Notes under the pieces: model-generated
Database searches by the model: none
What the model was told of the DNA's origin: nothing
Seen by the model: the letters and a program-made list of their open reading frames with translations, nothing else
Program-made: the position numbers and the translations under genes
Part shown: positions 1-64,000 of the stretch, piece by piece
How positions within the stretch are numbered: the first letter of the stretch is position 1
How the letters are laid out: each line of letters opens with the position of its first letter
NCBI GenBank assembly: GCA_903900335.1
Contig: CAIUMP010000062.1
Coordinates: 124,001 to 188,000, forward strand
Reading direction: 5' to 3'
Source of the DNA: an uncultured Ignavibacteriota bacterium
GTDB taxonomy: Bacteria; Bacteroidota; Ignavibacteria; Palsa-1295
Length of the DNA: 64,000 bases

Positions 1-2
1 CG

Positions 3-740
3 AATTGGCCCATCATGGCAGCAGTCACTGTCTCTACTGCAGCGATGATCGTCTATGACAACCAGATGTGGGTGCCATTCAAAAAGCTCTACGAGAAATA
101 CCCTACCATAAATACCCTGGCCAATAGGTTTGTTGATATGGGAGATGGGAAATTCCAGTTCGGCGTTGCCGGAGCCTTTGCGGGCTACGGATTGATCGCA
201 AGCGACAAGCGTGCACTGCGAACGGCGTCCCAGGTATGCGAAGTGATTCTCGCAGCAGGCGCTGTCGTGCAATTTCTGAAGCATACAACTGGGCGGGAAA
301 GCCCGATCGTCTCAACCACCCCAACTGGCCGCTGGCAATTCTTTCCAAATCAGATCACCTACGCCAACAATGTTCCGCACTTTGATGCCTTCCCGTCCGG
401 ACATCTTACTACGGCTCTTGCCACACTGACGGTGATCGCGCGTAATTATCCCGAGCAAAGTTGGATAGCTCCCGTCGGCTACGTGGCTTGCACTGGAATT
501 GCCCTCGGGTTGGTCTCAACCAGCATTCACTGGTGGAGCGATTATCCTCTTGCGATCGCACTCGGATACGGATTTGGCTCACTGCTCTCACCGAATCCAA
601 ACGAGGACGTGTCGGTCACAGAACCCGCGAAGAAAAAGGACGTTGGAGCCACTGGACTAAGCAAACTGCTCGACCAGGCAACGCTTGTTCCAATCTATGA
701 GCCGGGCGGAGCCGGGATAGCGATGTCGGTCCGGTTCTAA
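3..740 (+). CDS. PAP2-family membrane phosphatase (5' end beyond window)
   Basis: Phosphatidic acid phosphatase type 2/haloperoxidase superfamily, likely an integral membrane lipid or pyrophosphate phosphatase. Counting from the ATG at 15, all three PAP2 signature blocks are visible: K89-x4-R94 (KHTTGRESP), PSGH at 127-130, and the S-x3-H172-x3-D176 block (SIHWWSDYP). Hydrophobic segments surround them. The reading frame is open to the left edge of the window with no stop (residues NWPI precede the ATG). Homologous N-termini also start with a hydrophobic stretch, so the true start is probably upstream and the gene is partial here. The C-terminal 50 residues are polar and end in VRF, without obvious function. 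Substrate cannot be inferred. Confidence 0.85.
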   Translation, partial: NWPIMAAVTVSTAAMIVYDNQMWVPFKKLYEKYPTINTLANRFVDMGDGKFQFGVAGAFAGYGLIASDKRALRTASQVCEVILAAGAVVQFLKHTTGRESPIVSTTPTGRWQFFPNQITYANNVPHFDAFPSGHLTTALATLTVIARNYPEQSWIAPVGYVACTGIALGLVSTSIHWWSDYPLAIALGYGFGSLLSPNPNEDVSVTEPAKKKDVGATGLSKLLDQATLVPIYEPGGAGIAMSVRF

Positions 741-746
741 CGAGCG

Positions 747-1445
747 CTACTTCGCAAACAGTCGATACCGCGTCGCGCCGTTCTTCGTCACCTTGGAAAT
801 GTGCGCTTTGGACTGCCCATCCGCCTTTAGCTCGGCTAATTGCTCTTCAGCTTCATAGCTGCTGGATGTTTCAAGCACGGGCCTAATTGAAGTAACTGGA
901 GCGGTGTGCTCCTGCTTCCGAACCGCTTTGGTGTGCGGACTGGGTGGAGGAGTTTCGCGGGGGATCTCCACGGCCTCTGGTGGTAACTGGTCGGGGGTTA
1001 CATCCGCTGGCGTCACGGGCGGAGTTGAAGCCTTTGCTGTTTGCTGATTGAGAAGATTCTGGATGGTGTCTATCGGCTTTGATGCAGCTCGTTCAGCGCG
1101 TTGCTCAAAGCAACCCCGACGAAACGAGAATGCAATTCCCAATACGATCAAGAGCACAGTGTACAGTGCTATCATGAATCCGCCGCTTAGGGGCCTGCTT
1201 CGATGCAATTCTTCGTCAAATCCTGCCGCTTTAACACTAGAGACTGCCGAAGGGGGCAGAGCGCTTTCGGGAGCGGTGGCCGTTGGAGTAGAAATTGTCT
1301 CAATCGAATTCGATGGGGCGGGCTTCCGATACTCTTCGTTCGTGCCACGCAAAATGTCCTCGATATCGGATGTGGTCATGCCATACCGAGTCGCGAGGGA
1401 CTGCAACGGGTTCTCCTGGCCGATGGGGTTTGGTTGTTCTGGCAT
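747..1445 (-). CDS. Single-pass membrane protein with SPOR-like C-terminus
   Basis: 232 residues. The N-terminal ~35 residues (NPLQSLATRYGMTTSDIEDIL) resemble a short helix-turn or LysM-like segment. A Ser/Pro/Ala-rich linker follows, then one transmembrane helix at about 101-122, and a Thr/Pro-rich periplasmic stretch with many PP pairs. The last ~35 residues (EEQLAELKADGQSKA...NGATRYRLFAK) look like a shortened SPOR fold, which in other proteins binds denuded peptidoglycan. The topology (cytosolic N-terminus, one helix, proline-rich linker, terminal SPOR-like piece) is that of cell-division or envelope SPOR proteins. The SPOR domain is shorter than usual, so this is an inference. It lies 88 bp downstream of the outer-membrane barrel gene on the same strand and may be co-transcribed. 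Confidence 0.6.
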   Translation of the reverse strand: MPEQPNPIGQENPLQSLATRYGMTTSDIEDILRGTNEEYRKPAPSNSIETISTPTATAPESALPPSAVSSVKAAGFDEELHRSRPLSGGFMIALYTVLLIVLGIAFSFRRGCFEQRAERAASKPIDTIQNLLNQQTAKASTPPVTPADVTPDQLPPEAVEIPRETPPPSPHTKAVRKQEHTAPVTSIRPVLETSSSYEAEEQLAELKADGQSKAHISKVTKNGATRYRLFAK

Positions 1446-1533
1446 GATCAGGGTGCAAAACGGGATAGTCTGCGCTTATAGTTCGAAGGAAAAACTGCCA
1501 CTGGATTGGCACAACCAACCTACAGCCACGCAT

Positions 1534-3567
1534 CTACTCAATACGATACCGCACACTCGCCCAAACTGAGCGTGGATATTCAGGATACCCTGGCCAGAAG
1601 TCGCTTGCGCTTCCAAGAATATTTTCGGTTCTCACGAACAGGTCAACTTGTGGCATCAAGACGATCCGAGCCTCGGCGTTCAGGAGGTTGATTGTTCGAA
1701 CCGTCGAAGATACAGAACGGAATTCGATTGAGGGGAAGATGGAATTCGAGATGGAATTGAAATGATAGGTGAAGTCGGCTTTTATCGTTGGTTCGATAGA
1801 CTCAGGTAAAACGAGGTATTGACTATTGTCATTCTGTCTGTCAACATGCAGTAGTGAAAACGACGCGGTAAGCACATCGTGCGAGAAAGCGTGGAGGCGA
1901 GCAGAGATGGTAGTCGTTAACTGGCGTGAATCGTTGTCCGACACTGCCATAAACGAACGCACAGCACTATCGTTGGCCTGCAGTTGATAGAAGAATGGAT
2001 CATGTGATCTCGTGATGAAACGTCCCTCGATTCGAATGTTGTCTTCCTGAGAGAGAGAGTAATTCACAAACACACCGACATTGGTCTTGTCCATCACGAC
2101 GCTTCGTGGTTCGTAGATCGCGTCTGAAATGTGGAGATCGGTGGTACTCACAAAGGGATTTGTGGCAACGAGGGTGCGCCACGAACTTACATGGACCTCG
2201 GGTTCGTAGTTCGCTCCGAAAGACCATGTCGCATTTAGAGGAACCTGCAATCGGATTAAGGGAAGGAGCTGAACGCTACTCCCTCGAACAGGAGTTTGCC
2301 GATAATGGATGAGATTGTCATTCGCTCCGAGTATGGTCGCACCCAGGAGCCATTCAAGGCTGTCCCCATGGCGATCACCGAAGAGAACATTGATGTTTTC
2401 AGCGCCTATGTCTTGTCCTCCTGCGTCGAAAAGGCTCCCAGTGTGTGAGTACGCCGCTTCTCCAATGAGACGCCACCAGGAATGGTCAGGAGTGTATCGG
2501 AACGATCCATTTACGGTTTGGGAAGACTCGAATTGGGTAAAGGCGGTCTGATTGCTCCACTCATCGTCGGATATGGATGCCTCGTAATGGAGTTGATCGG
2601 TGATGTTGTTGGCATACAGCAGGGAAGCATCGAATTCGGAAACTGTGTGATCGACCAACGGAAGATTAATGTACGGAAATTCTGGGGCGGCGAGCGATTT
2701 ACGAGAATATCCAAGCGCGAACTTGAGATTGCTCGAACGATACGCTTCTATGGCAGGATCGGCCCCAAGTTCCGTGTTAACTGTGGCGGTAGCGTTGAGG
2801 TAGCTGTGAAGCGGCGTGCCGGTGAGATTGCGGTAGTCCAGCATCGCATCGATTGCAGTTCGTTCGCTGATCGTTCGCTCGACCCATCCACTCACCGTCG
2901 GTTGGTATACATTTCCCGCTCCTGCCTCCACAAACGCCTCCATTGGCGTGGGTGAAGCGAGTGGCATTGGGATCGGTGACTGATCGAAGAATGGCAGGTT
3001 CTCCCGCGTTACAGGATTCATGCCGGATAGCAATGTGGTGTCGAATGGGACAGGGGAGAGATCCGTTTCCGTCATGATCGATGGGGGATACTCAAAATGT
3101 ACTTTGCTTCCGAAGCGACTAAGCTCGGGAATCTCCACCATCTCGGAATCAAGCCACTCCTTGTGTGATAGGGAGACAGCCGTGTCCACTATGGCGAGAG
3201 CGGAGTCGGAGTATTCGCGCTCAACGCTGTCGTTCAAGTGTGCACTGGTGAGGTCTGTGCCACGAAGCGTATCGTGATAGATAAGCGTTCGCCCTCGTTG
3301 GGAGCGGCGTAACTCTGCGAGAATGGATGGTGGCAATTGGCGTTTGGCGCTTAACGCAACTGTCGGTGGTGTCTTTCGGACCGAGTCCCGTGGTTTCAGA
3401 TCTTCCGGTTTGGCGATCTCGAACGAGATGATTTGCGATTCAGTATGAGTGACCGAACTCGAGTCCACTTGGCGATTCGGCGCTGTAGATTGAGCCTGGG
3501 CGAATTCCGTGGAGTTGCAACACCAGATGAACGCCACGAGGAGCGAGAGTAAGCAACGTGCATTCAT
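1534..3567 (-). CDS. Outer-membrane beta-barrel protein (TonB-receptor-like)
   Basis: 677 residues. It starts with a Sec signal peptide (hydrophobic core near residues 7-20, cleavage after AQA). About 170 polar residues follow. From about residue 200 onward there are alternating aromatic/polar strands typical of an outer-membrane barrel, ending in the aromatic-rich strand SVWASVRYRIE. No TonB box or plug domain could be recognised with confidence, so the label receptor is tentative. The start codon overlaps the stop of the upstream TPR gene by 4 bp (ATGA), which implies translational coupling. The two products may form one envelope assembly, as TPR lipoprotein/barrel pairs often do. Confidence 0.65.
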   Translation of the reverse strand: MNARCLLSLLVAFIWCCNSTEFAQAQSTAPNRQVDSSSVTHTESQIISFEIAKPEDLKPRDSVRKTPPTVALSAKRQLPPSILAELRRSQRGRTLIYHDTLRGTDLTSAHLNDSVEREYSDSALAIVDTAVSLSHKEWLDSEMVEIPELSRFGSKVHFEYPPSIMTETDLSPVPFDTTLLSGMNPVTRENLPFFDQSPIPMPLASPTPMEAFVEAGAGNVYQPTVSGWVERTISERTAIDAMLDYRNLTGTPLHSYLNATATVNTELGADPAIEAYRSSNLKFALGYSRKSLAAPEFPYINLPLVDHTVSEFDASLLYANNITDQLHYEASISDDEWSNQTAFTQFESSQTVNGSFRYTPDHSWWRLIGEAAYSHTGSLFDAGGQDIGAENINVLFGDRHGDSLEWLLGATILGANDNLIHYRQTPVRGSSVQLLPLIRLQVPLNATWSFGANYEPEVHVSSWRTLVATNPFVSTTDLHISDAIYEPRSVVMDKTNVGVFVNYSLSQEDNIRIEGRFITRSHDPFFYQLQANDSAVRSFMAVSDNDSRQLTTTISARLHAFSHDVLTASFSLLHVDRQNDNSQYLVLPESIEPTIKADFTYHFNSISNSIFPSIEFRSVSSTVRTINLLNAEARIVLMPQVDLFVRTENILGSASDFWPGYPEYPRSVWASVRYRIE

Positions 3568-6500
3568 TCTGCGACCCTCCCTTTGGAGTGCTTCTTCTGC
3601 TTCCTTGGCTGAAGTTCGAGAAGGAGAGAAGTTGCATTGTCTCTCGACTCTGCTGAGAGTCCACGCATTTCTAACAGTTCACGCAGATTTCGAATAGCGT
3701 CGGCTTTCTTACCGAGCCGTGCATTCGCTCGCGCGAGACCGTAGAGGGCTCGGATCGCCGCGTCCGTGGACAGACTCCAGTTCTCCCGCGCCGAGTCAAA
3801 TGCGTCTGCCGCGTGTCTCTCTTCCCCCTGAGCGAGGAAGCTCTCGCCAGCGCGAACCTTCGCGGCCCCGCCCCACACATCCGTTGGATGCGCGAGAGCA
3901 ATTCTGTCAAATTGTGTTCGGGCCTCTTTGTGTCGTCCTTTCGATTCAAGCAATTCACCTGCACGTAGTGCGCCACGTGTACTTATCGTTGCCTCAAGTG
4001 GGTAGTGGGTCGAAAGATCGACGTAGATCGTGATCGCTGAATCAATGCGCTTTGTCTCAGAGAGCATTCCGGCATACTCAAACATTGCTTGGGGTGCGGC
4101 ATCGCTCGAATAGTACTTTGGGTCAAACGCGGCCTGAAAGTCTCTTGCGGCGGAATCTACCATCTTCCTTGCTCTGAACACTCGCGCACGTTCCAGATAT
4201 GCCGATGAAGCAATGTCCATTGTGTCATACGTCGAAACGAAGGATCGAATAGCGGCCAGTGCGGCTGTGGTGTCTTTGGAGAGCAGCATTGCGCGCGTCA
4301 CGCCCAACTCCGCATGCGGACGGTCTGGGCTTGTTGGGTAGTTGGCGAGGAACTGCTGAAAGCTTCGGAGTGCGCTGGGGCCATCACCAACCTGCAATTT
4401 CAATTGGCCAGAGTGGAGAATGATCTCGGAGCGCAAGCTGTGATCGGGATAACGATTGACGAAGCTGTCCGCTATTGCAAGCGCTTCCCCTGAACGCTTT
4501 AATTGAACGAGGGCATCCTGCAAAGCGAAAAGTGCTCGGCCTGCTTCCGTTGAGCGCGGATACTCCTTGATAACGCGCTTGTAATATCCTGTCGCCCCAA
4601 GCAGATCGTCACGCCTTACGCGTTCCTCTCCAGCGATGAAGAGCCCGCGAGCAGATAGAGGAGAGGAGTGATAGAGCGAGACAAGCTTATCAATACTCTG
4701 CTCCGCTGCCTCTGTTTGATTGATGGAGTAGGCCGAAAGTGCCTTATTAAGGTATGCCGCATCCACAACCTCGGCCTTTGAATATTTTGAAGCGACATAT
4801 CCAAAACCATTCATGGCACTTCGGCCACTGTCAAGCCGCATACGCGTAAGCCCAAGCATCATATTCGCGCGCGTCGTGCGATAGTCATTGAAGGCAGGTT
4901 GATCAACTGCTTGATTGTAGATAATGGCAGCTTTGGTGTAATCGCCAATCGCGTAGTAGCAGTCCCCAGCACGGGAGAGGGCATCATAGGAATAGCGCGT
5001 GTTGGAGTCCAGTGCGATCACCTTCTCGAACTCTGGCTCCGCGAGCTTGAATTCGTTGGCTTCAAACAGCGTCCAGGCATAGCCATACTGTGCATCTACC
5101 TTGCGCTCGCTTGTCGGGAAATCCAGGAGCACTTTCCGGAGTGTCACCCGTGCCGAATCATACTGCTTGCTGCGAAAGTAGGATTTGCCCAGCCAGTAGA
5201 GCGCCTCGTCCGTCTTGCCCGTTTCCGGCTTGTTCGAGGTAGCGAGAAACGCATGAAGCTCGCGGGCCGCTTCTGTCCAGTTTCCAAGTGGGATGAGCGA
5301 GAGCCCGCGCTCTAAGTGTGCTGAAGCACGCGAAGCCGTATCTTCCAACGGAAGATTTGCGTAGGAATTAGCGAAGTAGGATTCGGCCTTTTCGTAGAAT
5401 TTCTTTCGATACGAGAGCTCGCCCAGCAATAGCGATGCGTAGGCTCCGCGAATGCTCTGCTCGAAGGCGATGGGCTCTAACAGTTTCAAAGCTTCATAGC
5501 TATGCTGAGCGAATCGAATGAGTGCGAGTTGATACTGTGCCCGATCCGAGTAAAGCATGGATTTATCCAGCGTTGGCTTTAGCAGCACATCGCTGGCCTC
5601 GGTGAGCATTCCAGCGCGCGCCAACGCGATACCGGCGTAGAATCTGGCACGCTCCGGGAAGTCGTTATAGAAGAAAAGCGAGGTGTCCACATCCTGCTTG
5701 GCCAGCACCGAGCGGTCTATGTCGGGAGAGGAGTGGAGGGAAGTAGAATCATTAAGAAACGGATCGAAGAATTTACCCTGCTCGCGAAGTGCGGCAGGGG
5801 ACTGCACCAGCAATCGTTGCCGTCGGATGCTATCATTAACTGCAAGTTGAAGAAATGCACCCGCGGCCACCTCATACTTCGCTTGCTGGAATAGCGACCA
5901 GGCCTCTTCAAAGCGCAGGGCATCAGATTCAAATCGTGCTTGCTCGCGAAGTGACGGGTTGCTGAGCGAAGAATCAGGAATGCGATCCACAAGCGACTCG
6001 CCGACTCTTAGAATTGACGTAGCTTGTTGATACTCCCCAAGTTCACTCAATGCGCTGCCGCGTAGCAATGCGCAATCGCTTGCGGAAAAGAGAGTCAGAA
6101 GTTGAGGGGTGGGATGTGTCCGAGCAGATTGGGAATCTGTTGTACTTGATATATCTGGCTTCTCCACATCGGAGGATCCAGCCAAGATAGACTGGATTAA
6201 TGGAGAGGTGTAATTAACATCTCTAGCTGAAGTGACAACGCGAATGCCGCTGCCCTTCAATAACGAGTCGGCGGCATCCAATGTCTGAAGAACACTCCGA
6301 AACGATTTCATCGAGCGTTGCACGGCCGCACGGCGAATTGTTGCGATCAGCATAAGCGGACTCTCGGGAATCCGTGATACGACCCTGAAAGCAGAGTCTG
6401 CCGAGGCATAGCGTTGCTGGCGTTCGAGGAGTTCGGCGAGCCGGAATTCCGTGAGTGCCCGAAGCTTTTGATCGAACGCTGTCGAGAGCGCTCTGCGATA

Positions 6501-7067
6501 CTGTTCTTCGGCAGGGCTCAGTTCACCGAGGGCGCGAAAGCCTTCTGCGCGCCAAAAGTAGATCTCTGGTTGAACAGGAGCGGAGGCTCCGCTGATACTC
6601 GTTATCGCAGTCAGTCGAGCCAACCCTGCCTTCACATCTGCTCGGCGCAGAGGGGAATGGGCGTAGAACGCCAAAGCAGAAAGAAGCGCGGAGTGCGCCT
6701 TCGTCCGATTACCGGGAGCAGCCTTTGAAAGCGTGCGATCAGTGATCGACTGCACCGCATAGGGACGGCCGCGATAGTATTCGTGCAACGATCGAAAAAG
6801 GTTGAGCGAGAGAAGAGTCTCCTCCCGTCCAAAAACCTGGAGGTATTCTTTCTGCAATTCTTCAAAGGTCCGGGAGCCGAGTCCCTGCAGCGCTTCCTGT
6901 TGATACGTACTGAGGGTATGTTCGATTTTCTCGTCAAACGTAGGCTCGAAGACTGTCGAGCGCTCGCCGGTGGTGTGCTGAGCGTGCGAGCTTACAGAAT
7001 AGAATAGTAGTAGGAAGGTGATACCTAAGACTATTCTCCCGCATCGGCGAGTTGCATCAAGATTCAT
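3564..7067 (-). CDS. Large secreted tetratricopeptide-repeat protein
   Basis: About 1167 residues from the chosen ATG. The frame is open for 33 more codons upstream to 7166, but that start would overlap prfA. The ATG at 7067 instead begins a clear signal peptide (RR n-region, IVLGITFLLLFYSV core, SHAQ cleavage site), so I prefer it. The rest is a near-continuous TPR solenoid: repeated A..Y..A..Y......A motifs such as GELSPAEEQYRRAL, GDYTKAAIIYNQAV, NEFKLAEPEFEKVI and GPSALRSFQQFL. The last part resembles YbgF/CpoB and Bam-D-like TPRs (ARTQFDRIALAHPTDVWGGAAKVRAGESF). The likely role is a periplasmic scaffold. It is coupled by ATGA overlap to the following outer-membrane barrel gene. It ends in a basic tail (RKQKKHSKGRVAE). 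Confidence 0.75.
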   Translation of the reverse strand: MNLDATRRCGRIVLGITFLLLFYSVSSHAQHTTGERSTVFEPTFDEKIEHTLSTYQQEALQGLGSRTFEELQKEYLQVFGREETLLSLNLFRSLHEYYRGRPYAVQSITDRTLSKAAPGNRTKAHSALLSALAFYAHSPLRRADVKAGLARLTAITSISGASAPVQPEIYFWRAEGFRALGELSPAEEQYRRALSTAFDQKLRALTEFRLAELLERQQRYASADSAFRVVSRIPESPLMLIATIRRAAVQRSMKSFRSVLQTLDAADSLLKGSGIRVVTSARDVNYTSPLIQSILAGSSDVEKPDISSTTDSQSARTHPTPQLLTLFSASDCALLRGSALSELGEYQQATSILRVGESLVDRIPDSSLSNPSLREQARFESDALRFEEAWSLFQQAKYEVAAGAFLQLAVNDSIRRQRLLVQSPAALREQGKFFDPFLNDSTSLHSSPDIDRSVLAKQDVDTSLFFYNDFPERARFYAGIALARAGMLTEASDVLLKPTLDKSMLYSDRAQYQLALIRFAQHSYEALKLLEPIAFEQSIRGAYASLLLGELSYRKKFYEKAESYFANSYANLPLEDTASRASAHLERGLSLIPLGNWTEAARELHAFLATSNKPETGKTDEALYWLGKSYFRSKQYDSARVTLRKVLLDFPTSERKVDAQYGYAWTLFEANEFKLAEPEFEKVIALDSNTRYSYDALSRAGDCYYAIGDYTKAAIIYNQAVDQPAFNDYRTTRANMMLGLTRMRLDSGRSAMNGFGYVASKYSKAEVVDAAYLNKALSAYSINQTEAAEQSIDKLVSLYHSSPLSARGLFIAGEERVRRDDLLGATGYYKRVIKEYPRSTEAGRALFALQDALVQLKRSGEALAIADSFVNRYPDHSLRSEIILHSGQLKLQVGDGPSALRSFQQFLANYPTSPDRPHAELGVTRAMLLSKDTTAALAAIRSFVSTYDTMDIASSAYLERARVFRARKMVDSAARDFQAAFDPKYYSSDAAPQAMFEYAGMLSETKRIDSAITIYVDLSTHYPLEATISTRGALRAGELLESKGRHKEARTQFDRIALAHPTDVWGGAAKVRAGESFLAQGEERHAADAFDSARENWSLSTDAAIRALYGLARANARLGKKADAIRNLRELLEMRGLSAESRDNATSLLLELQPRKQKKHSKGRVAE

Positions 7068-7158
7068 TAATAGTGGCGGCTCGAACGTATATGATCGCGT
7101 TGTGACGGGTGAAAGAAGAACGGCACGGAATCGAAAATCAGTCCGAGAAACAATCCGG

Positions 7159-8232
7159 TTAGCCAACGTGGGCCAGTTTCTCCGCGAGATCCGCTATCCT
7201 GAGCGCCTCGATAATGCCGTCCAATTCACCTTCCATCACATCGGAGAGATTATATACTGTAAGATTGATACGGTGATCGGTAAGGCGGTTTTGGGGGAAG
7301 TTATACGTGCGAATCTTCTCAGAGCGATCTCCATGCCCAATAAGGGATTTGCGCTCAGCAGAATACTTCTCATCTGCCTCGCTCCGCGCCTTCTCGTAGA
7401 GCCGCGCGCGCAAGACCTTCATCGCCTTATTCTTATTCTTCAACTGCGAACGCTCTTCCTGGCAGCTCACAACAACGCCCGTCGGGATGTGTGTGAGGCG
7501 AACGGCCGTCTCCACCTTATTCACATTCTGCCCGCCCTTTCCGCCCGAGCGGAAGATATCCGTGCGGATGTCATTGGGGTTGATCACGATGTCAACATCT
7601 TCAACTTCCGGCAATACCGCAACAGTCGCGGCGCTCGTATGAACCCGCCCCTGCGTCTCCGTCTGCGGCACACGCTGCACACGATGAACGCCTGACTCGT
7701 ACTTCATCTTGGCGTACACGTCATCGCCCATGAGCGTGAACGAGACTTCCTTATAGCCACCAATCGAGGCCTCGCTCACCTCGTTCACTTCGACTTTCCA
7801 CCCATGCCGCTCGGCGTAGCGCATATACATGCGGTAAAGATCACCCGCAAACAGCGCGGCCTCATCGCCGCCGGTGCCGGAGCGGATTTCGAGAATGGAA
7901 TTGCGGGAGTCGTTGGGATCGGGTGGAATGAGAAGAATCTTGATTGCCTCCTCCATCTTCGCGGTCTCGGCTTCGAGCGCACGCATTTCTTCTTCGGCCA
8001 TTTCGCGCATATCGGCATCACGCGTGTCGCGCAATACCTCTGCCGCGCCAGCGAGATTTCGCCGCGCCTTGCTATAACTTTGATACGCCTCTTCGATAGG
8101 CTGAAGCTGCCGCTTCTCCTTCGAAATAGTGCGCAGCTTATCCATATCCGAGGAAATAGCCGGGTCTTCCAGATCCCGTTCCATGCCCACGTATTTCAGG
8201 TGAACCTGATAGAGTTTGTCGAGTAAGTCCAT
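7159..8232 (-). CDS. prfA: Peptide chain release factor 1
   Basis: Class I release factor for UAA/UAG stop codons. 357 residues, the normal length. The catalytic GGQ loop is at 233-235 (RSGGKGGQNVNK). The stop-codon discriminator is a PxT tripeptide (P189-Q-T191 within HRVQRVPQTE), which marks RF1 rather than RF2 (SPF). The acidic N-terminal helical domain and the conserved SGTGGDEAALFAGDL segment are intact. The glutamine of GGQ is normally methylated by PrmC; a prmC gene lies in this window at 35999-36859 rather than next to prfA. Start ATG at 8232 has no Shine-Dalgarno. Confidence 0.97.
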   Translation of the reverse strand: MDLLDKLYQVHLKYVGMERDLEDPAISSDMDKLRTISKEKRQLQPIEEAYQSYSKARRNLAGAAEVLRDTRDADMREMAEEEMRALEAETAKMEEAIKILLIPPDPNDSRNSILEIRSGTGGDEAALFAGDLYRMYMRYAERHGWKVEVNEVSEASIGGYKEVSFTLMGDDVYAKMKYESGVHRVQRVPQTETQGRVHTSAATVAVLPEVEDVDIVINPNDIRTDIFRSGGKGGQNVNKVETAVRLTHIPTGVVVSCQEERSQLKNKNKAMKVLRARLYEKARSEADEKYSAERKSLIGHGDRSEKIRTYNFPQNRLTDHRINLTVYNLSDVMEGELDGIIEALRIADLAEKLAHVG

Positions 8233-8286
8233 AGCGGCGGGCGTAAACGCGGGGGGAGGGGAGATTAGTCCCGAAGGTAAGAAAGA

Positions 8287-8940
8287 CTATCGGGGCGATA
8301 TTTCAAGGTCAATATACGAATCCGAACCGGCAATTCCGATGGAATTTGCCCTGGAAGTGATTTGGTGACAGCCTTTATAATCGGAATAATCCATAGAATC
8401 CGACGAGCAACCTACACGGCAACTGGGTAAGTGCGCAACCAACGAACCATCAGACTTCACGGTGAACGGTAGGTCGAAGGCGGTATCGGAAGTCGAAGTC
8501 CACCATTTGTCGAAAATGAAATCCCATCTATCGGATTGCCGGGAATAAGTCGCAGATTTAATCCGAGTTCTGGTTGAATCCAACACGAGTCTAAAACACC
8601 ATGCGATCGAATCGGTATCCGTGTGGAGCTGATCTTGAATAGTCAACGTGTCCTTGATGAATCTGCATGGGATTCCGCGCAAGCTATCAGTCTTCTGAAT
8701 CTCGGTTTGGAAGACGGTATCATGCACAATCGAATAAGCGGGATTGCACCAATCCAGAATAGACTGAGCGTTCTCCACACCGGGGAGACCGTGAACGACC
8801 AATCTCGCAAATCCATAGCGAGTCGTATCGAACGGGCTAATCTGAGGGCTGTTCAGATGGGTGGATTGCGTGCAGGAAGAGAACAACCCAACGAACGCGG
8901 CGAGGATGACCTTAGAAAGAGTGAGAGAGTTGCCTTTCAT
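8287..8940 (-). CDS. Putative lipoprotein, function unknown
   Basis: About 217 residues from the ATG at 8940. The frame continues upstream to 9174, but that would run through the ubiE start on the other strand. From 8940 the protein begins MKGNSLTLSKVILAAFVGLF followed by SSC, a typical lipoprotein signal with lipobox cysteine near residue 23. The mature part is Cys/Thr/Asp-rich, with several cysteines (WCNP, RGIPCRF, SCRVGCSS) that could form disulfides. No family recognised. It is divergent from ubiE, sharing an 87-bp promoter region. Confidence 0.55.
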   Translation of the reverse strand: MKGNSLTLSKVILAAFVGLFSSCTQSTHLNSPQISPFDTTRYGFARLVVHGLPGVENAQSILDWCNPAYSIVHDTVFQTEIQKTDSLRGIPCRFIKDTLTIQDQLHTDTDSIAWCFRLVLDSTRTRIKSATYSRQSDRWDFIFDKWWTSTSDTAFDLPFTVKSDGSLVAHLPSCRVGCSSDSMDYSDYKGCHQITSRANSIGIAGSDSYIDLEISPR

Positions 8941-9009
8941 GCTTTTAACAACACTTCTTGATGGCTTTTGATGCTGGGCAAGGACTAAAGCATGTGCTGT
9001 ACCACTTAG

Positions 9010-9024
9010 CGTCGTATTTTTGCA
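9010..9024 (+). promoter_or_regulatory. Possible TAnnTTTG-type promoter box before ubiE
   Basis: The sequence TATTTTTG lies just upstream of the ATG at 9028 and fits the -7 consensus TAnnTTTG of Bacteroidetes sigma-70. If real, the 5' leader would be almost absent. This is a motif match only. Confidence 0.25.
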
Positions 9025-9027
9025 CCA

Positions 9028-9792
9028 ATGACAACCGATTTCACTTTCCAAGACCGAGCCGATAAGAAGAAGTACGTCGAACGCATGTTCGGCCAGATCG
9101 CCCGCCGCTACGATTTCTTCAACCATTTCCTCTCCGTTGGCTTTGATTATAGCTGGCGCCGGCGAGCTATTCAAGTTCTACGCTCACGTTTCCCGAACTC
9201 CCCCACCTCCGCAGGAGGAGGGGGCCGGGGGGTGGATTCCCCCGCGATACTTGACATCGCGTGCGGTACGGGTGATTTAGCATTCGAATCGCTGACGCAG
9301 ATGCCTGGCGCGCAAATCACTGGCATGGATCTCGCCCAACCGATGCTCGATCTCTTTGCGCAAAAGGCGGCGGAGAAACACCTCACGATCACCATCGAAA
9401 AGGGCGACGTGGAAGCTCTGCACTATGCCGACAATTCCTTCGACGGCGCAACAATCGGATTCGGAACGCGTAACTTTACCGACTTGCTCATCGCGTTCAC
9501 GGAGATTCATCGCGTGCTCAAACCGGGAGGCGTCTTCGTCAATCTCGAACTCGCAAAGCCGCGAGCCTTTCCGATGAAGCAGCTTTATCGTTTCTATTTC
9601 GATTCTCTTTTGCCACTTGTGGGGACGCTCTTTTCTCGTCACAACTCCGCATACAAGTATTTACCGGACTCACTCCGCAAGTTTCCCGATCTCGAAGCGC
9701 TTGGCGAAATCATGACCAAAGCGGGTTTCCGCGAGGTGAAGTGGGAGACGCGAACGGCGGGTATCGTGGCAATACACTCTGCGATCAAGTAA
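9028..9792 (+). CDS. ubiE: Demethylmenaquinone methyltransferase (UbiE/MenG) carrying an in-frame palindromic insert
   Basis: Catalyses the SAM-dependent C-methylation that makes menaquinone (and ubiquinone where present). 254 residues. The N-terminal signature (VERMFGQIARRYDFFNHFLSVGFDYSWRR) is followed by SAM motif I DIACGTGDL at 76-84. The conserved DNSFDGATIGFGTRNF and the C-terminal TAGIVAIHSAIK are present. Residues 58-70 (SPTSAGGGGRGVD) are not part of the family. They are encoded by a 39-bp GC-rich palindromic element (9199-9237) inserted just before the motif-I strand, in a likely surface loop, without breaking the frame. The next gene (flippase) starts with GTG directly after the stop codon. 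Confidence 0.93.
   Translation: MTTDFTFQDRADKKKYVERMFGQIARRYDFFNHFLSVGFDYSWRRRAIQVLRSRFPNSPTSAGGGGRGVDSPAILDIACGTGDLAFESLTQMPGAQITGMDLAQPMLDLFAQKAAEKHLTITIEKGDVEALHYADNSFDGATIGFGTRNFTDLLIAFTEIHRVLKPGGVFVNLELAKPRAFPMKQLYRFYFDSLLPLVGTLFSRHNSAYKYLPDSLRKFPDLEALGEIMTKAGFREVKWETRTAGIVAIHSAIK
9199..9237 (+). repeat. 39-bp palindromic element, copy 1 (inside ubiE)
   Basis: Reads TCCCCCACCTCC-GCA-GGAGGAGGGGGCC-GGGGGGTGGAT. Core hairpin is CCTCC-GCA-GGAGG. 36 of 39 bases match the copy at 42926-42964. Two of the three differences are at positions that pair with each other in the hairpin (C9210-G9214 here, T42937-A42941 there), so the pairing is kept. Length is 13 codons, so it preserves the frame. Confidence 0.85.
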
Positions 9793-11397
9793 GTGCTCGA
9801 GCAACTCAAAGCCCTGTCGAAGGAGACGCTGATCTACGGCACGACGACTGTCGTTGGCCGCTTCCTGAATTTCCTGCTCGTCCCCTTCTACATCAACGTC
9901 CTCGACCCGAAGATGTACGGCGTCTCGACCTCGATGTACGCCTACATCAGCTTCATCAATATCATCTACACGCTGGGACTTGAAGCGGCGTACTTCCGCT
10001 ACGCATCAAAGGGCGAAGGGGAGAAGCGCAGTGACAAAGAGGAGAGAGAGTTATTCAGCAGTCCGTTTCTATTCGTACTGATCTTTGGTGGTGTGCTAAC
10101 CGCGATCGCGATGCTCTTCGCACCCCAACTCGTTTGGCTCATCTTCCGTGATCCCAAATCCGACATTACGCCGTGGGTGCCATCGTTAACGCTTCTTCTC
10201 CGAATCAGTGCGGTTATCATACTACTCGATAGCCTCAACGTCATCCCCTTCGCGGCGCTGCGTATTGACCGCCGCGCGAAGTGGTTCGGGGCAATCCGAT
10301 TGACGGGAATTGCGCTTACCCTTGCTCTCAACTTCCTCTTTATTCTCGGGATGCATAAAGGCGTCGAGGGCATCTTCGTTGCGAACCTCATCGCTTCCGC
10401 TGCGATGATGGTGATGCTCGGACCGACAATCTGGCGGCGCTTCGAATTAAAGATCGCGCGGCCCGTGATGAAGAAGCTGCTGCCATTCGGACTCACAAAT
10501 GTACCAGCATACATAAGCGCAATGATGGTGCAAGTCATTGATAGACCGATCGTGCAGGCGTATCTTGGTCTCGCCGTTCTCGGCATCTATCAGGCGAATT
10601 ACCGCATGGGATTCGTCATGATGGTCTTCGTGAGTCTCTTCGAATATGCGTGGCGACCCTTCTTCCTCCGCGAAGCCCGCACCAACGACGCTCGCGCTCG
10701 CCAACTCTTCTCCCGTGTGTTCACCTATTTCATGCTCATAGCATGTCTTGCATTTCTCCTGCTTGCGTTCTTCCTTCCAGAGATGCTAACGGTTCGTTTA
10801 CCGATCATCCACCATGCAATCTTTCAAAAGAAAGAATATCTAGATGGGCTAAGCATCATCCCAGTTATCCTCGCGGCGTACATTTTCCAGGGGATGTACA
10901 CGAACTTTATCGCCGGTATTTATATCAAGGAGCACAACAAGGTGCTACCCGCCATTACGGGGATTGGTGCTGGCGTCAACATTGTGACGAACATCGTGCT
11001 CATTCCGATCATGGGAATTATGGGTGCGGCGTTGGCAACGCTTTTTGCCTATATGGCAATGGCGGCCGCGATCTACCGTCAGTCGCAGAAGGTGTATCCT
11101 GTGCCGTATGATTGGGCGAGAGTGGGGTTGCTGGCGGGGGTTGTACTTTTGGGGTATGTGGTTGAGCGATTGATAACGATGTCTCAAATACTGACAGGCT
11201 CGACCACGCTCCTTCTTCTTCGAGCATTGATATTCGGAGTCGTTGTTCTGATTCTTTTCGCGCGCTTCTTTTCGAAGGGGGAGATCGCAGCGATTCGTGC
11301 GTTGGTGGGACGCGGAGGCAGTCGCGCGAAGCCTACGACACCACTCTCGACGCCGGAGCCGATTGAGCTCAGTGAGGAAAGAAAAGAGGGTGGCTAA
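9793..11397 (+). CDS. Polysaccharide/oligosaccharide flippase (Wzx/MOP family)
   Basis: 534 residues with about 12-14 hydrophobic helices. The start (LKALSKETLIYGTTTVVGRFLNFLLVPFYINVL) is the classic N-terminus of lipid-linked oligosaccharide flippases of the MOP superfamily (PF01943/PF13440). These move undecaprenyl-linked glycan units across the inner membrane. The GTG start directly abuts the ubiE stop. The hydrophilic C-terminal tail (residues ~505-534) is Ser/Pro/Glu-rich and probably cytosolic. The TAA stop lies back to back with the stop of the convergent glycosyltransferase gene, with no base between them. Substrate unknown; the neighbouring glycosyltransferase suggests a surface glycan. 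Confidence 0.88.
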   Translation: MLEQLKALSKETLIYGTTTVVGRFLNFLLVPFYINVLDPKMYGVSTSMYAYISFINIIYTLGLEAAYFRYASKGEGEKRSDKEERELFSSPFLFVLIFGGVLTAIAMLFAPQLVWLIFRDPKSDITPWVPSLTLLLRISAVIILLDSLNVIPFAALRIDRRAKWFGAIRLTGIALTLALNFLFILGMHKGVEGIFVANLIASAAMMVMLGPTIWRRFELKIARPVMKKLLPFGLTNVPAYISAMMVQVIDRPIVQAYLGLAVLGIYQANYRMGFVMMVFVSLFEYAWRPFFLREARTNDARARQLFSRVFTYFMLIACLAFLLLAFFLPEMLTVRLPIIHHAIFQKKEYLDGLSIIPVILAAYIFQGMYTNFIAGIYIKEHNKVLPAITGIGAGVNIVTNIVLIPIMGIMGAALATLFAYMAMAAAIYRQSQKVYPVPYDWARVGLLAGVVLLGYVVERLITMSQILTGSTTLLLLRALIFGVVVLILFARFFSKGEIAAIRALVGRGGSRAKPTTPLSTPEPIELSEERKEGG

Positions 11398-13332
11398 TTA
11401 CGCATTCGCGTGAGTTGCGTAAAGCTGCGGCATTGCCCAACTTGTAACACCCATGTCTTTTGCCATCATCGCAAGCCCTTCAGTCTCAATGTAGCCACGA
11501 TGCGAGTAAGCAGGAAAGATGAGTCCCTGTCTATGAAGATCGGCTTCTACCAACAGGATCGTCCCACCCACGCCATCAACTTGAATGAGTGACTCGTGTT
11601 TGTGGCTGTCTAGGTAGTGTCTTCCTGCGCCAACGGGTGACAAGAAAATATCGCCAACTAAATACTCTGGTTTCTCGGGAGTGCCGGTAGGGTAATCGAG
11701 GATGAACGTATTTAGATCATACGACTTACCGTTTGGCAGCACGGTATGTGGAGTGAGTATGGATTTCTTTGCAGCGAGCAACTGCTGAATGAGATCGGTG
11801 GGGTAGTCAATCATGTCGGAGTCTATCCAAAGCACCCAATCTTGGTCGCGAAGTGCCGAGAATAGGAGCAGATTTCTTGACCTTGCGAGAATGTCTCTTC
11901 TCTGACGCTGAATTTCTGGCGCCCATCTCGGTCCGGGTGGATTGAATCCGAAGTTGCGCTGTGATAATGAGATGGATGCAAACTCCTCTTGCATCAAACT
12001 CGCCTTGGCTTTGAGGAGCTCAAAAGTGCCGTCCGTGCTATCGCCATCCAAAAAACCTAATGAGATGCGGTCATGCGGATACGATAGCCTTTTAAGCAGC
12101 TCAAAATGTTTGTCAATGTTTCGAGCCGCATTTTTGACCGGGGTTAGGATAAGCACCGATGGCAGCAGCGATTCCGCTCTGCTGGCCGTTACGCACATAG
12201 GCAAAGTGGGTGGGGAAAGAGCCGGTTGATTCTGTTGAATAACAGTCCAAACACGTTCTAGTCTTGTCCGCATCGCCTCGCCAACGACCGCCGTATTAAG
12301 CTGTTCCCGAATGGAACGTGCAGCGCGCTCACCTATCGCCGAGGCCCACTGTGGAGCATGAGCAACCTGCAACATCCGTTGGGCAGCTTGCTCAACGCTA
12401 GGTTCGGCCCAGCGGCTTCCCGCTTGGTAGTATCCGCTGTTCTGCTTGAGTTCTGTTAGGGTATAGGGCAAAAGGAGGCTGTTTCCCAATGTCATGAAAT
12501 CCAGATTGCCAGAGTAGCCCGTTGCTATCACCGGCTTGCCGTGATACATCGCTTCGGCCATCGTCAGACCGAACCCTTCGGAGCGGTGAAGCGATACATA
12601 GCAATCGGAGGACGAAATAAGGGAGTGAAGCTCCTGCGAACTCATATCCTGTTCCAAAATGCGAATATCCGCACGGCCCATTCTTGCAGACGAAAGCAAA
12701 CTGGATTCATCTGGCGTCAAGTTCTTGACCTTCAAGAGCAGCGTTGTCGCTGCGGAGGCAACAGGGAAGGCAAGCAGATAGGCACGTATCAATCCAAGCG
12801 GATTCTTGCGCTCGAAATTGCTGTGGCCGTCGAACATGTATAGGAAGACGGTGGCATCATTCGAAATGCCGAAAAATGTACGGTCGCGCAGTGCAGAAGG
12901 GGGTTCGACGACATGCGGCACAACGTGCACGGGTGTGCTCAAGCTCGAAAGGCTTCGCTTCGTGAATTCGCTGGGCACCCAAATCTCACGGAACAGGGGC
13001 GCGACCTGTCGGAAGTTCTCTGGAAGGCTATTCTCAATTTCCCATGCCCAAAAAGCGATGCTCGTGTTGCGCCCCAAGAAGCCAGAATAGTGCTGATAGG
13101 GAGCGGCACCACTCCTAATCCGCATGATAATATCAGGGTTCACATGGAGCAGATTGATCGGGAATCGGCTCTTGGTGACGTTAGGCGATACGCTCTCCGG
13201 TCGGATATCGAGCGTCTCGAAGGGGATATTCGCCGCTGCAAGACCCAGTAAAGTCCCTTGACCTGCGACTCCGATCCCAGTAGGGGAATGTAGAAAACCA
13301 GCAAAAGTGACGCCGGGCAGTGGCGATAACAT
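11398..13332 (-). CDS. Two-domain glycosyltransferase: GT4 + Anp1-like (GT62)
   Basis: 644 residues. The N-terminal half (to ~380) is a GT-B retaining glycosyltransferase of family 4: AFWAWEIENSLPENF, VWVPSEFTKRS-like acceptor-side motifs and the donor-site signature SEGFGLTMAEAMYHGKPVIAT. The C-terminal half (~395-644) matches the Anp1/GT62 type known from fungal mannan polymerase: VLILTPVKNAARNIDKHF, LGFLDGDSTDGTF, RRDILARSRNLLLF, the DxD-like metal site WVLWIDSDMID, and the closing IETEGLAMMAKDMG. The fusion would add two sugars or act as a polymerase in surface-glycan synthesis. The start is ATG at 13332; no signal peptide, so cytosolic or membrane-peripheral. Confidence 0.8.
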   Translation of the reverse strand: MLSPLPGVTFAGFLHSPTGIGVAGQGTLLGLAAANIPFETLDIRPESVSPNVTKSRFPINLLHVNPDIIMRIRSGAAPYQHYSGFLGRNTSIAFWAWEIENSLPENFRQVAPLFREIWVPSEFTKRSLSSLSTPVHVVPHVVEPPSALRDRTFFGISNDATVFLYMFDGHSNFERKNPLGLIRAYLLAFPVASAATTLLLKVKNLTPDESSLLSSARMGRADIRILEQDMSSQELHSLISSSDCYVSLHRSEGFGLTMAEAMYHGKPVIATGYSGNLDFMTLGNSLLLPYTLTELKQNSGYYQAGSRWAEPSVEQAAQRMLQVAHAPQWASAIGERAARSIREQLNTAVVGEAMRTRLERVWTVIQQNQPALSPPTLPMCVTASRAESLLPSVLILTPVKNAARNIDKHFELLKRLSYPHDRISLGFLDGDSTDGTFELLKAKASLMQEEFASISLSQRNFGFNPPGPRWAPEIQRQRRDILARSRNLLLFSALRDQDWVLWIDSDMIDYPTDLIQQLLAAKKSILTPHTVLPNGKSYDLNTFILDYPTGTPEKPEYLVGDIFLSPVGAGRHYLDSHKHESLIQVDGVGGTILLVEADLHRQGLIFPAYSHRGYIETEGLAMMAKDMGVTSWAMPQLYATHANA

Positions 13333-13388
13333 TCTATACGTACGTGGAATAAAAGCTTAAGAGATCGAACTTGCGGAGGAGAACAAGC

Positions 13389-14651
13389 TCACGTCTCGAG
13401 ATAATCCAGATCTTTCCCGAATGTTTCATCCAATCCGCGCAGCGATGCCAGAGCGATCATGATTGCAACGGCTCCGATGATGATCCCCGCATAAATAATC
13501 CCGTTATCTGGGCCATAACTCACGGAGAGATATCCTTTCAGAGATTGGAAGCTGAGCGCGATCGGGACCAAAGAGGCTCTCACGAAATTTGGCACTGTGG
13601 TCGCGACGGTGGCGCGGAGATTCGTACCGAACTGCTCAGCGGCGACGGTGATAAAGAGCGCCCAGTAACCATTCGCGATTCCCAGCAACCCGCAGATCGC
13701 GTAGAATGTCGAGGGAGTGGAAGATCCCTGCAGGAAGAACGCAGACACAAAAAGGCTCAGGGCCACAATGAACATTCCAATCACCTTCTTTCGAGAGCGC
13801 ATGAACTGACTGGTGATGCCGCTCGTCATCCCGCCGACCGCCTGTCCAAGATAGCACCAGAAAACGGCCTCGCCACCGGTGATCGTACCCTTCACACCGA
13901 GAGCTTTGGCAAATTCTGGCGCGAAGGTCATGAGTATGCCGATGAGGTACCAGGTTGGGAGCGCTATCAGGATGCACCGAACATATTTGCCAAAGCGCTT
14001 CCGGTTTGTGAAGAGGCTCAAGATCTGCCCGCGCTTGACGTTCAGCACACTCATCTTGTGGAACATGCCGGACTCCAATACTCCGACGCGAAGCGTCAAT
14101 AGCAAGAACCCCAGTCCGCCGCCGATAAAGAAGCAAGTTTGCCAGCCATAAACCTGTGCGATCGCCCACGCCAGAAGCGCGCCAGCCATGCCGACAGCGG
14201 TGATAAGCGCGGTGCCGTATCCGCGATGCTCTTTCGGCAACAACTCCGAGACGAGCGTGACACCCGCGCCAAGCTCACCGGCGAGACCGATGCCGGCAAT
14301 GAATCGCAGGACAGCGTATTGCTCAACGGTTTGCACAAATCCATTTGCGATGTTCGCGATCGAGTACAGGATGATCGATCCAAATAGCACTGAGAGTCTG
14401 CCCTTCTTATCGCCAAGGACACCCCAGGCAATGCCGCCGATTAGCATTCCGACCATCTGAATGTTTAGCAGGTAGATGCCAGTGTCCAGCAGTGCTGGCC
14501 CCGTCAGGCCGAGTGATTTCAGGCTCGGAACACGAATGATCGAGAAGAGCAGCAGATCGTAGATATCAACCAGATAGCCAAGCGCGGAGACGATCACGGC
14601 GGCGCTGAAGATGCTGCGAGTCGGGAAACGGGACCGGGAATGAACTTCCAT
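13389..14651 (-). CDS. MFS transporter (metabolite:H+ symporter type)
   Basis: About 420 residues with 12 hydrophobic helices. The loop 2-3 signature is GVLGDKKGRLSVLFG. The segment RFIAGIGLAGELGAGVTLVSELLPKEHRGYGTA is characteristic of the sugar/aromatic-acid:proton symporter branch. I chose the ATG at 14651. The frame also has an ATG at 14696, but that leaves only 12 bp to the divergent DUF1569 gene, whereas 14651 leaves 57 bp. That gap holds a TATATTTG box (TAnnTTTG) on this strand. Substrate not determinable. Confidence 0.85.
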   Translation of the reverse strand: MEVHSRSRFPTRSIFSAAVIVSALGYLVDIYDLLLFSIIRVPSLKSLGLTGPALLDTGIYLLNIQMVGMLIGGIAWGVLGDKKGRLSVLFGSIILYSIANIANGFVQTVEQYAVLRFIAGIGLAGELGAGVTLVSELLPKEHRGYGTALITAVGMAGALLAWAIAQVYGWQTCFFIGGGLGFLLLTLRVGVLESGMFHKMSVLNVKRGQILSLFTNRKRFGKYVRCILIALPTWYLIGILMTFAPEFAKALGVKGTITGGEAVFWCYLGQAVGGMTSGITSQFMRSRKKVIGMFIVALSLFVSAFFLQGSSTPSTFYAICGLLGIANGYWALFITVAAEQFGTNLRATVATTVPNFVRASLVPIALSFQSLKGYLSVSYGPDNGIIYAGIIIGAVAIMIALASLRGLDETFGKDLDYLET

Positions 14652-14708
14652 GCAAAAACGCGGTTTAAGTATCGGTACGGATAGTGGAGCCTTCAAATAT
14701 ACGGAATA

Positions 14709-15155
14709 ATGAAAACAGTTTTTGATACTGCGGTCAGAAAAGAGTTAATCGAGCGGGTGAACAAGCTCTCTGCCAAGTCCGAGCGGAAGTTCGGGACAAT
14801 GCGTCCTGACCAGGGAATTCATCACATCAACACCGCCCTGCAAGCGTATCTTGATGAGGTCAAAACAAAGCGTACCGCCAATCCGGTGAAGGAAGCGATC
14901 TTCCGGTGGTTTACATTCTCGCCACTGCCGATTCCACCGGAGCGCGCCCAAACACCCCCGGAGTTCGTTGCTGGTGGTTCCTATAGCATCGAGACAGAGA
15001 AGGGCCGATTTGGAAGTCTGATCGAACGTGTTGGTGCTCTCTCCGCGCAGAAGGATTGGCCGATCAGTCCGGTTTTTGGAAGATTAACAGGAGAGAAGTA
15101 CGGCAAACTGGCGTACAAGCACACCGATCATCATCTAAAGCAGTTTGGAGTTTAG
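14709..15155 (+). CDS. DUF1569 family protein, tandem copy 1
   Basis: 148 residues. Matches the DUF1569/DinB-like helical-bundle family: HHIN near residue 38 and the C-terminal block PVFGRLTGEKYGKLAYKHTDHHLKQFG. Its histidines (KHTDHH) sit where DinB-like proteins bind a metal. Activity is unknown; DinB-like folds are often thiol- or metal-dependent transferases. An almost identical architecture follows in copy 2, 108 bp downstream, so the pair arose by tandem duplication. A weak hairpin (TTTCCCT/AGGGAAA, 15157-15184) lies between them but has no T-tract. Confidence 0.8.
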   Translation: MKTVFDTAVRKELIERVNKLSAKSERKFGTMRPDQGIHHINTALQAYLDEVKTKRTANPVKEAIFRWFTFSPLPIPPERAQTPPEFVAGGSYSIETEKGRFGSLIERVGALSAQKDWPISPVFGRLTGEKYGKLAYKHTDHHLKQFGV

Positions 15156-15263
15156 TTTTCCCTCGACCTAATACGACAGGGAAACTTGAATAACTTCCCT
15201 AATAGCAGATCTGGTCAAACAAGGTGGGAGCCGTGATACATCTCCATTGATGTGAGCGAAATT

Positions 15264-15710
15264 ATGAAAACGATCTTTGATCCCGAAGTTCGGATGGGGT
15301 TAATTGAGCGAGTCAACAGGATAACTGCGGATTCCAGAATCAAGTATGGCTCGATGCGTCCCGACCAGGGGTTAAACCATATCAACACAGAGCTGCAAAT
15401 GTATTTGGGGGACGTGAAGTCTCCGCCGCCCATTGGCATATTGGGTAGAACAGTCCGGAAGCTAAGGACCCTTTCCCCACTCCCGATTCCGCGAGCACGG
15501 ACTCCCATAGAGATGCCACTTGTCGGTGGAGTCACTTACAGCATCGATACCGAAAAAGCGCGCTTCCCGCAACTGATCGAGCGCCTCGCTGGCCAACGCA
15601 AGCAGCAGGAGTGGCCGATTCATCCACTTATGGGTAAATTATCGGCTAAGCAATACGGTAAGCTGGCATACAAGCACACAGATCATCATTTGAAGCAGTT
15701 TGGTGTATAG
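15264..15710 (+). CDS. DUF1569 family protein, tandem copy 2
   Basis: 148 residues from the ATG at 15264. The frame also offers a GTG at 15252, but the ATG aligns exactly with the start of copy 1 (MKTIFD versus MKTVFD). The two paralogues share the opening motif RPDQGLNHIN, the central SPLPIP segment, YSIDTEKARFPQLIERL, and an identical C-terminal stretch of about 17 residues (KYGKLAYKHTDHH... region). The divergence elsewhere shows an old duplication with the putative metal-binding C-terminus under strong constraint. Convergent with the PAP2 gene. Confidence 0.8.
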   Translation: MKTIFDPEVRMGLIERVNRITADSRIKYGSMRPDQGLNHINTELQMYLGDVKSPPPIGILGRTVRKLRTLSPLPIPRARTPIEMPLVGGVTYSIDTEKARFPQLIERLAGQRKQQEWPIHPLMGKLSAKQYGKLAYKHTDHHLKQFGV

Positions 15711-15751
15711 TTGAGTTGGGGGGCTCTTCCAGATTGATTGTAGAGGTCAGT

Positions 15752-16669
15752 TTAGAATTTCTTTCCTAGTACTTTCGCCACCGTCGGCGCAGTCCAGATC
15801 ACAAACGCAGCAAACACGAAACCAGCAAGAACATCCGTCACATAATGATAGCGCAGAAGGACGGTTGAGATGATGAGTCCCGTCCCAAGCGGGAGGAGGA
15901 ACCAGCGAACTCTGGCACGAACATGGAAGGCCGTCCAGAGCGTAAAGAGTGTAAGCATGGTGTGTCCGCTCGGGAAGGCATCGCGGAAGACGGTAAGCGC
16001 TGCGACGCTGCTGGTCATTGTTGCGCTGATGCCTTCCGCGGTGTTCAGCATTGCCCTCATAGGAGTCGTGAGCCAGAGTCCCGGTAATTCTGCTCCAAGA
16101 TTCGCGAACTCGTGAAGCGTGATCCTTGGTCCAATTGCCGGTACGAGCATGTTGCCAACGAATGAAAAGCTAGAGCCATAGACCATCAGCATCCTATAAC
16201 GTTCGATCTCCAGTTCTTTGCGGCGTATGAAGAGCTCGGTTCCCAAAATCAATGGATAGAGATAGTGTGCATAGTAGCAGATCTGGAGAACTTCAACAGA
16301 GAGCGGTGGAATGTGAATATGCTGGTAAAGCCAGCGCGTGGGGTCAGCGCCAGCGAAAAGGAAACGATCGATTGAGATGATGGTGGCGTCAAAATCGTGC
16401 GAGTGCAAATTGCGCCCAACCTGGATCGCAGGTGGGTAGAGGACATAGAGCGCCGGAATGATGTATAGGATGTGTAATAGTCGCAGCCCGTTATTACCAT
16501 ACCGCTCGCGGAGCCAGGGGATGACCATCGCGGCGAGCACGATGCTGGCAGCGCTAATGAATCCTGCAGTACAGGAGTCGCCGCCGTAGAATATTACGAG
16601 CACCGCGAGGATCCATGAGAAGGTAAGCAGGATGCGATCGCCGGCGATGAGGTAGGGGGAGAGGAACAT
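15752..16669 (-). CDS. PAP2 superfamily membrane protein (Aur1/Ipt1-like)
   Basis: 305 residues, about six to seven hydrophobic helices. The PAP2 block 2 FPSGHTMLTLFTLW and block 3 LRYHYVTDVLAG (H-x3-D) are clear. Block 1 is not obvious, which is common in the inositol-phosphorylceramide synthase (Aur1/Ipt1)-like branch. The likely role is a lipid phosphatase or phospho-head-group transferase at the membrane. Second PAP2-type gene in the window besides 3-740. Divergent neighbours: none on the upstream side; typA and its terminator follow. Confidence 0.82.
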   Translation of the reverse strand: MFLSPYLIAGDRILLTFSWILAVLVIFYGGDSCTAGFISAASIVLAAMVIPWLRERYGNNGLRLLHILYIIPALYVLYPPAIQVGRNLHSHDFDATIISIDRFLFAGADPTRWLYQHIHIPPLSVEVLQICYYAHYLYPLILGTELFIRRKELEIERYRMLMVYGSSFSFVGNMLVPAIGPRITLHEFANLGAELPGLWLTTPMRAMLNTAEGISATMTSSVAALTVFRDAFPSGHTMLTLFTLWTAFHVRARVRWFLLPLGTGLIISTVLLRYHYVTDVLAGFVFAAFVIWTAPTVAKVLGKKF

Positions 16670-16710
16670 AGGTTGACGGGTCGTCGATTCTCGTTTGTGG
16701 ATTAGGCAGC

Positions 16711-16761
16711 CAAAAACAACACCCTGTCAAGAGAAGTGCTTAACTTCCGCTTGACAGGGTG
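16711..16761 (-). terminator. Rho-independent terminator of typA
   Basis: 12-bp perfect stem (CACCCTGTCAAG / CTTGACAGGGTG, 16720-16731 and 16750-16761) with an 18-nt loop. On the minus strand it is followed by TTGTTTTTGG. It lies about 60 bp past the typA stop. Confidence 0.75.
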
Positions 16762-16820
16762 CTTACGAGAATCTACGGGAGGGACCAATCTAGGTCTCCC
16801 TGAAGCATGATATTTCTTAC

Positions 16821-18668
16821 CTATGCCGACACCATCTGATCCGCCTTCTTCTTGGTCCGATGGCGCTCGGTCGCATCCAGGATCTTCTTGCGGAAGCGGG
16901 TGGACTCAGGCGTTACTTCGAGGAATTCGTCGTCCGAGAGCCACTCGATCTGCTGTTCGAGCGACATCTGGCGCGGTGGATCAAGTTGGATGGTGCCGTC
17001 GGAACCAGAGGCACGCATATTGGTGAGATGCTTCTTCTTCGTGATGTTGACGATCATGTCCTCATCGCGCGCGTTCTCACCCACGATCATGCCCTTGTAG
17101 ATCTTCGTGCCAGGATGCACGAAGAAGACCGAACGCTCCTGCAAATTCTCCATCGCGTACGGAGTTGCATCGCCATCATCAAGGGAGACGAGTGCGCCAC
17201 GATTACGTCCGGCAATTGGTCCTTTGTACGATTCGTAATCGAAGAAGAGCTGATTAAGAATGCCGGTGCCGCGCGTCATGGTCATGAATTCACCACGGAA
17301 GCCGATCATGCCACGGCTGGGCACATGGTAGTCGAGATGCGACTGCCCGTTGAGCGTCGCCATGTTGAGCATCTGCCCCTTGCGCATTCCGAGCGCCTCG
17401 ATCACTCCGCCGACATACTCTTCCGGCACGTCGATAACGACCTGCTCGATCGGCTCCATCGTGTCACCATCGACGACTTGCAGAATAACCTCTGGCTTGG
17501 AAACCGCGAACTCGTAACCCTCGCGGCGCATTGTCTCGATGAGAATAGCGAGCTGCAACTCACCACGCGCTGCTACTTTGAATGTATCAGGGGTAATATC
17601 TTCGACGTGAATCGAAATGTTCTTTCTCAGTTCACGCATGAGGCGCTCGCGAAGATGTCGGCTTGTCACGAACTTCCCTTCGCGTCCGGCGAGAGGGGAG
17701 TCGTTAACGACGAAATTCATCGAGATCGTCGGCTCATCCACATTGATGATCGGCAACGCCTCTGGTGTGTTCGGATCAGCAACTGTTTCGCCTATGCGCA
17801 CATCTTCGAGTCCGGCGATCTGCACGATCTCACCTGCGTATGCTTCGTCGATCTCCACGCGCTTCAATCCCTCAAAGGCATAGAGCTTCGAGATCTTCGC
17901 CTTCTCGATGGAACCATCGTGCTTAATACGTGTGATCCAATCGCCGGGGCGAACCGTGCCACGGAAAATGCGTCCCACGGCAAGACGACCAAGGTAATCC
18001 GACCAATCCACATTGGCGACGAGCATCTGGAATGGTGCGTCCTTCTCGCCAGGAGGCGCGGGCACGCAGTCGATGATCATGCGGAACATCGGTGCCAAAT
18101 CGGTCATCTCTTCCTTCAGAGTGAGCCCAGCCAATCCGGCTTTGCCGATTGCATATACAATCGGGAATTCCAACTGCTCGTATGTTGCGCCAAGCGACAT
18201 AAACAGTTCGAAGACTTCATCCAGAACTTCCTGAGGGCGCGAATCCTTGCGGTCGATCTTGTTAATGACAACGATCGGCTTGAGCCCAAGCTGAAGGCTC
18301 TTCTTGAGCACGAACTTGGTCTGCGGTAAACATCCCTCCGCGGCATCGACGAGCAGAAGCACGCCATCGACCATCTTCAAAATGCGCTCGACCTCTCCAC
18401 CGAAATCCGCGTGACCAGGGGTGTCAACGATATTCAGCTTCTTACCACCCCAGTGAACCGAGGTGTTCTTGGCCATGATCGTGATACCTTTCTCGCGTTC
18501 GAGATCGTTCGAATCCATGACGCGATCGGTGAGGTGCTCATTCGTGCGGAATGTGCCCGATTGACGCAGCATCATATCGACGAGCGTGGTTTTGCCATGA
18601 TCGACGTGCGCGATAATTGCGATGTTGCGAATATCCTCGCGTGATGTTGCGTGCTGCTTTTCCGACAT
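16821..18668 (-). CDS. typA: Ribosome-associated GTPase TypA/BipA
   Basis: 615 residues, the usual length. EF-G-like translational GTPase that binds the 70S ribosome and aids large-subunit assembly and stress adaptation. P-loop AHVDHGKT at 20-27, switch II DTPGH at 82-86, NKID at 136-139. It has the BipA-specific RGELQLAILIETMRREGYE and the C-terminal basic tail (RFRKKILDATERHRTKKKADQ). ATG at 18668 lacks a Shine-Dalgarno. A strong hairpin terminator follows at 16711-16761. Divergent from a small secreted-protein gene across a 205-bp gap, with no other recognisable element in that gap. Confidence 0.97.
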   Translation of the reverse strand: MSEKQHATSREDIRNIAIIAHVDHGKTTLVDMMLRQSGTFRTNEHLTDRVMDSNDLEREKGITIMAKNTSVHWGGKKLNIVDTPGHADFGGEVERILKMVDGVLLLVDAAEGCLPQTKFVLKKSLQLGLKPIVVINKIDRKDSRPQEVLDEVFELFMSLGATYEQLEFPIVYAIGKAGLAGLTLKEEMTDLAPMFRMIIDCVPAPPGEKDAPFQMLVANVDWSDYLGRLAVGRIFRGTVRPGDWITRIKHDGSIEKAKISKLYAFEGLKRVEIDEAYAGEIVQIAGLEDVRIGETVADPNTPEALPIINVDEPTISMNFVVNDSPLAGREGKFVTSRHLRERLMRELRKNISIHVEDITPDTFKVAARGELQLAILIETMRREGYEFAVSKPEVILQVVDGDTMEPIEQVVIDVPEEYVGGVIEALGMRKGQMLNMATLNGQSHLDYHVPSRGMIGFRGEFMTMTRGTGILNQLFFDYESYKGPIAGRNRGALVSLDDGDATPYAMENLQERSVFFVHPGTKIYKGMIVGENARDEDMIVNITKKKHLTNMRASGSDGTIQLDPPRQMSLEQQIEWLSDDEFLEVTPESTRFRKKILDATERHRTKKKADQMVSA

Positions 18669-18873
18669 AGTAATACTTCTTCAAATCCTAAAAAAATGCG
18701 CGGCCCCGATAGTGAAAGCCTTGTAAACCATTACAAATTAATAACTTACGCGCGTGTGACCGTTAGCTTGTTCGCGCTTAACCCCAACCGGCATGTTAAT
18801 GTTTCGTCCCGGCGGTTGCGAATGTGTTATATTAGCGGGAGTGTGTTCACGTCACAATGTTTCATTCTTAGCT

Positions 18874-19365
18874 ATGAAGCAACTCATACTCCTCCCTATA
18901 ATTTCCATCCTGGCAGCAGGATTCACCTTCGCCAACCACGCAAACGTGGCCGCTCCCACCGGCTTCGACGTAACCCACACCTTCACTAGAGCCGAGATCG
19001 AAGGCATCCTTGGCGGGACGATGAAGGAGCCGAAGATCGTCTCAGCTGATCTCTCCATCATTCGCTACTACCCGGAGAATGGAACCCCGTTCCTCGAAGC
19101 GTTGATCTTCTCGGCTCGCGCTTGTGATCCCGCCGATTACGACTACGGATTGAACCTCGCCAAGAAGAGCGGGGAGTATAAGCAAGATGTTGCGGGGATC
19201 GGGGATAAGGCGTTCTGGAAAGAGAACAGAGTTTCTGGCGATCTGGTGGTTGTGAAAGGCGGGATGCTGATTGATGTGGGAATCTCGCAAGCGAAGGCGC
19301 CGATGACGAAGCTGGAAGGGGCTATGAAGCTTGCAACAATGGCGTTAGCACGGCTCAGCCATTAG
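18874..19365 (+). CDS. Small secreted protein, function unknown
   Basis: About 163 residues from the ATG at 18874. The frame can be extended upstream to 18793, but 18874 gives a clean signal peptide (MKQLILLPIISILAAGFTFA). The mature part contains TFTRAEIEGILGG, an internal RACDPADYDYGLNLAKK and the motif DVAGIGDKAFW. This pattern (IeaiLG...GiGDkAfW) is seen in DUF3558-like and related exported proteins of unknown role. The downstream 720 bp hold no intact gene. Confidence 0.65.
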   Translation: MKQLILLPIISILAAGFTFANHANVAAPTGFDVTHTFTRAEIEGILGGTMKEPKIVSADLSIIRYYPENGTPFLEALIFSARACDPADYDYGLNLAKKSGEYKQDVAGIGDKAFWKENRVSGDLVVVKGGMLIDVGISQAKAPMTKLEGAMKLATMALARLSH

Positions 19366-19442
19366 TTATCTTTGTGTACATATTCTCCAGCGTGTCGACT
19401 ACCTGCTTTGGCAATTCCCAGTTGGGGTAAGTACTTATCAAA

Positions 19443-19691
19443 TTAGGCACCTTTCCAACCGCAGACGCCGCGCGATTCGAAGCCGTTGCGCTTGCGGCCG
19501 CGAAGGAAGTGATGCTCGCAATGCCGGACATCACCGAAGGCGAACCGACCCTTCGCTACACCTCGCTCGCAACGCCATTTGCCGCCTCCGGCGCGACGAT
19601 GCAGTTGATTCTCAAGGTGACAGAGTTTTCGAAAGCTTCGGATGTGAAGAATGAGATATTGAGGAGGATTTATGGGGGGATGCGAGTCTGA
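19443..19691 (+). pseudogene. Probable gene remnant (C-terminal fragment)
   Basis: From the GTG at 19509 to 19691 the frame reads as plausible protein (MLAMPDITEGEPTLRY...VKNEILRRIYGGMRV). Just upstream, about 19450-19500, a coding-like stretch (GTFPTADAARFEAVALAA) is in another frame, as if a frameshift lies near 19500. No intact start with a full domain exists. On the minus strand, about 19360-19450, there is also a coding-like tail (NLISTYPNWELPKQ...). The region looks like decayed gene ends. Family unknown. Confidence 0.3.
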
Positions 19692-19742
19692 ACTGGGATC
19701 TTTGGGATGAGGAGGATGTTGGGGATTATGCGGTGCGAAGTT

Positions 19743-19938
19743 AGCTCCGTTAGGAGCGTTATTTTTGTAGCCGCGTGCGTTAGCGCGGGGTCAACGCGCA
19801 TGTGAATTATTATTAGCTCCGTAGGAGCGAAATATTTCCCGTGGATATTATGCCGCTCCTACGGAGCTATTTGTTCTCTTTGCTTCCACAACCCCCGGCT
19901 CACGCCGGGGGCTACACATATTTCGCTCCTACGGAGCT
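19743..19938. repeat. REP-like cluster: four copies of AGCTCCGTAGGAGCG palindrome
   Basis: Two copies in one orientation (19743-19758, with an extra T; 19815-19829) and two inverted (19853-19868; 19924-19938, CGCTCCTACGGAGCT). Between the inverted pair is a GC hairpin CCCCCGGC-TCAC-GCCGGGGG (19892-19911). A further CCGCG/CGCGG hairpin lies near 19770-19790. These short palindromes are bacterial REP-type repeats. No gene is in 19692-20085. The end of the gap (about 20010-20070) is a G-rich/C-rich stretch resembling a decayed copy of the 39-bp element class. Confidence 0.75.
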
Positions 19939-20085
19939 GGGTGCGAAAGGGCTTAGTCCATGGGGCGAGCGCCCGCGCTTCATCAATCCATCCCAACAAT
20001 CCCAGTTCAGACCACCCCTTCCACGTTTAAGCGGGCGGCGGTGGAGGATGGGGGCGGGGAGCAGGGGAGGTTATTGTAAAACATT

Positions 20086-21873
20086 ATGGGAAGATCAAAA
20101 GACACAGCAGCGAAAGTACTACACGCAGCTCTCTCAGTCCTGAAGGAGAAGGGCGGGGCTCTGCCTGTTGATAAAGTTATTGAACTCGTCGGACAGCGGG
20201 TGCCACTGGACGATTACGAAAAGGAGCGATATGAAAAGACGGGATACATCCGGTGGCAGTCCATTCTCCACTTTTATTCTGTCAATGCTGTCAAAGCAGG
20301 GTATCTAACTAAGGATGCTGGCGTTTGGCGCATTACAACTGAGGGCGAAAATGCCACGGCGCTGAGTCCTGAGGCCTTGAACGAGGCCGCAGCGGAAGGA
20401 TACCGAAGATGGCGAATTGAAAATCCAAAGGTGAAAGATGACGAAAGCAATCACCCGATAATTATTAAAGGGAATAACATGGAAGCAATATTGACCGAAG
20501 AAGAGACTTCTCAATTGGTACTGCAAGCGTCGGATATTGTTGACGACAAGGAATACGACGATCAAAACGGAGAGGGTGACGTGTTACACCTTGACCCTGC
20601 GGATTCGAGGAAGATCATTTGGCAGGCTAAGGACTTCAGCATTCGTGAGTTTCAGTCGATGAAGCAAGAGGGTACTCTCAATTTGCAACCCTCCTATCAA
20701 CGGAAATACGTAATGGACACGAAGCTGGCGAGCAAGCTAGTAGAGTCGATTCTAATGGATGTGCCTATACCCGTCATATACCTGGCAGAGGAGAAAGATG
20801 CCTCGTTTAGCGTGATTGACGGTCAGCAGCGATTAACCTCGTTTATCTCATACGTGGACGGGTCGTTCCCTAATCACAAGCCATTTAGTCTCACCGGCTT
20901 GAAGGTGTTGGATTTGAACAAAAAACACTTTTCAGAGTTGGACAAGGAGCTGCAACAGAAGATTCGTACCACCACCATTCACACGATCATAATTAAGAAG
21001 GAATCTAACGAAGACATCAAGTTCGAGATCTTCGAGCGGCTAAACACGGGCTCGATTAAGCTCAATGAGGATGAGATTAGAAATACAGTATATCGAGGCC
21101 CATATATCGACTTACTCGCCAAACTCGAAAACAACGACAAGTTTCATGCGCTTGTCGGCAAGGAAAATTTCCGGACTAGAATGATCTACCGGGGAATGAT
21201 ACTTCGATTCTTCGCTCTTTCTGAAAAGACCTATATTAATTACAAGGAAAACATCAAACAGTTTTGCAACAAGGAGCTGCGCGACAATCGGAATTTAACC
21301 GATGAGAAGGCCGTCGAGTACAATCAGCGGTTTGAACATTGCGTTGACCTTGTCTCCACTGTTTTCGGCGACAAGGCTTTCAGGCGTTTCATTCCTGGCA
21401 CTGCCGACGATGTAAACGGTAAGTGGGCGGGGAGTCGCATCAACATGGCCTTGTTCGACATCCAGATGTCTGGATTTGTCAACTATTCTAAGAATCAAAT
21501 TTATCCGAAGGCGGATGAGCTGCGCGAAGGACTGATGAAGCTTATGACCGAAGATGAAGAGTTCATACGGTCAATACTCCTTCAGACTAGCGGAAAGGAT
21601 CAGATGACGATCCGTTTCAAAAAGTGGATGAACAAGATAGACGAGATCCTTGGGCCACCACGTGTGGAACAACGAGCGTTCACTTGGAATGAGAAGAAGC
21701 TCCTGTTCGATGCTGACCAAACTTGTAAGCTTTGCAACAATCAAATCATTTTGATTGATGACGCCGAGGTTGACCACATTATTCCCTTCTCCAAAGGTGG
21801 TCCTACGGAGATGAGTAATGCTCAGCTATCCCATAGGTATTGCAATCGAGCTAAAAGTAACCGCGAAGCCTAA
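20086..21873 (+). CDS. Mrr_N-like winged helix + DUF262 + HNH nuclease (putative defence protein)
   Basis: 595 residues in three parts. Residues ~5-95 resemble the winged-helix N-terminus of Mrr-type restriction proteins (AAKVLHAALSVLKEKGGALPVDKVIELV, ending WRITTEGENA). Residues ~180-450 are DUF262, the ParB/Srx-like nucleotidase fold found in GmrS/BrxU enzymes, with PSYQRKYVM (202-210) and the hallmark DGQQRLTS (245-252). The C-terminus is a zinc-type HNH nuclease: C547xxC550, D563-H564, N578, H583xxC586. This layout suggests a single-chain, nucleotide-dependent restriction enzyme against modified phage DNA, like type IV GmrSD, but with the second subunit replaced by an HNH module. It stands alone between two repeat fields, which suggests acquisition by transfer. 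No partner methylase is nearby. Confidence 0.82.
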   Translation: MGRSKDTAAKVLHAALSVLKEKGGALPVDKVIELVGQRVPLDDYEKERYEKTGYIRWQSILHFYSVNAVKAGYLTKDAGVWRITTEGENATALSPEALNEAAAEGYRRWRIENPKVKDDESNHPIIIKGNNMEAILTEEETSQLVLQASDIVDDKEYDDQNGEGDVLHLDPADSRKIIWQAKDFSIREFQSMKQEGTLNLQPSYQRKYVMDTKLASKLVESILMDVPIPVIYLAEEKDASFSVIDGQQRLTSFISYVDGSFPNHKPFSLTGLKVLDLNKKHFSELDKELQQKIRTTTIHTIIIKKESNEDIKFEIFERLNTGSIKLNEDEIRNTVYRGPYIDLLAKLENNDKFHALVGKENFRTRMIYRGMILRFFALSEKTYINYKENIKQFCNKELRDNRNLTDEKAVEYNQRFEHCVDLVSTVFGDKAFRRFIPGTADDVNGKWAGSRINMALFDIQMSGFVNYSKNQIYPKADELREGLMKLMTEDEEFIRSILLQTSGKDQMTIRFKKWMNKIDEILGPPRVEQRAFTWNEKKLLFDADQTCKLCNNQIILIDDAEVDHIIPFSKGGPTEMSNAQLSHRYCNRAKSNREA

Positions 21874-21925
21874 TCCCCTTGCGCCCCTTGTCTCTCACCG
21901 ACCTCGTCTATCCGAGGGCTGGCAG

Positions 21926-22040
21926 CCGCGCGTTTTACAGCGCCCCATTCGGGGCTAATGTTGTTTTTGGGGTAATCCGAAACCCAGGGTTGCACTGCGC
22001 TCCACCCTGGGCTGCGGGTACTTCGTGGCTCCGCCACTGG
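21926..22040. repeat. Long palindromic repeat, copy A
   Basis: About 115 bp, matched by copy B at 22154-22266. Shared parts are CCGCGCGTTTTACA, a CGGGGC-type hairpin, then AACCCAGGGT...ACCCTGGGCTGCGGGTACTTCGTG and a CTCCGCCACTG hairpin. The core CCCAGGGT/ACCCTGGG forms a stem around TGCACTGCGCTCC. Confidence 0.75.
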
Positions 22041-22076
22041 GGATGGTTTAGTCGCGGAGCGACGGCGTACTCGCAG

Positions 22077-22105
22077 CCCGGCATGTAGCGCAGCGGAATG
22101 CTGGG
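22077..22105. repeat. Imperfect palindrome CCCGGCAT...ATGCTGGG
   Basis: 29-bp stem-loop with a loop rich in GCGCAGCGG. Same compositional style as the flanking long repeats A and B, and probably part of the same repeat field. Confidence 0.55.
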
Positions 22106-22153
22106 TTAGCGAAACCGTTTAGAATGGGAAGTGCTGGAAGGACGGAGTACCCT

Positions 22154-22266
22154 GCCGCGCGTTTTTACATCGCCCGCTTCGGGGCTTATCGCTCCTTGTT
22201 ACGTGTCAACCCAGGGTTGCGCTGCGCTCCACCCTGGGCTGCGGGTACTTCGTGCCTCCGGCACTG
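22154..22266. repeat. Long palindromic repeat, copy B
   Basis: About 113 bp. Repeats the order of copy A: CCGCGCGTTTTTACA, CGGGGCTTA, then AACCCAGGGTTG...ACCCTGGGCTGCGGGTACTTCGTG and a CTCCGGCACTG ending (GCC in A, CCG in B). From 21874 to 22729 there is no gene. It holds this repeat field, then an AT-richer stretch with an orphan terminator (22583-22613). Confidence 0.75.
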
Positions 22267-22439
22267 AGGTGGGGCCGTCGGGAGGGGATGCCCGCCCTAC
22301 GGCAAGTTCAGGGCAGGCTCTACGCGGGGCATCGCGGCATAAACCACAATAGTCTGCATCTGGAATGCTATTATTATCAAAATAAGTGTACTTTGCGGGA
22401 ACTTCTCGGGCGTTTTTTGTGTTTGGTAGCGTTGTGAAA

Positions 22440-22613
22440 AATCCATCTCAATGTCTTGCAATTAGAAAAAACGAGGAAAACATTTCTCACGGAAGGAGTC
22501 GTCTGTTCATGAACATTTTCCGGACACACACATCAAGTTTATTTATACAAATCCATCTTACCGAAAAGGTTGATGCGTCGAGAAAAGGCCACTTCGAAAG
22601 AAGCGGCCTTTTT
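22440..22613 (+). ncRNA. Candidate small RNA or attenuated icd leader
   Basis: The AT-rich segment 22440-22580 differs from the GC-rich repeats before it and contains no ORF. It ends in a strong intrinsic terminator. It contains a possible stem CGGAA...TTCCG (about 22485-22521). No known RNA family recognised. This is an inference from the terminator alone. Confidence 0.3.
22583..22613 (+). terminator. Orphan rho-independent terminator upstream of icd
   Basis: AAAAGGCC-A-CTTC, tetraloop GAAA, GAAG-C-GGCCTTTT followed by more T (TTTTTGTTT). A textbook intrinsic terminator on the plus strand, 117 bp before the icd start. No gene lies upstream on this strand for 700 bp, so it ends either a small RNA from about 22440-22580 or an icd leader. 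Confidence 0.75.
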
Positions 22614-22729
22614 GTTTGGGGCAACAGGCCGGGAGCATACTCCTGCTCAAATCTGTTTGCGCGCGCAGAATTATCCGGGTCTATCCCGTTCAGAACTCAC
22701 GAACGATCACAACCTAATCTACCGACTCC

Positions 22730-24061
22730 ATGAGCGTTGACGCAAAGATACTGAAAGCACCTACTCGCGGCGAGAAGATCACCATGACGGCCACCGGCCT
22801 TAATGTGCCGAGTGAGCCGATCATCCCATTCATCGAAGGCGACGGCACTGGCGCGGATATTTGGCGCGCGTCCGTTCGCGTGATCGACGCGGCGGTCGAG
22901 AAGGCGTACAACGGCTCGCGGAAGATCTCGTGGTATGAGGTCTATGCTGGTGAGAAGGCCAATCAGGTCTATGGTGCGAATACGTGGCTGCCGACCGAGA
23001 CGCTCGATGCTATCCGCGAGTATTCCATCGGCATCAAGGGTCCGTTGACAACACCCGTTGGTGGCGGCATTACGAGCCTCAATGTTGCGCTTCGTCAGCA
23101 GCTTGATCTGTATGTTTGTCTGCGCCCCGTGCGCTACTTCGCGGGCGTGCCATCGCCAGTGAAGAAGCCGGAAGCTGTTGACATGGTTATCTTCCGCGAG
23201 AACACGGAGGATATTTATGCTGGCATCGAGTGGGCCGCTGGTACGCCAGAAGCCAACAAGATGCTGAAGTTCATCGAGGCGGAATTCCCGAAGGCGTTTG
23301 GGAAGATTCGTTTTGGTACGGAAGCGAAGGCCAAGGAGTGGTCGGCGCAGGCGGGTGTGGGCGATGTTGCGAACGCACCGCATGTGGGCGTGGGCATTAA
23401 GACGGTCAGCCAGGAAGGCACAACGCGTATCGTTACCTCGGCCATTGAGTATGCGATCGCGAACAAGCGCAAGAGTGTGACGATCGTGCACAAGGGCAAC
23501 ATCATGAAGTTCACCGAAGGCGCGTTCCGCGATTGGGGCTATGAGGTTGCGAAGAAGAAGTTCGGTGCGGTGGAGATCGATGGTGGCCCGTGGTGCAAGA
23601 TCCCGGATGGTTTACCGGGCGCGGGAATCGTCATTAAGGATGCGATTGCGGACATCACGCTACAGCAGGTGCTTACGCGTCCCGAGGATTTCGATGTGAT
23701 CGCGACACTCAATCTCAATGGTGATTATTTGTCGGATGCTCTTGCAGCGCAGGTCGGCGGAATTGGTATTGCTCCTGGTGCGAACATCAATTATGTAACT
23801 GGTGCTGCTATCTTCGAAGCGACGCACGGGACGGCGCCGAAGTATGCGAATCTCGATAAGGTCAATCCCGGCAGCGTGATTCTTTCCGGCGAGATGATGC
23901 TCCGCTACATGGGCTGGACCGAAGCCGCCGATCTCATCATCAGTGGCCTCGACGCCGCCATCGCCAGCAAGCGCGTTACCTACGATTTCGCCCGCCAAAT
24001 GGATGGTGCGACGGAGGTGAAGACGAGTGAGTTTGGGGATGAGATCATCAAGCGGATGTGA
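22730..24061 (+). CDS. icd: NADP-dependent isocitrate dehydrogenase
   Basis: 443 residues. Oxidatively decarboxylates isocitrate to 2-oxoglutarate in the TCA cycle; can run in reverse in reductive carbon fixation. Close in layout to E. coli Icd: substrate loop with the phosphorylatable-type serine S116 in TSLNVALRQ, catalytic [12 protein letters not shown], and NADP-specificity residues K-Y in HGTAPKYAN and Y/R in VTYDFARQ. The 2-oxoglutarate product fits the korAB oxidoreductase at 57.9-60.8 kb. ATG at 22730, no Shine-Dalgarno. Strong terminator at 24096. Confidence 0.96.
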
Positions 24062-24095
24062 TACGTTGATTTCGGAAGTCAGGCCTTCCAAGGTA

Positions 24096-24143
24096 CAAGG
24101 TCTAAGTTTGCAGATTTGCAGACTTAGACCTTGTTGATTTCTT
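24096..24143 (+). terminator. Rho-independent terminator of icd
   Basis: Perfect 12-bp stem CAAGGTCTAAGT / ACTTAGACCTTG (24096-24107, 24122-24133) with an inner TTGCAG direct repeat in the loop, followed by TTGATTTCTT. Confidence 0.7.
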
Positions 24144-24205
24144 ACAAATTCTGATGCAACCCTAAGAACCGGAAGCAAAGTCCACTTTCCACGGTTTAGC
24201 GGCTA

Positions 24206-26035
24206 ATGTTCGATACCCACTGTCATCTCCAAGCCGATGCCTTCGACGCCGATCGCGATGCTGTCATTGCGGAATCCATAGCGGCCGGCGTGAGCCATTT
24301 TATCGTCCCTGCCACTGATACGGCGAGTTTTGCTGGCACACTCGATATCGCTGAGAAGCATCAGAATACATATTGTGCACTCGGAATCCATCCGCATAGT
24401 GCAATGGAATGGAATGCTTCAGTTCGGGATCGGATCGCTCACGAAATAGGGCGGAATCCGAAAGTTAGGGCGATAGGGGAGATTGGGCTTGATTATCACT
24501 ACGATTTCTCACCCCGGGATGTTCAGCGAAAGTCTTTCTCGGAGCAAATCGAACTAGCACAGGGTCTTGGGAAGCCGATCATCATCCATACTCGGGAGTC
24601 GGACGAGGATGTGTTTCGGATTGTGGAAGAGCATTATGGTGAGCTAGTCGCGGGCAGCGAGATGGAGCCCCGGACAGGCATGAATGGTCATTTTCACTGC
24701 TTTTCTGGGGACGTTGCTGCAATGGAAAAGGCCATTTCGCTCGGATTTATGGTGAGCTTTACCGGAAATATTACGTTCAAGAAAAGCACGCTGGACGAAG
24801 TTGTCCGGCTGGTTCCGCTTACGCATTTCATGATAGAGACGGACTCACCGTATCTCGCGCCAACCCCATTTCGCGGCAAACGCAACTCTCCGCTCTTTTT
24901 GCGTATCATTGCTGAGAAGATTGCGGAGATCAAGGCAATCGACGTGTCCATTGTAATGAAATCAAGTTTTGACAACGCTTTGAAGTTATTTTCGATACCC
25001 CGAGCCGCCGTAATGCTGTTCGCTATTCTGACGGCGCTTTCAGTTTCGACACCGGGCTTCGCCCAGCGCGGCGACCCAGCAGGCAAAGCACCCCCGGATT
25101 CGGTCCTGACAGCCGAACGCCGCAAAGCCGAGGAATTGCGCAAGAAGCAGGAATTGGAGCTTGCTAAGGAGGCGGAGCTTCATCGTCAGGATAGCATTAG
25201 GCAGGCGGAGTTGGAGCAAGAAGCCATTATGGCGAAGGCTCGTGAGCAGTCCCGTCAAGATTCGATCAGGATCGTAGAGCGGCTCGCGGAAGAGGAGCGC
25301 AATAGGTTATTCCTTTTGACGCCAATGCCGTGGCGAGCGATCGGTATCGGTGGGGGAGCGGGTATTGGTAGCACTCAGATATCGGTCAACAAACCAACCT
25401 TATCACCCACCTCCGTGCTGGTCTATGGATTCCAGGCTTCTACCGCGATCACACGTCGGCTCGATTTCGAGGTTGGGTATTCTTATATGAAGGTTTCCGA
25501 CGTGTTCCCCATGGATTCGGTCTATAGTTACGGACCCGGAACATTCCCTTCGTTTCGCTACAACCCTCGCAAGACATTCAATTCCGATCCAAAGGGTGTC
25601 ACGTGGCTCCTTAACGGCGAGGATTTGGGAATTTCTCTATTATCATTTGATTTTCGGTACGTAATTACCCAGCCCACCGCGTGGCTTAGTTTCTATCTCG
25701 GATTGGGATATACGCATATCGCCTTTAACAACACCCAGACATACCATGTGATGAAGGACTCCGTCACACCTGCGCCTGAATTGAGTACCTTTCAACAGCT
25801 TTGGAGCCGCGGGTCCATCAAGGTGTTGTTTGGTATGCGCCATGATTTCGAGCTTGGGCAGGGGATGACGATCGAGCCATTTGCACAGATTGCAGCGATC
25901 AGTGCGTTATCTGGGGAGAATCAGGACAATGGTTTTGTCTTTGCTCCTGACAGACAGCAGATCATCATGACCCACTTGAACATCGGTTTCACCCTCTATT
26001 ATGGCTGGTTCGGAGTCCCTCGAGTGAAGGTCTGA
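24206..26035 (+). CDS. TatD-family DNase fused to an exported coiled-coil/beta-barrel protein
   Basis: 609 residues that look like two genes in one frame. Residues 1-~263 are a complete TatD metal-dependent nuclease: DTHCHL at 3-8, IGEIGLDYH, IIHTRES, FHCFSG, ETDSPYLAPTP, and the usual C-terminal NALKLFSI. Immediately after comes a signal-peptide-like segment (M270-LFAILTALSVSTPGFAQ). Then there is a charged coiled coil (~290-370, RRKAEELRKKQELEL...RQDSIR) and an outer-membrane barrel (~375-609). A cytosolic nuclease joined to an exported protein makes little sense as one product. In another frame the sequence TAATG at 25011-25015 is a stop overlapping the ATG of M270, so a one-base indel probably joined two coupled genes. 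A separate start for part two could be ATG 24956 or 25013. Confidence 0.85.
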   Translation: MFDTHCHLQADAFDADRDAVIAESIAAGVSHFIVPATDTASFAGTLDIAEKHQNTYCALGIHPHSAMEWNASVRDRIAHEIGRNPKVRAIGEIGLDYHYDFSPRDVQRKSFSEQIELAQGLGKPIIIHTRESDEDVFRIVEEHYGELVAGSEMEPRTGMNGHFHCFSGDVAAMEKAISLGFMVSFTGNITFKKSTLDEVVRLVPLTHFMIETDSPYLAPTPFRGKRNSPLFLRIIAEKIAEIKAIDVSIVMKSSFDNALKLFSIPRAAVMLFAILTALSVSTPGFAQRGDPAGKAPPDSVLTAERRKAEELRKKQELELAKEAELHRQDSIRQAELEQEAIMAKAREQSRQDSIRIVERLAEEERNRLFLLTPMPWRAIGIGGGAGIGSTQISVNKPTLSPTSVLVYGFQASTAITRRLDFEVGYSYMKVSDVFPMDSVYSYGPGTFPSFRYNPRKTFNSDPKGVTWLLNGEDLGISLLSFDFRYVITQPTAWLSFYLGLGYTHIAFNNTQTYHVMKDSVTPAPELSTFQQLWSRGSIKVLFGMRHDFELGQGMTIEPFAQIAAISALSGENQDNGFVFAPDRQQIIMTHLNIGFTLYYGWFGVPRVKV

Positions 26036-26165
26036 TAGGATGTTGCAATGCAGTAGGGGGTGGACTGATTCGCGTTTTTTTAGATGAAACCTTGCCCAGA
26101 AGCGGATACGTTGGGTTGCTTGGAAGTCGATAATCCCAAACCCACGGTCCTATTTTTAGCAACTC

Positions 26166-28484
26166 ATGGCATTCGAACCGTCGATAGAGGAACCCGGCTC
26201 TTCACCCTCCCAACCGCCGGAGGCAAAGGTTCGTACCGCTCCGCGCGAAATCACCCCGAAGGGTCCAGCACTTGCCGTACGCTGGAGCAGCGCGACGAAT
26301 GACGAGGTTTATGCTGATAAGCTCAACGACCTATTAGCTGCATGTCGTAAGAATCTCCGCTCACTGGACGAGTCCCTGGTCATTCGTGCATTCAGGCTAT
26401 GCTACGAAGCGCATAAAAATGATCGGCGTGCGTCCGGCGAGCCGTACTTCATTCATCCATTCGAAGTCTCGATGATCGTCGCGCAGGAAATTCCGCTCGA
26501 TGATATTTCCATCGTGGCCGCGCTCCTCCATGATGTGGTTGAGGATACGGTATATCAGTTGGAGGAGATCCGAGAAGAGTTTGGGCGAGAGGTTGCGGAG
26601 ATCGTTGACGGGGCGACGAAGATCACCGATATTTTCAAATCGCGAGAGATAACCCAGGCAGAGAGTTATCGTAAGTTGTTGCTTTCGATGGTCGGCGATG
26701 TGCGCGTTATGCTCGTGAAGTTCGCGGATCGCCTGCACAATATGCGAACGATCGAGTATCTTTCTCCAGAGCGCCAGTTCCGAATGGCGAAGGAGACGCT
26801 GGATATTTATGCTCCCTTTGCGAACCGATTTGGGCTTGGTAAGATACGCTGGGAGATGGAAGACCTTGCGTTTAAGGTGCTCAACCGGGAGTCATTCAAC
26901 GATATTAAGAAGTCGCTTGCCGAAAAGCGCATCGAGCGAGAAACGTACATCGCCAGCTTCATCGAGCCGATCGTGAAGGAGATGAAGGAGCAGAACTTTA
27001 AGTTTGAGATCGTCGGTCGTCCCAAGCATATCTTCTCCATCCATAACAAGATGGTCCGGCAGGGGAAGTCGCTCGATGAAGTGTATGATCTTTTTGCCAT
27101 TCGCATCCTTCTCGACACACCGAATGACAATGACTGTTTCTCGGTCTTCGGCCTGGTTTCATCAATCTATGTCCCTGTACCAGAGCGATTTAAGAATTAC
27201 ATCTCCGTACCCAAAAAGAATGGATATCAATCCATTCATACGACCGTGATCGGCCCTGGCGGAAGGATGGTTGAGGTGCAAATTCGGACGCGCGCGATGC
27301 ACGAGATCGCGGAGAAGGGCGTCGCGGCACATTGGAAGTACAAGGAGCATATCACCACCGCGGATCCCGATCTGGAAGAGTGGGTGAAGTGGGTGCGGGA
27401 TGTCTTCGAACAACACGGCGAAGATGCACCGAGTGTGTTGTTGGAAAGCTTCAAGCTCAATCTTTATCAGGATGAGATCTATGTTTTTACCCCGAAGGGT
27501 GAGTTGCGCATTTTACCGAAGGGCGCGACTGCGGTAGATTTTGCATTCGACATTCATTCACAAGTGGGGCTGCGAACGATCGGTGCCAAGGTTAATGGCC
27601 GCATTGTCCCTCTTCATGCGAAGTTGTCCTCGGGCGATCAAGTCGAGATCATTACCTCTAAAAATCAAACGCCGACCCCAGATTGGGAGAAACTGGTCGC
27701 CACACACAAGGCCCGACAACAGATACGCAAGTATCTGAACGAAGAATACCGGCTTCGCATCGTCTCTGGTCGTGAGATGTTCCGCAAGCGAATGGATAAG
27801 GCGAAGTTGCATGTCAACGATGACAAACTGATCCAGTTTGCAGCCTCGACCACACTCGGGACACTTAGCAACTTCTATTCTTCGATCGCCGCTGCGGACA
27901 TCGACATCGAAGAGTACGTTAGGAAGCTAAGAGAATTTGTGCGGCCGGGAAGCTCCGGGCAGATCGAGCGACGCCTCACCGAGAACGACGAGGCCGCGCC
28001 GGTTACCTACATGGATACCTCGCGTATGACGAGCGGTATCCTTATCCAAGGTAAGCGCGATAACATGCTCTACAGCTATGCGAAGTGCTGTAACCCTGTG
28101 CCGGGGGATGATGTACTCGGAGTCGTCACGATCGGAAAGGGCGTGAAGATCCATCGAGCGACGTGCAAGAATATCCTGAAGCTTCAGGCCGATTCCGAAG
28201 AACGCTTGATCGATGTGTCCTGGCCCGGCACTGACGAGGGGGCTGACTACCTCGTCGGCATTCGTATATTTGGGGAGGATCGACCTGGAATGCTCAGTGA
28301 CTTGACGCATGTCATTTCCACCTACAATAATACCAATATACGCTCGGTCAATATCGACTCGAAAGATGCGATGTTCGATGGAAAAGTTACGGTCTTCGTA
28401 AAGAACACCTATCATCTTGCCAGATTGACCGAGAAGCTTCGCAAAGTGCGTGGCGTAACCAGCGTTGAACGATTCGAGGAATAA
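26166..28484 (+). CDS. rsh: Bifunctional (p)ppGpp synthetase/hydrolase (Rsh, RelA/SpoT)
   Basis: 772 residues. Makes and degrades the stringent-response alarmone. Hydrolase HD domain with HDVVEDT at 122-128 and FADRLHNMRT. Synthetase domain with SIHNKMVRQG, RFKNYISVPKKNGYQSIHTT (341-360) and VEVQIRTRAMHEIAEKG. TGS domain 436-498. Zinc-finger/helical region with YAKCCNPVPGDD and HRATC. C-terminal ACT domain ~697-770. All parts are full length, and both catalytic sites look intact. ruvX follows directly after the stop, so the two are likely co-transcribed. Confidence 0.96.
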   Translation: MAFEPSIEEPGSSPSQPPEAKVRTAPREITPKGPALAVRWSSATNDEVYADKLNDLLAACRKNLRSLDESLVIRAFRLCYEAHKNDRRASGEPYFIHPFEVSMIVAQEIPLDDISIVAALLHDVVEDTVYQLEEIREEFGREVAEIVDGATKITDIFKSREITQAESYRKLLLSMVGDVRVMLVKFADRLHNMRTIEYLSPERQFRMAKETLDIYAPFANRFGLGKIRWEMEDLAFKVLNRESFNDIKKSLAEKRIERETYIASFIEPIVKEMKEQNFKFEIVGRPKHIFSIHNKMVRQGKSLDEVYDLFAIRILLDTPNDNDCFSVFGLVSSIYVPVPERFKNYISVPKKNGYQSIHTTVIGPGGRMVEVQIRTRAMHEIAEKGVAAHWKYKEHITTADPDLEEWVKWVRDVFEQHGEDAPSVLLESFKLNLYQDEIYVFTPKGELRILPKGATAVDFAFDIHSQVGLRTIGAKVNGRIVPLHAKLSSGDQVEIITSKNQTPTPDWEKLVATHKARQQIRKYLNEEYRLRIVSGREMFRKRMDKAKLHVNDDKLIQFAASTTLGTLSNFYSSIAAADIDIEEYVRKLREFVRPGSSGQIERRLTENDEAAPVTYMDTSRMTSGILIQGKRDNMLYSYAKCCNPVPGDDVLGVVTIGKGVKIHRATCKNILKLQADSEERLIDVSWPGTDEGADYLVGIRIFGEDRPGMLSDLTHVISTYNNTNIRSVNIDSKDAMFDGKVTVFVKNTYHLARLTEKLRKVRGVTSVERFEE

Positions 28485-28940
28485 TTGACAAACTTAACGC
28501 CCGACAGCCGAGCGCCCTATCCTGGCCGAGTCCTCGCGCTCGACTTTGGCACGAAGCGTATCGGCGTTGCAATTTCCGATGAGTTACGAATGCTCGCCTC
28601 TCCGCGAGGTGTGATCAGCAACGGGCCGGATATGATCAAGCAGATCGTGCAGCTTGTGCAAAAGGAGAATGTTCGCGTCGTTATCCTCGGAATTCCAAGA
28701 ACATTGAACAACACAGACAGCCAGATGACAACGCAAGTATTGAAGTTCAAAGACAAACTTACAGTTGCTTTGGAGGCAGTCGGTGTACCGCTTGAGACGC
28801 GCGATGAACGCCTAACATCCATCATGGCGAACTTCAATATCTCACAGCGCGGACTCCCAAAAGGTAAGCGAGAGGAAAAGTCCCTCCGCGATGAAGAAGC
28901 CGCGCGGATCGTGTTGCAGGAGTACTTGGATACGAAGTGA
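28485..28940 (+). CDS. ruvX: Putative pre-16S rRNA nuclease / Holliday-junction resolvase YqgF
   Basis: 151 residues, RNase H-like fold. Motifs ALDFGTKRIGVAISD near the N-terminus, VVILGIPRTLNNTDS in the middle, ETRDERLTS, and a C-terminal DEEAARIVLQEYL give the acidic catalytic set of the YqgF family. The only in-frame start before the first conserved strand is TTG at 28485, directly behind the rsh stop. An unusual start, but supported by the tight coupling. Convergent with rdgB. Confidence 0.9.
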   Translation: MTNLTPDSRAPYPGRVLALDFGTKRIGVAISDELRMLASPRGVISNGPDMIKQIVQLVQKENVRVVILGIPRTLNNTDSQMTTQVLKFKDKLTVALEAVGVPLETRDERLTSIMANFNISQRGLPKGKREEKSLRDEEAARIVLQEYLDTK

Positions 28941-28961
28941 GTTGTAATGGGGACCGTTTGC

Positions 28962-29558
28962 TCACGACCGCAACGATTGTGCGAAGGCCCTCAGTGCCCG
29001 TCCCCGATGACTCATCGCATTCTTTTCTGCATCAGACATTTCTGCGAATGTACGTTTCGAGAGGTCTTCAGTCGGTGCGAAGATGGGATCGTAGCCGAAG
29101 CCATTTGTACCACGCGGTGAATCTGTGATCGTGCCCTCTACTTCTCCACGGAAGAGGTGCTCTGCGCCGTGCTTGTTGATGTAGGCGATGACTGTTGAGA
29201 ATTTCGCGCTGCGGTTTGTCTCGCCGCGAAGAGCATCGAGTAGTTTGTGTACGTTGTCGGCATACGTTGCATTCTCCCCGGCATATCGCGCGCTGAATAC
29301 ACCCGGAGCGCCCCCGAGGGCGGTTACTTCAAGCCCAGTGTCGTCGGCAATTGTTGGTAACTTGGCCTGAGCATGCACAGCTCGTGCCTTGATGAGGGCG
29401 TTCTCTTCTAGAGTAGTGCCCGTCTCTTCGATGTCGCCGATGGGCGGGTGAATGTCTTCGAGGGTGAGCACTTCGATGGAGTCCGAAAATTCCGAACGAA
29501 GAACAGAGCGTAATTCTTCGCGCTTGTGTGGATTGTGGGTGGCGAGAATAATCTTCAT
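28962..29558 (-). CDS. rdgB: XTP/dITP diphosphatase (RdgB/HAM1)
   Basis: 198 residues from the ATG at 29558 (MKIILATHNPHK is the family's standard start; a longer frame to 29585 exists). Removes deaminated purine nucleotides such as dITP and XTP. Motifs: ATHNPHKREEL, EETGTTLEENALIKA, ADDTGLEV, GAPGVFSARYAG, and GTNGFGYDPIF with SHRGRAL near the end. Convergent with ruvX; divergent from the T9SS gene at 29619 with only 60 bp between the starts. Confidence 0.95.
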   Translation of the reverse strand: MKIILATHNPHKREELRSVLRSEFSDSIEVLTLEDIHPPIGDIEETGTTLEENALIKARAVHAQAKLPTIADDTGLEVTALGGAPGVFSARYAGENATYADNVHKLLDALRGETNRSAKFSTVIAYINKHGAEHLFRGEVEGTITDSPRGTNGFGYDPIFAPTEDLSKRTFAEMSDAEKNAMSHRGRALRAFAQSLRS

Positions 29559-29618
29559 GTATTGCGCAACCGTGGCTGTGTTCAAGTGTTCCTAGGCCGA
29601 CCTATTCATTACATCCGC

Positions 29619-31238
29619 ATGAGAAACATCTTCATCGCATTCCTCTGTGTGTTCGTTCCATCTGTTCTCCAGGCCCAGAACCACTGGCTTCACAACATGA
29701 TGATTCCACAAAAGTCGGCCCTTTCGCTCGAATCTCTGAGCGCGCTCGATTCCAATCGCGTGTGTGCAGCGGGTTATGGAATCGGCGGGGACGGTGTGTA
29801 TCTTTCATCGGACGCTGGTAAGACGTGGGAGCAGATATATTCGAATGAACCGGGAAAGGTGCTCTTTGTTGAAAAAATCGCTTATCTGGGGCCAGATCAC
29901 ATCGTCTTCCTGGCTGATAGCAACGGCGCAGTTACCCAAGGGAATACCACGACAATTCTCGAATCGGCCGTCCTCTTTACGACGTTCGATGGTGGCAAGA
30001 ATTGGTCGGCGAACCCTCTCGGGCATATCGATATCAATGCCCCCTCCTCCAGCCTCAGCCATCAGTTGGCTGCTTTCGACAACAATCACCTTGCTTGTCC
30101 GATGAACCGAGCTGGCATTGCCCTCAGCTCGGATGGCGGTTTGTCGTGGGCTGTCAAGGAATATCCCGACACAAGCTTTGGGGGTTGCAACGCCATCGCC
30201 TATCTGTTGCCGCAAACAATCATTATGCAATCACACAATCGAATAACTCACCATAATTCACTCTACATCACAAGCGATCTTGGTGAGCATTGGTCAGAGC
30301 AGCCAATGGACACAAGCACGTTTGAACGCATGGTTTTTCTCACTCCCCAACACGCCTTCGCAGTTGGGATGGTGACCAAGAATGGGTACTCAGCATACAT
30401 TCCGACGATCTTCGAATCGCTGGACAGCGGTCAAACGTGGAGCGCCGTTCTGCAAGGGAGCGTTGGTCAAGGCGCTGCGTTCATGGATATGTCGTTCGAT
30501 TACGCTACCGGTCGGACGGCTGAGGCGGTAGGCACAAATGACATTTTGTTTCGGAGTACCGACCGTGGACGGACCTGGTTCGCGGAGGATGCAGAGTTCG
30601 ATCAGCAGGATTTACACGCTCTAATCTCCGTCGTGCTCCTTGATTCATCGAAAGGAATTGTTGGTTGCGACGGGGGTTACTTTATGAGTTACGTCGCGAG
30701 TCCGCTTCTTGCGAAGCCGGTAATTGTCGATCCGTTGCCCTCTGCTGCGTGTACTGGTTCCGCTCAAGTCGATTGGCTACCAGTCAATGGTGCCTTATCG
30801 TATGATATTCAGATTCAATCGAACAACTCATCGAGTGCACCCATCGTTGATAAACAGGATCTTCTGACCACATCGTATTTAGCGACCGGTTTGCCAGCGG
30901 GTCAATTCTTTATTCGTGTACGAGCGCGCAGTGGAGATACGTTTGGAAACTGGGCTACGACATGGGTCAACGTAAGTCCTGCAGCCGTTCGGCGAATGGG
31001 AGATCAATCCAAAGAGCTTCAGATCTATCCGAATCCGGTTCGAGCAGGCAGCACGCTACACATTTCAGGATTAACTCCGAATAGTGGGGGTGCATACATC
31101 GAAGATGTGTTGGGCCGAATTGTTGCGGAATTCAATGTCTCAGCGTCCAGTGAGACGCTTCCACTGCCGACAAGAGTCAGCGGTTTACTTCGAGTTGTTG
31201 CTGGATCGTCGGTTGCACCGCTCTGCGTGATGCCGTGA
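29619..31238 (+). CDS. T9SS-exported Asp-box (BNR) propeller protein
   Basis: 539 residues from the ATG at 29619, which begins a signal peptide (MRNIFIAFLCVFVPSVLQAQ). Residues ~30-360 carry at least six Asp-box motifs (S-x-D-x-G-x-x-W): SSDAGKTW, TFDGGKNW, SSDGGLSW, TSDLGEHW, SLDSGQTW, STDRGRTW. This is a six- or seven-bladed sialidase/Ycf48-like propeller, without evident sialidase catalytic residues. Residues ~365-455 look like a fibronectin III domain (VDWLPVNGALSYDIQIQ). The last ~73 residues are a Por/T9SS type A sorting domain (LQIYPNPVRAGSTL...YIEDVLGRIV), which is cleaved on export to the surface. Convergent with radA. Confidence 0.82.
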   Translation: MRNIFIAFLCVFVPSVLQAQNHWLHNMMIPQKSALSLESLSALDSNRVCAAGYGIGGDGVYLSSDAGKTWEQIYSNEPGKVLFVEKIAYLGPDHIVFLADSNGAVTQGNTTTILESAVLFTTFDGGKNWSANPLGHIDINAPSSSLSHQLAAFDNNHLACPMNRAGIALSSDGGLSWAVKEYPDTSFGGCNAIAYLLPQTIIMQSHNRITHHNSLYITSDLGEHWSEQPMDTSTFERMVFLTPQHAFAVGMVTKNGYSAYIPTIFESLDSGQTWSAVLQGSVGQGAAFMDMSFDYATGRTAEAVGTNDILFRSTDRGRTWFAEDAEFDQQDLHALISVVLLDSSKGIVGCDGGYFMSYVASPLLAKPVIVDPLPSAACTGSAQVDWLPVNGALSYDIQIQSNNSSSAPIVDKQDLLTTSYLATGLPAGQFFIRVRARSGDTFGNWATTWVNVSPAAVRRMGDQSKELQIYPNPVRAGSTLHISGLTPNSGGAYIEDVLGRIVAEFNVSASSETLPLPTRVSGLLRVVAGSSVAPLCVMP

Positions 31239-31244
31239 ACGGCC

Positions 31245-32621
31245 TCAGAGTACCAAATTCTTCACATCCTTTAAATGATCCACAGGACTCAGGCGAATCT
31301 TATCCACTACCTTCGGCACCGATTTCAGATTCGCCTTCGGAAAGACGATGTGCTCGAATCCCAGTTTGATCGCTTCGGCAATGCGAAGCTCCGCCAGCGG
31401 CACGGCGCGGACTTCTCCGCCTAAACCAACTTCGCCAATTAGACACGCAGTGGAATCCACCGGAATATCCGCATGATTGCTGAGCACTGCCATTGCGATT
31501 GCAAGGTCGGCCGCAGGTTCGTCTATGAAGAGTCCACCGGCGATATTGATGAAGACATCGCTGTGCGAGAGCTTTGCACCGAGTCGCTTTTCGAGCACCG
31601 CGAGGAGCAATGCAACACGCTTGGGATCGTAACCCGTTACCGTGCGCTGTGGGTACGAGTAACTTGAATTCGTGACAAGCGCCTGGATCTCCAGCATCAC
31701 CGGTCGCGTGCCTTCCATCACAGATGTCACTGCAGAGCCCGAAGATCCATACTGCCGCTCCGAAAGGAACACTGCCGATGGATTCGGCACTTCCTCCAAC
31801 CCTTTTGAAGTCATTGAGAAGACGCCGATCTCGTTCGTCGAGCCATACCGATTCTTCGCCGCGCGCAGGATACGATACGCGTGTGTGCGTTCGCCCTCGA
31901 ATTGCAGAACGGTATCGACAATGTGTTCGAGCACTTTCGGTCCCGCGATCGCCCCTTCCTTCGTGACGTGCCCGATAACGAAAACCGGAATTCCGGTCAT
32001 CTTTGCGACTTGCATCAGCAGTGCGGTACATTCGCGCACTTGCGAGACGCTTCCCGGCGCGGACTCGATCATTGGGCGATACATCGTTTGTATCGAGTCA
32101 ACGATGACAATGTCCGGCGTCATGTTGCGAATGGCATCGAGAACCGTTTCGACGTTCGTTTCGGAAAGGATGTAAAGGTTGTCGTTGATGAGTCCGAGGC
32201 GCTCGGCACGCGATTTCAACTGCCGTGCAGATTCTTCACCGGAAACGTACAGCGTCGTCGAACCAAGTAATCCGCGCACCATCTGCATCATCAGTGTGGA
32301 TTTGCCGATACCGGGATCGCCCCCAACAAGTACGATAGAACCGGGCATAATACCACCGCCGAGCGTACGATCGAACTCCGCAATTCCGGTCGTGATGCGC
32401 TCCTCGACGTTGATCGCGATTTCCGAAAGCCGCACTGGTTTCGAGGACGCGGCAGCGTTCAACGAACGCACCCCTTTCGCTTTCTCACTCTCGCCTCCAC
32501 CGATCGTCGTCTTCTCTTCGACGAAGCTGTTCCACGTACCGCACTCCGCGCACTTTCCGATCCATCGTGGAGAAATGTAGCCGCAGGTTTGGCAAACGAA
32601 GTTGGTTCTTGTCTTTGACAT
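31245..32621 (-). CDS. radA: DNA repair protein RadA (Sms)
   Basis: 458 residues. RecA-like ATPase that drives branch migration in recombination repair. N-terminal C4 zinc finger (C10, C13, C24, C27), Walker A GDPGIGKST at 101-109, Walker B IVIVDSIQT, RadA-specific KNRYG at 256-260 (a Y-for-F variant of KNRFG), and the C-terminal Lon-protease-like domain (INIAGGLFIDEPAADLAIA). It lies 9 bp after the VWA-protein stop codon on the same strand. Confidence 0.96.
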   Translation of the reverse strand: MSKTRTNFVCQTCGYISPRWIGKCAECGTWNSFVEEKTTIGGGESEKAKGVRSLNAAASSKPVRLSEIAINVEERITTGIAEFDRTLGGGIMPGSIVLVGGDPGIGKSTLMMQMVRGLLGSTTLYVSGEESARQLKSRAERLGLINDNLYILSETNVETVLDAIRNMTPDIVIVDSIQTMYRPMIESAPGSVSQVRECTALLMQVAKMTGIPVFVIGHVTKEGAIAGPKVLEHIVDTVLQFEGERTHAYRILRAAKNRYGSTNEIGVFSMTSKGLEEVPNPSAVFLSERQYGSSGSAVTSVMEGTRPVMLEIQALVTNSSYSYPQRTVTGYDPKRVALLLAVLEKRLGAKLSHSDVFINIAGGLFIDEPAADLAIAMAVLSNHADIPVDSTACLIGEVGLGGEVRAVPLAELRIAEAIKLGFEHIVFPKANLKSVPKVVDKIRLSPVDHLKDVKNLVL

Positions 32622-32630
32622 CGAGCGGGT

Positions 32631-35600
32631 TTACCTCAATAATTCGAATCGCTGACGACCACAATCAAACCCGGCGGCGTGAACGACGACTTCATAGGTG
32701 CCGGAGGTGTTTGGCAGATCGGATATCGTGATGGATTGATCGCCGTTCTGTACATGTACAGGGATTTCCTTCACAGTACTTCCGAGTACGGATATAATGC
32801 GGATAACGGCGTCGGTCTCCGCTTCACTGTGGAGGTGAATGGCGACCGTGCCGTTGGCTGGATTCGGAGCGATTCCATCAACGTGGAGAATGAATGTGCC
32901 TTGCAAGAAGTAACGAATGTGAGGTGTGCCGCAAATGCTACCTACTGTCACAAGTCCGTCCGAAGTTTGTGCTGCGGTGATGTCGTTCGAGCTTTTCGCG
33001 GTTAAGTGCAGCACGGTGCTGCTATCCTTAGCGAGATGACCCACGAACGGGATGGAGAGGATCGAACGTCCAAAACTGAGCGTCGTTACTTGCGAGAGAT
33101 TACTTCGCACTAGTAACCCTTGGCGGTTCCCGTCGACGCCGCCAACCCAGCTGGCATTATACAAACAGAGACCAGTGTCCAGCGAGCCGGCGGGGCAAGC
33201 ACTGAAATTACCAAGAGACAAAACGTCGGGGTCGTAAGTAACGGCGAATGCGATCGTGTCCAGGTTGATAGGCTTGGGGTCAGCATCGATGGACAAGTGA
33301 AGTACGCTCGCTTGCTCCGGCGCTGCAACTGCAGCGGTATCGAGCGCAAGTCGGTACTGGCCAGTTGTCTTTCCCAGGAGGGTAACTCCACCCATGGGGA
33401 GTGTGTCTCCCATGAGAAAGCTGGTTGATGCGCTCCACGTACCCAGAAGTGCAGGGTCGAATTCGAACGTGAGTGTCTGCGTCTGCTTGGGGGCGAACGC
33501 TACCGGGCTGGGTGTAAGGATGCGAAATAAATTTGCATCACCCTTGAGAGGCCTGAGAGAAATACTGGCAGAAAAAGTGTTCGGATTGGTAACACTTATT
33601 GAGCGAGTGTACGTGGGAAGGGATGGTGCAGCTACCGTTCCAAAGTCAACAACGCTTGTCCCGAGCGGAGAAACAGAGAACCCGTGATAGATTGCAGTAA
33701 CGTCGGCACGATGACCGACGCTGTCGGTTGCCTCCACGATGACTGTGCCATCCTGTGTTGGATCTGTAACCTGCACGGTGAAGTTCGCAGTATGAGCATC
33801 TGCGAATACGGGGGGAGTTGCCGTAACATTCACGGAGGTGGGAAGCATTATCAACGATGCGAGGCCCCGATCCCAGGCACGGCTGTCGCTTGCAGTGAAG
33901 TTGAACGCTGTCGCAATCGTATTGGAATAAACAAGAATGGGTGCGGCAGTATCAGGTTGCGGTTTGTACCACATTGTATCCCTCATGTAGTGGCCGACAC
34001 TGTCATAGGCTTCGACCATGGCTGCGGCCGCATAGAGCGAATCTGCAATAATGGCACTCACCAACCAACGCTGGGGCGATAGCGGTGACACCCAGGGGAC
34101 GCCAGAATTGTATAGTGGCGTGACCACGACCGATTTTATACCACGATCAAACAAGCGAGTTTCATAGACGTCCCCCGCCATCATTGCGACGACCGGGGTA
34201 TAGGGGACCTGGACGAATGTAGGTGGAAAGATGTCGCTGGTGTCACCGGTCCAGATCACACAAGCAGTGTCAAGGTTTCCGGCAGAGTCCTGTGCATAAA
34301 GGCAACAGTTGCCGCTGCCTTGGATATTGATCAGATGAAAGTAGGATCGTGCAAAATGGCTGTTAAGATAGGCTATACTATCGAAGACGAGATTAGGAGT
34401 TCCTGGACGAACAATGATAGACTGGATGCCACGGTCCCACGGAAGTTTCTCGGCAACGTCCATTGTAAGCACGCCGCTGCCGACCCACTGAACGGGACTA
34501 AATTGCGGAGCGTGAGTATCCGGTCTCGGGGCGTAATGGACGTGCAGTCGTGAGCGATTGCCTGCCGAGTCGGTTGCAATAAAGTACCCATCGGCTGGGT
34601 ACATCGAGTCAGTCACGACCAGTGAATCGGTGGCGAGTATTCCTCCTGCTGCTGAGAAGGTTTTCCAGAGATTTGTCAATGCTGAATCCACCAGCGACCT
34701 AATTCCAGATTCGCACGGATAGGGATCAGCCGCGCGAACGGCTCGCCCGAGGAGGCCGATCGTATCCAAAGATAACCTGGGGGGAATGGAATCGTGGGTT
34801 GCACCAGCTAGGAGGTATTCCCCGTTCTCGGTAAAAAGATTGCCTCGATAATTCAAATGGATCTGTACAGTATGCTTCTGATGCCACGGGCACGGGAGAT
34901 TGCTTACGTAGCGAAGGGTGCAATGCTCGCTGAAGATCCGCTGGGAAATGGCTTGTAGGTACGGGGTGTAGAGATTCGTGTCGTAGGCGGCATAATAGTC
35001 GCCACCAGTTGCCACTGCGATGTCCCGGTTCGCGAAATTGATGTTAATGGAATCGCGAGCCACTTCTAGAACGAGTAGAGTGATTCCTGCGGCCTGCAGC
35101 AAGGCCTGGGTGTACGCCGCATCGTGAACGGCATCATCCGTGATGAGGATCATCACGCGGCGGGGGAGGGTGCTGTTGGCAAGCACCGAGGCCGCATTCC
35201 AGATCCCAGAATCCACGCTGGTACCCTTGCCATTGAATTCGAGCGCCGTCACGCGCTGCATGAACTGGGCCGTGTCCGTACTGCTTGCGGAGCTATAAAA
35301 ATAGTTTTTTGCATTCCCAGGATACGAATAGAGCGACATATTCGCAAAGGGTACAAGCGCAAGTTGCGATGGCCCAGGAATACTCGCGAGAAATCGAGAG
35401 ATGCCCTCATAGAATGCTGCAAACGAGCGATTGCTCAGTCCTCCTGTGCCGATACTCGCATCCATGGACTCGCTAGTATCCATGACGATCGCCATTGCAA
35501 CGCTGGAGGTGCCCCCGCAACCGGTTAGGGAAAACGCTCCCACAGGAAGTCCATCCTCCACGACACCGAAGTTCTGAGCAATGACAAGCGAGGCGGGACC

Positions 35601-35801
35601 TCCGTTATTCGTGACGTACACCCCTGTACGGACGATGGGGAAGCTATCCACATTTGGCTGACCAATTGTAAATACCACCTGTGCCTCTGCAGCACCTGCG
35701 GCGCAAAGCAGAGTGGCCGAGGTAAGTGCTGAGAAAACAAGGCGGGTTAGTAGCCGGCTGCTTGTCAGAAGAGTGATAATGAACCGGTCGGACTTCAGCA
35801 T
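32631..35801 (-). CDS. T9SS-exported von Willebrand factor A protein
   Basis: About 1056 residues from the ATG at 35801; the frame also allows a TTG 12 bases upstream. Signal peptide (basic n-region with R residues, then FSALTSATLLCAAGAAEAQ). VWA domain ~100-290 with an intact metal-ion-dependent adhesion site DTSES (108-112) in IVMDTSESMD. A long middle holds repeated Asp/Pro-rich Ig-like modules: PRPDTHAPQFSPVQW, PQPDTAAPILVYSN and similar, each with a DRGI(Q/K)S(I/V) motif. Then comes a choice-of-anchor/cohesin-like region. The end is a T9SS type A sorting domain (IAPNPANGTVAIHL..., last 80 residues). Likely a surface adhesin or matrix protein. radA follows at 9 bp. Confidence 0.8.
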   Translation of the reverse strand: MLKSDRFIITLLTSSRLLTRLVFSALTSATLLCAAGAAEAQVVFTIGQPNVDSFPIVRTGVYVTNNGGPASLVIAQNFGVVEDGLPVGAFSLTGCGGTSSVAMAIVMDTSESMDASIGTGGLSNRSFAAFYEGISRFLASIPGPSQLALVPFANMSLYSYPGNAKNYFYSSASSTDTAQFMQRVTALEFNGKGTSVDSGIWNAASVLANSTLPRRVMILITDDAVHDAAYTQALLQAAGITLLVLEVARDSININFANRDIAVATGGDYYAAYDTNLYTPYLQAISQRIFSEHCTLRYVSNLPCPWHQKHTVQIHLNYRGNLFTENGEYLLAGATHDSIPPRLSLDTIGLLGRAVRAADPYPCESGIRSLVDSALTNLWKTFSAAGGILATDSLVVTDSMYPADGYFIATDSAGNRSRLHVHYAPRPDTHAPQFSPVQWVGSGVLTMDVAEKLPWDRGIQSIIVRPGTPNLVFDSIAYLNSHFARSYFHLINIQGSGNCCLYAQDSAGNLDTACVIWTGDTSDIFPPTFVQVPYTPVVAMMAGDVYETRLFDRGIKSVVVTPLYNSGVPWVSPLSPQRWLVSAIIADSLYAAAAMVEAYDSVGHYMRDTMWYKPQPDTAAPILVYSNTIATAFNFTASDSRAWDRGLASLIMLPTSVNVTATPPVFADAHTANFTVQVTDPTQDGTVIVEATDSVGHRADVTAIYHGFSVSPLGTSVVDFGTVAAPSLPTYTRSISVTNPNTFSASISLRPLKGDANLFRILTPSPVAFAPKQTQTLTFEFDPALLGTWSASTSFLMGDTLPMGGVTLLGKTTGQYRLALDTAAVAAPEQASVLHLSIDADPKPINLDTIAFAVTYDPDVLSLGNFSACPAGSLDTGLCLYNASWVGGVDGNRQGLLVRSNLSQVTTLSFGRSILSIPFVGHLAKDSSTVLHLTAKSSNDITAAQTSDGLVTVGSICGTPHIRYFLQGTFILHVDGIAPNPANGTVAIHLHSEAETDAVIRIISVLGSTVKEIPVHVQNGDQSITISDLPNTSGTYEVVVHAAGFDCGRQRFELLR

Positions 35802-35998
35802 GATATGGTTCAACGAAAGGACAAATAATTCAACTCATTACCAACTACTGCGCGTGAAGGAAGGCTCCCAGAGAATGAGATTTGGGCCAGTGGATCTGTT
35901 CAACGTGGAGGCTCAGCCGATTCATATAACCGTCCAGTAAGGGCAGTGGAAGTTGAGGGTCGATGCTCACTCTTGAAGGTCCGAATCGATCCCCGGTA

Positions 35999-36859
35999 TT
36001 ACCACCCCGCCACGATCACCCGCGGAATGGACGCAAGATCATTCACAACACGGAATACGCGCATTCGCGAATCCGTAATAATGTGAGCGATAGCTGATGC
36101 TTGAGAATAACCAATTTCCAAGCACAGTTTGCCATCTGGCTTTGAGAGCATCCGTGGCATGATCTCGGCAATGCGCCGATAGAACCGCAGTCCATCGGAT
36201 TCATCCGTCAGCGCAATGCGGGGCTCGTAGAGGCGCAGTTCCGGATCGAGCGAGGCAAAGTCTTGGATCGTGACATACGGCGGGTTGCTTACGATAAGAT
36301 CGAACTTGGGTGCGTGCGTTCGGGGCCAGTTGTCTGATAACACATCAGCAGTTTGGAATGAGACATTCGTCAAGTCTAAGCCCTGCGCATTTTGCTTTGC
36401 GAGCTTGAGTGCATCTGCGCTGATGTCGATTCCAACGACCCGCGCACGAGGCAGTCGCGATGCGAGCGCAATTGCAATAGCGCCGGAGCCTGTGCCGATG
36501 TCAAGGATGCGTAGATCGTCACCGAACGTAGCAGCTTCCTTCAACGCCTCTTCTACCAGCGTTTCCGTTTCGGGACGCGGGATGAGTACGCTGCGATTGA
36601 CCTTCATCGGGAGGCCATAGAACTCCCACTCACCAAGGATGTATTGTAGAGGTTCTCGCTGCTCCCGAAGGTAGATGGACTGCGCAAATGCGACCGCGTG
36701 ATCGTACCGAATCTTCTTCCCAAGCAACCACCGCAATTGCGACTTCTCCGAAAGCCCTTGCGCGTGCGCGGCGAGATATTCTGCATTGACACGAGCATCA
36801 GCGACTCCGGCGTTGTCGAGCCTCGTCGTGGCGTAAGCGATGAGTTGCTCCCAGGTCAT
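35999..36859 (-). CDS. prmC: Release factor glutamine methyltransferase PrmC (HemK)
   Basis: 286 residues. N5-methylates the glutamine of the GGQ motif in RF1/RF2. Motifs: IPRPETE (93-99), SAM motif I LDIGTGSGAIAIALA (119-133), catalytic NPPY (192-195), and EIGYSQASA. Unusually it is not beside prfA (7159) but is coupled to a glycosyltransferase by a 4-bp ATGA overlap (36856-36859). The 197 bp between its stop and the VWA gene start show no gene. Confidence 0.95.
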   Translation of the reverse strand: MTWEQLIAYATTRLDNAGVADARVNAEYLAAHAQGLSEKSQLRWLLGKKIRYDHAVAFAQSIYLREQREPLQYILGEWEFYGLPMKVNRSVLIPRPETETLVEEALKEAATFGDDLRILDIGTGSGAIAIALASRLPRARVVGIDISADALKLAKQNAQGLDLTNVSFQTADVLSDNWPRTHAPKFDLIVSNPPYVTIQDFASLDPELRLYEPRIALTDESDGLRFYRRIAEIMPRMLSKPDGKLCLEIGYSQASAIAHIITDSRMRVFRVVNDLASIPRVIVAGW

Positions 36860-38202
36860 TTGTTTGTGAGCGAATCCAGGAGTCCCGCGAGTTTGCGCGT
36901 TGCTTCGCGGCGCTCGTACTGCGAGATGACTGCGGGCTTCATCGCAAACGCCGACGTACTGTTTGACCAGCCATTGTAGATCTGTTTGATGAGCCGCGCT
37001 TGTCCGTTGATGTCCGCGTTGGCGACGGCTTCACCCGCTTCGGTCTCGCGAAGAAGATCTCCAATAGCCCCATTCGGTGGTGCGATGGCGATGAGCGGAC
37101 GCATCGCACCGAGATACTCATACACTTTACCGGGTACGATCTGCGCAACACTTGGCACTTCATCAACGATAAGCAAGAGCGCGTCGCTATCGGCGAGCAG
37201 CTCAACGGCACGGGCGTGGGGGACGTACTCGATCTTCTCGATCATTGGTTTGATGAGTGGCCTGTCCAGCATTTCGTGGATCTCCGCACCGAAGCGTCCG
37301 ACAAAACGGAGCTTCATCTTCGATGGATCAATCGCTTTGCTTCCGATGAGTTGCTCTACAGCTTTCAAGAAGCTGAGTGGATTGCGTGGACCGTATAGAG
37401 AACCTGAGTAGGTGATAGTGCAAAGCGCATTGCGTGGCATTGCCGCGCGCTTCGTGATGTCCGGCTCGGGATAGTCTGCTCCGTCGAAGCCGTTTGGGAT
37501 GTGGATGAACTTATCGCGCGGAATATCTAGGTATTTACCGAGCGCATCTTCCGCAATTCCCTTCCATGCCACTTCGACGAGATTTGCTTCGGAGAAGACA
37601 GAGTGTTCGAGTGAGCGATCTATCTTGCGTGGCAGTGCCCAGCGGTTCGGCGTATTGTGAAAGCCCGTCCACGGGTCGCGGAAACCGGCGATCCATGGGA
37701 GCTTCGAGATACGATGCAATGCGCGAGCGATGAGTGCAGGGGTGTACGGTGGAGAGGAAGAGTAGATTGCGCTGACAGGATACTCCTTCAGAATCTGCTT
37801 GCCCTCTTTGACTGCACTCCAGAACCAACCGATGCGAGCATCAGGAATGAAGAGTGTTTCGCGAATCAGCTCTGCAAGACGCTCGCGCTTCCCGAGCTTT
37901 GCGCCAGCTTCTTTAATGACATTCACATCCAGCGAAACACCCTTTGCTTTGCCTGTGAACTTGCGATAGATACTGTACGGCTCGAAGATCGGTGCGCGGC
38001 GGATGATAAGATCGGAGGGAAGTTCTTTCAGCAGCGATTCATCGCGCGCGGGGTACTCGGGGTTCTCCGGGACGAGCACGATTGGCGTCCAGCCGAAATC
38101 CTTCAAGTACTTGATGAACTTGAGCACGCGCTGCACACCCGGCCCACCGGCTGGCGGGAAGTAATAGGTGACGATGAGAACGTATTTCTTTGCTTCTGGC
38201 AT
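36856..38202 (-). CDS. Glycosyltransferase family 4
   Basis: 448 residues from the ATG at 38202; a TTG 15 bases upstream is less likely. GT-B fold. The N-terminal YYFPPAGGPGVQRVLKFIKYL is the usual opening of this GT4 subgroup. Donor-site elements follow (YSGSLYGPRNPLSFLKA, VGRFG, LADSDALLLIVDEVP, GKVYEYLGAMRPLIAI). Probably adds a sugar during surface-glycan assembly at the cytosolic face. Its stop overlaps the start of prmC. Divergent from the GT-C protein gene at 38295. Confidence 0.87.
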   Translation of the reverse strand: MPEAKKYVLIVTYYFPPAGGPGVQRVLKFIKYLKDFGWTPIVLVPENPEYPARDESLLKELPSDLIIRRAPIFEPYSIYRKFTGKAKGVSLDVNVIKEAGAKLGKRERLAELIRETLFIPDARIGWFWSAVKEGKQILKEYPVSAIYSSSPPYTPALIARALHRISKLPWIAGFRDPWTGFHNTPNRWALPRKIDRSLEHSVFSEANLVEVAWKGIAEDALGKYLDIPRDKFIHIPNGFDGADYPEPDITKRAAMPRNALCTITYSGSLYGPRNPLSFLKAVEQLIGSKAIDPSKMKLRFVGRFGAEIHEMLDRPLIKPMIEKIEYVPHARAVELLADSDALLLIVDEVPSVAQIVPGKVYEYLGAMRPLIAIAPPNGAIGDLLRETEAGEAVANADINGQARLIKQIYNGWSNSTSAFAMKPAVISQYERREATRKLAGLLDSLTNK

Positions 38203-38294
38203 TGGGGAATAATACAACTGATGCGCAGAGAGGGTTCGGGTAGCGCACCAGGAACAGACTGAACAACACCGCGCGTAGTCTCGTTAATCACCCG

Positions 38295-40304
38295 ATGTCC
38301 GTTACCAGCCAGACTGATCTATCCACCAATTCCGCTTCGACGGCGAGCGTTCACGCATCGAATGCGACCACGCTATCCTCGCTCGGGTATGATGATCCGC
38401 TGGCAATACTCGGCTCCGCGCCCTACCCGGATGCCCCATGGTGGAAACGCATTTCGCCTTCGACGATCTTTGTTCTGCTTGCCTCCGCCATTGCAGTATT
38501 CTTCCTCCTGCACGAACTGACCATTGCCGGGAAGCTTGGTTACCCTACGGATGAGTCGTGGATAGACCAAGTCTATGCTCGCAATCTCTTCCACAATTTG
38601 TCGTTCGAGTTTAATCAAGGTGAGCGGACTGTTGGGCCGACCGCGCCATTCTGGGTTGTCGGCGTTTCGATGGCGGTCGCGCTGTTTCACGATCCGATCA
38701 TAGCAGGCAAACTGCTCGGCACGATATTTCTTTTCTTGACGGGCTACTATGCGTTCCGCCTGCTGCGTACGGTTGGCAACGATTATGGTTCGTCGTTGCT
38801 TGGCGGAGTATTGATCGTTACTGTTTCGCAACTCGCGTGGTCGGAGTTGTCCGGCCTGGAATCTACGCTATCAGCGGCGCTTGTCGTTGGCGGGATGTGG
38901 TGGTACTTCGCAAATCCGAACGGATGGCGACGAGCGATTACTGGTGCCATTTTCGCGCTTGCCGCACTGACACGACCCGAGACCGCGCTGATATTTGCAT
39001 TACTGCTGCGGTATGAGATAGCTAAGAACCGCTCGGATCGCAAGCAGGGGATCGTGAGCGCTGGCTTTGCGAGAGGGGAAGCATTTATGTTGTTGGTCTT
39101 CATCGTTGTGCTTCTGCCCGTTGCAGTAACCAATCTGGCCATTAGTGGTGCGATTGTGCCGGAGACTTTCTACGCGGGACTGAGCAATCATTCGCTCGTG
39201 CGCTTAATACGTCATGGAGAATTCGTTGAACTCGGGAAGCGGATTGTGCTTGGTTTGCAGAGCATCCCGATGTGTATTGGGCAAGTCTATCTTCCCGCCG
39301 GCCCACTCTGGATCGTGACAATCGGCGGCGCTCTGTGGCTTCGGCGGAAGAATCCCTTGATCGTGCGTGATAGGAGCGATCAGCTCTTAACGTTCAGCGT
39401 GCTCGTGCTACTTGCATTCCCGTATCTGCGGGCACTTACACTCGGCACCGACGACAGATTCGGCGAATATGGAAGATGGATGCATTTCCTGTTGCCGGTC
39501 TATCTCCTTGCGGGAGTTACATCGCTGCGCATTGTAGTGCGGTATGGACTCTTTCGAATGTTTGGTCAGAAAGCACTCGTGATGTGGATGTGCATCGCTA
39601 GCGTTATCACATCCGCAGTCTATCTTCTATCGCGATCCGATTCCGCTCCATCGTTCGCAGCGATCCCACCCATCGTCGATTACGTCCTCGTCCTATTCTT
39701 TACAGGCCTTCTTGCTGTTGTAGGTTTACGACACGTTGGTATTACGCTATGGAAGAAGGAGCAGCCGTTTTTTGTGACGGAGGAGGAGCGCGAGAAGCTG
39801 ACGTTCACGATCACAGACGGACGCGAGGAGGGCCCGCAACTTCCAGAGCCGATGATTCGCATACTGCGTGCTGCTCTCCTCATCGCGCTTGCGTGGAATC
39901 TCACCGAACTCCCGCGAACGGCGAACGACTTCGGTGCGAATGTTCGCGAAATGAATACGCAGCATCTCGGTTTGGCGAAGACAATTGCAAGTATCACCGC
40001 ACCAACGGATGTGATCGCGACGAACTCGATCGGTGCAATAGGGTGGATGTCCGACCGGCGCGTGATTGACATCAGCGGGCACCTAACGAAGGGGCCGAAT
40101 GAGAATGCGCGAACGCTTGGACCGGAGCGAGGATTGCTGAAGACACTGTTGGATGAACGACCGCAATATTTGGCGATATTTGGGGAGGAATATAGGGGCG
40201 CGATCTCAGAAGGGGTGGAGGCGGGATTCTTGCGTGCCGTTTCGCCGGGGTTGTTTCGGATCGACACGGGTCACTCTAGGGCATTGCGAGCGCTAACGAA
40301 GTGA
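38295..40304 (+). CDS. Polytopic membrane protein, GT-C/GT39-like glycosyltransferase
   Basis: 669 residues with about 10-12 hydrophobic helices and a soluble C-terminal part. The first periplasmic loop carries GYPTDESWIDQVYARNL, which resembles the acidic loop of ArnT/PMT-type GT-C enzymes that use polyprenyl-phosphate sugars. A short DUF-like C-terminal segment (NTQHLGLAKTIASITAPTDVIATNSIGAIGWMSDRRVIDISGHL) is typical of these proteins. Substrate unknown. It lies among other glycan genes. A palindromic repeat (40345-40378) follows the stop. Confidence 0.72.
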   Translation: MSVTSQTDLSTNSASTASVHASNATTLSSLGYDDPLAILGSAPYPDAPWWKRISPSTIFVLLASAIAVFFLLHELTIAGKLGYPTDESWIDQVYARNLFHNLSFEFNQGERTVGPTAPFWVVGVSMAVALFHDPIIAGKLLGTIFLFLTGYYAFRLLRTVGNDYGSSLLGGVLIVTVSQLAWSELSGLESTLSAALVVGGMWWYFANPNGWRRAITGAIFALAALTRPETALIFALLLRYEIAKNRSDRKQGIVSAGFARGEAFMLLVFIVVLLPVAVTNLAISGAIVPETFYAGLSNHSLVRLIRHGEFVELGKRIVLGLQSIPMCIGQVYLPAGPLWIVTIGGALWLRRKNPLIVRDRSDQLLTFSVLVLLAFPYLRALTLGTDDRFGEYGRWMHFLLPVYLLAGVTSLRIVVRYGLFRMFGQKALVMWMCIASVITSAVYLLSRSDSAPSFAAIPPIVDYVLVLFFTGLLAVVGLRHVGITLWKKEQPFFVTEEEREKLTFTITDGREEGPQLPEPMIRILRAALLIALAWNLTELPRTANDFGANVREMNTQHLGLAKTIASITAPTDVIATNSIGAIGWMSDRRVIDISGHLTKGPNENARTLGPERGLLKTLLDERPQYLAIFGEEYRGAISEGVEAGFLRAVSPGLFRIDTGHSRALRALTK

Positions 40305-40344
40305 CAAGGCTGCATACCATTATTGTTGTGCTCCTCACCAACAG

Positions 40345-40378
40345 ATTGCTTGTCACCCCTTTGGGGTTGCCTCGCAAT
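40345..40378. repeat. Imperfect palindrome ATTGC...GCAAT
   Basis: 34-bp element with ends ATTGC/GCAAT and centre ACCCC-TTT-GGGGT. It lies between the convergent ends of the GT-C gene and a methyltransferase and could act as a bidirectional terminator. A decayed relative is at 45590-45705. Confidence 0.6.
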
Positions 40379-40391
40379 GACGGTAACGGAA

Positions 40392-41219
40392 TCAGACTTT
40401 TCTCAACAGATACGAAGCCTCCAGCGCCCCAACCTCTCTCAGGAATGGCACATGCTTCAGCGCATTGACCTTCAGCGCAGGCAATCCAAACTTGAGTTTG
40501 AATACAGGTCGCAAGAAGAATAACTCTTCATCGACGAGCTGCAATCCAACCGTACTGACAGCATCGCGAAATTTGTCTATCGTTAAGCGAATATCTCGCA
40601 GCCGCGTGACCTCGTCGATGTCCAATGAGCGGCCGGAGCTAATGAGCGGCTTGAAGAGAGCATCTGGCAGGAATTGAATGAAGGGGAGCTTGCCCCAGAG
40701 ATTATTGAGCGCGTGTTGGTGTCCGCCATAGGGGGAATAGTAGGGCGGGAAGACGACGTAGAGATATGCACCGGGACGCATGAACTCCATTACATTGCGG
40801 AGGCTGCCGACGGTGTCGTCGAGATGCTCCATTACATCGCGGAGCGTAACGAAATCGAATTTCTCGCGCCACTCGGGTGGGGTTGCTTCGTTGGTTACGT
40901 CGTGGATCTTGAAATCGGATGGGATGTCGAGTGCGTTGAATATGATCTTCGCGCGGTCGATGGCCTCCTGGCGGATGTCGATGCCGAGCGAGTAGCTAGC
41001 GCCTTCATCTGCAAGCGCGGCAAGCACTCCGCCTTCACCGCAGCCAATCTCGCATAGCGACTTGCCCGCGAACGGCACACCCTTCGACCGAAGATAGGGG
41101 ACGATATAGCTTGTTCCAAGCCCATACTGATACCCAAAATAATAGCGGTCGTTGGCGGTGATTCCGGCAACGGGTTCGAGTTGTTTTACGCGGGCTAGCT
41201 CGGTGGCAGTCTGTGACAT
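40392..41219 (-). CDS. Class I SAM-dependent methyltransferase
   Basis: 275 residues. SAM motif I SLCEIGCGEGGVLAALA, then GIDIRQEAIDRAK, and the post-motif FDFVTLRDVMEHLDD. The C-terminal half is aromatic-rich (FPPYYSPYGGHQHALNNLWGKLPFIQFLP), as in methyltransferases of glycan or lipid clusters. Last of a likely leftward operon: lpd, GT4, methyltransferase, methyltransferase (gaps of 21, 2 and 5 bp). Probably methylates a sugar or lipid of the surface glycan; target unproven. Confidence 0.87.
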   Translation of the reverse strand: MSQTATELARVKQLEPVAGITANDRYYFGYQYGLGTSYIVPYLRSKGVPFAGKSLCEIGCGEGGVLAALADEGASYSLGIDIRQEAIDRAKIIFNALDIPSDFKIHDVTNEATPPEWREKFDFVTLRDVMEHLDDTVGSLRNVMEFMRPGAYLYVVFPPYYSPYGGHQHALNNLWGKLPFIQFLPDALFKPLISSGRSLDIDEVTRLRDIRLTIDKFRDAVSTVGLQLVDEELFFLRPVFKLKFGLPALKVNALKHVPFLREVGALEASYLLRKV

Positions 41220-41224
41220 GCGGA

Positions 41225-41971
41225 TTACTTGCTTGGCTTAGTGGCGACGATCATCACGGAAGTAGAGAGAAAAGGAATCGCGGTCTCATCGTTCCGAAAG
41301 ATCGCATTTCGAACGGCGAGTTGCAGCGCCTCGGGCTTCAGCATATCCATTGGTGCGGTGACGTAGCGGGATGCGTGAACGTGAAATCCTGCGTGTTTCA
41401 TCAGTCGCACGATCTCCCGCTTTCGATAGATTCTCGCCTTCGAGTACTTAGAGTGAATGAACTTCGGCAGCCACGAAAAAAGCGGGACGCGATTCCACGG
41501 AAGCAGCGGAAGGTTTGCTCCATGAGTCTCGAAGATCCACCATTTGTTCGGCACCGTGATGAGGGCGGTGCCACCCGGTTTTAGCACGCGGAAGAGCTCC
41601 TGAATCGTGTTCGTATCGCTCCGCGTATGTTCGATGACTTCTATACAGGTTAGGAAGTCGATGCTTTCGTCGGCGACAGGAATGCGTTCGCCATCATAGA
41701 AAAGAATATCGTGTGGGGCTTTTGCTGCAGCATAGTTGCCGCGCGTAAGTTCAGCGCGGAATTCAGCGAGGCGTTGCTCTTCGACATCCACGGCAGTCCA
41801 CGGAGAGAAATGCTCGGCAAAGAGGATCGTCTGCGCACCATTGCCGCAACCGACATCGAGATACGCGCCGCCATGCGCGAACGCGGCGGGCGCGAGCGAT
41901 TTCGCTAAGCGAAAGCGCCGCTCCAAAATAAATTGCCCATAATCGGCGGGCTTGCCGAGTTCGATCGCCAC
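41225..41971 (-). CDS. Class I SAM-dependent methyltransferase
   Basis: 248 residues, GTG start at 41971, 2 bp after the stop of the GT4 gene. SAM motif I AYLDVGCGNGAQTILFA, acidic loop AVDVEEQRL, and DFLTCIEVIEHTRSD, followed by LFRVLKPGGTALITVPNKWW (Methyltransf_11 type). Likely modifies the glycan made by the neighbouring glycosyltransferases. Confidence 0.87.
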   Translation of the reverse strand: MAIELGKPADYGQFILERRFRLAKSLAPAAFAHGGAYLDVGCGNGAQTILFAEHFSPWTAVDVEEQRLAEFRAELTRGNYAAAKAPHDILFYDGERIPVADESIDFLTCIEVIEHTRSDTNTIQELFRVLKPGGTALITVPNKWWIFETHGANLPLLPWNRVPLFSWLPKFIHSKYSKARIYRKREIVRLMKHAGFHVHASRYVTAPMDMLKPEALQLAVRNAIFRNDETAIPFLSTSVMIVATKPSK

Positions 41972-41973
41972 AG

Positions 41974-43140
41974 TTATGTCGTTACAAGTTTCTCGATGCC
42001 TTCAACAAACGTATCCCACGAATATTTCTTCTTTTCCTCGATGACGCCAGCGGTTAATTTCTGCTCCATACCTTCATTGAAGAATCGCAGAACGCCCGCC
42101 GTAACCGCTTCGGGCGTTGCCTCATCCATGATAAGCCCACTCTTCTCGTGGATCACCACCTCCGGCAGTCCGCCAACATTCGTCGCGATGACGGGCGTGT
42201 CGAAGTTGTACGCGATCTGAACGATCCCGGATTGCGTCGCGCTTCGGTACGGCAGCACCGTAACATTCGCCGCGCTGAAATACTTTGCGACTTCTTCGTT
42301 CGCGATGTAATCCGTTGCGAGAACAAGATTCTTCTCAGGAATGCCAAGCTCTTTGATGAGAGCGATGTACTCGTCCTTATCTGTGTAATATTCCCCCGCG
42401 ACGATCAACCTAAGCTCCGGCTGCACTTTTAGCATCGCAGGCATTGCGCGGAGGATGATGTCGAGTCCCTTATACTTTCGGATAAAACCGAAGAAAAGAA
42501 TTGCGGGAGCGTCGTCTGGAATTCCGAGCGCGGAACGGGCTTCGCTACGATCCATCCGCTCACCAAATATCTCGTAGATAGGATGCGCGAGCTTGATGTA
42601 CTTCGCAGATGGTGCCACGATGATCAAGTCACGCTCGACAGAATCCGACTGTACGATGAAGTAATCGACTGCGCGGAAAGCGAACTTCGTAAACGCCAGA
42701 TCACCCGGTCGCTTCTCGTGCGGAATGACATTATCCGCGATGAAGATGACTTTGCACTCTTTACCTTGCTTCCGCGTAATGCGTTTTGCAACGCGAGCGA
42801 TTACGCCATATGCCGGAGCAAAGAACGGCAGCCAGAATTTGAAGATGAGGAGATCGGGCTGCTGTTTTGCCGCGATCATCCCGGCCTTGAACCAAGAGAC
42901 GGGATTGACGGAGTCAATCACGGGCTCCCCCACCTCTGCAAGAGGAGGGGGCTGGGGGGTGGATGACCCGGTGGGTTCATCCTGCGACTTGCCCGGAAAG
43001 AGAAACTTCGGATACTGCCGCGAGAACGAGATGATCCCCACCGAATGCCCGCGCTTCTCCAGTGTTCGGTAGAGCAGCGAAACATAGTGCGCGATGCCGC
43101 CGCGAAGCGGAAATGCGGTGCCGATTATGAGGACTTTCAC
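41974..43140 (-). CDS. Glycosyltransferase family 4 carrying an in-frame palindromic insert
   Basis: 388 residues, GTG start at 43140 (MKVLIIGTAFPLRGGIAHY). GT-B fold with ADNVIPHEKRPGD, PAILFFGFIRKYKGLDIIL, EEVAKYFSAANVTVLPYRSATQSGIVQIAYNFDTPVIAT. These features fit GT4 enzymes of exopolysaccharide clusters. Residues ~59-72 (SSTPQPPPLAEVGE) come from a 39-bp palindromic element that is nearly identical to the one in ubiE but read on the opposite strand. It sits in a linker between FPGKSQDE and DSVNPVSWF, where relatives have a short loop. Confidence 0.88.
   Translation of the reverse strand: MKVLIIGTAFPLRGGIAHYVSLLYRTLEKRGHSVGIISFSRQYPKFLFPGKSQDEPTGSSTPQPPPLAEVGEPVIDSVNPVSWFKAGMIAAKQQPDLLIFKFWLPFFAPAYGVIARVAKRITRKQGKECKVIFIADNVIPHEKRPGDLAFTKFAFRAVDYFIVQSDSVERDLIIVAPSAKYIKLAHPIYEIFGERMDRSEARSALGIPDDAPAILFFGFIRKYKGLDIILRAMPAMLKVQPELRLIVAGEYYTDKDEYIALIKELGIPEKNLVLATDYIANEEVAKYFSAANVTVLPYRSATQSGIVQIAYNFDTPVIATNVGGLPEVVIHEKSGLIMDEATPEAVTAGVLRFFNEGMEQKLTAGVIEEKKKYSWDTFVEGIEKLVTT
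42926..42964 (+). repeat. 39-bp palindromic element, copy 2 (inside GT4 gene)
   Basis: Core hairpin CCTCT-GCA-AGAGG. 36/39 identical to 9199-9237. Given on the plus strand, while the host gene runs on the minus strand, so the translated peptide differs completely from copy 1. Confidence 0.85.
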
Positions 43141-43161
43141 GAGGGACGCCGTGCTCCGGTC

Positions 43162-44568
43162 TTACAGATGTATCGGCTCACCCTCCGCCACAGAAGCCGC
43201 TTCCATGATGGCTTCGGAGAAGGTCGGATGCGGATGGATCGTCTTCGTGATGGACATGCCCGTCGCGCCATGAGCGCGGGCGATGACAAGCTCTTGCAGC
43301 ATCTCCGTCGCTTCGTTGCCAATGATGTGCGCGCCTAAAATCTCGTCGTACTTCGCGCCGATGATGAGTTTGACGAAGCCATCTGTTTCTCCAGCGGCAC
43401 GGGCCTTGCCGAGAGCTGTGAATGGGAATTTACCGATTTTGTACTCGATGCCCGCTTCCTTTGCGGCGCGTTCGGTCATGCCGGTGCTGGCAACTTGCGG
43501 CTGGCAATAGGTACAGCCGGGGATGTTGTCGTAATCCAGTGAGTGCGGATGATGTCCACCGAGATGCTCGGCCGCGATGATGCCTTCGTGCGTCGCAACG
43601 TGCGCGAGCCACGGCGGGCCTGCAACATCACCGACGGCATAGATACCTTGCACACCCGTCTGCATGTACTCATCAACATCAATGAAGCCCTTGGTCATCT
43701 TGATGCCGAGCTTTTCGAGTCCGATGTTCTCCGTGTTGCCTTGGACGCCGATGGCGACAAGCACACACTCCGCTTCGATGGTCTGCTTTGCGCCGCCATC
43801 AACAGCTTCGATCTCGACTTTCACACCTTTCTTCTCCAGTGTCACACCGTTAACTTTGTGCTTCGTGAAGATCGAATAGCCCTGCTTCTTGTAGATCTTT
43901 TCGATCTCGACGGAGACCTCCGTATCCTCGACCGGAAGAAGATTCGGCATCATCTCGACGACGGAGACCTTCGTGCCGAACGTCTTGTAAAAATACGCGA
44001 ACTCCATACCGATCGCACCCGCGCCGATGACGACCATCGACTCCGGAATGTGATCCATGATCATCGCCTCTGTGGAGGAGAGAACTTGCTTGCCATCAGG
44101 TTTCAGATTCGGAAGTTGCCGAGCACGTGCACCGGTAGCGATGACGATATTCTTTCCACTGACCGTCTTCTTCGATCCATCGGTCGCAGTGACTTCAATG
44201 GAATTCTTGCCCGTGAGCGTGCCGAAGCCCTTGACGTGATCGATCTTGTTCTTGCGGAAGAGGAATTCGATGCCTTTCACGACGCGGTCGGACACATCGC
44301 GTGAGCGCTTCACGACACGAGAAAAATCCACACGGAGATTATCGTAGCCGATGCCCCACTCTTCCGGGGCGATCTGCATGGTGTGATAAATCTCGGCGTT
44401 CTTGAGCAGTGCCTTGGTCGGGATGCAGCCCCAGTTGAGGCAGACGCCACCGAGTTTGTCGCGCTCGACGCATGCGACTTTAAGTCCAAGTTGAGAGGAG
44501 CGAATCGCCGCTGGGTATCCGCCCGGCCCACCGCCGAGCACGATCACATCATAATCGAAAGAAGCCAT
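43162..44568 (-). CDS. lpd: Dihydrolipoyl dehydrogenase (E3)
   Basis: 468 residues. FAD enzyme that reoxidises dihydrolipoyl groups of 2-oxoacid dehydrogenases or the glycine cleavage system. FAD-binding VLGGGPGGYPAA, redox-active pair C43/C48 in GGVCLNWGCIPTK, NAD-binding VVIGAGAIGMEFA, and the C-terminal catalytic HPHPTFSEAIMEA. No E1/E2 genes are adjacent. It heads an apparent operon with surface-glycan genes, which is unexpected. ATG 44568, no Shine-Dalgarno. The 234 bp upstream (44569-44802) contain no clear element. Confidence 0.96.
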   Translation of the reverse strand: MASFDYDVIVLGGGPGGYPAAIRSSQLGLKVACVERDKLGGVCLNWGCIPTKALLKNAEIYHTMQIAPEEWGIGYDNLRVDFSRVVKRSRDVSDRVVKGIEFLFRKNKIDHVKGFGTLTGKNSIEVTATDGSKKTVSGKNIVIATGARARQLPNLKPDGKQVLSSTEAMIMDHIPESMVVIGAGAIGMEFAYFYKTFGTKVSVVEMMPNLLPVEDTEVSVEIEKIYKKQGYSIFTKHKVNGVTLEKKGVKVEIEAVDGGAKQTIEAECVLVAIGVQGNTENIGLEKLGIKMTKGFIDVDEYMQTGVQGIYAVGDVAGPPWLAHVATHEGIIAAEHLGGHHPHSLDYDNIPGCTYCQPQVASTGMTERAAKEAGIEYKIGKFPFTALGKARAAGETDGFVKLIIGAKYDEILGAHIIGNEATEMLQELVIARAHGATGMSITKTIHPHPTFSEAIMEAASVAEGEPIHL

Positions 44569-44802
44569 GAAAGTCTGTTACTATCGTGAAATCGCTGTGT
44601 TATCTGCCAGTGCCGGGTTTCGGCTCGGGCGGGTTAACAAATGTCTGGCAAAAACGATGCTTTCGCCTCGCTGTTGCAACGAAGATATTTTGGTGGGCAA
44701 TACGTGGGAATTCAAGATTTGTTTAAAACTACTGTGGCACAAATTTCGTCTGTATTTGCGGAAGGCGGACCCCATGAATACTGATCACCAGAAAGTTGTG
44801 AA

Positions 44803-45567
44803 ATGAGACTCGTTCGCACGAGATACTGCATTGGTTTGGTTCTGGGCCTCGCGGTTTTTCTTCCGCAGGGGAGTAAGGCTCTTACACCACCAACGGAAGT
44901 GCCAGCGACGGAAGTGCCTGCAGCGAAACTCGCGCTGGATCGTTTCCTCGCCGAACGTGCCGAGAATTTAGCGCGTGAGGAAGGGGTCCTCGTCGATCCG
45001 GTGTATTCTCGTATGAAGTTCATGGTTCCGTATCTCAGCCCACTCACGGGTTTACGGTTCGAAATTTCGCTCGCGCCACCTGCATCCGACATGCCAGCAG
45101 ATCCCTACGAACTTGCTAAGTATGGGCGGCTAACGCTGGAATACAATAATCTCGCACTGATCGACGGCAGCAAGTTTGGGTTCGCCATTCAAGCGCTCCA
45201 TGTTGCTCATCATCTCCTGCTCTACTCTGCGGGAATGACGAGCGATATCAATAATGACGGTATGTTCCTTGTGACCGCTGGGCTTGCCACCTACCAGACA
45301 GGCAATAGTAGAGAAGAACCGTTCGTTACTGCCCCGTTCGCAAGAATGAAATTCCAATCCTCCGAACGTGCGATATTTGTCTATTCCGAACTACAGGCAA
45401 CCATGAACGCTAGGGCCTATATTTCCGGAACCGCAGGCCTTGGTCTTCGGCTGACCCCTCTAATGACGCTTATTGGGGGGTACCAGCACACGGAATTTAT
45501 TATGCCTACGGAACAACGGATCCGAATGGTCAACGGATTTCAGGGCACGGCGCAATGGGGGATGTGA
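44803..45567 (+). CDS. Exported protein, probable outer-membrane barrel, unknown
   Basis: 254 residues. Signal peptide MRLVRTRYCIGLVLGLAVFL...SKA. Near the N-terminus a short repeat VPATEVPA. The rest alternates hydrophobic/polar (RLTLEYNNLALIDGSKFGFAIQAL, AYISGTAGLGLRLTPLMTLIGGYQHTEFIM), consistent with a small barrel of about 10-12 strands. No family recognised. A nine-codon ORF (44774-44806) overlaps the start by ATGA, but it is too short to claim. Confidence 0.6.
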   Translation: MRLVRTRYCIGLVLGLAVFLPQGSKALTPPTEVPATEVPAAKLALDRFLAERAENLAREEGVLVDPVYSRMKFMVPYLSPLTGLRFEISLAPPASDMPADPYELAKYGRLTLEYNNLALIDGSKFGFAIQALHVAHHLLLYSAGMTSDINNDGMFLVTAGLATYQTGNSREEPFVTAPFARMKFQSSERAIFVYSELQATMNARAYISGTAGLGLRLTPLMTLIGGYQHTEFIMPTEQRIRMVNGFQGTAQWGM

Positions 45568-45589
45568 GCTTCGTGAGACCTCAGTTTAG

Positions 45590-45705
45590 CCCGATTATAT
45601 GGCTGTCATCCCTATCGCGTCGAAGCGGAGCAGAGCGATAAACACTCGAGGAGAGGGTTGTTCTTCGATAATGGATTGCTTCGTTAATCGCAAGAACCTT
45701 CCTCG
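45590..45705. repeat. Decayed dispersed repeat
   Basis: Contains GTCATCCCTATCGCG...GCGGAGCAGAGCG, then GATTGCTTCGTT...CCTTCCTCGCATTGAC. The second part resembles the palindrome at 40345-40378 (ATTGCTT...CCTCGCAATGAC) with substitutions. No gene in 45568-45732. Confidence 0.4.
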
Positions 45706-45732
45706 CATTGACTCCGGATGCGTGAAAATACA

Positions 45733-47022
45733 TTACCCTAGCACATCCTTAACGGCATCCAAAAACGCTTGAATATCGGCCTCTGAAGTGTAGATATGAT
45801 TGCTTAAGCGATTGGCATTTAGTCCGCTTTCGTGCACGACCCGCGTGCGAACCTTGTGCTTTCCCATCAGTTCGTTAGCGAAATCCTGACAACTCAGCTT
45901 GTTGTCAAGTTTTAAGGTAGTGATTCCGGTAACAGATGTAGCGGGTGTTAAGAAATGGAAGCGACCGTTGCTGATTGATTGAAGGCCGGTGCGAAGCATC
46001 GTTGTGAGATGCTGGATGCGCTTCTCGATCTTTTCGAAACCGATCTTCTGCATGAACTGGATCGCGCCGAGAAGGCCATCGTAGAGCGCAAAATTCTGGG
46101 TAGCGAAATCGTAGCGAGAGGCGGTGTCGAGGAAATCGAGGTTGCCCTGATAATCCCAATGTTTGTCAACCTCCCCACCTGCCCAGGTGGGGATGACGTG
46201 GTCTTGAAAGTCGGGCGCGATGTAAAGGAATCCGACGCCTTTAGGGCCGCAGAGCCATTTGTGTCCGCATGATGCGTAGGCATGCACTCCCAGTTCCTGC
46301 ACATCTGTGCGAAGCATGCCCGGAGGATGTGCACCGTCAGCCAGAAGCCACACGCCCTTTTCTCGCGCGAGCGCAGAAAGACGTTTGATCGGAAGAAGTT
46401 GCCCCGTCGTACAGGTAAGATGCGGTACAGAGATAGCGCGCGTTCGCGGCGTGATCGCGTCCGAAAACCGTTGCATCAACTCGTCGTCGTTCGGAACAAG
46501 TGTCACGAACTTGACCTCGATACCATCGCGTTTCTTTCGTGCCAACCAGGGAATCGCATTGCCAGCGTGCTCCTGATCTGTCAAGATGACTTCATCACCG
46601 ACTCGCATGTCGATGCCACTGGATACAATGGAAATCGCCTCGCTCACGTTATGCGTGTAGGCAATGCGGTCTGCACTCTCCGCGTTGATGACGCCCGCAA
46701 TCGCTCGCTTAATTGCCTCGTGATCACCGCCGTAATCTCCGGTGGAATCCACGTGCTGAATGCGCTTTGTGACGCGCTCGGTCACTTCTCGCGGGCTTGG
46801 GCCCATCGTTCCGTTGTTCAGGTAAAGCTGATCGTGAACGATAGGAAATTCTTCGCGAATGGATTCCCAATATTTCTCACCCTCATTCGTCTCAGACAAA
46901 CTAGGCGTGGCGAGATCCATTTCGGCTGCGTAAACGGAGCCCGCCACAGCGGACTCACGTAACAACAGGGTGCTTGCCGCTGCCGAAGCAGCGGTCAATT
47001 GGATGAAGGTTCGTCGGTTCAT
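45733..47022 (-). CDS. Tat-exported class V aminotransferase (isopenicillin-N-epimerase-like)
   Basis: 429 residues. The N-terminus MNRRTFIQLTAASAAASTLLL is a twin-arginine signal. The catalytic part is a PLP fold type I, class V enzyme: LYLNNGTMGPSP, THNVSEAIS, PLP-aspartate DGAH (229-232) and Schiff-base lysine K255 in GHKW. Relatives include isopenicillin-N epimerase and cysteine desulfurase-like enzymes. Export by Tat fits folding with PLP before transport. Substrate unknown. A 20-bp perfect palindrome (CCCCACCTG-CC-CAGGTGGGG, about 46168-46187) encodes PTWAGG inside it. Confidence 0.87.
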   Translation of the reverse strand: MNRRTFIQLTAASAAASTLLLRESAVAGSVYAAEMDLATPSLSETNEGEKYWESIREEFPIVHDQLYLNNGTMGPSPREVTERVTKRIQHVDSTGDYGGDHEAIKRAIAGVINAESADRIAYTHNVSEAISIVSSGIDMRVGDEVILTDQEHAGNAIPWLARKKRDGIEVKFVTLVPNDDELMQRFSDAITPRTRAISVPHLTCTTGQLLPIKRLSALAREKGVWLLADGAHPPGMLRTDVQELGVHAYASCGHKWLCGPKGVGFLYIAPDFQDHVIPTWAGGEVDKHWDYQGNLDFLDTASRYDFATQNFALYDGLLGAIQFMQKIGFEKIEKRIQHLTTMLRTGLQSISNGRFHFLTPATSVTGITTLKLDNKLSCQDFANELMGKHKVRTRVVHESGLNANRLSNHIYTSEADIQAFLDAVKDVLG

Positions 47023-47091
47023 TCACAGTCTAAGAATTGGGAAATGGATTAGTGAAATGCTAATGAACCTCAAAACATTCACGACGGCAGA

Positions 47092-47391
47092 TCAGGGCCG
47101 CTTTATCATTGCCTCCAGCCTATCGACGTATGTCTCAAACGCCTTGCGCCCCTTGCGTGTGAGTTTGTAGGAGGAGACGGGTTTCTTCCCAACGAATTGC
47201 TTTGTTACAGCAACGTACCCCGCTTCCTCGAGCTTGCTGAGGTGGATACTGAGATTGCCGTCCGTTGTTTGTACCTTCTCTTTAAGAAAGTTAAATTCTG
47301 CCTCATCCAGGGTCACGAGCACGGACATTATTGCGAGCCGAATACGTGAGTGGATAAGGTCATCAAGCTGCTGATGATTGAAGTCCTGCAT
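47092..47391 (-). CDS. Winged-helix transcriptional regulator (PF13601-like)
   Basis: 99 residues. Winged HTH of the type that regulates small membrane-protein operons: IHSRIRLAIMSVLVTLDEAEFNFLKEKVQTTDGNLSIHLSKLEEAGYV (helices 2-3 of the HTH), then wing KPVSSYKLTRKGRKAFETY. It lies 3 bp after the stop of the membrane-protein gene and is surely co-transcribed with it. A perfect 27-bp palindrome (48071-48097) before that gene is the likely autoregulatory operator. Confidence 0.87.
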   Translation of the reverse strand: MQDFNHQQLDDLIHSRIRLAIMSVLVTLDEAEFNFLKEKVQTTDGNLSIHLSKLEEAGYVAVTKQFVGKKPVSSYKLTRKGRKAFETYVDRLEAMIKRP

Positions 47392-47394
47392 AAT

Positions 47395-48054
47395 TCACGC
47401 CTCCTGACCTAGCGTCAATTGCTCATGACGATATCGTCGATTCAGAAGAACCCCTGGGACCACCTGGAAGCAGATCAGCATACCCGCATAGAGCCCGAGC
47501 ATGTGGATGCTTGGGAAAAGGTACATTGCCACCGCGCCCACCCACCAGACGACTCCGATATTTCGGAGCCAAGGGATTTCCATTGCAAATCCACTAAGAA
47601 AATAGGCAATTCCCAAAATGAGGGCGGCCACGAAGCAAGCGTAGTAGGGGTGAATTGGCGGGAAACTATCAGGCCCATGACTGATTTGCACATTGCACAG
47701 GAATACCCCGAGGCCCAGTGCCGAACCGCAAGCACCCCAAATGGCACCCTGCATTCGATCTACGAAGTTCTTCGTACGTCTTTTTCCCTTGTTCTGCCGC
47801 ACCATCCAGGCGATGTATCCATATCCGATCACCATGAGACCTATCCAAATATAGCCGACATAGAAGTCCTGGTTCAACAGGGCGGAGAGGTAGGTGATCG
47901 TCATGCCCATGGCAACGACGAGTCCCCAGACAATGTACGGCTTTCCATCTTCAGAAAAGCTGCGACGGCTATCTTCGATGATCTTGCGAATGAAGGCGAG
48001 TTCCTCGTCCGGGTTTCCGGTAGTATTCAGTTGTGTGCTGTTCATTGTGGTCAT
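47395..48054 (-). CDS. Four-helix inner-membrane protein, partner of the wHTH regulator
   Basis: 219 residues from the ATG at 48054 (another ATG at 48045). The open frame runs on to 48678, but that would overlap recG antisense and cross the operator. After a soluble ~45-residue N-terminus (DEELAFIRKIIEDSRRSFSEDGKPYIVWG) there are about five to six hydrophobic segments in helical pairs. The N-terminal motif is common in membrane proteins paired with PF13601 regulators. Function unknown. Confidence 0.75.
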   Translation of the reverse strand: MTTMNSTQLNTTGNPDEELAFIRKIIEDSRRSFSEDGKPYIVWGLVVAMGMTITYLSALLNQDFYVGYIWIGLMVIGYGYIAWMVRQNKGKRRTKNFVDRMQGAIWGACGSALGLGVFLCNVQISHGPDSFPPIHPYYACFVAALILGIAYFLSGFAMEIPWLRNIGVVWWVGAVAMYLFPSIHMLGLYAGMLICFQVVPGVLLNRRYRHEQLTLGQEA

Positions 48055-48070
48055 TCCGATTTGGTGGTAA

Positions 48071-48097
48071 AAAGCACTTTGTATTACAAAGTGCTTT
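48071..48097. promoter_or_regulatory. Perfect inverted-repeat operator
   Basis: AAAGCACTTTGT-ATT-ACAAAGTGCTTT, 12-bp arms with a 3-bp spacer, 16 bp before the start of the membrane-protein/wHTH operon. Likely the binding site of the wHTH dimer; it could also affect recG, which starts about 100 bp to the right. Confidence 0.75.
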
Positions 48098-48198
48098 AAC
48101 GTTCGCAGAAATAAATGGTTTCCGAATGGCGAAAAAATCTTGGGAGCGGAATGCGCGGGGGGGATAAAGGATGCTATACTTACTGTTAGCCTTGTCGA

Positions 48199-50640
48199 AT
48201 GTCCGATACAACAACTACGCGAAAAGCCATCCCCAGGAAACAGCAGACCTTCGAAGACACGATCGAGGGCGCATTGCGGTCGCTCGTGGGTGAAGCGAAT
48301 CAACGAGCAACATCCGAAGAGACGTTCGTTGCTGATGTCCACCTTAAGCAGCTCCGCCAATTTCTTCGTTCGATAAAGGGGCTCCAGAACAAAAAGATTG
48401 ACGCACTCATAGCGGCAGGCTTTGAGTCTATCGAGGATCTGGTCTTCCACTATCCCACCCGATATCTGGACGCCCGTCAGCTTGTTCCTTTGCGGGATGT
48501 ACGGAAGCACCTGATGAAGCCGGTAAGCATCCGAGCGCAGGTGCTCACTTCGCAGCTCATTCCGGGTCGCATGCGCTCGCGGGCGGCGATCGTGTTGAAG
48601 GATGATTCGGGTGGAGTGCTGCAACTTGTCTATTTTGATTTCCCAGAATGGAGGGTAAAGAGCTTCGTGCCTGGTCAAGAGTATCTTGTTGCTGGTTATG
48701 TAGGGATGTATCGCAACGTTTTGCAGATCGTCCAGCCGCCATTCATAGAGCAGATCTCAACGCCCGAAGATTTTGCGGAAGGTAAAATGCTCCCGCTCTA
48801 TTCTTTGCCGATGACCCTCAGGAAGGCCGGACTGCGTGAGAAGCAATTTCGAGAGATCATTCACAAATCCGTAGATCGCGCAGAGGAGCTCGGATTACTC
48901 ACCGAGATTCTACCGATCCCGCTGGTCGAACATGGGAACATGATGCGGCGGACGGATGCGATCCGAGAAGTTCATCAGCCGGAGAGCCCCGAACGCCTTG
49001 ATAAAGCGCGCTGGCGACTCAAGTATGAGGAGGTGTTTTTCCTGCAGCTTCGGCTAGCAGTTGAAAGGATGCGGATGCGCAAGGCCATAAAGGGAGTTGT
49101 GCGAATGGATGTCTCCCGATTGCAGCGGGTACTTGCCGGTCAACCTCTGCTTGATGCTGGCCCAGCTGAGCAAGTCCTAGCTGCGCTTCCGTGGAAGCTT
49201 ACTGCTGATCAGGAACGATCATTGCAGGAATTCCTGACGGACATGTCCAAAGCAGGTGGTAGAAGTTATCCGATGAACCGGCTGTTGCAAGGCGACGTAG
49301 GAAGCGGGAAGACGATCGTTGCGCTGTTGGCAATGTTGGTTGCTGTCGAGAACGGCTATCAGTGTGCATTCATGGCGCCAACAGAGGTACTTGCGGCCCA
49401 ACACTACGACACACTGTCGAAGCTTTTGAAGAATACGTATGTCCAAACGAGTTTGCTGATGGGTGGGCAGGGCAAAGGACTTCGTAAAGGGATTCTGGAA
49501 GCGATAGCAGCAGGGGAGACGCACATCGTGGTTGGCACACACGCGCTGATCGAGAAAGGAGTCAAATTCCAGCGACTGGGATTTGTTGTAACCGACGAGC
49601 AGCACCGCTTTGGCGTTGCACAGCGGCGGGCCTTAATCGAGAAAAGCTTCGATCAGCCGGAAGCCGATATAGATACTAACGATATGTTCCGATCGAGATC
49701 TATTGCGCACCCTGTTTCACCGGATGTACTGATCATGACTGCAACTCCCATCCCCCGAACGCTTGCCCTGACGCTCTATGGGGACATGGATGTCTCAACG
49801 ATCCGTCAGATGCCGAAAGGTCGGAAGCCGATCAAGACAATGCTCTTCTTCGAACACGATCTTCCGAAAGTGTACGAGGCCGCTAAACGTCGGATAAGAC
49901 AGAAAGGCGAGCAAGTCTTCATCGTGTATCCACTGAGAGAGAAATCGGAGAAAGTAGATTCTGAAGCGGCGGAAAAAGGTTTTGAGCAGCTGCAATCAAA
50001 TGACTTCAAAGAATTCAAGGTCGGTCTGATCCACGGCAAGATGTCATCCGATCAGAAGCAAGAAGCCATGCGGAAGTTTCGCGAGAGAGAATTCGATGTG
50101 TTGGTGGCCACCACGGTTATCGAGGTCGGGGTCGATATCCCGAACGCGACTGTGATGATCGTTCAACACGCCGACCGGTTTGGTTTGGCCCAGTTACATC
50201 AGCTCCGTGGACGCGTGGGGCGGGGTAGTGCTGACTCCGCGTGTGTGCTGGTAGCAAGTCAGAAGCTCGCAACCGCTGACGAGCGAACGTCACTCGAAGA
50301 GCGGGGGAGTGCCTTCGAAACCAGCGACCAATTGGAGCAGGCGTCGCTTGCATTGGAACGCTTGAAAACCCTCGTGGCGATCTCAGACGGATTTGAACTC
50401 GCGAAGGCGGACCTCGCGTTTCGCGGCTCTGGCGAAGTTCTTGGGCTCAAGCAGTCCGGGAAAGTGATCTTGAAAATTGCCAATCTCGCGACCGATGTGG
50501 AGATTGTGCAACAAACGCTGTTGGATGCAGAAGCACTACTGAACGAGGACCCCCAGTTGCGTACGCCTGCAAACCAAGAAACACGAACAGAATTTCTGCG
50601 ATTATACCGGGACGCAGAGTCCTATTTGCACGTTGGGTAG
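48199..50640 (+). CDS. recG: ATP-dependent DNA helicase RecG
   Basis: 813 residues, somewhat longer than usual through a ~45-residue polar N-terminus and an insertion near 485-510 (FDQPEADIDTNDMFRSRSIAHP). Branch-migrates stalled forks and Holliday junctions. Wedge/OB domain ~100-190, Walker A GDVGSGKT at 365-372, DEQH box 466-469, LIMTATPIPRTLALTLYGD, and motif VI QLRGRVGRG. Divergent from the wHTH operon. Confidence 0.96.
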   Translation: MSDTTTTRKAIPRKQQTFEDTIEGALRSLVGEANQRATSEETFVADVHLKQLRQFLRSIKGLQNKKIDALIAAGFESIEDLVFHYPTRYLDARQLVPLRDVRKHLMKPVSIRAQVLTSQLIPGRMRSRAAIVLKDDSGGVLQLVYFDFPEWRVKSFVPGQEYLVAGYVGMYRNVLQIVQPPFIEQISTPEDFAEGKMLPLYSLPMTLRKAGLREKQFREIIHKSVDRAEELGLLTEILPIPLVEHGNMMRRTDAIREVHQPESPERLDKARWRLKYEEVFFLQLRLAVERMRMRKAIKGVVRMDVSRLQRVLAGQPLLDAGPAEQVLAALPWKLTADQERSLQEFLTDMSKAGGRSYPMNRLLQGDVGSGKTIVALLAMLVAVENGYQCAFMAPTEVLAAQHYDTLSKLLKNTYVQTSLLMGGQGKGLRKGILEAIAAGETHIVVGTHALIEKGVKFQRLGFVVTDEQHRFGVAQRRALIEKSFDQPEADIDTNDMFRSRSIAHPVSPDVLIMTATPIPRTLALTLYGDMDVSTIRQMPKGRKPIKTMLFFEHDLPKVYEAAKRRIRQKGEQVFIVYPLREKSEKVDSEAAEKGFEQLQSNDFKEFKVGLIHGKMSSDQKQEAMRKFREREFDVLVATTVIEVGVDIPNATVMIVQHADRFGLAQLHQLRGRVGRGSADSACVLVASQKLATADERTSLEERGSAFETSDQLEQASLALERLKTLVAISDGFELAKADLAFRGSGEVLGLKQSGKVILKIANLATDVEIVQQTLLDAEALLNEDPQLRTPANQETRTEFLRLYRDAESYLHVG

Positions 50641-50688
50641 TCCGTCCATCAATGTGAGACTTTGCCATTGATCGTGTTAGGTAGTAGT

Positions 50689-51666
50689 ATGCCCTTTGCC
50701 CGTTGGAAGAATCAATCAGCCATAATCGCAACGATCTGTGTCGTTGGGCTCGGCGTGCTCCTAAGTTCGCAGCACCGAGTGCGGTTGATCTTTGGCTCCT
50801 ATAAGGAAATTGACTCGGTCGCCCAGTTTGATGCGCGATTGAGCGAGCCCGGTGAGATGCGCTTCATGCCCGGAGTTTCAATTGATTCTTCTGTTCAACA
50901 ACTCGGATTCACAGCGGCGGTATCCATTCTTTCGGATTTCGTTCGACAGCATCCGCCCGCAGATGGGGACGATCTTCCAGCAATAGACGACCCGGATAGT
51001 TGCACCGCATATCTTGCGCAAGGACGTAAGCTGCATTGCTACAATGTGGACATATGCGCTTGCCAGCTTTTGGCTCGGCAGGGAATACCAGCACGAATGT
51101 GGGACATGAATGGCCCTACCGAACTCGGTGGATTTGGTCACAATCTGCTTGAAGTCAGAGACGGGGAGAGGGGTACGTGGAGAGTTCTCGACCCATACTA
51201 CCGTTGCTTCTTCACCCTTGGCTCCGATTCGATTCCCATCGGCTTTTCGCTGCTTCGCCGTTCACTGCTGGCCTCGGACACATCTCTGCACATCGTTAGA
51301 TATGTTAGCTCGGATAAGGATCGCCCGACAGCCAATATTCTAGCCGAACTTCGCTACCTTGCGCCATGTGCTATGGTTCACGCGAATAACGATTTCCGCT
51401 CGCGTTTTGATCATCGATATGGCATTTTTATGCCCCTTTCCAGCCTGCTCGACCACCTCCCTTTACGAGCAACCCGGGGAGTCCGGATGATAATGCTAGG
51501 TTCTTCAGATAGGCGATTTATCATCCATGACAAGGAAAGCCCTAATTTTCCTATTACCACTTTGAAACTGACCTTCCAGTTTCTAGCGATCTTGCTTTTG
51601 GGAAGCGGCGGCCTATTCCTATCTAGGCTGATCGTTGTGCGACGAACTGGATTGAGTAGAAAATAA
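50689..51666 (+). CDS. Transglutaminase-like membrane-anchored protein
   Basis: 325 residues from the ATG at 50689; a TTG at 50662 is also in frame. N-terminal hydrophobic segment (SAIIATICVVGLGVLLSS) and a second one near the C-terminus (LTFQFLAILLLGSGGLFLSRLIVV), so a domain lies between two anchors. Centre: Cys117 in LHCYNVD, His151 in GFGHNLLEV, Asp168 in WRVLDPYY. These form the Cys-His-Asp triad of the transglutaminase-like superfamily. It could be a peptidase or crosslinking enzyme in the periplasm. Starts 48 bp after recG. Confidence 0.6.
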   Translation: MPFARWKNQSAIIATICVVGLGVLLSSQHRVRLIFGSYKEIDSVAQFDARLSEPGEMRFMPGVSIDSSVQQLGFTAAVSILSDFVRQHPPADGDDLPAIDDPDSCTAYLAQGRKLHCYNVDICACQLLARQGIPARMWDMNGPTELGGFGHNLLEVRDGERGTWRVLDPYYRCFFTLGSDSIPIGFSLLRRSLLASDTSLHIVRYVSSDKDRPTANILAELRYLAPCAMVHANNDFRSRFDHRYGIFMPLSSLLDHLPLRATRGVRMIMLGSSDRRFIIHDKESPNFPITTLKLTFQFLAILLLGSGGLFLSRLIVVRRTGLSRK

Positions 51667-51725
51667 GTAGGAATATTCGAAGATTCGGGTGTAACTTCTG
51701 CCTGTTCGATGGGTTCTTATCCATA

Positions 51726-51775
51726 GAGGGGGCGCTCTAACTGGCACCCCTCCTAACGAAGCTCGCAAGAGCTTC
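51726..51775 (+). ncRNA. Two tandem hairpins, possible structured RNA
   Basis: GAGGGG...CCCCTC (51726-51731/51747-51752) and GAAGCTC-GCAA-GAGCTTC (51758-51775), the latter with a GNRA tetraloop. In the gap between two genes, with no T-tract after either. Low confidence as an RNA. Confidence 0.25.
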
Positions 51776-51870
51776 TGGTCATCGCAGAAAAGGCGAGTTT
51801 CACGAATTCGCTTCTTTTGGACAACGGTCGTTAAATGCAAAACTCTCTATTATTTTGAAGAGGTACTATT

Positions 51871-52206
51871 ATGAGTACTCGATACAAACTCGGAATCGCG
51901 GTCCTTCTCGGTGCGATAGGACTCGCAAGTTGCTATGATATCGGACCTGAAAAGGCCTCGGGACAAGCAAAGCTCGCAACAATACCGGTTTCGATCGGAG
52001 GCGAAGTCGTTTTTCGCGAACGTGATGGTGGATTTTTTGGGATCTTAGCCGATAACGGTCGCCAATATGAACCCGCCAATCTTGACCCAGCCTTTCACAA
52101 GGAGGGGCTACGTCTTAAGTTGACGGGGCAGTTGGATACACTCCATCTTGGGAAACACCAGTGGGGTAATCCTATTGAGCTGGAGTTCGTCAAGGCCCAG
52201 ATGTAA
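51871..52206 (+). CDS. Small lipoprotein with OB-like fold, unknown
   Basis: 111 residues. Lipoprotein signal MSTRYKLGIAVLLGAIGLASC with lipobox LASC at 18-21. The mature domain (GGFFGILADNGRQYEPANLDPAFHKEGLRLKLTGQL...GNPIELEFVKAQM) is an all-beta, OB-like pattern seen in small exported domains of Bacteroidetes. It has an AAGAGG stretch 9 bases before the ATG, one of few Shine-Dalgarno-like sites in the window. Confidence 0.65.
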   Translation: MSTRYKLGIAVLLGAIGLASCYDIGPEKASGQAKLATIPVSIGGEVVFRERDGGFFGILADNGRQYEPANLDPAFHKEGLRLKLTGQLDTLHLGKHQWGNPIELEFVKAQM

Positions 52207-52373
52207 CACCTACGGCTACTTCATTCTTTTCACATCACCCTCCCGAGTTGGTAGGGTGTGCTGCAAGGCTTGTGCCGCCGGATAAGGCGTAATCAGGTTC
52301 CGAGCGGAGACGGAATTGAACCTTCCAGCCGCCACGCTGCTTTAGTGTTTTTCGACCATTCGAGCGACACTCT

Positions 52374-53336
52374 ATGCGTGAACTACGGATTGCATCATTC
52401 TTTTTTCTAGCGGCCTTCGCACTGAGCCCGTGGAGTAGCCCAGCATCGTCCCTTCTCCTAGGGTTAGCATTTGCATTGACGCTCACTAACCCTTTTTCAA
52501 AGCAATCGAAACTCGTTTCAAAATATACGCTTCAGGCGGCTGTAGTCGGGCTTGGATTCGGGTTGGATCTCAACACCATCTGGCGGGTAGGGAGTCAGGG
52601 ATTCATACTTACGCTGGTAACGATCAGCTTAACCCTTGCACTCGGAATGCTTATTGGCTTAGCACTCAAGGTTGAGCGCAAATCCGCAATGCTGATTTCC
52701 GTAGGCACCGCGATCTGCGGTGGCAGCGCCATTGCGGCAGTAGGTCCTGTTATCAAAGCTAGTGACGAGGAGATGTCCGTTTCGCTTGGTACAGTGTTCA
52801 TTTTGAATGCGATCGCTCTCTTTGTCTTTCCGATGATCGGGCATTGGGGCGGAATGTCTGAGAATGCCTTTGGGCTGTGGGCCGCTTTGGCAATTCACGA
52901 CACTTCGAGCGTGGTTGGCGCTGCCTCGGCATACGGCAAACATGCTTTGGAAACCGGAACAACTGTCAAGCTCACGCGAGCCTTGTGGATCATTCCCGTT
53001 GCATTCATCTTTGCGTATCTGCAGCAGCAGTTCGATGTGAAGCACAATGCTCATGACGGTACGAAGAAGCCAAAGGTACAGATCCCATGGTTCATTGGCC
53101 TGTTTGTGATCGCTTCCGTTGTTCGTTCGCTCTTGCCTGGTCAGGAGCAGGTCTTCGCCGGAATAATCGTCACGGCAAAGGCGCTACTTTCTCTAACTCT
53201 TTTCTTGATTGGGGTGGGGCTATCGCGGGCTGCGCTAAAAAAGGTCGGTGTCAGGCCGCTGGCGGCCGGTGTTATCTTGTGGGTGATCGTTGCCGTTGCA
53301 AGCTTCACGGCCATCATGAGCTTCCAAGTGCAGTAA
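52374..53336 (+). CDS. YeiH-family (UPF0324) membrane transporter
   Basis: 320 residues with about 9-10 hydrophobic helices. Family signature GTAICGGSAIAAVGPV near 115-130, AIHDTSSVVGAASAYG, and the polar kink GLGFGLDL. Related YeiH proteins are annotated as putative sulfate exporters; the true substrate is not known from sequence. Upstream 167 bp contain several hairpins (for example ACCCT/AGGGT, and GGTTCCG/CGGAATT with G-U pairs) that could form a structured leader. Confidence 0.85.
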   Translation: MRELRIASFFFLAAFALSPWSSPASSLLLGLAFALTLTNPFSKQSKLVSKYTLQAAVVGLGFGLDLNTIWRVGSQGFILTLVTISLTLALGMLIGLALKVERKSAMLISVGTAICGGSAIAAVGPVIKASDEEMSVSLGTVFILNAIALFVFPMIGHWGGMSENAFGLWAALAIHDTSSVVGAASAYGKHALETGTTVKLTRALWIIPVAFIFAYLQQQFDVKHNAHDGTKKPKVQIPWFIGLFVIASVVRSLLPGQEQVFAGIIVTAKALLSLTLFLIGVGLSRAALKKVGVRPLAAGVILWVIVAVASFTAIMSFQVQ

Positions 53337-53376
53337 GAGTTGAAGGGGCGCCGTAGATCAAAACCCTTCCATCGTC

Positions 53377-53640
53377 TCAATCCGATTTGGGGCCTGCATC
53401 CCGAAGTTCTTTCTCAATTCGTGTAAGATCCCCAGGCTCCATGGTTGTCGTACCCATGGAGTGACCCTGCCATGCACCATAGATCACGGGCGGTGGAATC
53501 GGGGGCTCGTCGGCAGGCGGCGTGCCATTGTCGCGATAGTAGAGTGAGCCGTGTTTTTTTACGGAATACCAGATCCCGATGATGGTGAGTACAGAAACGA
53601 GAATAATGACAAACCCGAAGATGAAATCCCAGCTATCCAT
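53377..53640 (-). CDS. Small single-pass membrane protein
   Basis: 87 residues. A single N-terminal transmembrane helix (FIFGFVIILVSVLTIIGIW), then a basic stretch (KKHG), a Pro-rich segment (PADEPPIPPPV), and a charged C-terminal helix (LTRIEKELRD). No family recognised. It is well formed, with a clean ATG and convergent neighbour, so likely a real gene. Confidence 0.55.
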   Translation of the reverse strand: MDSWDFIFGFVIILVSVLTIIGIWYSVKKHGSLYYRDNGTPPADEPPIPPPVIYGAWQGHSMGTTTMEPGDLTRIEKELRDAGPKSD

Positions 53641-53816
53641 GGTATGTAAGTGTCAAATTGTTCGAACCGGGGGGTAACAGTAATTTTGGCCATTCAGATA
53701 CCGGGCCTTCAATTATTTCCGATTTCTCTTATCACACAATGCATCGCATGGCAGAACCGTCAAAATTATGACGGTGTTGAATCCGGGATCCTCACAATTT
53801 CAGAGCACTATCACGC

Positions 53817-56800
53817 ATGAATCGAATACTCGTCCCGACCCTTTTGATCGTAAGCCTCTGGCTGGCTCCCTCCGCGAAGGCACAGCTTTTCGGAGAGCTA
53901 AATCGACCGCTTAAGTCCAGCACAATGCCCGAGTGGGCGAATCTGCTCTATGTAGAGCCAGTCAGTATCTTCCAGATCGATAGCGCGCTTGCCGCCTATC
54001 AACGGACGCATGCCCCAGAGAAGAATCTCTACACAAAGTACTACAAACGGTGGCGTCACCTTGCCGAGAACTACATTCAGCAGGATGGAACCCTGAAGAC
54101 GGCCTCGCCAGACGAGCTTGAGCGGCAGTATCGGCCTCGCACGGCGAAAGCCGCACAAGTGCAAGGAGGCAGTGCGTGGACGAACATCTCGATGAACACC
54201 TATCCGCCAGGACAGGACACAAGCTGTCCATGGCAGGCGAATATCTACGGCTTCGCGATTGCACCCTCCGATCCGAGTATTCTCGTTGCTGGATCTGAAC
54301 CTGGTGGCATTTATAGAACGACTGACAAAGGACTTAACTGGACGCAGATCGGAAAGGACTACCTCCTTCAGACCGAAGCAATCGCGATCCATCCCAAAGA
54401 CCCGAACACGATTTACATCGGGACGAGCGGGGCAATTCGCAAATCAACCGATGCGGGAGCAACGTGGAAATCAGTCTTTACACTCGCGAATGTGTGGAGC
54501 TATCGAATCGTGATTTCGCCGAGCGATCCTAATATCGTCATTGCAGCTACGAACGCTGGGCTGTATCGCTCGATGGATGGCGGTGCTTCGTGGAATGCTA
54601 TCTTGAACACCGCGACATGCGAATTGGCGCTGAATCCCACCGACCCAACGGTCGTCTATGCCATGGTAATGGATGCAGCGAAGATTCACTACCAGTTCTG
54701 GAAGTCGATGGACGCAGGAGCAACCTTTACGCTCAAGTCAACCGGCTGGTACACCGACAGTTCCAACGCTGGTGGGAGAATGACTGTCTCTGTCGCAGAT
54801 CCTCAGAGAGTTTACGCGGTGCTTTTGACGCCGAAGAATCCGCAAATATTGCGGAGTAATGATGCCGGAGAATCCTGGCTCATTATGGCGACAGGCAAGA
54901 CCGATAGCCTGCCATTGACGAATGGTCAAGGATACTATGATCTCTCCATTCTGGCTTCGCCGCAGAACGCTGACAATTTGATCGTCGCAACCACGACGGC
55001 GTATCGGAGTACGAATGGCGGACAATCTTTCACTACACTTGGAGGCTATAGTGGTCCATTTCCGATCCACCCCGATATTCAGGACATGCACGCCATCGGC
55101 AACGACACCTGGATCTCGACGGATGGCGGGATGACGCTATCGACAGACTTTTTCGCGAGCCCCGGTAATGCTCATGCACGAGTTCGAGGGATAGATGGCT
55201 CGGACTTCTGGGGATTTGATGCTGGTTGGAATCAGGATATCATGGTTGGGGGCCGCTATCACAATGGCAATACGGCGATCAGCGAGAAGTATGGCGGACG
55301 CTTCATGAGAATGGGAGGTGGGGAAGCTCCGACCGGCTACGTGAACCCAATGCGGCCGAATATCACCTATTTCTCTGATATCGGCGCGTACATCATTCCA
55401 GATACCTTCTCCAGCACGTTGAGCAACGTCGCCATTGGCAAGTGGCCGAATGAGAGCTACTATCAATTGGAGTGCAGCCGCATGGCATGGGATCCGCGCT
55501 GTTACAACACCGTGTGGATCGGAGCTAAGAACTCTTTATGGCGTAGCACAAATGGAGGGGCAGCGTACGATTCCATATTTGGTGTCAAGGACACCACCGC
55601 ATGGGTGGAGCACATCGAGATCGCAAGAAGCAATCCTGATTACATGTACGTCACCGTGCGCTCGAACACAACCTATGACGGGTGGATATGGAAATCGAAG
55701 GATGGCGGCACGACGTGGGATACACTGAGCAAGTTTCCCGGCACAAGTGGCAGCGAACGCCGTGTCATGAACATTGCCGTCAGCGGGACGGACGAGAATG
55801 AGATTTGGGCAGGTCTGAAGAATGGAGGAAAGACGAACAAAGTTTTTCATTCCACGGATGGCGGAAAGACTTGGGAAAACCTAACCACGGCAACACTTGC
55901 CAATTCTTCTATTTCAGATATTCTCCACCAAATTGGCACGGATGGTGGAGTCTATGTTTCTGCTGCTGGGGGGCAAGTTTTTTATCGCAATCATACTCTA
56001 AGTGATTGGCAGCCGTTTTACACAGGATTGCCAGTCGGTGAGGCGACTCGTGCGCTGAAGCCGCTTTATCGTGATGGTAAGTTGCGTGCCGGGTCCAACC
56101 TGGGCATCTGGGAGAGTGCATTTTACGAGCCATCGAAACCCGTCGCCCAACCAATGGTGGATAAACTCACGAGCGCTTGCATTCGGGATACGTTCTACTT
56201 CGATGACTACTCATCGCTACTCTACGATAACCAGACGTGGCAGTGGAGTTTTCCCGGAGCGTCATTTACCTCGTCTAGTTCTGTGAGGAATCCGAAAGTC
56301 GTCTACGCCGTACCAGGAAAGTACTCAGTGACGCTGACAGTCGCGAATACATTCGGAACCAGCACGCGCACCATTACGAATATGGTCACCGTACTCCCAA
56401 GCCAGTGTGGCGTGGATTCCTTCGCCAATGCGGCCCTGGACCTCACTCCTGCAAATTCCTCCGCATCCATTAGTGCGATACCAGCGATGGCAGGAGACAC
56501 CGCCTTCACGATCAGCGCGTGGGTAAAGCTCGCGCATGTACAGAAGTCATTCTCACAGATCGTGAGCAATTGGTCTAGCAATGTTGGCTTCTCCTTTGGA
56601 TTTGCGTTTGAAGGCTATAAGGCGAATACGAATCTCACCTTCTACTGGCAGAAGGTACCCTATCAACTCACCTCACCTTTTGATCTCGATACGAATGTCT
56701 GGACGAACGTGGCAATAACCGTTGAGCCTGATAAAGTTACCCTCTACAAGGACGGAGTGCCTTGGGTCTATCCTGGTAGCTTTCGAAATTTCGACCTCGC

Positions 56801-57806
56801 ATCCACTCCATTCGTCATCGGTAGCGGACTGCCGGGCCAAGGGGGCAGATTCGATGGTGTGATGGATGAACTGAAATTCTATAATCGCGCGCTCACAGCG
56901 CAGGAGATCCGCGAGAGGATGCACCTCATTTACCCTGCTGGGGAAACTGGTCTTGTTGCGTATTATCAGTTTGATGAGAAGAGTCCGTCGCTTATCTATG
57001 ATCGTACCGGAGATATGCACGCGGCCAGCAGCGGTGGACTGCGGGTTGCTTCCACGGCGCCGGTCGCGACGGGGACGAGCAGTCGGATACATGTCGCTTC
57101 GGCTGGCGTGCAGGACTTTACACAAACGGGAGTTGCGTTGCGCTATGGTGCAACCGATACACTTCCAAACAACGATGTGGTTGCTTACCGGCTTTTCGCG
57201 CAACCGGACTCGATACCCGAACTCACTGGGATTACAAAATTCACAAACAACTATTGGATCGTCCGCAACTGGGGGAAGAGCGCGAAGGGAAGTGACACCC
57301 TTCTCTTTAGTTCTATCGGTCAAATAAGCGGACACGACTCGGCAGATGAGGCGCAAAATTTACGTCTCTTCACGCGCCCGTCAAATGGATTTCGGAATAG
57401 TTGGCACTCCGCACCAGCAAGCGCGCTTCAGCAATTTGCTGTGACTCCCGCGACAGTTGGCTTTCCAATGACCGATAGTGGAAGCAGTTATGCACAGTTC
57501 ATTATCGGTACGATGGGTGATTCACCATTGGAGGTCTCGGCACTATCTGTGGCGATGTCAGAGGGTCTCCTTGGCGTCTATCCAAACCCGACAGATGGTG
57601 TAGCGACATTGACCCTCCGGAGCGGTGCCGCAGAAGGAATGCTTTCAGTTAGCGTCAAGGATATTCTTGGTAGGGAGCAACAGCGTTCTGTGCGTACCTG
57701 CACGCCTGAATCATCCGTCTCTTTGAAGATCGATCTTTCTAAACTACCTGCTGGCAGCTACGAGGTAACGGTCAATGGCCGATCTACTCTCATAATACGC
57801 AAGTAA
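53817..57806 (+). CDS. Giant T9SS-exported Asp-box/PKD/LamG protein
   Basis: 1329 residues. Signal peptide (NRILVPTLLIVSLWLAPSAKA). Residues ~120-760 form Asp-box propellers: TTDKGLNW, STDAGATW, SMDGGASW, SKDGGTTW, STDGGKTW and more, as in VPS10/sortilin-type and exo-glycosidase-like propellers. A PKD domain (~770-868, WQWSFPGASFTSSSS...YAVPGKYSVTLTV) is followed by a LamG/concanavalin-like domain (~868-1065, FTISAWVKL...GVMDELKFYNRALTAQEI). Then comes a linker, and a T9SS type A sorting domain (last 78 residues, LGVYPNPTDGVATL). Likely anchored at or released from the surface, perhaps binding polysaccharide. Alone in its transcription unit. Confidence 0.85.
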   Translation: MNRILVPTLLIVSLWLAPSAKAQLFGELNRPLKSSTMPEWANLLYVEPVSIFQIDSALAAYQRTHAPEKNLYTKYYKRWRHLAENYIQQDGTLKTASPDELERQYRPRTAKAAQVQGGSAWTNISMNTYPPGQDTSCPWQANIYGFAIAPSDPSILVAGSEPGGIYRTTDKGLNWTQIGKDYLLQTEAIAIHPKDPNTIYIGTSGAIRKSTDAGATWKSVFTLANVWSYRIVISPSDPNIVIAATNAGLYRSMDGGASWNAILNTATCELALNPTDPTVVYAMVMDAAKIHYQFWKSMDAGATFTLKSTGWYTDSSNAGGRMTVSVADPQRVYAVLLTPKNPQILRSNDAGESWLIMATGKTDSLPLTNGQGYYDLSILASPQNADNLIVATTTAYRSTNGGQSFTTLGGYSGPFPIHPDIQDMHAIGNDTWISTDGGMTLSTDFFASPGNAHARVRGIDGSDFWGFDAGWNQDIMVGGRYHNGNTAISEKYGGRFMRMGGGEAPTGYVNPMRPNITYFSDIGAYIIPDTFSSTLSNVAIGKWPNESYYQLECSRMAWDPRCYNTVWIGAKNSLWRSTNGGAAYDSIFGVKDTTAWVEHIEIARSNPDYMYVTVRSNTTYDGWIWKSKDGGTTWDTLSKFPGTSGSERRVMNIAVSGTDENEIWAGLKNGGKTNKVFHSTDGGKTWENLTTATLANSSISDILHQIGTDGGVYVSAAGGQVFYRNHTLSDWQPFYTGLPVGEATRALKPLYRDGKLRAGSNLGIWESAFYEPSKPVAQPMVDKLTSACIRDTFYFDDYSSLLYDNQTWQWSFPGASFTSSSSVRNPKVVYAVPGKYSVTLTVANTFGTSTRTITNMVTVLPSQCGVDSFANAALDLTPANSSASISAIPAMAGDTAFTISAWVKLAHVQKSFSQIVSNWSSNVGFSFGFAFEGYKANTNLTFYWQKVPYQLTSPFDLDTNVWTNVAITVEPDKVTLYKDGVPWVYPGSFRNFDLASTPFVIGSGLPGQGGRFDGVMDELKFYNRALTAQEIRERMHLIYPAGETGLVAYYQFDEKSPSLIYDRTGDMHAASSGGLRVASTAPVATGTSSRIHVASAGVQDFTQTGVALRYGATDTLPNNDVVAYRLFAQPDSIPELTGITKFTNNYWIVRNWGKSAKGSDTLLFSSIGQISGHDSADEAQNLRLFTRPSNGFRNSWHSAPASALQQFAVTPATVGFPMTDSGSSYAQFIIGTMGDSPLEVSALSVAMSEGLLGVYPNPTDGVATLTLRSGAAEGMLSVSVKDILGREQQRSVRTCTPESSVSLKIDLSKLPAGSYEVTVNGRSTLIIRK

Positions 57807-57816
57807 GCGAGCAAAT

Positions 57817-57854
57817 GAAAATAGAAAAGCCCGTGATGTAGGTATCACGGGCTT
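57817..57854 (-). terminator. Terminator of korB
   Basis: AAGCCCGTGAT / ATCACGGGCTT, 11-bp stem, followed on the minus strand by TTTCTATTTTC. It lies 18 bp past the korB stop. Confidence 0.75.
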
Positions 57855-57872
57855 GGGGTATTGGGATATTTC

Positions 57873-58928
57873 TTATCTAAAGTCTTCCATCAAGCTGTCC
57901 AGTGCGCTTTTGCCTGGGCAGAGGGTGTCGTACGGTAGCGTGCTAAGCGGGGTCTCGGTTGTGTCCATGACATCGTGCATATCGGCGGACGATTCGTCGA
58001 TGTACAAAAGGCCGGTCGGTACTTTCCCTTCGCTTAGATGTTCCTGTACGTAGGAGAAGACCTTTGCGCGGTCCGTAGGGTCGTAGCCATCCGGAGTACG
58101 GGTAAACTGCATGACGGAGCCGTCGTGCATCGTAACTGCGGTCAGGCCGTTCTTCTTGATGTTCGCGGTGATCTCGTCAGCACCGATGACGAAGTTCGAT
58201 TCAGTAGCAGAGAACTCGTGTTTGCGCGTATAGGCGTAGCTCTTTGTCGATCCCTCGTGGTCGTTGAACGTAACGCAGGGGGAGATCACGTCGATCAACG
58301 CCAGGCCGTTGTGCTTCATCCCTGCCTGAATAAGCGGGATCAACTGCTCCTTATCCCCTGAAAAGCTACGCGCTATGAATGTCGCGCCGAGGCTCAGCCC
58401 CAGAAGAATGGGATCAATCGGGGATGTGCGGTTTGCTTCACCCTTCTTACTCTTGGAGCCAACGTCAGCGGAAGCCGAGAATTGTCCTTTCGTAAGACCG
58501 TACACGCCATTATTCTCGATGATATAGACCATGTTGAGATTGCGTCGGATGACATGGCCCATCTGTCCAAGACCGATGGAGAGGGAATCGCCGTCGCCTG
58601 AGATTCCGATGGCAACCAGCGAGCGATTCGCTGCGCCAGCACCGGTCGCGATCGCTGGCATACGTCCGTGCGCTGAGTTAAAACCGTGCGCACCGCCTAC
58701 AAAATAGGTCGGAGTCTTCGATGAGCACCCGATACCTGAGAACTTGCCGATCATGTGAGGTGGAAGTGACAACTCCCAGACAGCACGAATGATGGCGGCC
58801 GTCACGGAGTCATGTCCGCAACCGGCACACAGTGTTGACATAGCGCCCTCATAAGCGCGAACGGTGAGACCCAGTGCGTTTTTGGCTAGACTGGGATGAG
58901 TAACGATTGGTTTTGCGATTGAAGGCAT
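57873..58928 (-). CDS. korB: 2-oxoglutarate:ferredoxin oxidoreductase, beta subunit
   Basis: 351 residues. TPP-binding subunit that, with KorA, converts 2-oxoglutarate and CoA to succinyl-CoA while reducing ferredoxin (or the reverse). Cluster cysteines C34, C37 (CAGCGH), C68 and C218 fit the single 4Fe-4S site of two-subunit OFORs. TPP motif GDGDS (111-115) and ENNGVYGLTKGQ. The 60-bp gap behind korA fits one operon. A terminator follows. Confidence 0.93.
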   Translation of the reverse strand: MPSIAKPIVTHPSLAKNALGLTVRAYEGAMSTLCAGCGHDSVTAAIIRAVWELSLPPHMIGKFSGIGCSSKTPTYFVGGAHGFNSAHGRMPAIATGAGAANRSLVAIGISGDGDSLSIGLGQMGHVIRRNLNMVYIIENNGVYGLTKGQFSASADVGSKSKKGEANRTSPIDPILLGLSLGATFIARSFSGDKEQLIPLIQAGMKHNGLALIDVISPCVTFNDHEGSTKSYAYTRKHEFSATESNFVIGADEITANIKKNGLTAVTMHDGSVMQFTRTPDGYDPTDRAKVFSYVQEHLSEGKVPTGLLYIDESSADMHDVMDTTETPLSTLPYDTLCPGKSALDSLMEDFR

Positions 58929-58988
58929 CTCGGAAAATTATGAAGTAAAAATGATGAATTCTGAAAAGGGGAGCGTAGAGCACTTCCC

Positions 58989-60818
58989 TTATTCTTCCAT
59001 TGCTACCTCATGTTTGGGTTCGGTCTTCTTTTTTGTGCGTTTATGCTGAATTCCGTCCACGACTGTTTTCGCAGACAGTGGGAATCCACCATAGGAGAGG
59101 ATCGAGAGCAATTTCTCCTTTGGTACACGTGTTTCGAGCACAAGGAGAGTCTTAAGTTGTCCGTCGCGATTTTGCTCGACGACGTAGCAGAAATCCTGCT
59201 CCATTATGAACTTCTCTACTTCTTTGCCGAACGGAAATCCACGCACTCGCATGTAATTTGCGTGGATACCATCGCCCTCAAGGATGTCGATGGCTTCGAG
59301 ACAGGCCTGATCACAACCACCGACGGAGATGATACCAAACGTTGCGCCCTGCTTGTGCTTGATGATCGCTTCAGGCACGAACTGAGCCGCTGCTTTATGT
59401 TTCTTGAGGAGTCGATCCATCACCTCCTGGTACTCCGAGGGTGTCTCTGTGTAACCACCAAGTTGGTTGTGTCCAGATCCGCGCGTGAAGAAGGAGCCTT
59501 TGGCGTTCACTCCTGGCAGCGTGCGTGCCGCGACGAAGTTCTCATCGACCGGCGAGTAGCGGTAATAAGCCTGAAGTTGATCCAGTTCATCGGAGGTCAA
59601 AACCTTGCCACGATTGGGTTTGTAGTTGTCATCCCATTCCAGGCGATCGACAACCCAGTCATTCATGCCAATATCAAGGTCACTCAGCAGGAAGACAGGT
59701 GTTTGAAACTGTTCGGCAAGATCAAAGGATCGGACGGCGAAGTCAAAGCATTCTGCCGGATTAGAGGGGAAGAGGAGAATGTGCTTGGTATCGCCGTGAG
59801 AAGCGTAGGCGCAGAGCAGGATGTCCGATTGCTGTGTCCGCGTTGGCATCCCAGTTGAGGGGCCAGTGCGTTGCACATCCACAATTACTGCGGGAATCTC
59901 GGCATAATAGGCGAGGCCGATGAGCTCGTTCATCAAGGAAATCCCAGGTCCGGCAGTCGAGGTGAACGACCGTGCGCCGGCCCACGAAGCGCCGATGACC
60001 ATGCCGATAGCAGCGAGTTCGTCTTCGGCTTGAAGGAATGCGTAGTTGTTCTTCTTTGTGACCGGATCAACACGATACTTCTCGCAGAAGGACTTGAATG
60101 CGTCCATCACTGAGGTGGCAGGTGTGATCGGATACCATCCAGCAACCGTCGCACCCGCATAAACAGCTCCGAGCGCAGTCGCCGTGTTGCCGTCGATCAG
60201 GATCTTGTTACTATTGGCATCCATCTTCGTGCAATGGAAGGGAAGCGGGCACTCAAAATTTGCTTTTGCATAATCGTAGCCAAGCTGAAGCGCTTTGCTA
60301 TTTGCTTCGAGGAGGGCCGGTTTGCGACCATACGATTCCTTAATGAGCTCGCCGACGATCTCCATGTCGAGATTTAGTAGCGCTGCAAGAGTGCCCGTGT
60401 ACATGATGTTCTTCAGTAGAATACGCGTGCGCGCATCCTGAAAATTGTCATTGCACATCTTAGCCAGCGGCACGCCGAGAAAGGTGACATAGCTTCGATG
60501 TAAGTCCTCGTGCAAGGGCCAGGTTGAGTCGTACAGGACATAGCCGCCGACGCGCACCTCGTGAACGTCACGACCGTAGGTCTGTGCGTCCATTGCGACC
60601 ATCAGGTCGTAATCCAGCGCACGGGCGCCGTATCCATCTTTGCTCACGCGAATCTCGTACCACGTGGGCAGGCCCTGAATATTCGATGGGAACAAGTTCT
60701 TGCCCGCAACGGGGATCCCCATACGGAACATGGACTGCATGAGCAGCCCATTGGCACTCGCCGAACCAGTACCGTTGACGTTCGCGAGCTTTATAGCAAA
60801 ATCGTTAATTCGTGTCAT
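58989..60818 (-). CDS. korA: 2-oxoglutarate:ferredoxin oxidoreductase, alpha subunit (gamma-alpha fusion)
   Basis: 609 residues. The N-terminal ~190 are the gamma domain (KLANVNGTGSASANGLLMQSMFRMG). The rest is the alpha/PYR domain (GATVAGWYPITPATSVMDAF, QAEDELAAIGMVIGASWAGARSFTSTAGPG) and a C-terminal transketolase-like domain (GIISVGGCDQACLEAID). This fused layout is the usual KorA form. Substrate specificity is inferred, not proven: it could be another 2-oxoacid. The icd product in the same window supports 2-oxoglutarate. Confidence 0.92.
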   Translation of the reverse strand: MTRINDFAIKLANVNGTGSASANGLLMQSMFRMGIPVAGKNLFPSNIQGLPTWYEIRVSKDGYGARALDYDLMVAMDAQTYGRDVHEVRVGGYVLYDSTWPLHEDLHRSYVTFLGVPLAKMCNDNFQDARTRILLKNIMYTGTLAALLNLDMEIVGELIKESYGRKPALLEANSKALQLGYDYAKANFECPLPFHCTKMDANSNKILIDGNTATALGAVYAGATVAGWYPITPATSVMDAFKSFCEKYRVDPVTKKNNYAFLQAEDELAAIGMVIGASWAGARSFTSTAGPGISLMNELIGLAYYAEIPAVIVDVQRTGPSTGMPTRTQQSDILLCAYASHGDTKHILLFPSNPAECFDFAVRSFDLAEQFQTPVFLLSDLDIGMNDWVVDRLEWDDNYKPNRGKVLTSDELDQLQAYYRYSPVDENFVAARTLPGVNAKGSFFTRGSGHNQLGGYTETPSEYQEVMDRLLKKHKAAAQFVPEAIIKHKQGATFGIISVGGCDQACLEAIDILEGDGIHANYMRVRGFPFGKEVEKFIMEQDFCYVVEQNRDGQLKTLLVLETRVPKEKLLSILSYGGFPLSAKTVVDGIQHKRTKKKTEPKHEVAMEE

Positions 60819-60950
60819 TCAGTGAATTTTAAGGCGCTTGGGCGTGCCAAAGATGGCAGCGGTGCGAAGAACAACGATACGTGACGGTTTGCTCCGACCT
60901 TGCTGATTTCGTGCAATTATCGGTATCGCGGATGGATTTAACGATTTCTG

Positions 60951-60985
60951 CCAAAATCTAACCCCCTTCTGTAGCAGAAGGGGGT
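60951..60985 (-). terminator. Terminator of the 61-64 kb oxidoreductase locus
   Basis: ACCCCCTTCTG-TAG-CAGAAGGGGGT, 11-bp stem, followed on the minus strand by TAGATTTTGG. It separates this locus from korAB. Confidence 0.65.
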
Positions 60986-60993
60986 CAATGTCA

Positions 60994-61033
60994 AATCGAA
61001 GGGAATGGCACTTAATCGAAGGGAATAGCACTT
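60994..61033. repeat. 20-bp tandem duplication at a stop codon
   Basis: AATCGAAGGGAATGGCACTT then AATCGAAGGGAATAGCACTT, one mismatch, ending at the stop codon of the gene at 61032. Looks like a recent slippage or duplication. Confidence 0.8.
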
Positions 61034-63326
61034 AATTGAACTGCGCGGCGCGTTTCATCAAGTCTTCTATTCCCGGCTCCTTCAAATTGCGCGGCTTTCC
61101 CGGATGGATGATGGATACTTGACATCCCTCGGCGGCTTCAACGAGTTGGCGGAATGTACCGGCCGTCACATCACCGATGCTCGCTTGTCTCTCTGCATTA
61201 TAGACGAACAGCTTGTCGTTGACCTGTGTGCATTCGTTGCACGTCGTGCAGCGTGGCGTCTCGATATAGGGGTCATCACCATGGCTTTCCGCAGTAATGC
61301 TGACAGCAATATCAGATGCAGTAACAGGCTCCGATAACACTGGGATGGCGGCCTGTGCTTTCGCCGGCTGCACCGGTGTGGCAGTTGTAGCAGGGTTGGA
61401 GGTGATCTGAGAAGCAAACCGCTCGTCAGCACGAAGCTCTGCAATTCTCGCGTGCGAGTTGTTAATTCCACCCAACTCTTGCAAGCTGCGCCACATGCTT
61501 TGCGAACGGCGCGTCTCTTCGAGTGCACGACGATTGACGATCGCTCGTTGCAAACGTCCTTCGCCATCGACGAGCGAGATGCAAGGAACCGCGTTGGGAA
61601 GCCCAGTGCGACCGTTTACCTGTCCCTTCGATGTCTTTGAATTGGAAAGTGAGTCCGAAATTGTCGTCATCACATCGCTCCAACCAGATTGCGGCACAAT
61701 CGCGAATTGCTCACCGTATCGCTCATCCATCGCCATGAAGTCGGCGAGGGTGAACGCCAGATCCTCAGAGTGCATTTCCAGCGTCCCGCTCTCATATTCG
61801 AAAGGATAGACCGGCCATGGGTCGTGAGGGCTTGGGTTGCTATCGACGACCAACCGCGTCGCCCAGTCAGAGCCCGCAGATGGATCGAAGACAATGGATG
61901 GAAACGCACGCGATTCCGTAGCGGCGGCAGCGACGAGGTACGCAGGTACATCGCCGTTGTGTCCTGTTGAGCCCGAGAATACGCTGAAGAAGCACGGCCC
62001 CGCATAGGACATGCCGCGAAGCATCGCATTTTGCAACCGGAATAGCTGTGCAGCGGAGGATTGCAGTACGAACACATCTGTCAAACCAATGGCTGTATCG
62101 AGCATGTGCCGTGAGCGGGACGCAAGCGCAAGGTGGCGTTCCGGTGCGGCAAGCGACGCGCGCGAAATACCGGATGGCTCCAACAGGTCATCCGTCTGCA
62201 CCAGCACGCGAACGGGAAGTCCCGTGGACAATGCCTCGACTATCTCCAACGTCTCTTCCGCACCAAGCTCCGAGCTATTCTGACAGACGAGATAATCCGG
62301 GAGCGTTGCGAGCATACTTGCGTCAATTCCACCGACGCCAAAGTCCGCGAATATGGCATCATGGTCGGCGACACCTTTACCGCTGCCTGCTTCTCGGTAT
62401 TCGCCGCTGACTTCCAACTCCGCGATTGCCATCGCTTTAAGCAATTCGATAGCTTCGTTGCGACGCTCCTTGTATGCTTGAAGTGCGCTTGCACAACGGT
62501 AGAATGCAAAGCTGTGAAGTGGAGTGTCCGTCTTTGAAGCGGGCGCGTGGAAGTGCTGTCGCTCGATGGTGTCCAACACGCTTTGGATACGGCGGCGGCG
62601 AGTCTCAGACAGATTCTGACTTGGTTTTGCCCCAACCAAAATGCGAGACATCGCATCAAAGTTGAACGTCGTTGAGAACGAGGTACCAGACTGCCCTGCG
62701 AGACCAGACCTCAATTTCTCCGGGGACCGGCCAGCATTAGAACCCGCTGCTTCCGCATCGAGAATACTATGCAGTTTCAGTACGAGGCGATCTGCCCTTT
62801 CGTGAAAGATCCTGGCCTTATCTGCTTGCACGACATTCCACACATGACGCACAACGCGAGAGGGCAACGCAAAATCCACATCAACAAGCTCGCCGTTGGC
62901 CTTGAACAGCATCCACAATCTCTTGGCGGAGTCTGCAATCGTGGCGTCTTCTTTACCAAGCTTTGCCGCTGCCTTGTTCCACATCGTCGCAAAATCCAGC
63001 ACAGTGCCAGTCGTGTGATGCCCAGAGAGACCCCGCCGGAGTTCGCGCTCAAGTTGGTAACCGTGTTGTGCGATTCGATCACGATCAGCGTCATTCTGCA
63101 ATGCATCGACTGCCTCATCAACGAGTCCGCTCAAAGAAAGCACAGCGCGTTCTGGTGGCCCTTCCACGTTCAGTATGAGCGGAAAGTCGTATCGTAGCGC
63201 CGTGAGATCTGCATGACGGGCAAAGAGCGCGGGTCGGTAGCTGCGATTCGTCAGCGGTAGTAGGCCGGAGCCATTATGGTGACCCGTGAGGTAGAATGCG
63301 ATTTGATCCTGAGCTTTCACTTCCAT
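61032..63326 (-). CDS. PFOR-like protein with degenerate TPP domain and C-terminal 4Fe-4S domain
   Basis: 764 residues from the ATG at 63326; a TTG at 63359 would overlap the upstream stop. Large N-terminal part without a recognised domain (GHHNGSGLLPLTNRSYRPALFA, DFALPSRVVRHVW). Around residues 340-525 the order of segments resembles the C-terminal TPP domain of pyruvate:ferredoxin oxidoreductase (VEALSTGLPVRVLVQTDDLLEPSG, then LQNAMLRGMSYAGPCFFSVFSG and a ...AFPSIVFDPSAG counterpart of the SGYWPLYRYDP element). The GDGD/TPP motif is missing. C-terminal ferredoxin-like domain with C693, C696, C699 and C735. Coupled to a KorB-like gene, so it may replace or assist the alpha/gamma subunits. 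No ordinary family name fits. Confidence 0.6.
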   Translation of the reverse strand: MEVKAQDQIAFYLTGHHNGSGLLPLTNRSYRPALFARHADLTALRYDFPLILNVEGPPERAVLSLSGLVDEAVDALQNDADRDRIAQHGYQLERELRRGLSGHHTTGTVLDFATMWNKAAAKLGKEDATIADSAKRLWMLFKANGELVDVDFALPSRVVRHVWNVVQADKARIFHERADRLVLKLHSILDAEAAGSNAGRSPEKLRSGLAGQSGTSFSTTFNFDAMSRILVGAKPSQNLSETRRRRIQSVLDTIERQHFHAPASKTDTPLHSFAFYRCASALQAYKERRNEAIELLKAMAIAELEVSGEYREAGSGKGVADHDAIFADFGVGGIDASMLATLPDYLVCQNSSELGAEETLEIVEALSTGLPVRVLVQTDDLLEPSGISRASLAAPERHLALASRSRHMLDTAIGLTDVFVLQSSAAQLFRLQNAMLRGMSYAGPCFFSVFSGSTGHNGDVPAYLVAAAATESRAFPSIVFDPSAGSDWATRLVVDSNPSPHDPWPVYPFEYESGTLEMHSEDLAFTLADFMAMDERYGEQFAIVPQSGWSDVMTTISDSLSNSKTSKGQVNGRTGLPNAVPCISLVDGEGRLQRAIVNRRALEETRRSQSMWRSLQELGGINNSHARIAELRADERFASQITSNPATTATPVQPAKAQAAIPVLSEPVTASDIAVSITAESHGDDPYIETPRCTTCNECTQVNDKLFVYNAERQASIGDVTAGTFRQLVEAAEGCQVSIIHPGKPRNLKEPGIEDLMKRAAQFN

Positions 63327-63355
63327 TGTCGTTCTTCGTTGTGAGTCGATTCCGG

Positions 63356-64000
63356 TCAATTGCGACTAACGTGTGCGTGCCCATCTGGCCAGATGGTGAA
63401 TTTGTCGAACTCGGCTTCGAGTCCATTCTTCACGAGGCTCGTCGTGCGGAGCCGTGAGTCGAAGCGCACATCTTCATAGCACGGCACCTCATCGTTGCGA
63501 TAGAGAATGCCTACCGGGATGGGATCGCTGCCTGAGGCGATCTCGCGCGCGCGATTGATGTCGGACGGATCATGCTCTTGCATCTTCGTGTACCGCTTCG
63601 CCAGCTCATCATCGACGTGAAGGCCATTCTCATGATGCAGAAGCAACACTCGGGTGGGGTCTTGCATGTATGCTTCCATGTGCGTCGGCAGCCACTCCGG
63701 GCAGCGTTGGATGACGCGGATGAACGCGAAGCCTTTATGATGATACGCGGCCTGGATCGTCTGATAAAGCAGCTTCGGAATCCAGTCCACCACTTGTGCA
63801 ACGAAGGAGACATTCGATACGCCAAGTGTAACCGTCAGCGGATTGAGCGCATCGAGATAACTGCCGCGTGGGGTTGTGTTTGTCTTTAGTCCAATCGGAG
63901 ATGTCGGCGATGCTTGCTTTTTCGTCAGGCCGTAGATGTTGTTATCGTGCAACATCGCAGTCATGTTCATGTTGTAGCGAATGGCGTGTATCCAATGCGC
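63356..64000 (-). CDS. Second KorB-like beta subunit (5' end beyond window)
   Basis: Partial; the frame is open to the right edge (AHWIHAIRYN precedes the first ATG at 63970). It carries the TPP-side motif NNIYGLTKKQASPTSP, a KorB-like DPxxx region and Cys in VIQRCPEW. Paralogue of korB at 57873, sharing NxYGLTKxQ, the P-I/T-S-P stretch and the AGMKH/IQAAYHH-like helix region. Upstream of, and coupled to, the degenerate PFOR-like gene. Likely a different 2-oxoacid oxidoreductase. Confidence 0.85.
   Translation of the reverse strand, partial: AHWIHAIRYNMNMTAMLHDNNIYGLTKKQASPTSPIGLKTNTTPRGSYLDALNPLTVTLGVSNVSFVAQVVDWIPKLLYQTIQAAYHHKGFAFIRVIQRCPEWLPTHMEAYMQDPTRVLLLHHENGLHVDDELAKRYTKMQEHDPSDINRAREIASGSDPIPVGILYRNDEVPCYEDVRFDSRLRTTSLVKNGLEAEFDKFTIWPDGHAHVSRN

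What the first reader, a model, noticed from the sequence alone, without database searches (positions are those of the whole stretch)
9199..9237. In-frame palindromic element inserted in ubiE, with a covarying second copy
A 39-bp GC-rich element sits inside the coding sequence of ubiE and is nearly identical (36/39) to 42926-42964 inside a GT4 gene. Two of the three differences are paired positions of the same hairpin (C-G versus T-A), so structure rather than peptide is conserved. The copies are read on opposite strands relative to their host genes and give unrelated peptides (SPTSAGGGGRGVD versus SSTPQPPPLAEVGE). Both hosts keep their frame and both inserts fall in loop positions. This recalls Rickettsia palindromic elements, but I know of no description in this group.
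Basis: partly seen in the sequence, partly recalled or inferred. Interest (0 to 1): 0.85.

Follow-up and report, generated by a model that had tools for sequence, protein, structure and literature searches.

The report
DUF559-linked mobile palindromes inside genes
The 39-letter insert in ubiE is one of about two dozen copies of a hairpin-forming repeat that sits in frame inside many genes of this bacterium, and the same repeat brackets a small nuclease gene (DUF559) in this and many unrelated bacteria, which points to an undescribed family of tiny mobile elements and its likely driver.

Summary
Genome-wide there are about 24 full copies (32 covariance-model hits). Of 23 copies read in context, 19 lie in frame inside long genes, in five of six frames and both orientations. 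The hairpin covaries (C-G, G-C, T-A at one pair). Genus-mates' UbiE show the empty site; two others carry insertions in the same loop.

It is not an isolated Rickettsia-type repeat. In this genome an inverted pair brackets a DUF559 (Vsr/EDxHD-like) nuclease gene fused in frame to recQ. DUF559 genes in its family and in many phyla are flanked by their own C4/G4 hairpin-plus-G-tail repeats (both sides, tails inward: 19/74 loci versus 2/238 other ORFs). These repeats are multicopy, often REPIN-like inverted doublets, co-vary with the DUF559 sequence, and in Deinococcus the DUF559 unit occupies different junctions of one operon. I infer a REP/REPIN-like mobile family driven by a DUF559 nuclease instead of a tyrosine transposase. 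Linkage is shown; catalysis of mobility is inferred. No paper found in the held library describes it.

The parts
9198..9236 (+). 39-bp palindromic element, copy 1, in frame inside ubiE (sense)
   Evidence: family consensus
9200..9210 (+). 5' arm of the hairpin (CCCCC-A-CCTCC; A.A mismatch at 9205/9219)
   Evidence: sequence; covariation of pair 9210/9214 across copies
9214..9224 (+). 3' arm of the hairpin (GGAGG-A-GGGGG); loop GCA 9211-9213
   Evidence: sequence
9225..9236 (+). unpaired linker CC and G-rich tail GGGGGGTGGA, conserved in all copies
9028..9792 (+). ubiE/menG methyltransferase ORF that hosts copy 1; empty in four genus-mates, occupied in the same loop in G008 and G009
42925..42963 (+). 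39-bp palindromic element, copy 2, in frame inside a GT4 gene (antisense to the gene)
41974..43140 (-). GT4 glycosyltransferase ORF that hosts copy 2

Best explanation
The ubiE insert is a solo copy of a small mobile palindromic repeat. Its autonomous relative is a unit of roughly 0.5 kb: two inverted copies of the hairpin+G-tail around a gene for a DUF559 protein, a small nuclease related to Vsr-like/EDxHD homing endonucleases. I propose that the DUF559 protein recognises the hairpin ends of its own repeat class and cuts there and/or at a target, so that the whole unit, inverted doublets without the gene (REPIN-like) and single repeats spread by a transposition-like or break-repair process without a visible target duplication. 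Because the unit is 39 bp (13 codons) and has no stop codon in any of six frames, insertions into permissive loops persist in frame. Shown: multicopy family, covarying hairpin, in-frame intragenic insertions, empty sites, DUF559 genes bracketed by the repeat in this family and by analogous repeats in many phyla, doublets, per-class matching of DUF559 and repeat, presence/absence and different positions in one Deinococcus operon. Inferred: that DUF559 binds or cuts the repeat and causes its movement.
For: DUF559 gene C61:66323-66640 lies between element copies 66227-66265(+) and 66670-66708(-) and is fused in frame to RecQ. In G005 (twice), G007 and G009 DUF559 genes lie between inverted copies with tails inward; most of 20 DUF559 loci of the order have such flanks, one palindrome class per locus. 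Named loci of many phyla: inverted repeat >=12 nt across the gene 33/77 versus 10/228 controls; hairpin+tail both sides 19/74 versus 2/238 ORFs, p=2.6e-11. Multicopy doublets in Hymenobacter, 73 and 75 hairpins. Mantel r=0.37 between DUF559 and repeat similarity, 0/5000 permutations. Co-occurrence in 148 genomes of the phylum: 20/23 versus 58/125, p=4e-4. Deinococcus hpa operon: DUF559 unit at different junctions or absent. DUF559 profile matches 3HRL and the mobile-intron nuclease 3R3P.
Against: No movement was observed and no target duplication was found. Several genomes have repeats but no DUF559 (G006, G010; G034 in the phylum set). All genomes tested also have Y1_Tnp genes, so a RAYT mover cannot be excluded by absence. 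In Deinococcus the G tail faces outward, unlike elsewhere. Many DUF559 loci had no detectable pair under my strict criterion. A Caulobacter DUF559 protein has been given a mismatch-repair role (PMC12907096). The Mantel test does not correct for shared ancestry.
Confidence: 0.62

Rival explanations
1. The repeats are moved by a REP-associated tyrosine transposase (RAYT, Y1_Tnp); DUF559 is a passenger caught between two repeats.
For: Palindromes and inverted doublets resemble REP/REPIN (PMC3116915). Y1_Tnp genes occur in all 18 repeat-bearing genomes tested.
Against: No RAYT locus of this genome is flanked by the 39-mer; one is flanked by an unrelated repeat, GCTCCGTAGGAGC. No GTAG tag. It does not explain why DUF559 genes in unrelated phyla are bracketed by class-matched repeats.
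Confidence: 0.15
2. DUF559 is a homing endonuclease whose gene spreads by break repair at recognised sites; the palindromes are its recognition sites or repair scars, and solos are leftovers of decayed or excised units rather than movers themselves.
For: Similarity to the mobile-intron nuclease 3R3P; a DUF559 gene in an intein is assigned to EDxHD homing endonucleases (PMC9403480); decayed DUF559 unit in D. wulumuqiensis; three different occupants of one UbiE loop.
Against: Solos and doublets far outnumber DUF559 genes and sit in unrelated genes, so ectopic insertion of gene-less forms is needed.
Confidence: 0.15
3. The element is a member of the CGTC/RPE superfamily (Rickettsia palindromic elements), mover unknown.
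For: Same behaviour: palindromic, in frame, several reading frames (PMC10969869; PMC3733652).
Against: No CGTC tag; no GTCATTGCGAG-type repeat near the DUF559 genes scanned; the element itself brackets DUF559.
Confidence: 0.04
4. Chance low-complexity C/G runs, or transcription terminators, with no mobility.
For: Folding energies equal those of shuffles.
Against: Zero expected by chance, reversed control 0, covariation, intragenic in-frame copies with empty sites.
Confidence: 0.02

Closest known systems
REP/REPIN elements with RAYT tyrosine transposases (GTAG REPs; PMC3116915, PMC3733652)
   Same: 20-40 bp palindromes, multicopy, inverted doublets, bracketing of a single small nuclease/transposase-type gene, class-specific pairing of gene and repeat, occasional intragenic copies
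   Different: No GTAG tag; linked gene is DUF559 (Vsr/EDxHD-like), not a Y1/HUH tyrosine transposase; copies are mostly inside genes here (19/23)
Rickettsia palindromic elements / CGTC REPs (PMC3733652, PMC10969869)
   Same: Palindromic inserts in frame in unrelated genes, read in several frames; dimers occur
   Different: No CGTC tag; CGTC REPs are reported without an associated transposase gene, whereas this family brackets DUF559
EDxHD / Vsr-like homing endonucleases (3R3P; DUF559 in an intein, PMC9403480)
   Same: Related nuclease sequence (E 3e-6 to 3R3P), selfish-element context
   Different: Gene is bracketed by inverted palindromes with gene-less multicopy derivatives; not inside an intron or intein in the cases studied
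VsrA of Caulobacter (DUF559; PMC12907096)
   Same: Same protein family
   Different: Proposed mismatch-repair role; my search of that paper showed no mention of palindromes
MITEs / insertion sequences
   Same: Terminal inverted repeats and non-autonomous derivatives
   Different: No target-site duplication found; no DDE or HUH transposase in the unit

Membership tests
GTAG REP/RAYT | 20-40 bp imperfect palindrome in many copies | tested here: met
GTAG REP/RAYT | GTAG tag at the 5' end | tested here: not met
   flanks and ends of 37 copies show [R]CTCCCCC...GGGGGGTGG[A/T], no GTAG
GTAG REP/RAYT | Repeat flanks a Y1 tyrosine transposase gene | tested here: not met
   six Y1_Tnp loci of this genome, none flanked by the 39-mer
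REPIN | Inverted doublets as the mobile unit | tested here: met
   doublets in G000, G005, G009 and Hymenobacter; movement itself not shown
CGTC REP / Rickettsia palindromic element | CGTC tag | tested here: not met
CGTC REP / Rickettsia palindromic element | In-frame insertion inside coding genes in several frames | tested here: met
   19/23 copies, five frames; Kbl and PccB boundaries
IS / MITE | Terminal inverted repeats | tested here: met
   DUF559 unit has inverted ends
IS / MITE | Target-site duplication | tested here: not met
   no direct-repeat excess of 2-5 nt at the ends of 37 copies
EDxHD/Vsr-like homing endonuclease | Sequence similarity to the fold and conserved acidic/His residues | tested here: met
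   3HRL E 1e-29, 3R3P E 3e-6; invariant E, D, E, D, H, D in the alignment
EDxHD/Vsr-like homing endonuclease | Site-specific DNA cleavage that drives its own spread | not testable with these tools
   needs biochemistry

The most novel reading that the evidence does not exclude
DUF559 proteins are the movers of a cross-phylum class of palindromic mobile elements, a second and mechanistically independent solution to what RAYTs do for REPINs, and the source of many orphan C4/G4 hairpin repeats in bacteria, including ones that lengthen proteins in frame.
Probability: 0.5. Interest if true: 0.92.

Novelty: new variant of a known kind. Interest (0 to 1): 0.82.

Why it matters
Short palindromic repeats are among the commonest repeats in bacteria, and some families (CGTC REPs, for example) have no known mover (PMC3733652). 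A consistent, testable link to a small nuclease found in 78 of 148 sampled genomes of this phylum would give many C/G-rich palindromes a cause, give DUF559 a natural substrate, and explain a steady supply of in-frame protein insertions.

Tried and rejected
RAYT as mover: Y1_Tnp loci of this genome checked for the repeat, none bracketed by it; the absence test is uninformative because all genomes have Y1_Tnp. Folding stability as proof of structure: not significant. Known RNA family: no Rfam match in five loci. Target-site duplication: none; only flank preferences (R at -1 in 35/37, C at -4 in 23/37, CCC within 9 nt downstream in 12/37 versus 7% background). CGTC-type motif near DUF559: none close. 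Near-identical plasmids with and without the unit (Azospirillum, Picosynechococcus, Synechocystis): the unit is present in the close relatives found, so no clean empty site. A 16-sequence DUF559 alignment was too diverse for the collection scan; a 5-sequence one was used, which biases the sample toward relatives of these DUF559 proteins. My recollection that DUF559 genes have such flanks prompted the test; the claim rests only on the results.

Full report
OBSERVATION. The two 39-bp copies exist as described. Scanning the window with the consensus gives exactly two hits and none expected by chance. The unit as defined by the whole family is 9198-9236 and 42925-42963, so the stated coordinates are one base late. 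Of the three differences two are the partners of one stem pair (C-G and T-A). In UbiE the copy is read sense as SPTSAGGGGRGVD, in the glycosyltransferase antisense as SSTPQPPPLAEVGE.

COPIES AND STRUCTURE. The window lies in a 4.0-Mb genome of 62 contigs. A core pattern finds 18 exact copies, a hairpin+tail pattern 25 against 0 for the reversed control, and a covariance model 32 hits at E<=0.001. Genus-mates have 100 (G005), 42 (G009), 23 (G006), 16 (G010), 10 (G008) and 7 (G007) hits. Consensus: [R]CTCCCCC-A-CCTCX-(loop 3-4)-X'GAGG-A-GGGGG-CY-GGGGGGTGG[A/T]. Folding energy is no better than shuffles, but pair X-X' occurs as CG (7), GC (7) and UA (1), and a second class (CCCCCGCCTT...AAGGCGGGGG) replaces the A.A mismatch with G-C and a C-G with T-A; the covariation score exceeds all 500 shuffles and all slid structures. 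A third related class (CTCCCCCTCTCCC...) sits as a cluster inside miaB and flanks the other DUF559 gene.

IN-FRAME INSERTION. I read the context of 23 copies. Nineteen are in frame inside long reading frames: RlmB, Kbl, MazG, XseA, PccB, an amidohydrolase (two), MiaB, a VWA protein, a DUF455 protein, a SpoU methylase, a large ATPase-like protein (two), an oxidase with an Fe-S part, a restriction-like protein, a dehydrogenase, RecQ-DUF559, UbiE and the glycosyltransferase. Domains were checked with Pfam for ten proteins; the other names are my reading of the sequence. Alignment to solved structures places the insert at the element peptide in Kbl (1FC4) and PccB (3N6R). Twelve copies are sense and seven antisense to their gene, using five of six frames; the consensus has no stop in any frame. 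As most of a bacterial genome is coding, this share is about what near-random insertion with tolerance would give; what is unusual compared with REPs is the lack of avoidance of genes.

EMPTY SITES AND RECURRENCE. UbiE of G005, G006, G007, G010 and of other genera lack the insert; G000 has one sense copy, G008 one antisense copy and G009 an inverted doublet, all in the same loop between RxR and ILDIACGTGD and all in frame. Either the loop was hit repeatedly or an ancestral doublet decayed differently. The glycosyltransferase loop is 43 aa in most relatives and 49 here; it also varies without the element, so its boundary is less sharp. No target-site duplication is visible. Flanks show R at -1 (35/37), C at -4 (23/37) and CCC within 9 nt downstream (12/37 versus 7%).

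LINK TO DUF559. The genome has two DUF559 (PF04480) matches. One, C61:66323-66640, lies between element copies 66227-66265(+) and 66670-66708(-) and is fused in frame, through the element, to the C-terminus of RecQ (875-aa ORF). The other, C11:301-615, lies between two copies of the third class. In the order, DUF559 genes in G005 (two), G007 and G009 lie between inverted copies with tails pointing inward, and in G011 between two copies in the same orientation. A hairpin scan of 20 DUF559 loci of the order shows flanking hairpin+G-tail repeats at most of them, in general one palindrome per locus but different palindromes between loci.

GENERALITY. A scan of the species genomes with DUF559 gave 80 named loci from Bacteroidota, Chloroflexota, Proteobacteria, Nitrospirota, Verrucomicrobiota, Myxococcota, Planctomycetota, CPR and others. 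An exact inverted repeat of 12 nt or more across the gene is present in 33/77 versus 10/228 random positions. Hairpin+G-tail on both sides with tails inward occurs in 19/74 versus 2/238 other ORFs of the same contigs (p=2.6e-11); for the downstream side alone it is 32/74 versus 8/238 (p=4e-16). Plasmid-borne DUF559 genes of Deinococcus, Synechocystis, Pseudanabaena, Picosynechococcus, Azospirillum, Photobacterium and Sinorhizobium have similar palindromes nearby, some only on one side. The hairpin CCCCTCCTN{3,12}AGGAGGGG occurs 73 and 75 times in two Hymenobacter, mostly as doublets about 100 bp apart in the listed places, 113 times in a Pseudomonadota MAG and 36 times in a Uhrbacteria MAG, with 0-1 for the reversed control. 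DUF559 similarity correlates with repeat similarity over 75 loci (Mantel r=0.37, null sd 0.044, 0/5000). In 148 genomes of the window's phylum, 20 of 23 with the hairpin carry DUF559 versus 58 of 125 without (p=4e-4); G100, G152 and G039 show flanking pairs and G168, G090 and G110 adjacent copies.

MOBILITY. In the Deinococcus hpa operon the DUF559 gene with inverted palindromic ends lies between hpaE and the oxidoreductase gene in strain NW-56, between the oxidoreductase gene and hpaB in D. proteolyticus (inverted ends extending to about 50 bp), decayed at that junction in D. wulumuqiensis, elsewhere in D. aetherius, and is absent from these junctions in D. deserti, D. ficus, D. radiophilus and D. 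radiodurans. There the tail faces outward, so orientation differs between lineages.

THE PROTEIN. The DUF559 profile matches the endonuclease-like protein 3HRL (E 1e-29) and the mobile-intron protein 3R3P (E 3e-6). PMC9403480 assigns a DUF559-containing gene, discussed with inteins, to the EDxHD homing-endonuclease family. PMC12907096 shows that the DNA-damage response in Caulobacter cells lacking a cytosine methylase depends on a DUF559 protein and proposes a mismatch-repair role.

MECHANISM. Best reading: the DUF559 nuclease is the mover of these repeats, as RAYT is thought to be for REPs, with solos and doublets as non-autonomous forms. Shown steps: linkage, class pairing, multicopy state, insertion and presence/absence. 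Inferred steps: recognition, cutting and insertion chemistry. The main rivals are RAYT mobilisation with DUF559 as passenger (prevents exclusion by absence) and homing with decay. Genomes with repeats but no DUF559 (G006, G010) need loss or trans-mobilisation.

KNOWN OR NEW. Most REPs carry a GTAG or CGTC tag; GTAG REPs go with RAYTs, CGTC REPs (including RPE-4 and RPE-6 of Rickettsia) have no associated transposase, and intragenic REPs are already described (PMC3733652). The element here has neither tag. I found no paper in the held open library connecting DUF559 or COG2852 with palindromic repeats; subscription literature was not searchable. Hence: it works like REP/REPIN-RAYT and inserts like RPEs, but by the tested features is a member of neither.

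TAXON. The G011 locus is identical to a record titled Ignavibacteriae bacterium GL140_6_metabinner_38, so the window's genome, in the same family, belongs to that lineage (inference).

Noticed in passing
window 19814-19938: A different palindromic repeat, GCTCCGTAGGAGCGAAATAT, in three copies in alternating orientation; the same repeat flanks a Y1_Tnp (RAYT) gene at G000:C44:208008, so this genome also has an ordinary REP/RAYT pair.
   Followed up: partly
L066 1310-1445 (G000:C44): Three C4/G4 palindromes of another class in a row are inserted in frame in miaB, which also has a 39-mer near its C-terminus.
   Followed up: partly
L064 1800-4427 (G000:C61): RecQ helicase with a DUF559 domain fused at its C-terminus through the element; a possible step toward domestication.
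   Followed up: partly
G165:C11, G134:C1, G081:C12 and others: Many genomes of the phylum carry a DUF559 domain inside a reading frame of about 1080-1480 aa, probably a domain of a larger protein rather than a stand-alone mobile gene.
   Followed up: no
L226 and L229 (GT4 of G010 and G005): The same GT4 loop carries other, longer inserts (KNDELRITGEDENESLRNSQ, TNDKLQMTHGESAASDIRDSSFKIRN) unlike the 39-mer.
   Followed up: no
L259 (Azospirillum argentinense MTCC4035): An additional sequence of about 1.1 kb that looks like an insertion sequence sits in the palindrome upstream of DUF559.
   Followed up: no
L242, L244, L245, L246 (cyanobacterial plasmids): DUF559 genes sit beside or inside methyltransferase (DUF1156, PglX) gene clusters that look like defence operons.
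   Followed up: no
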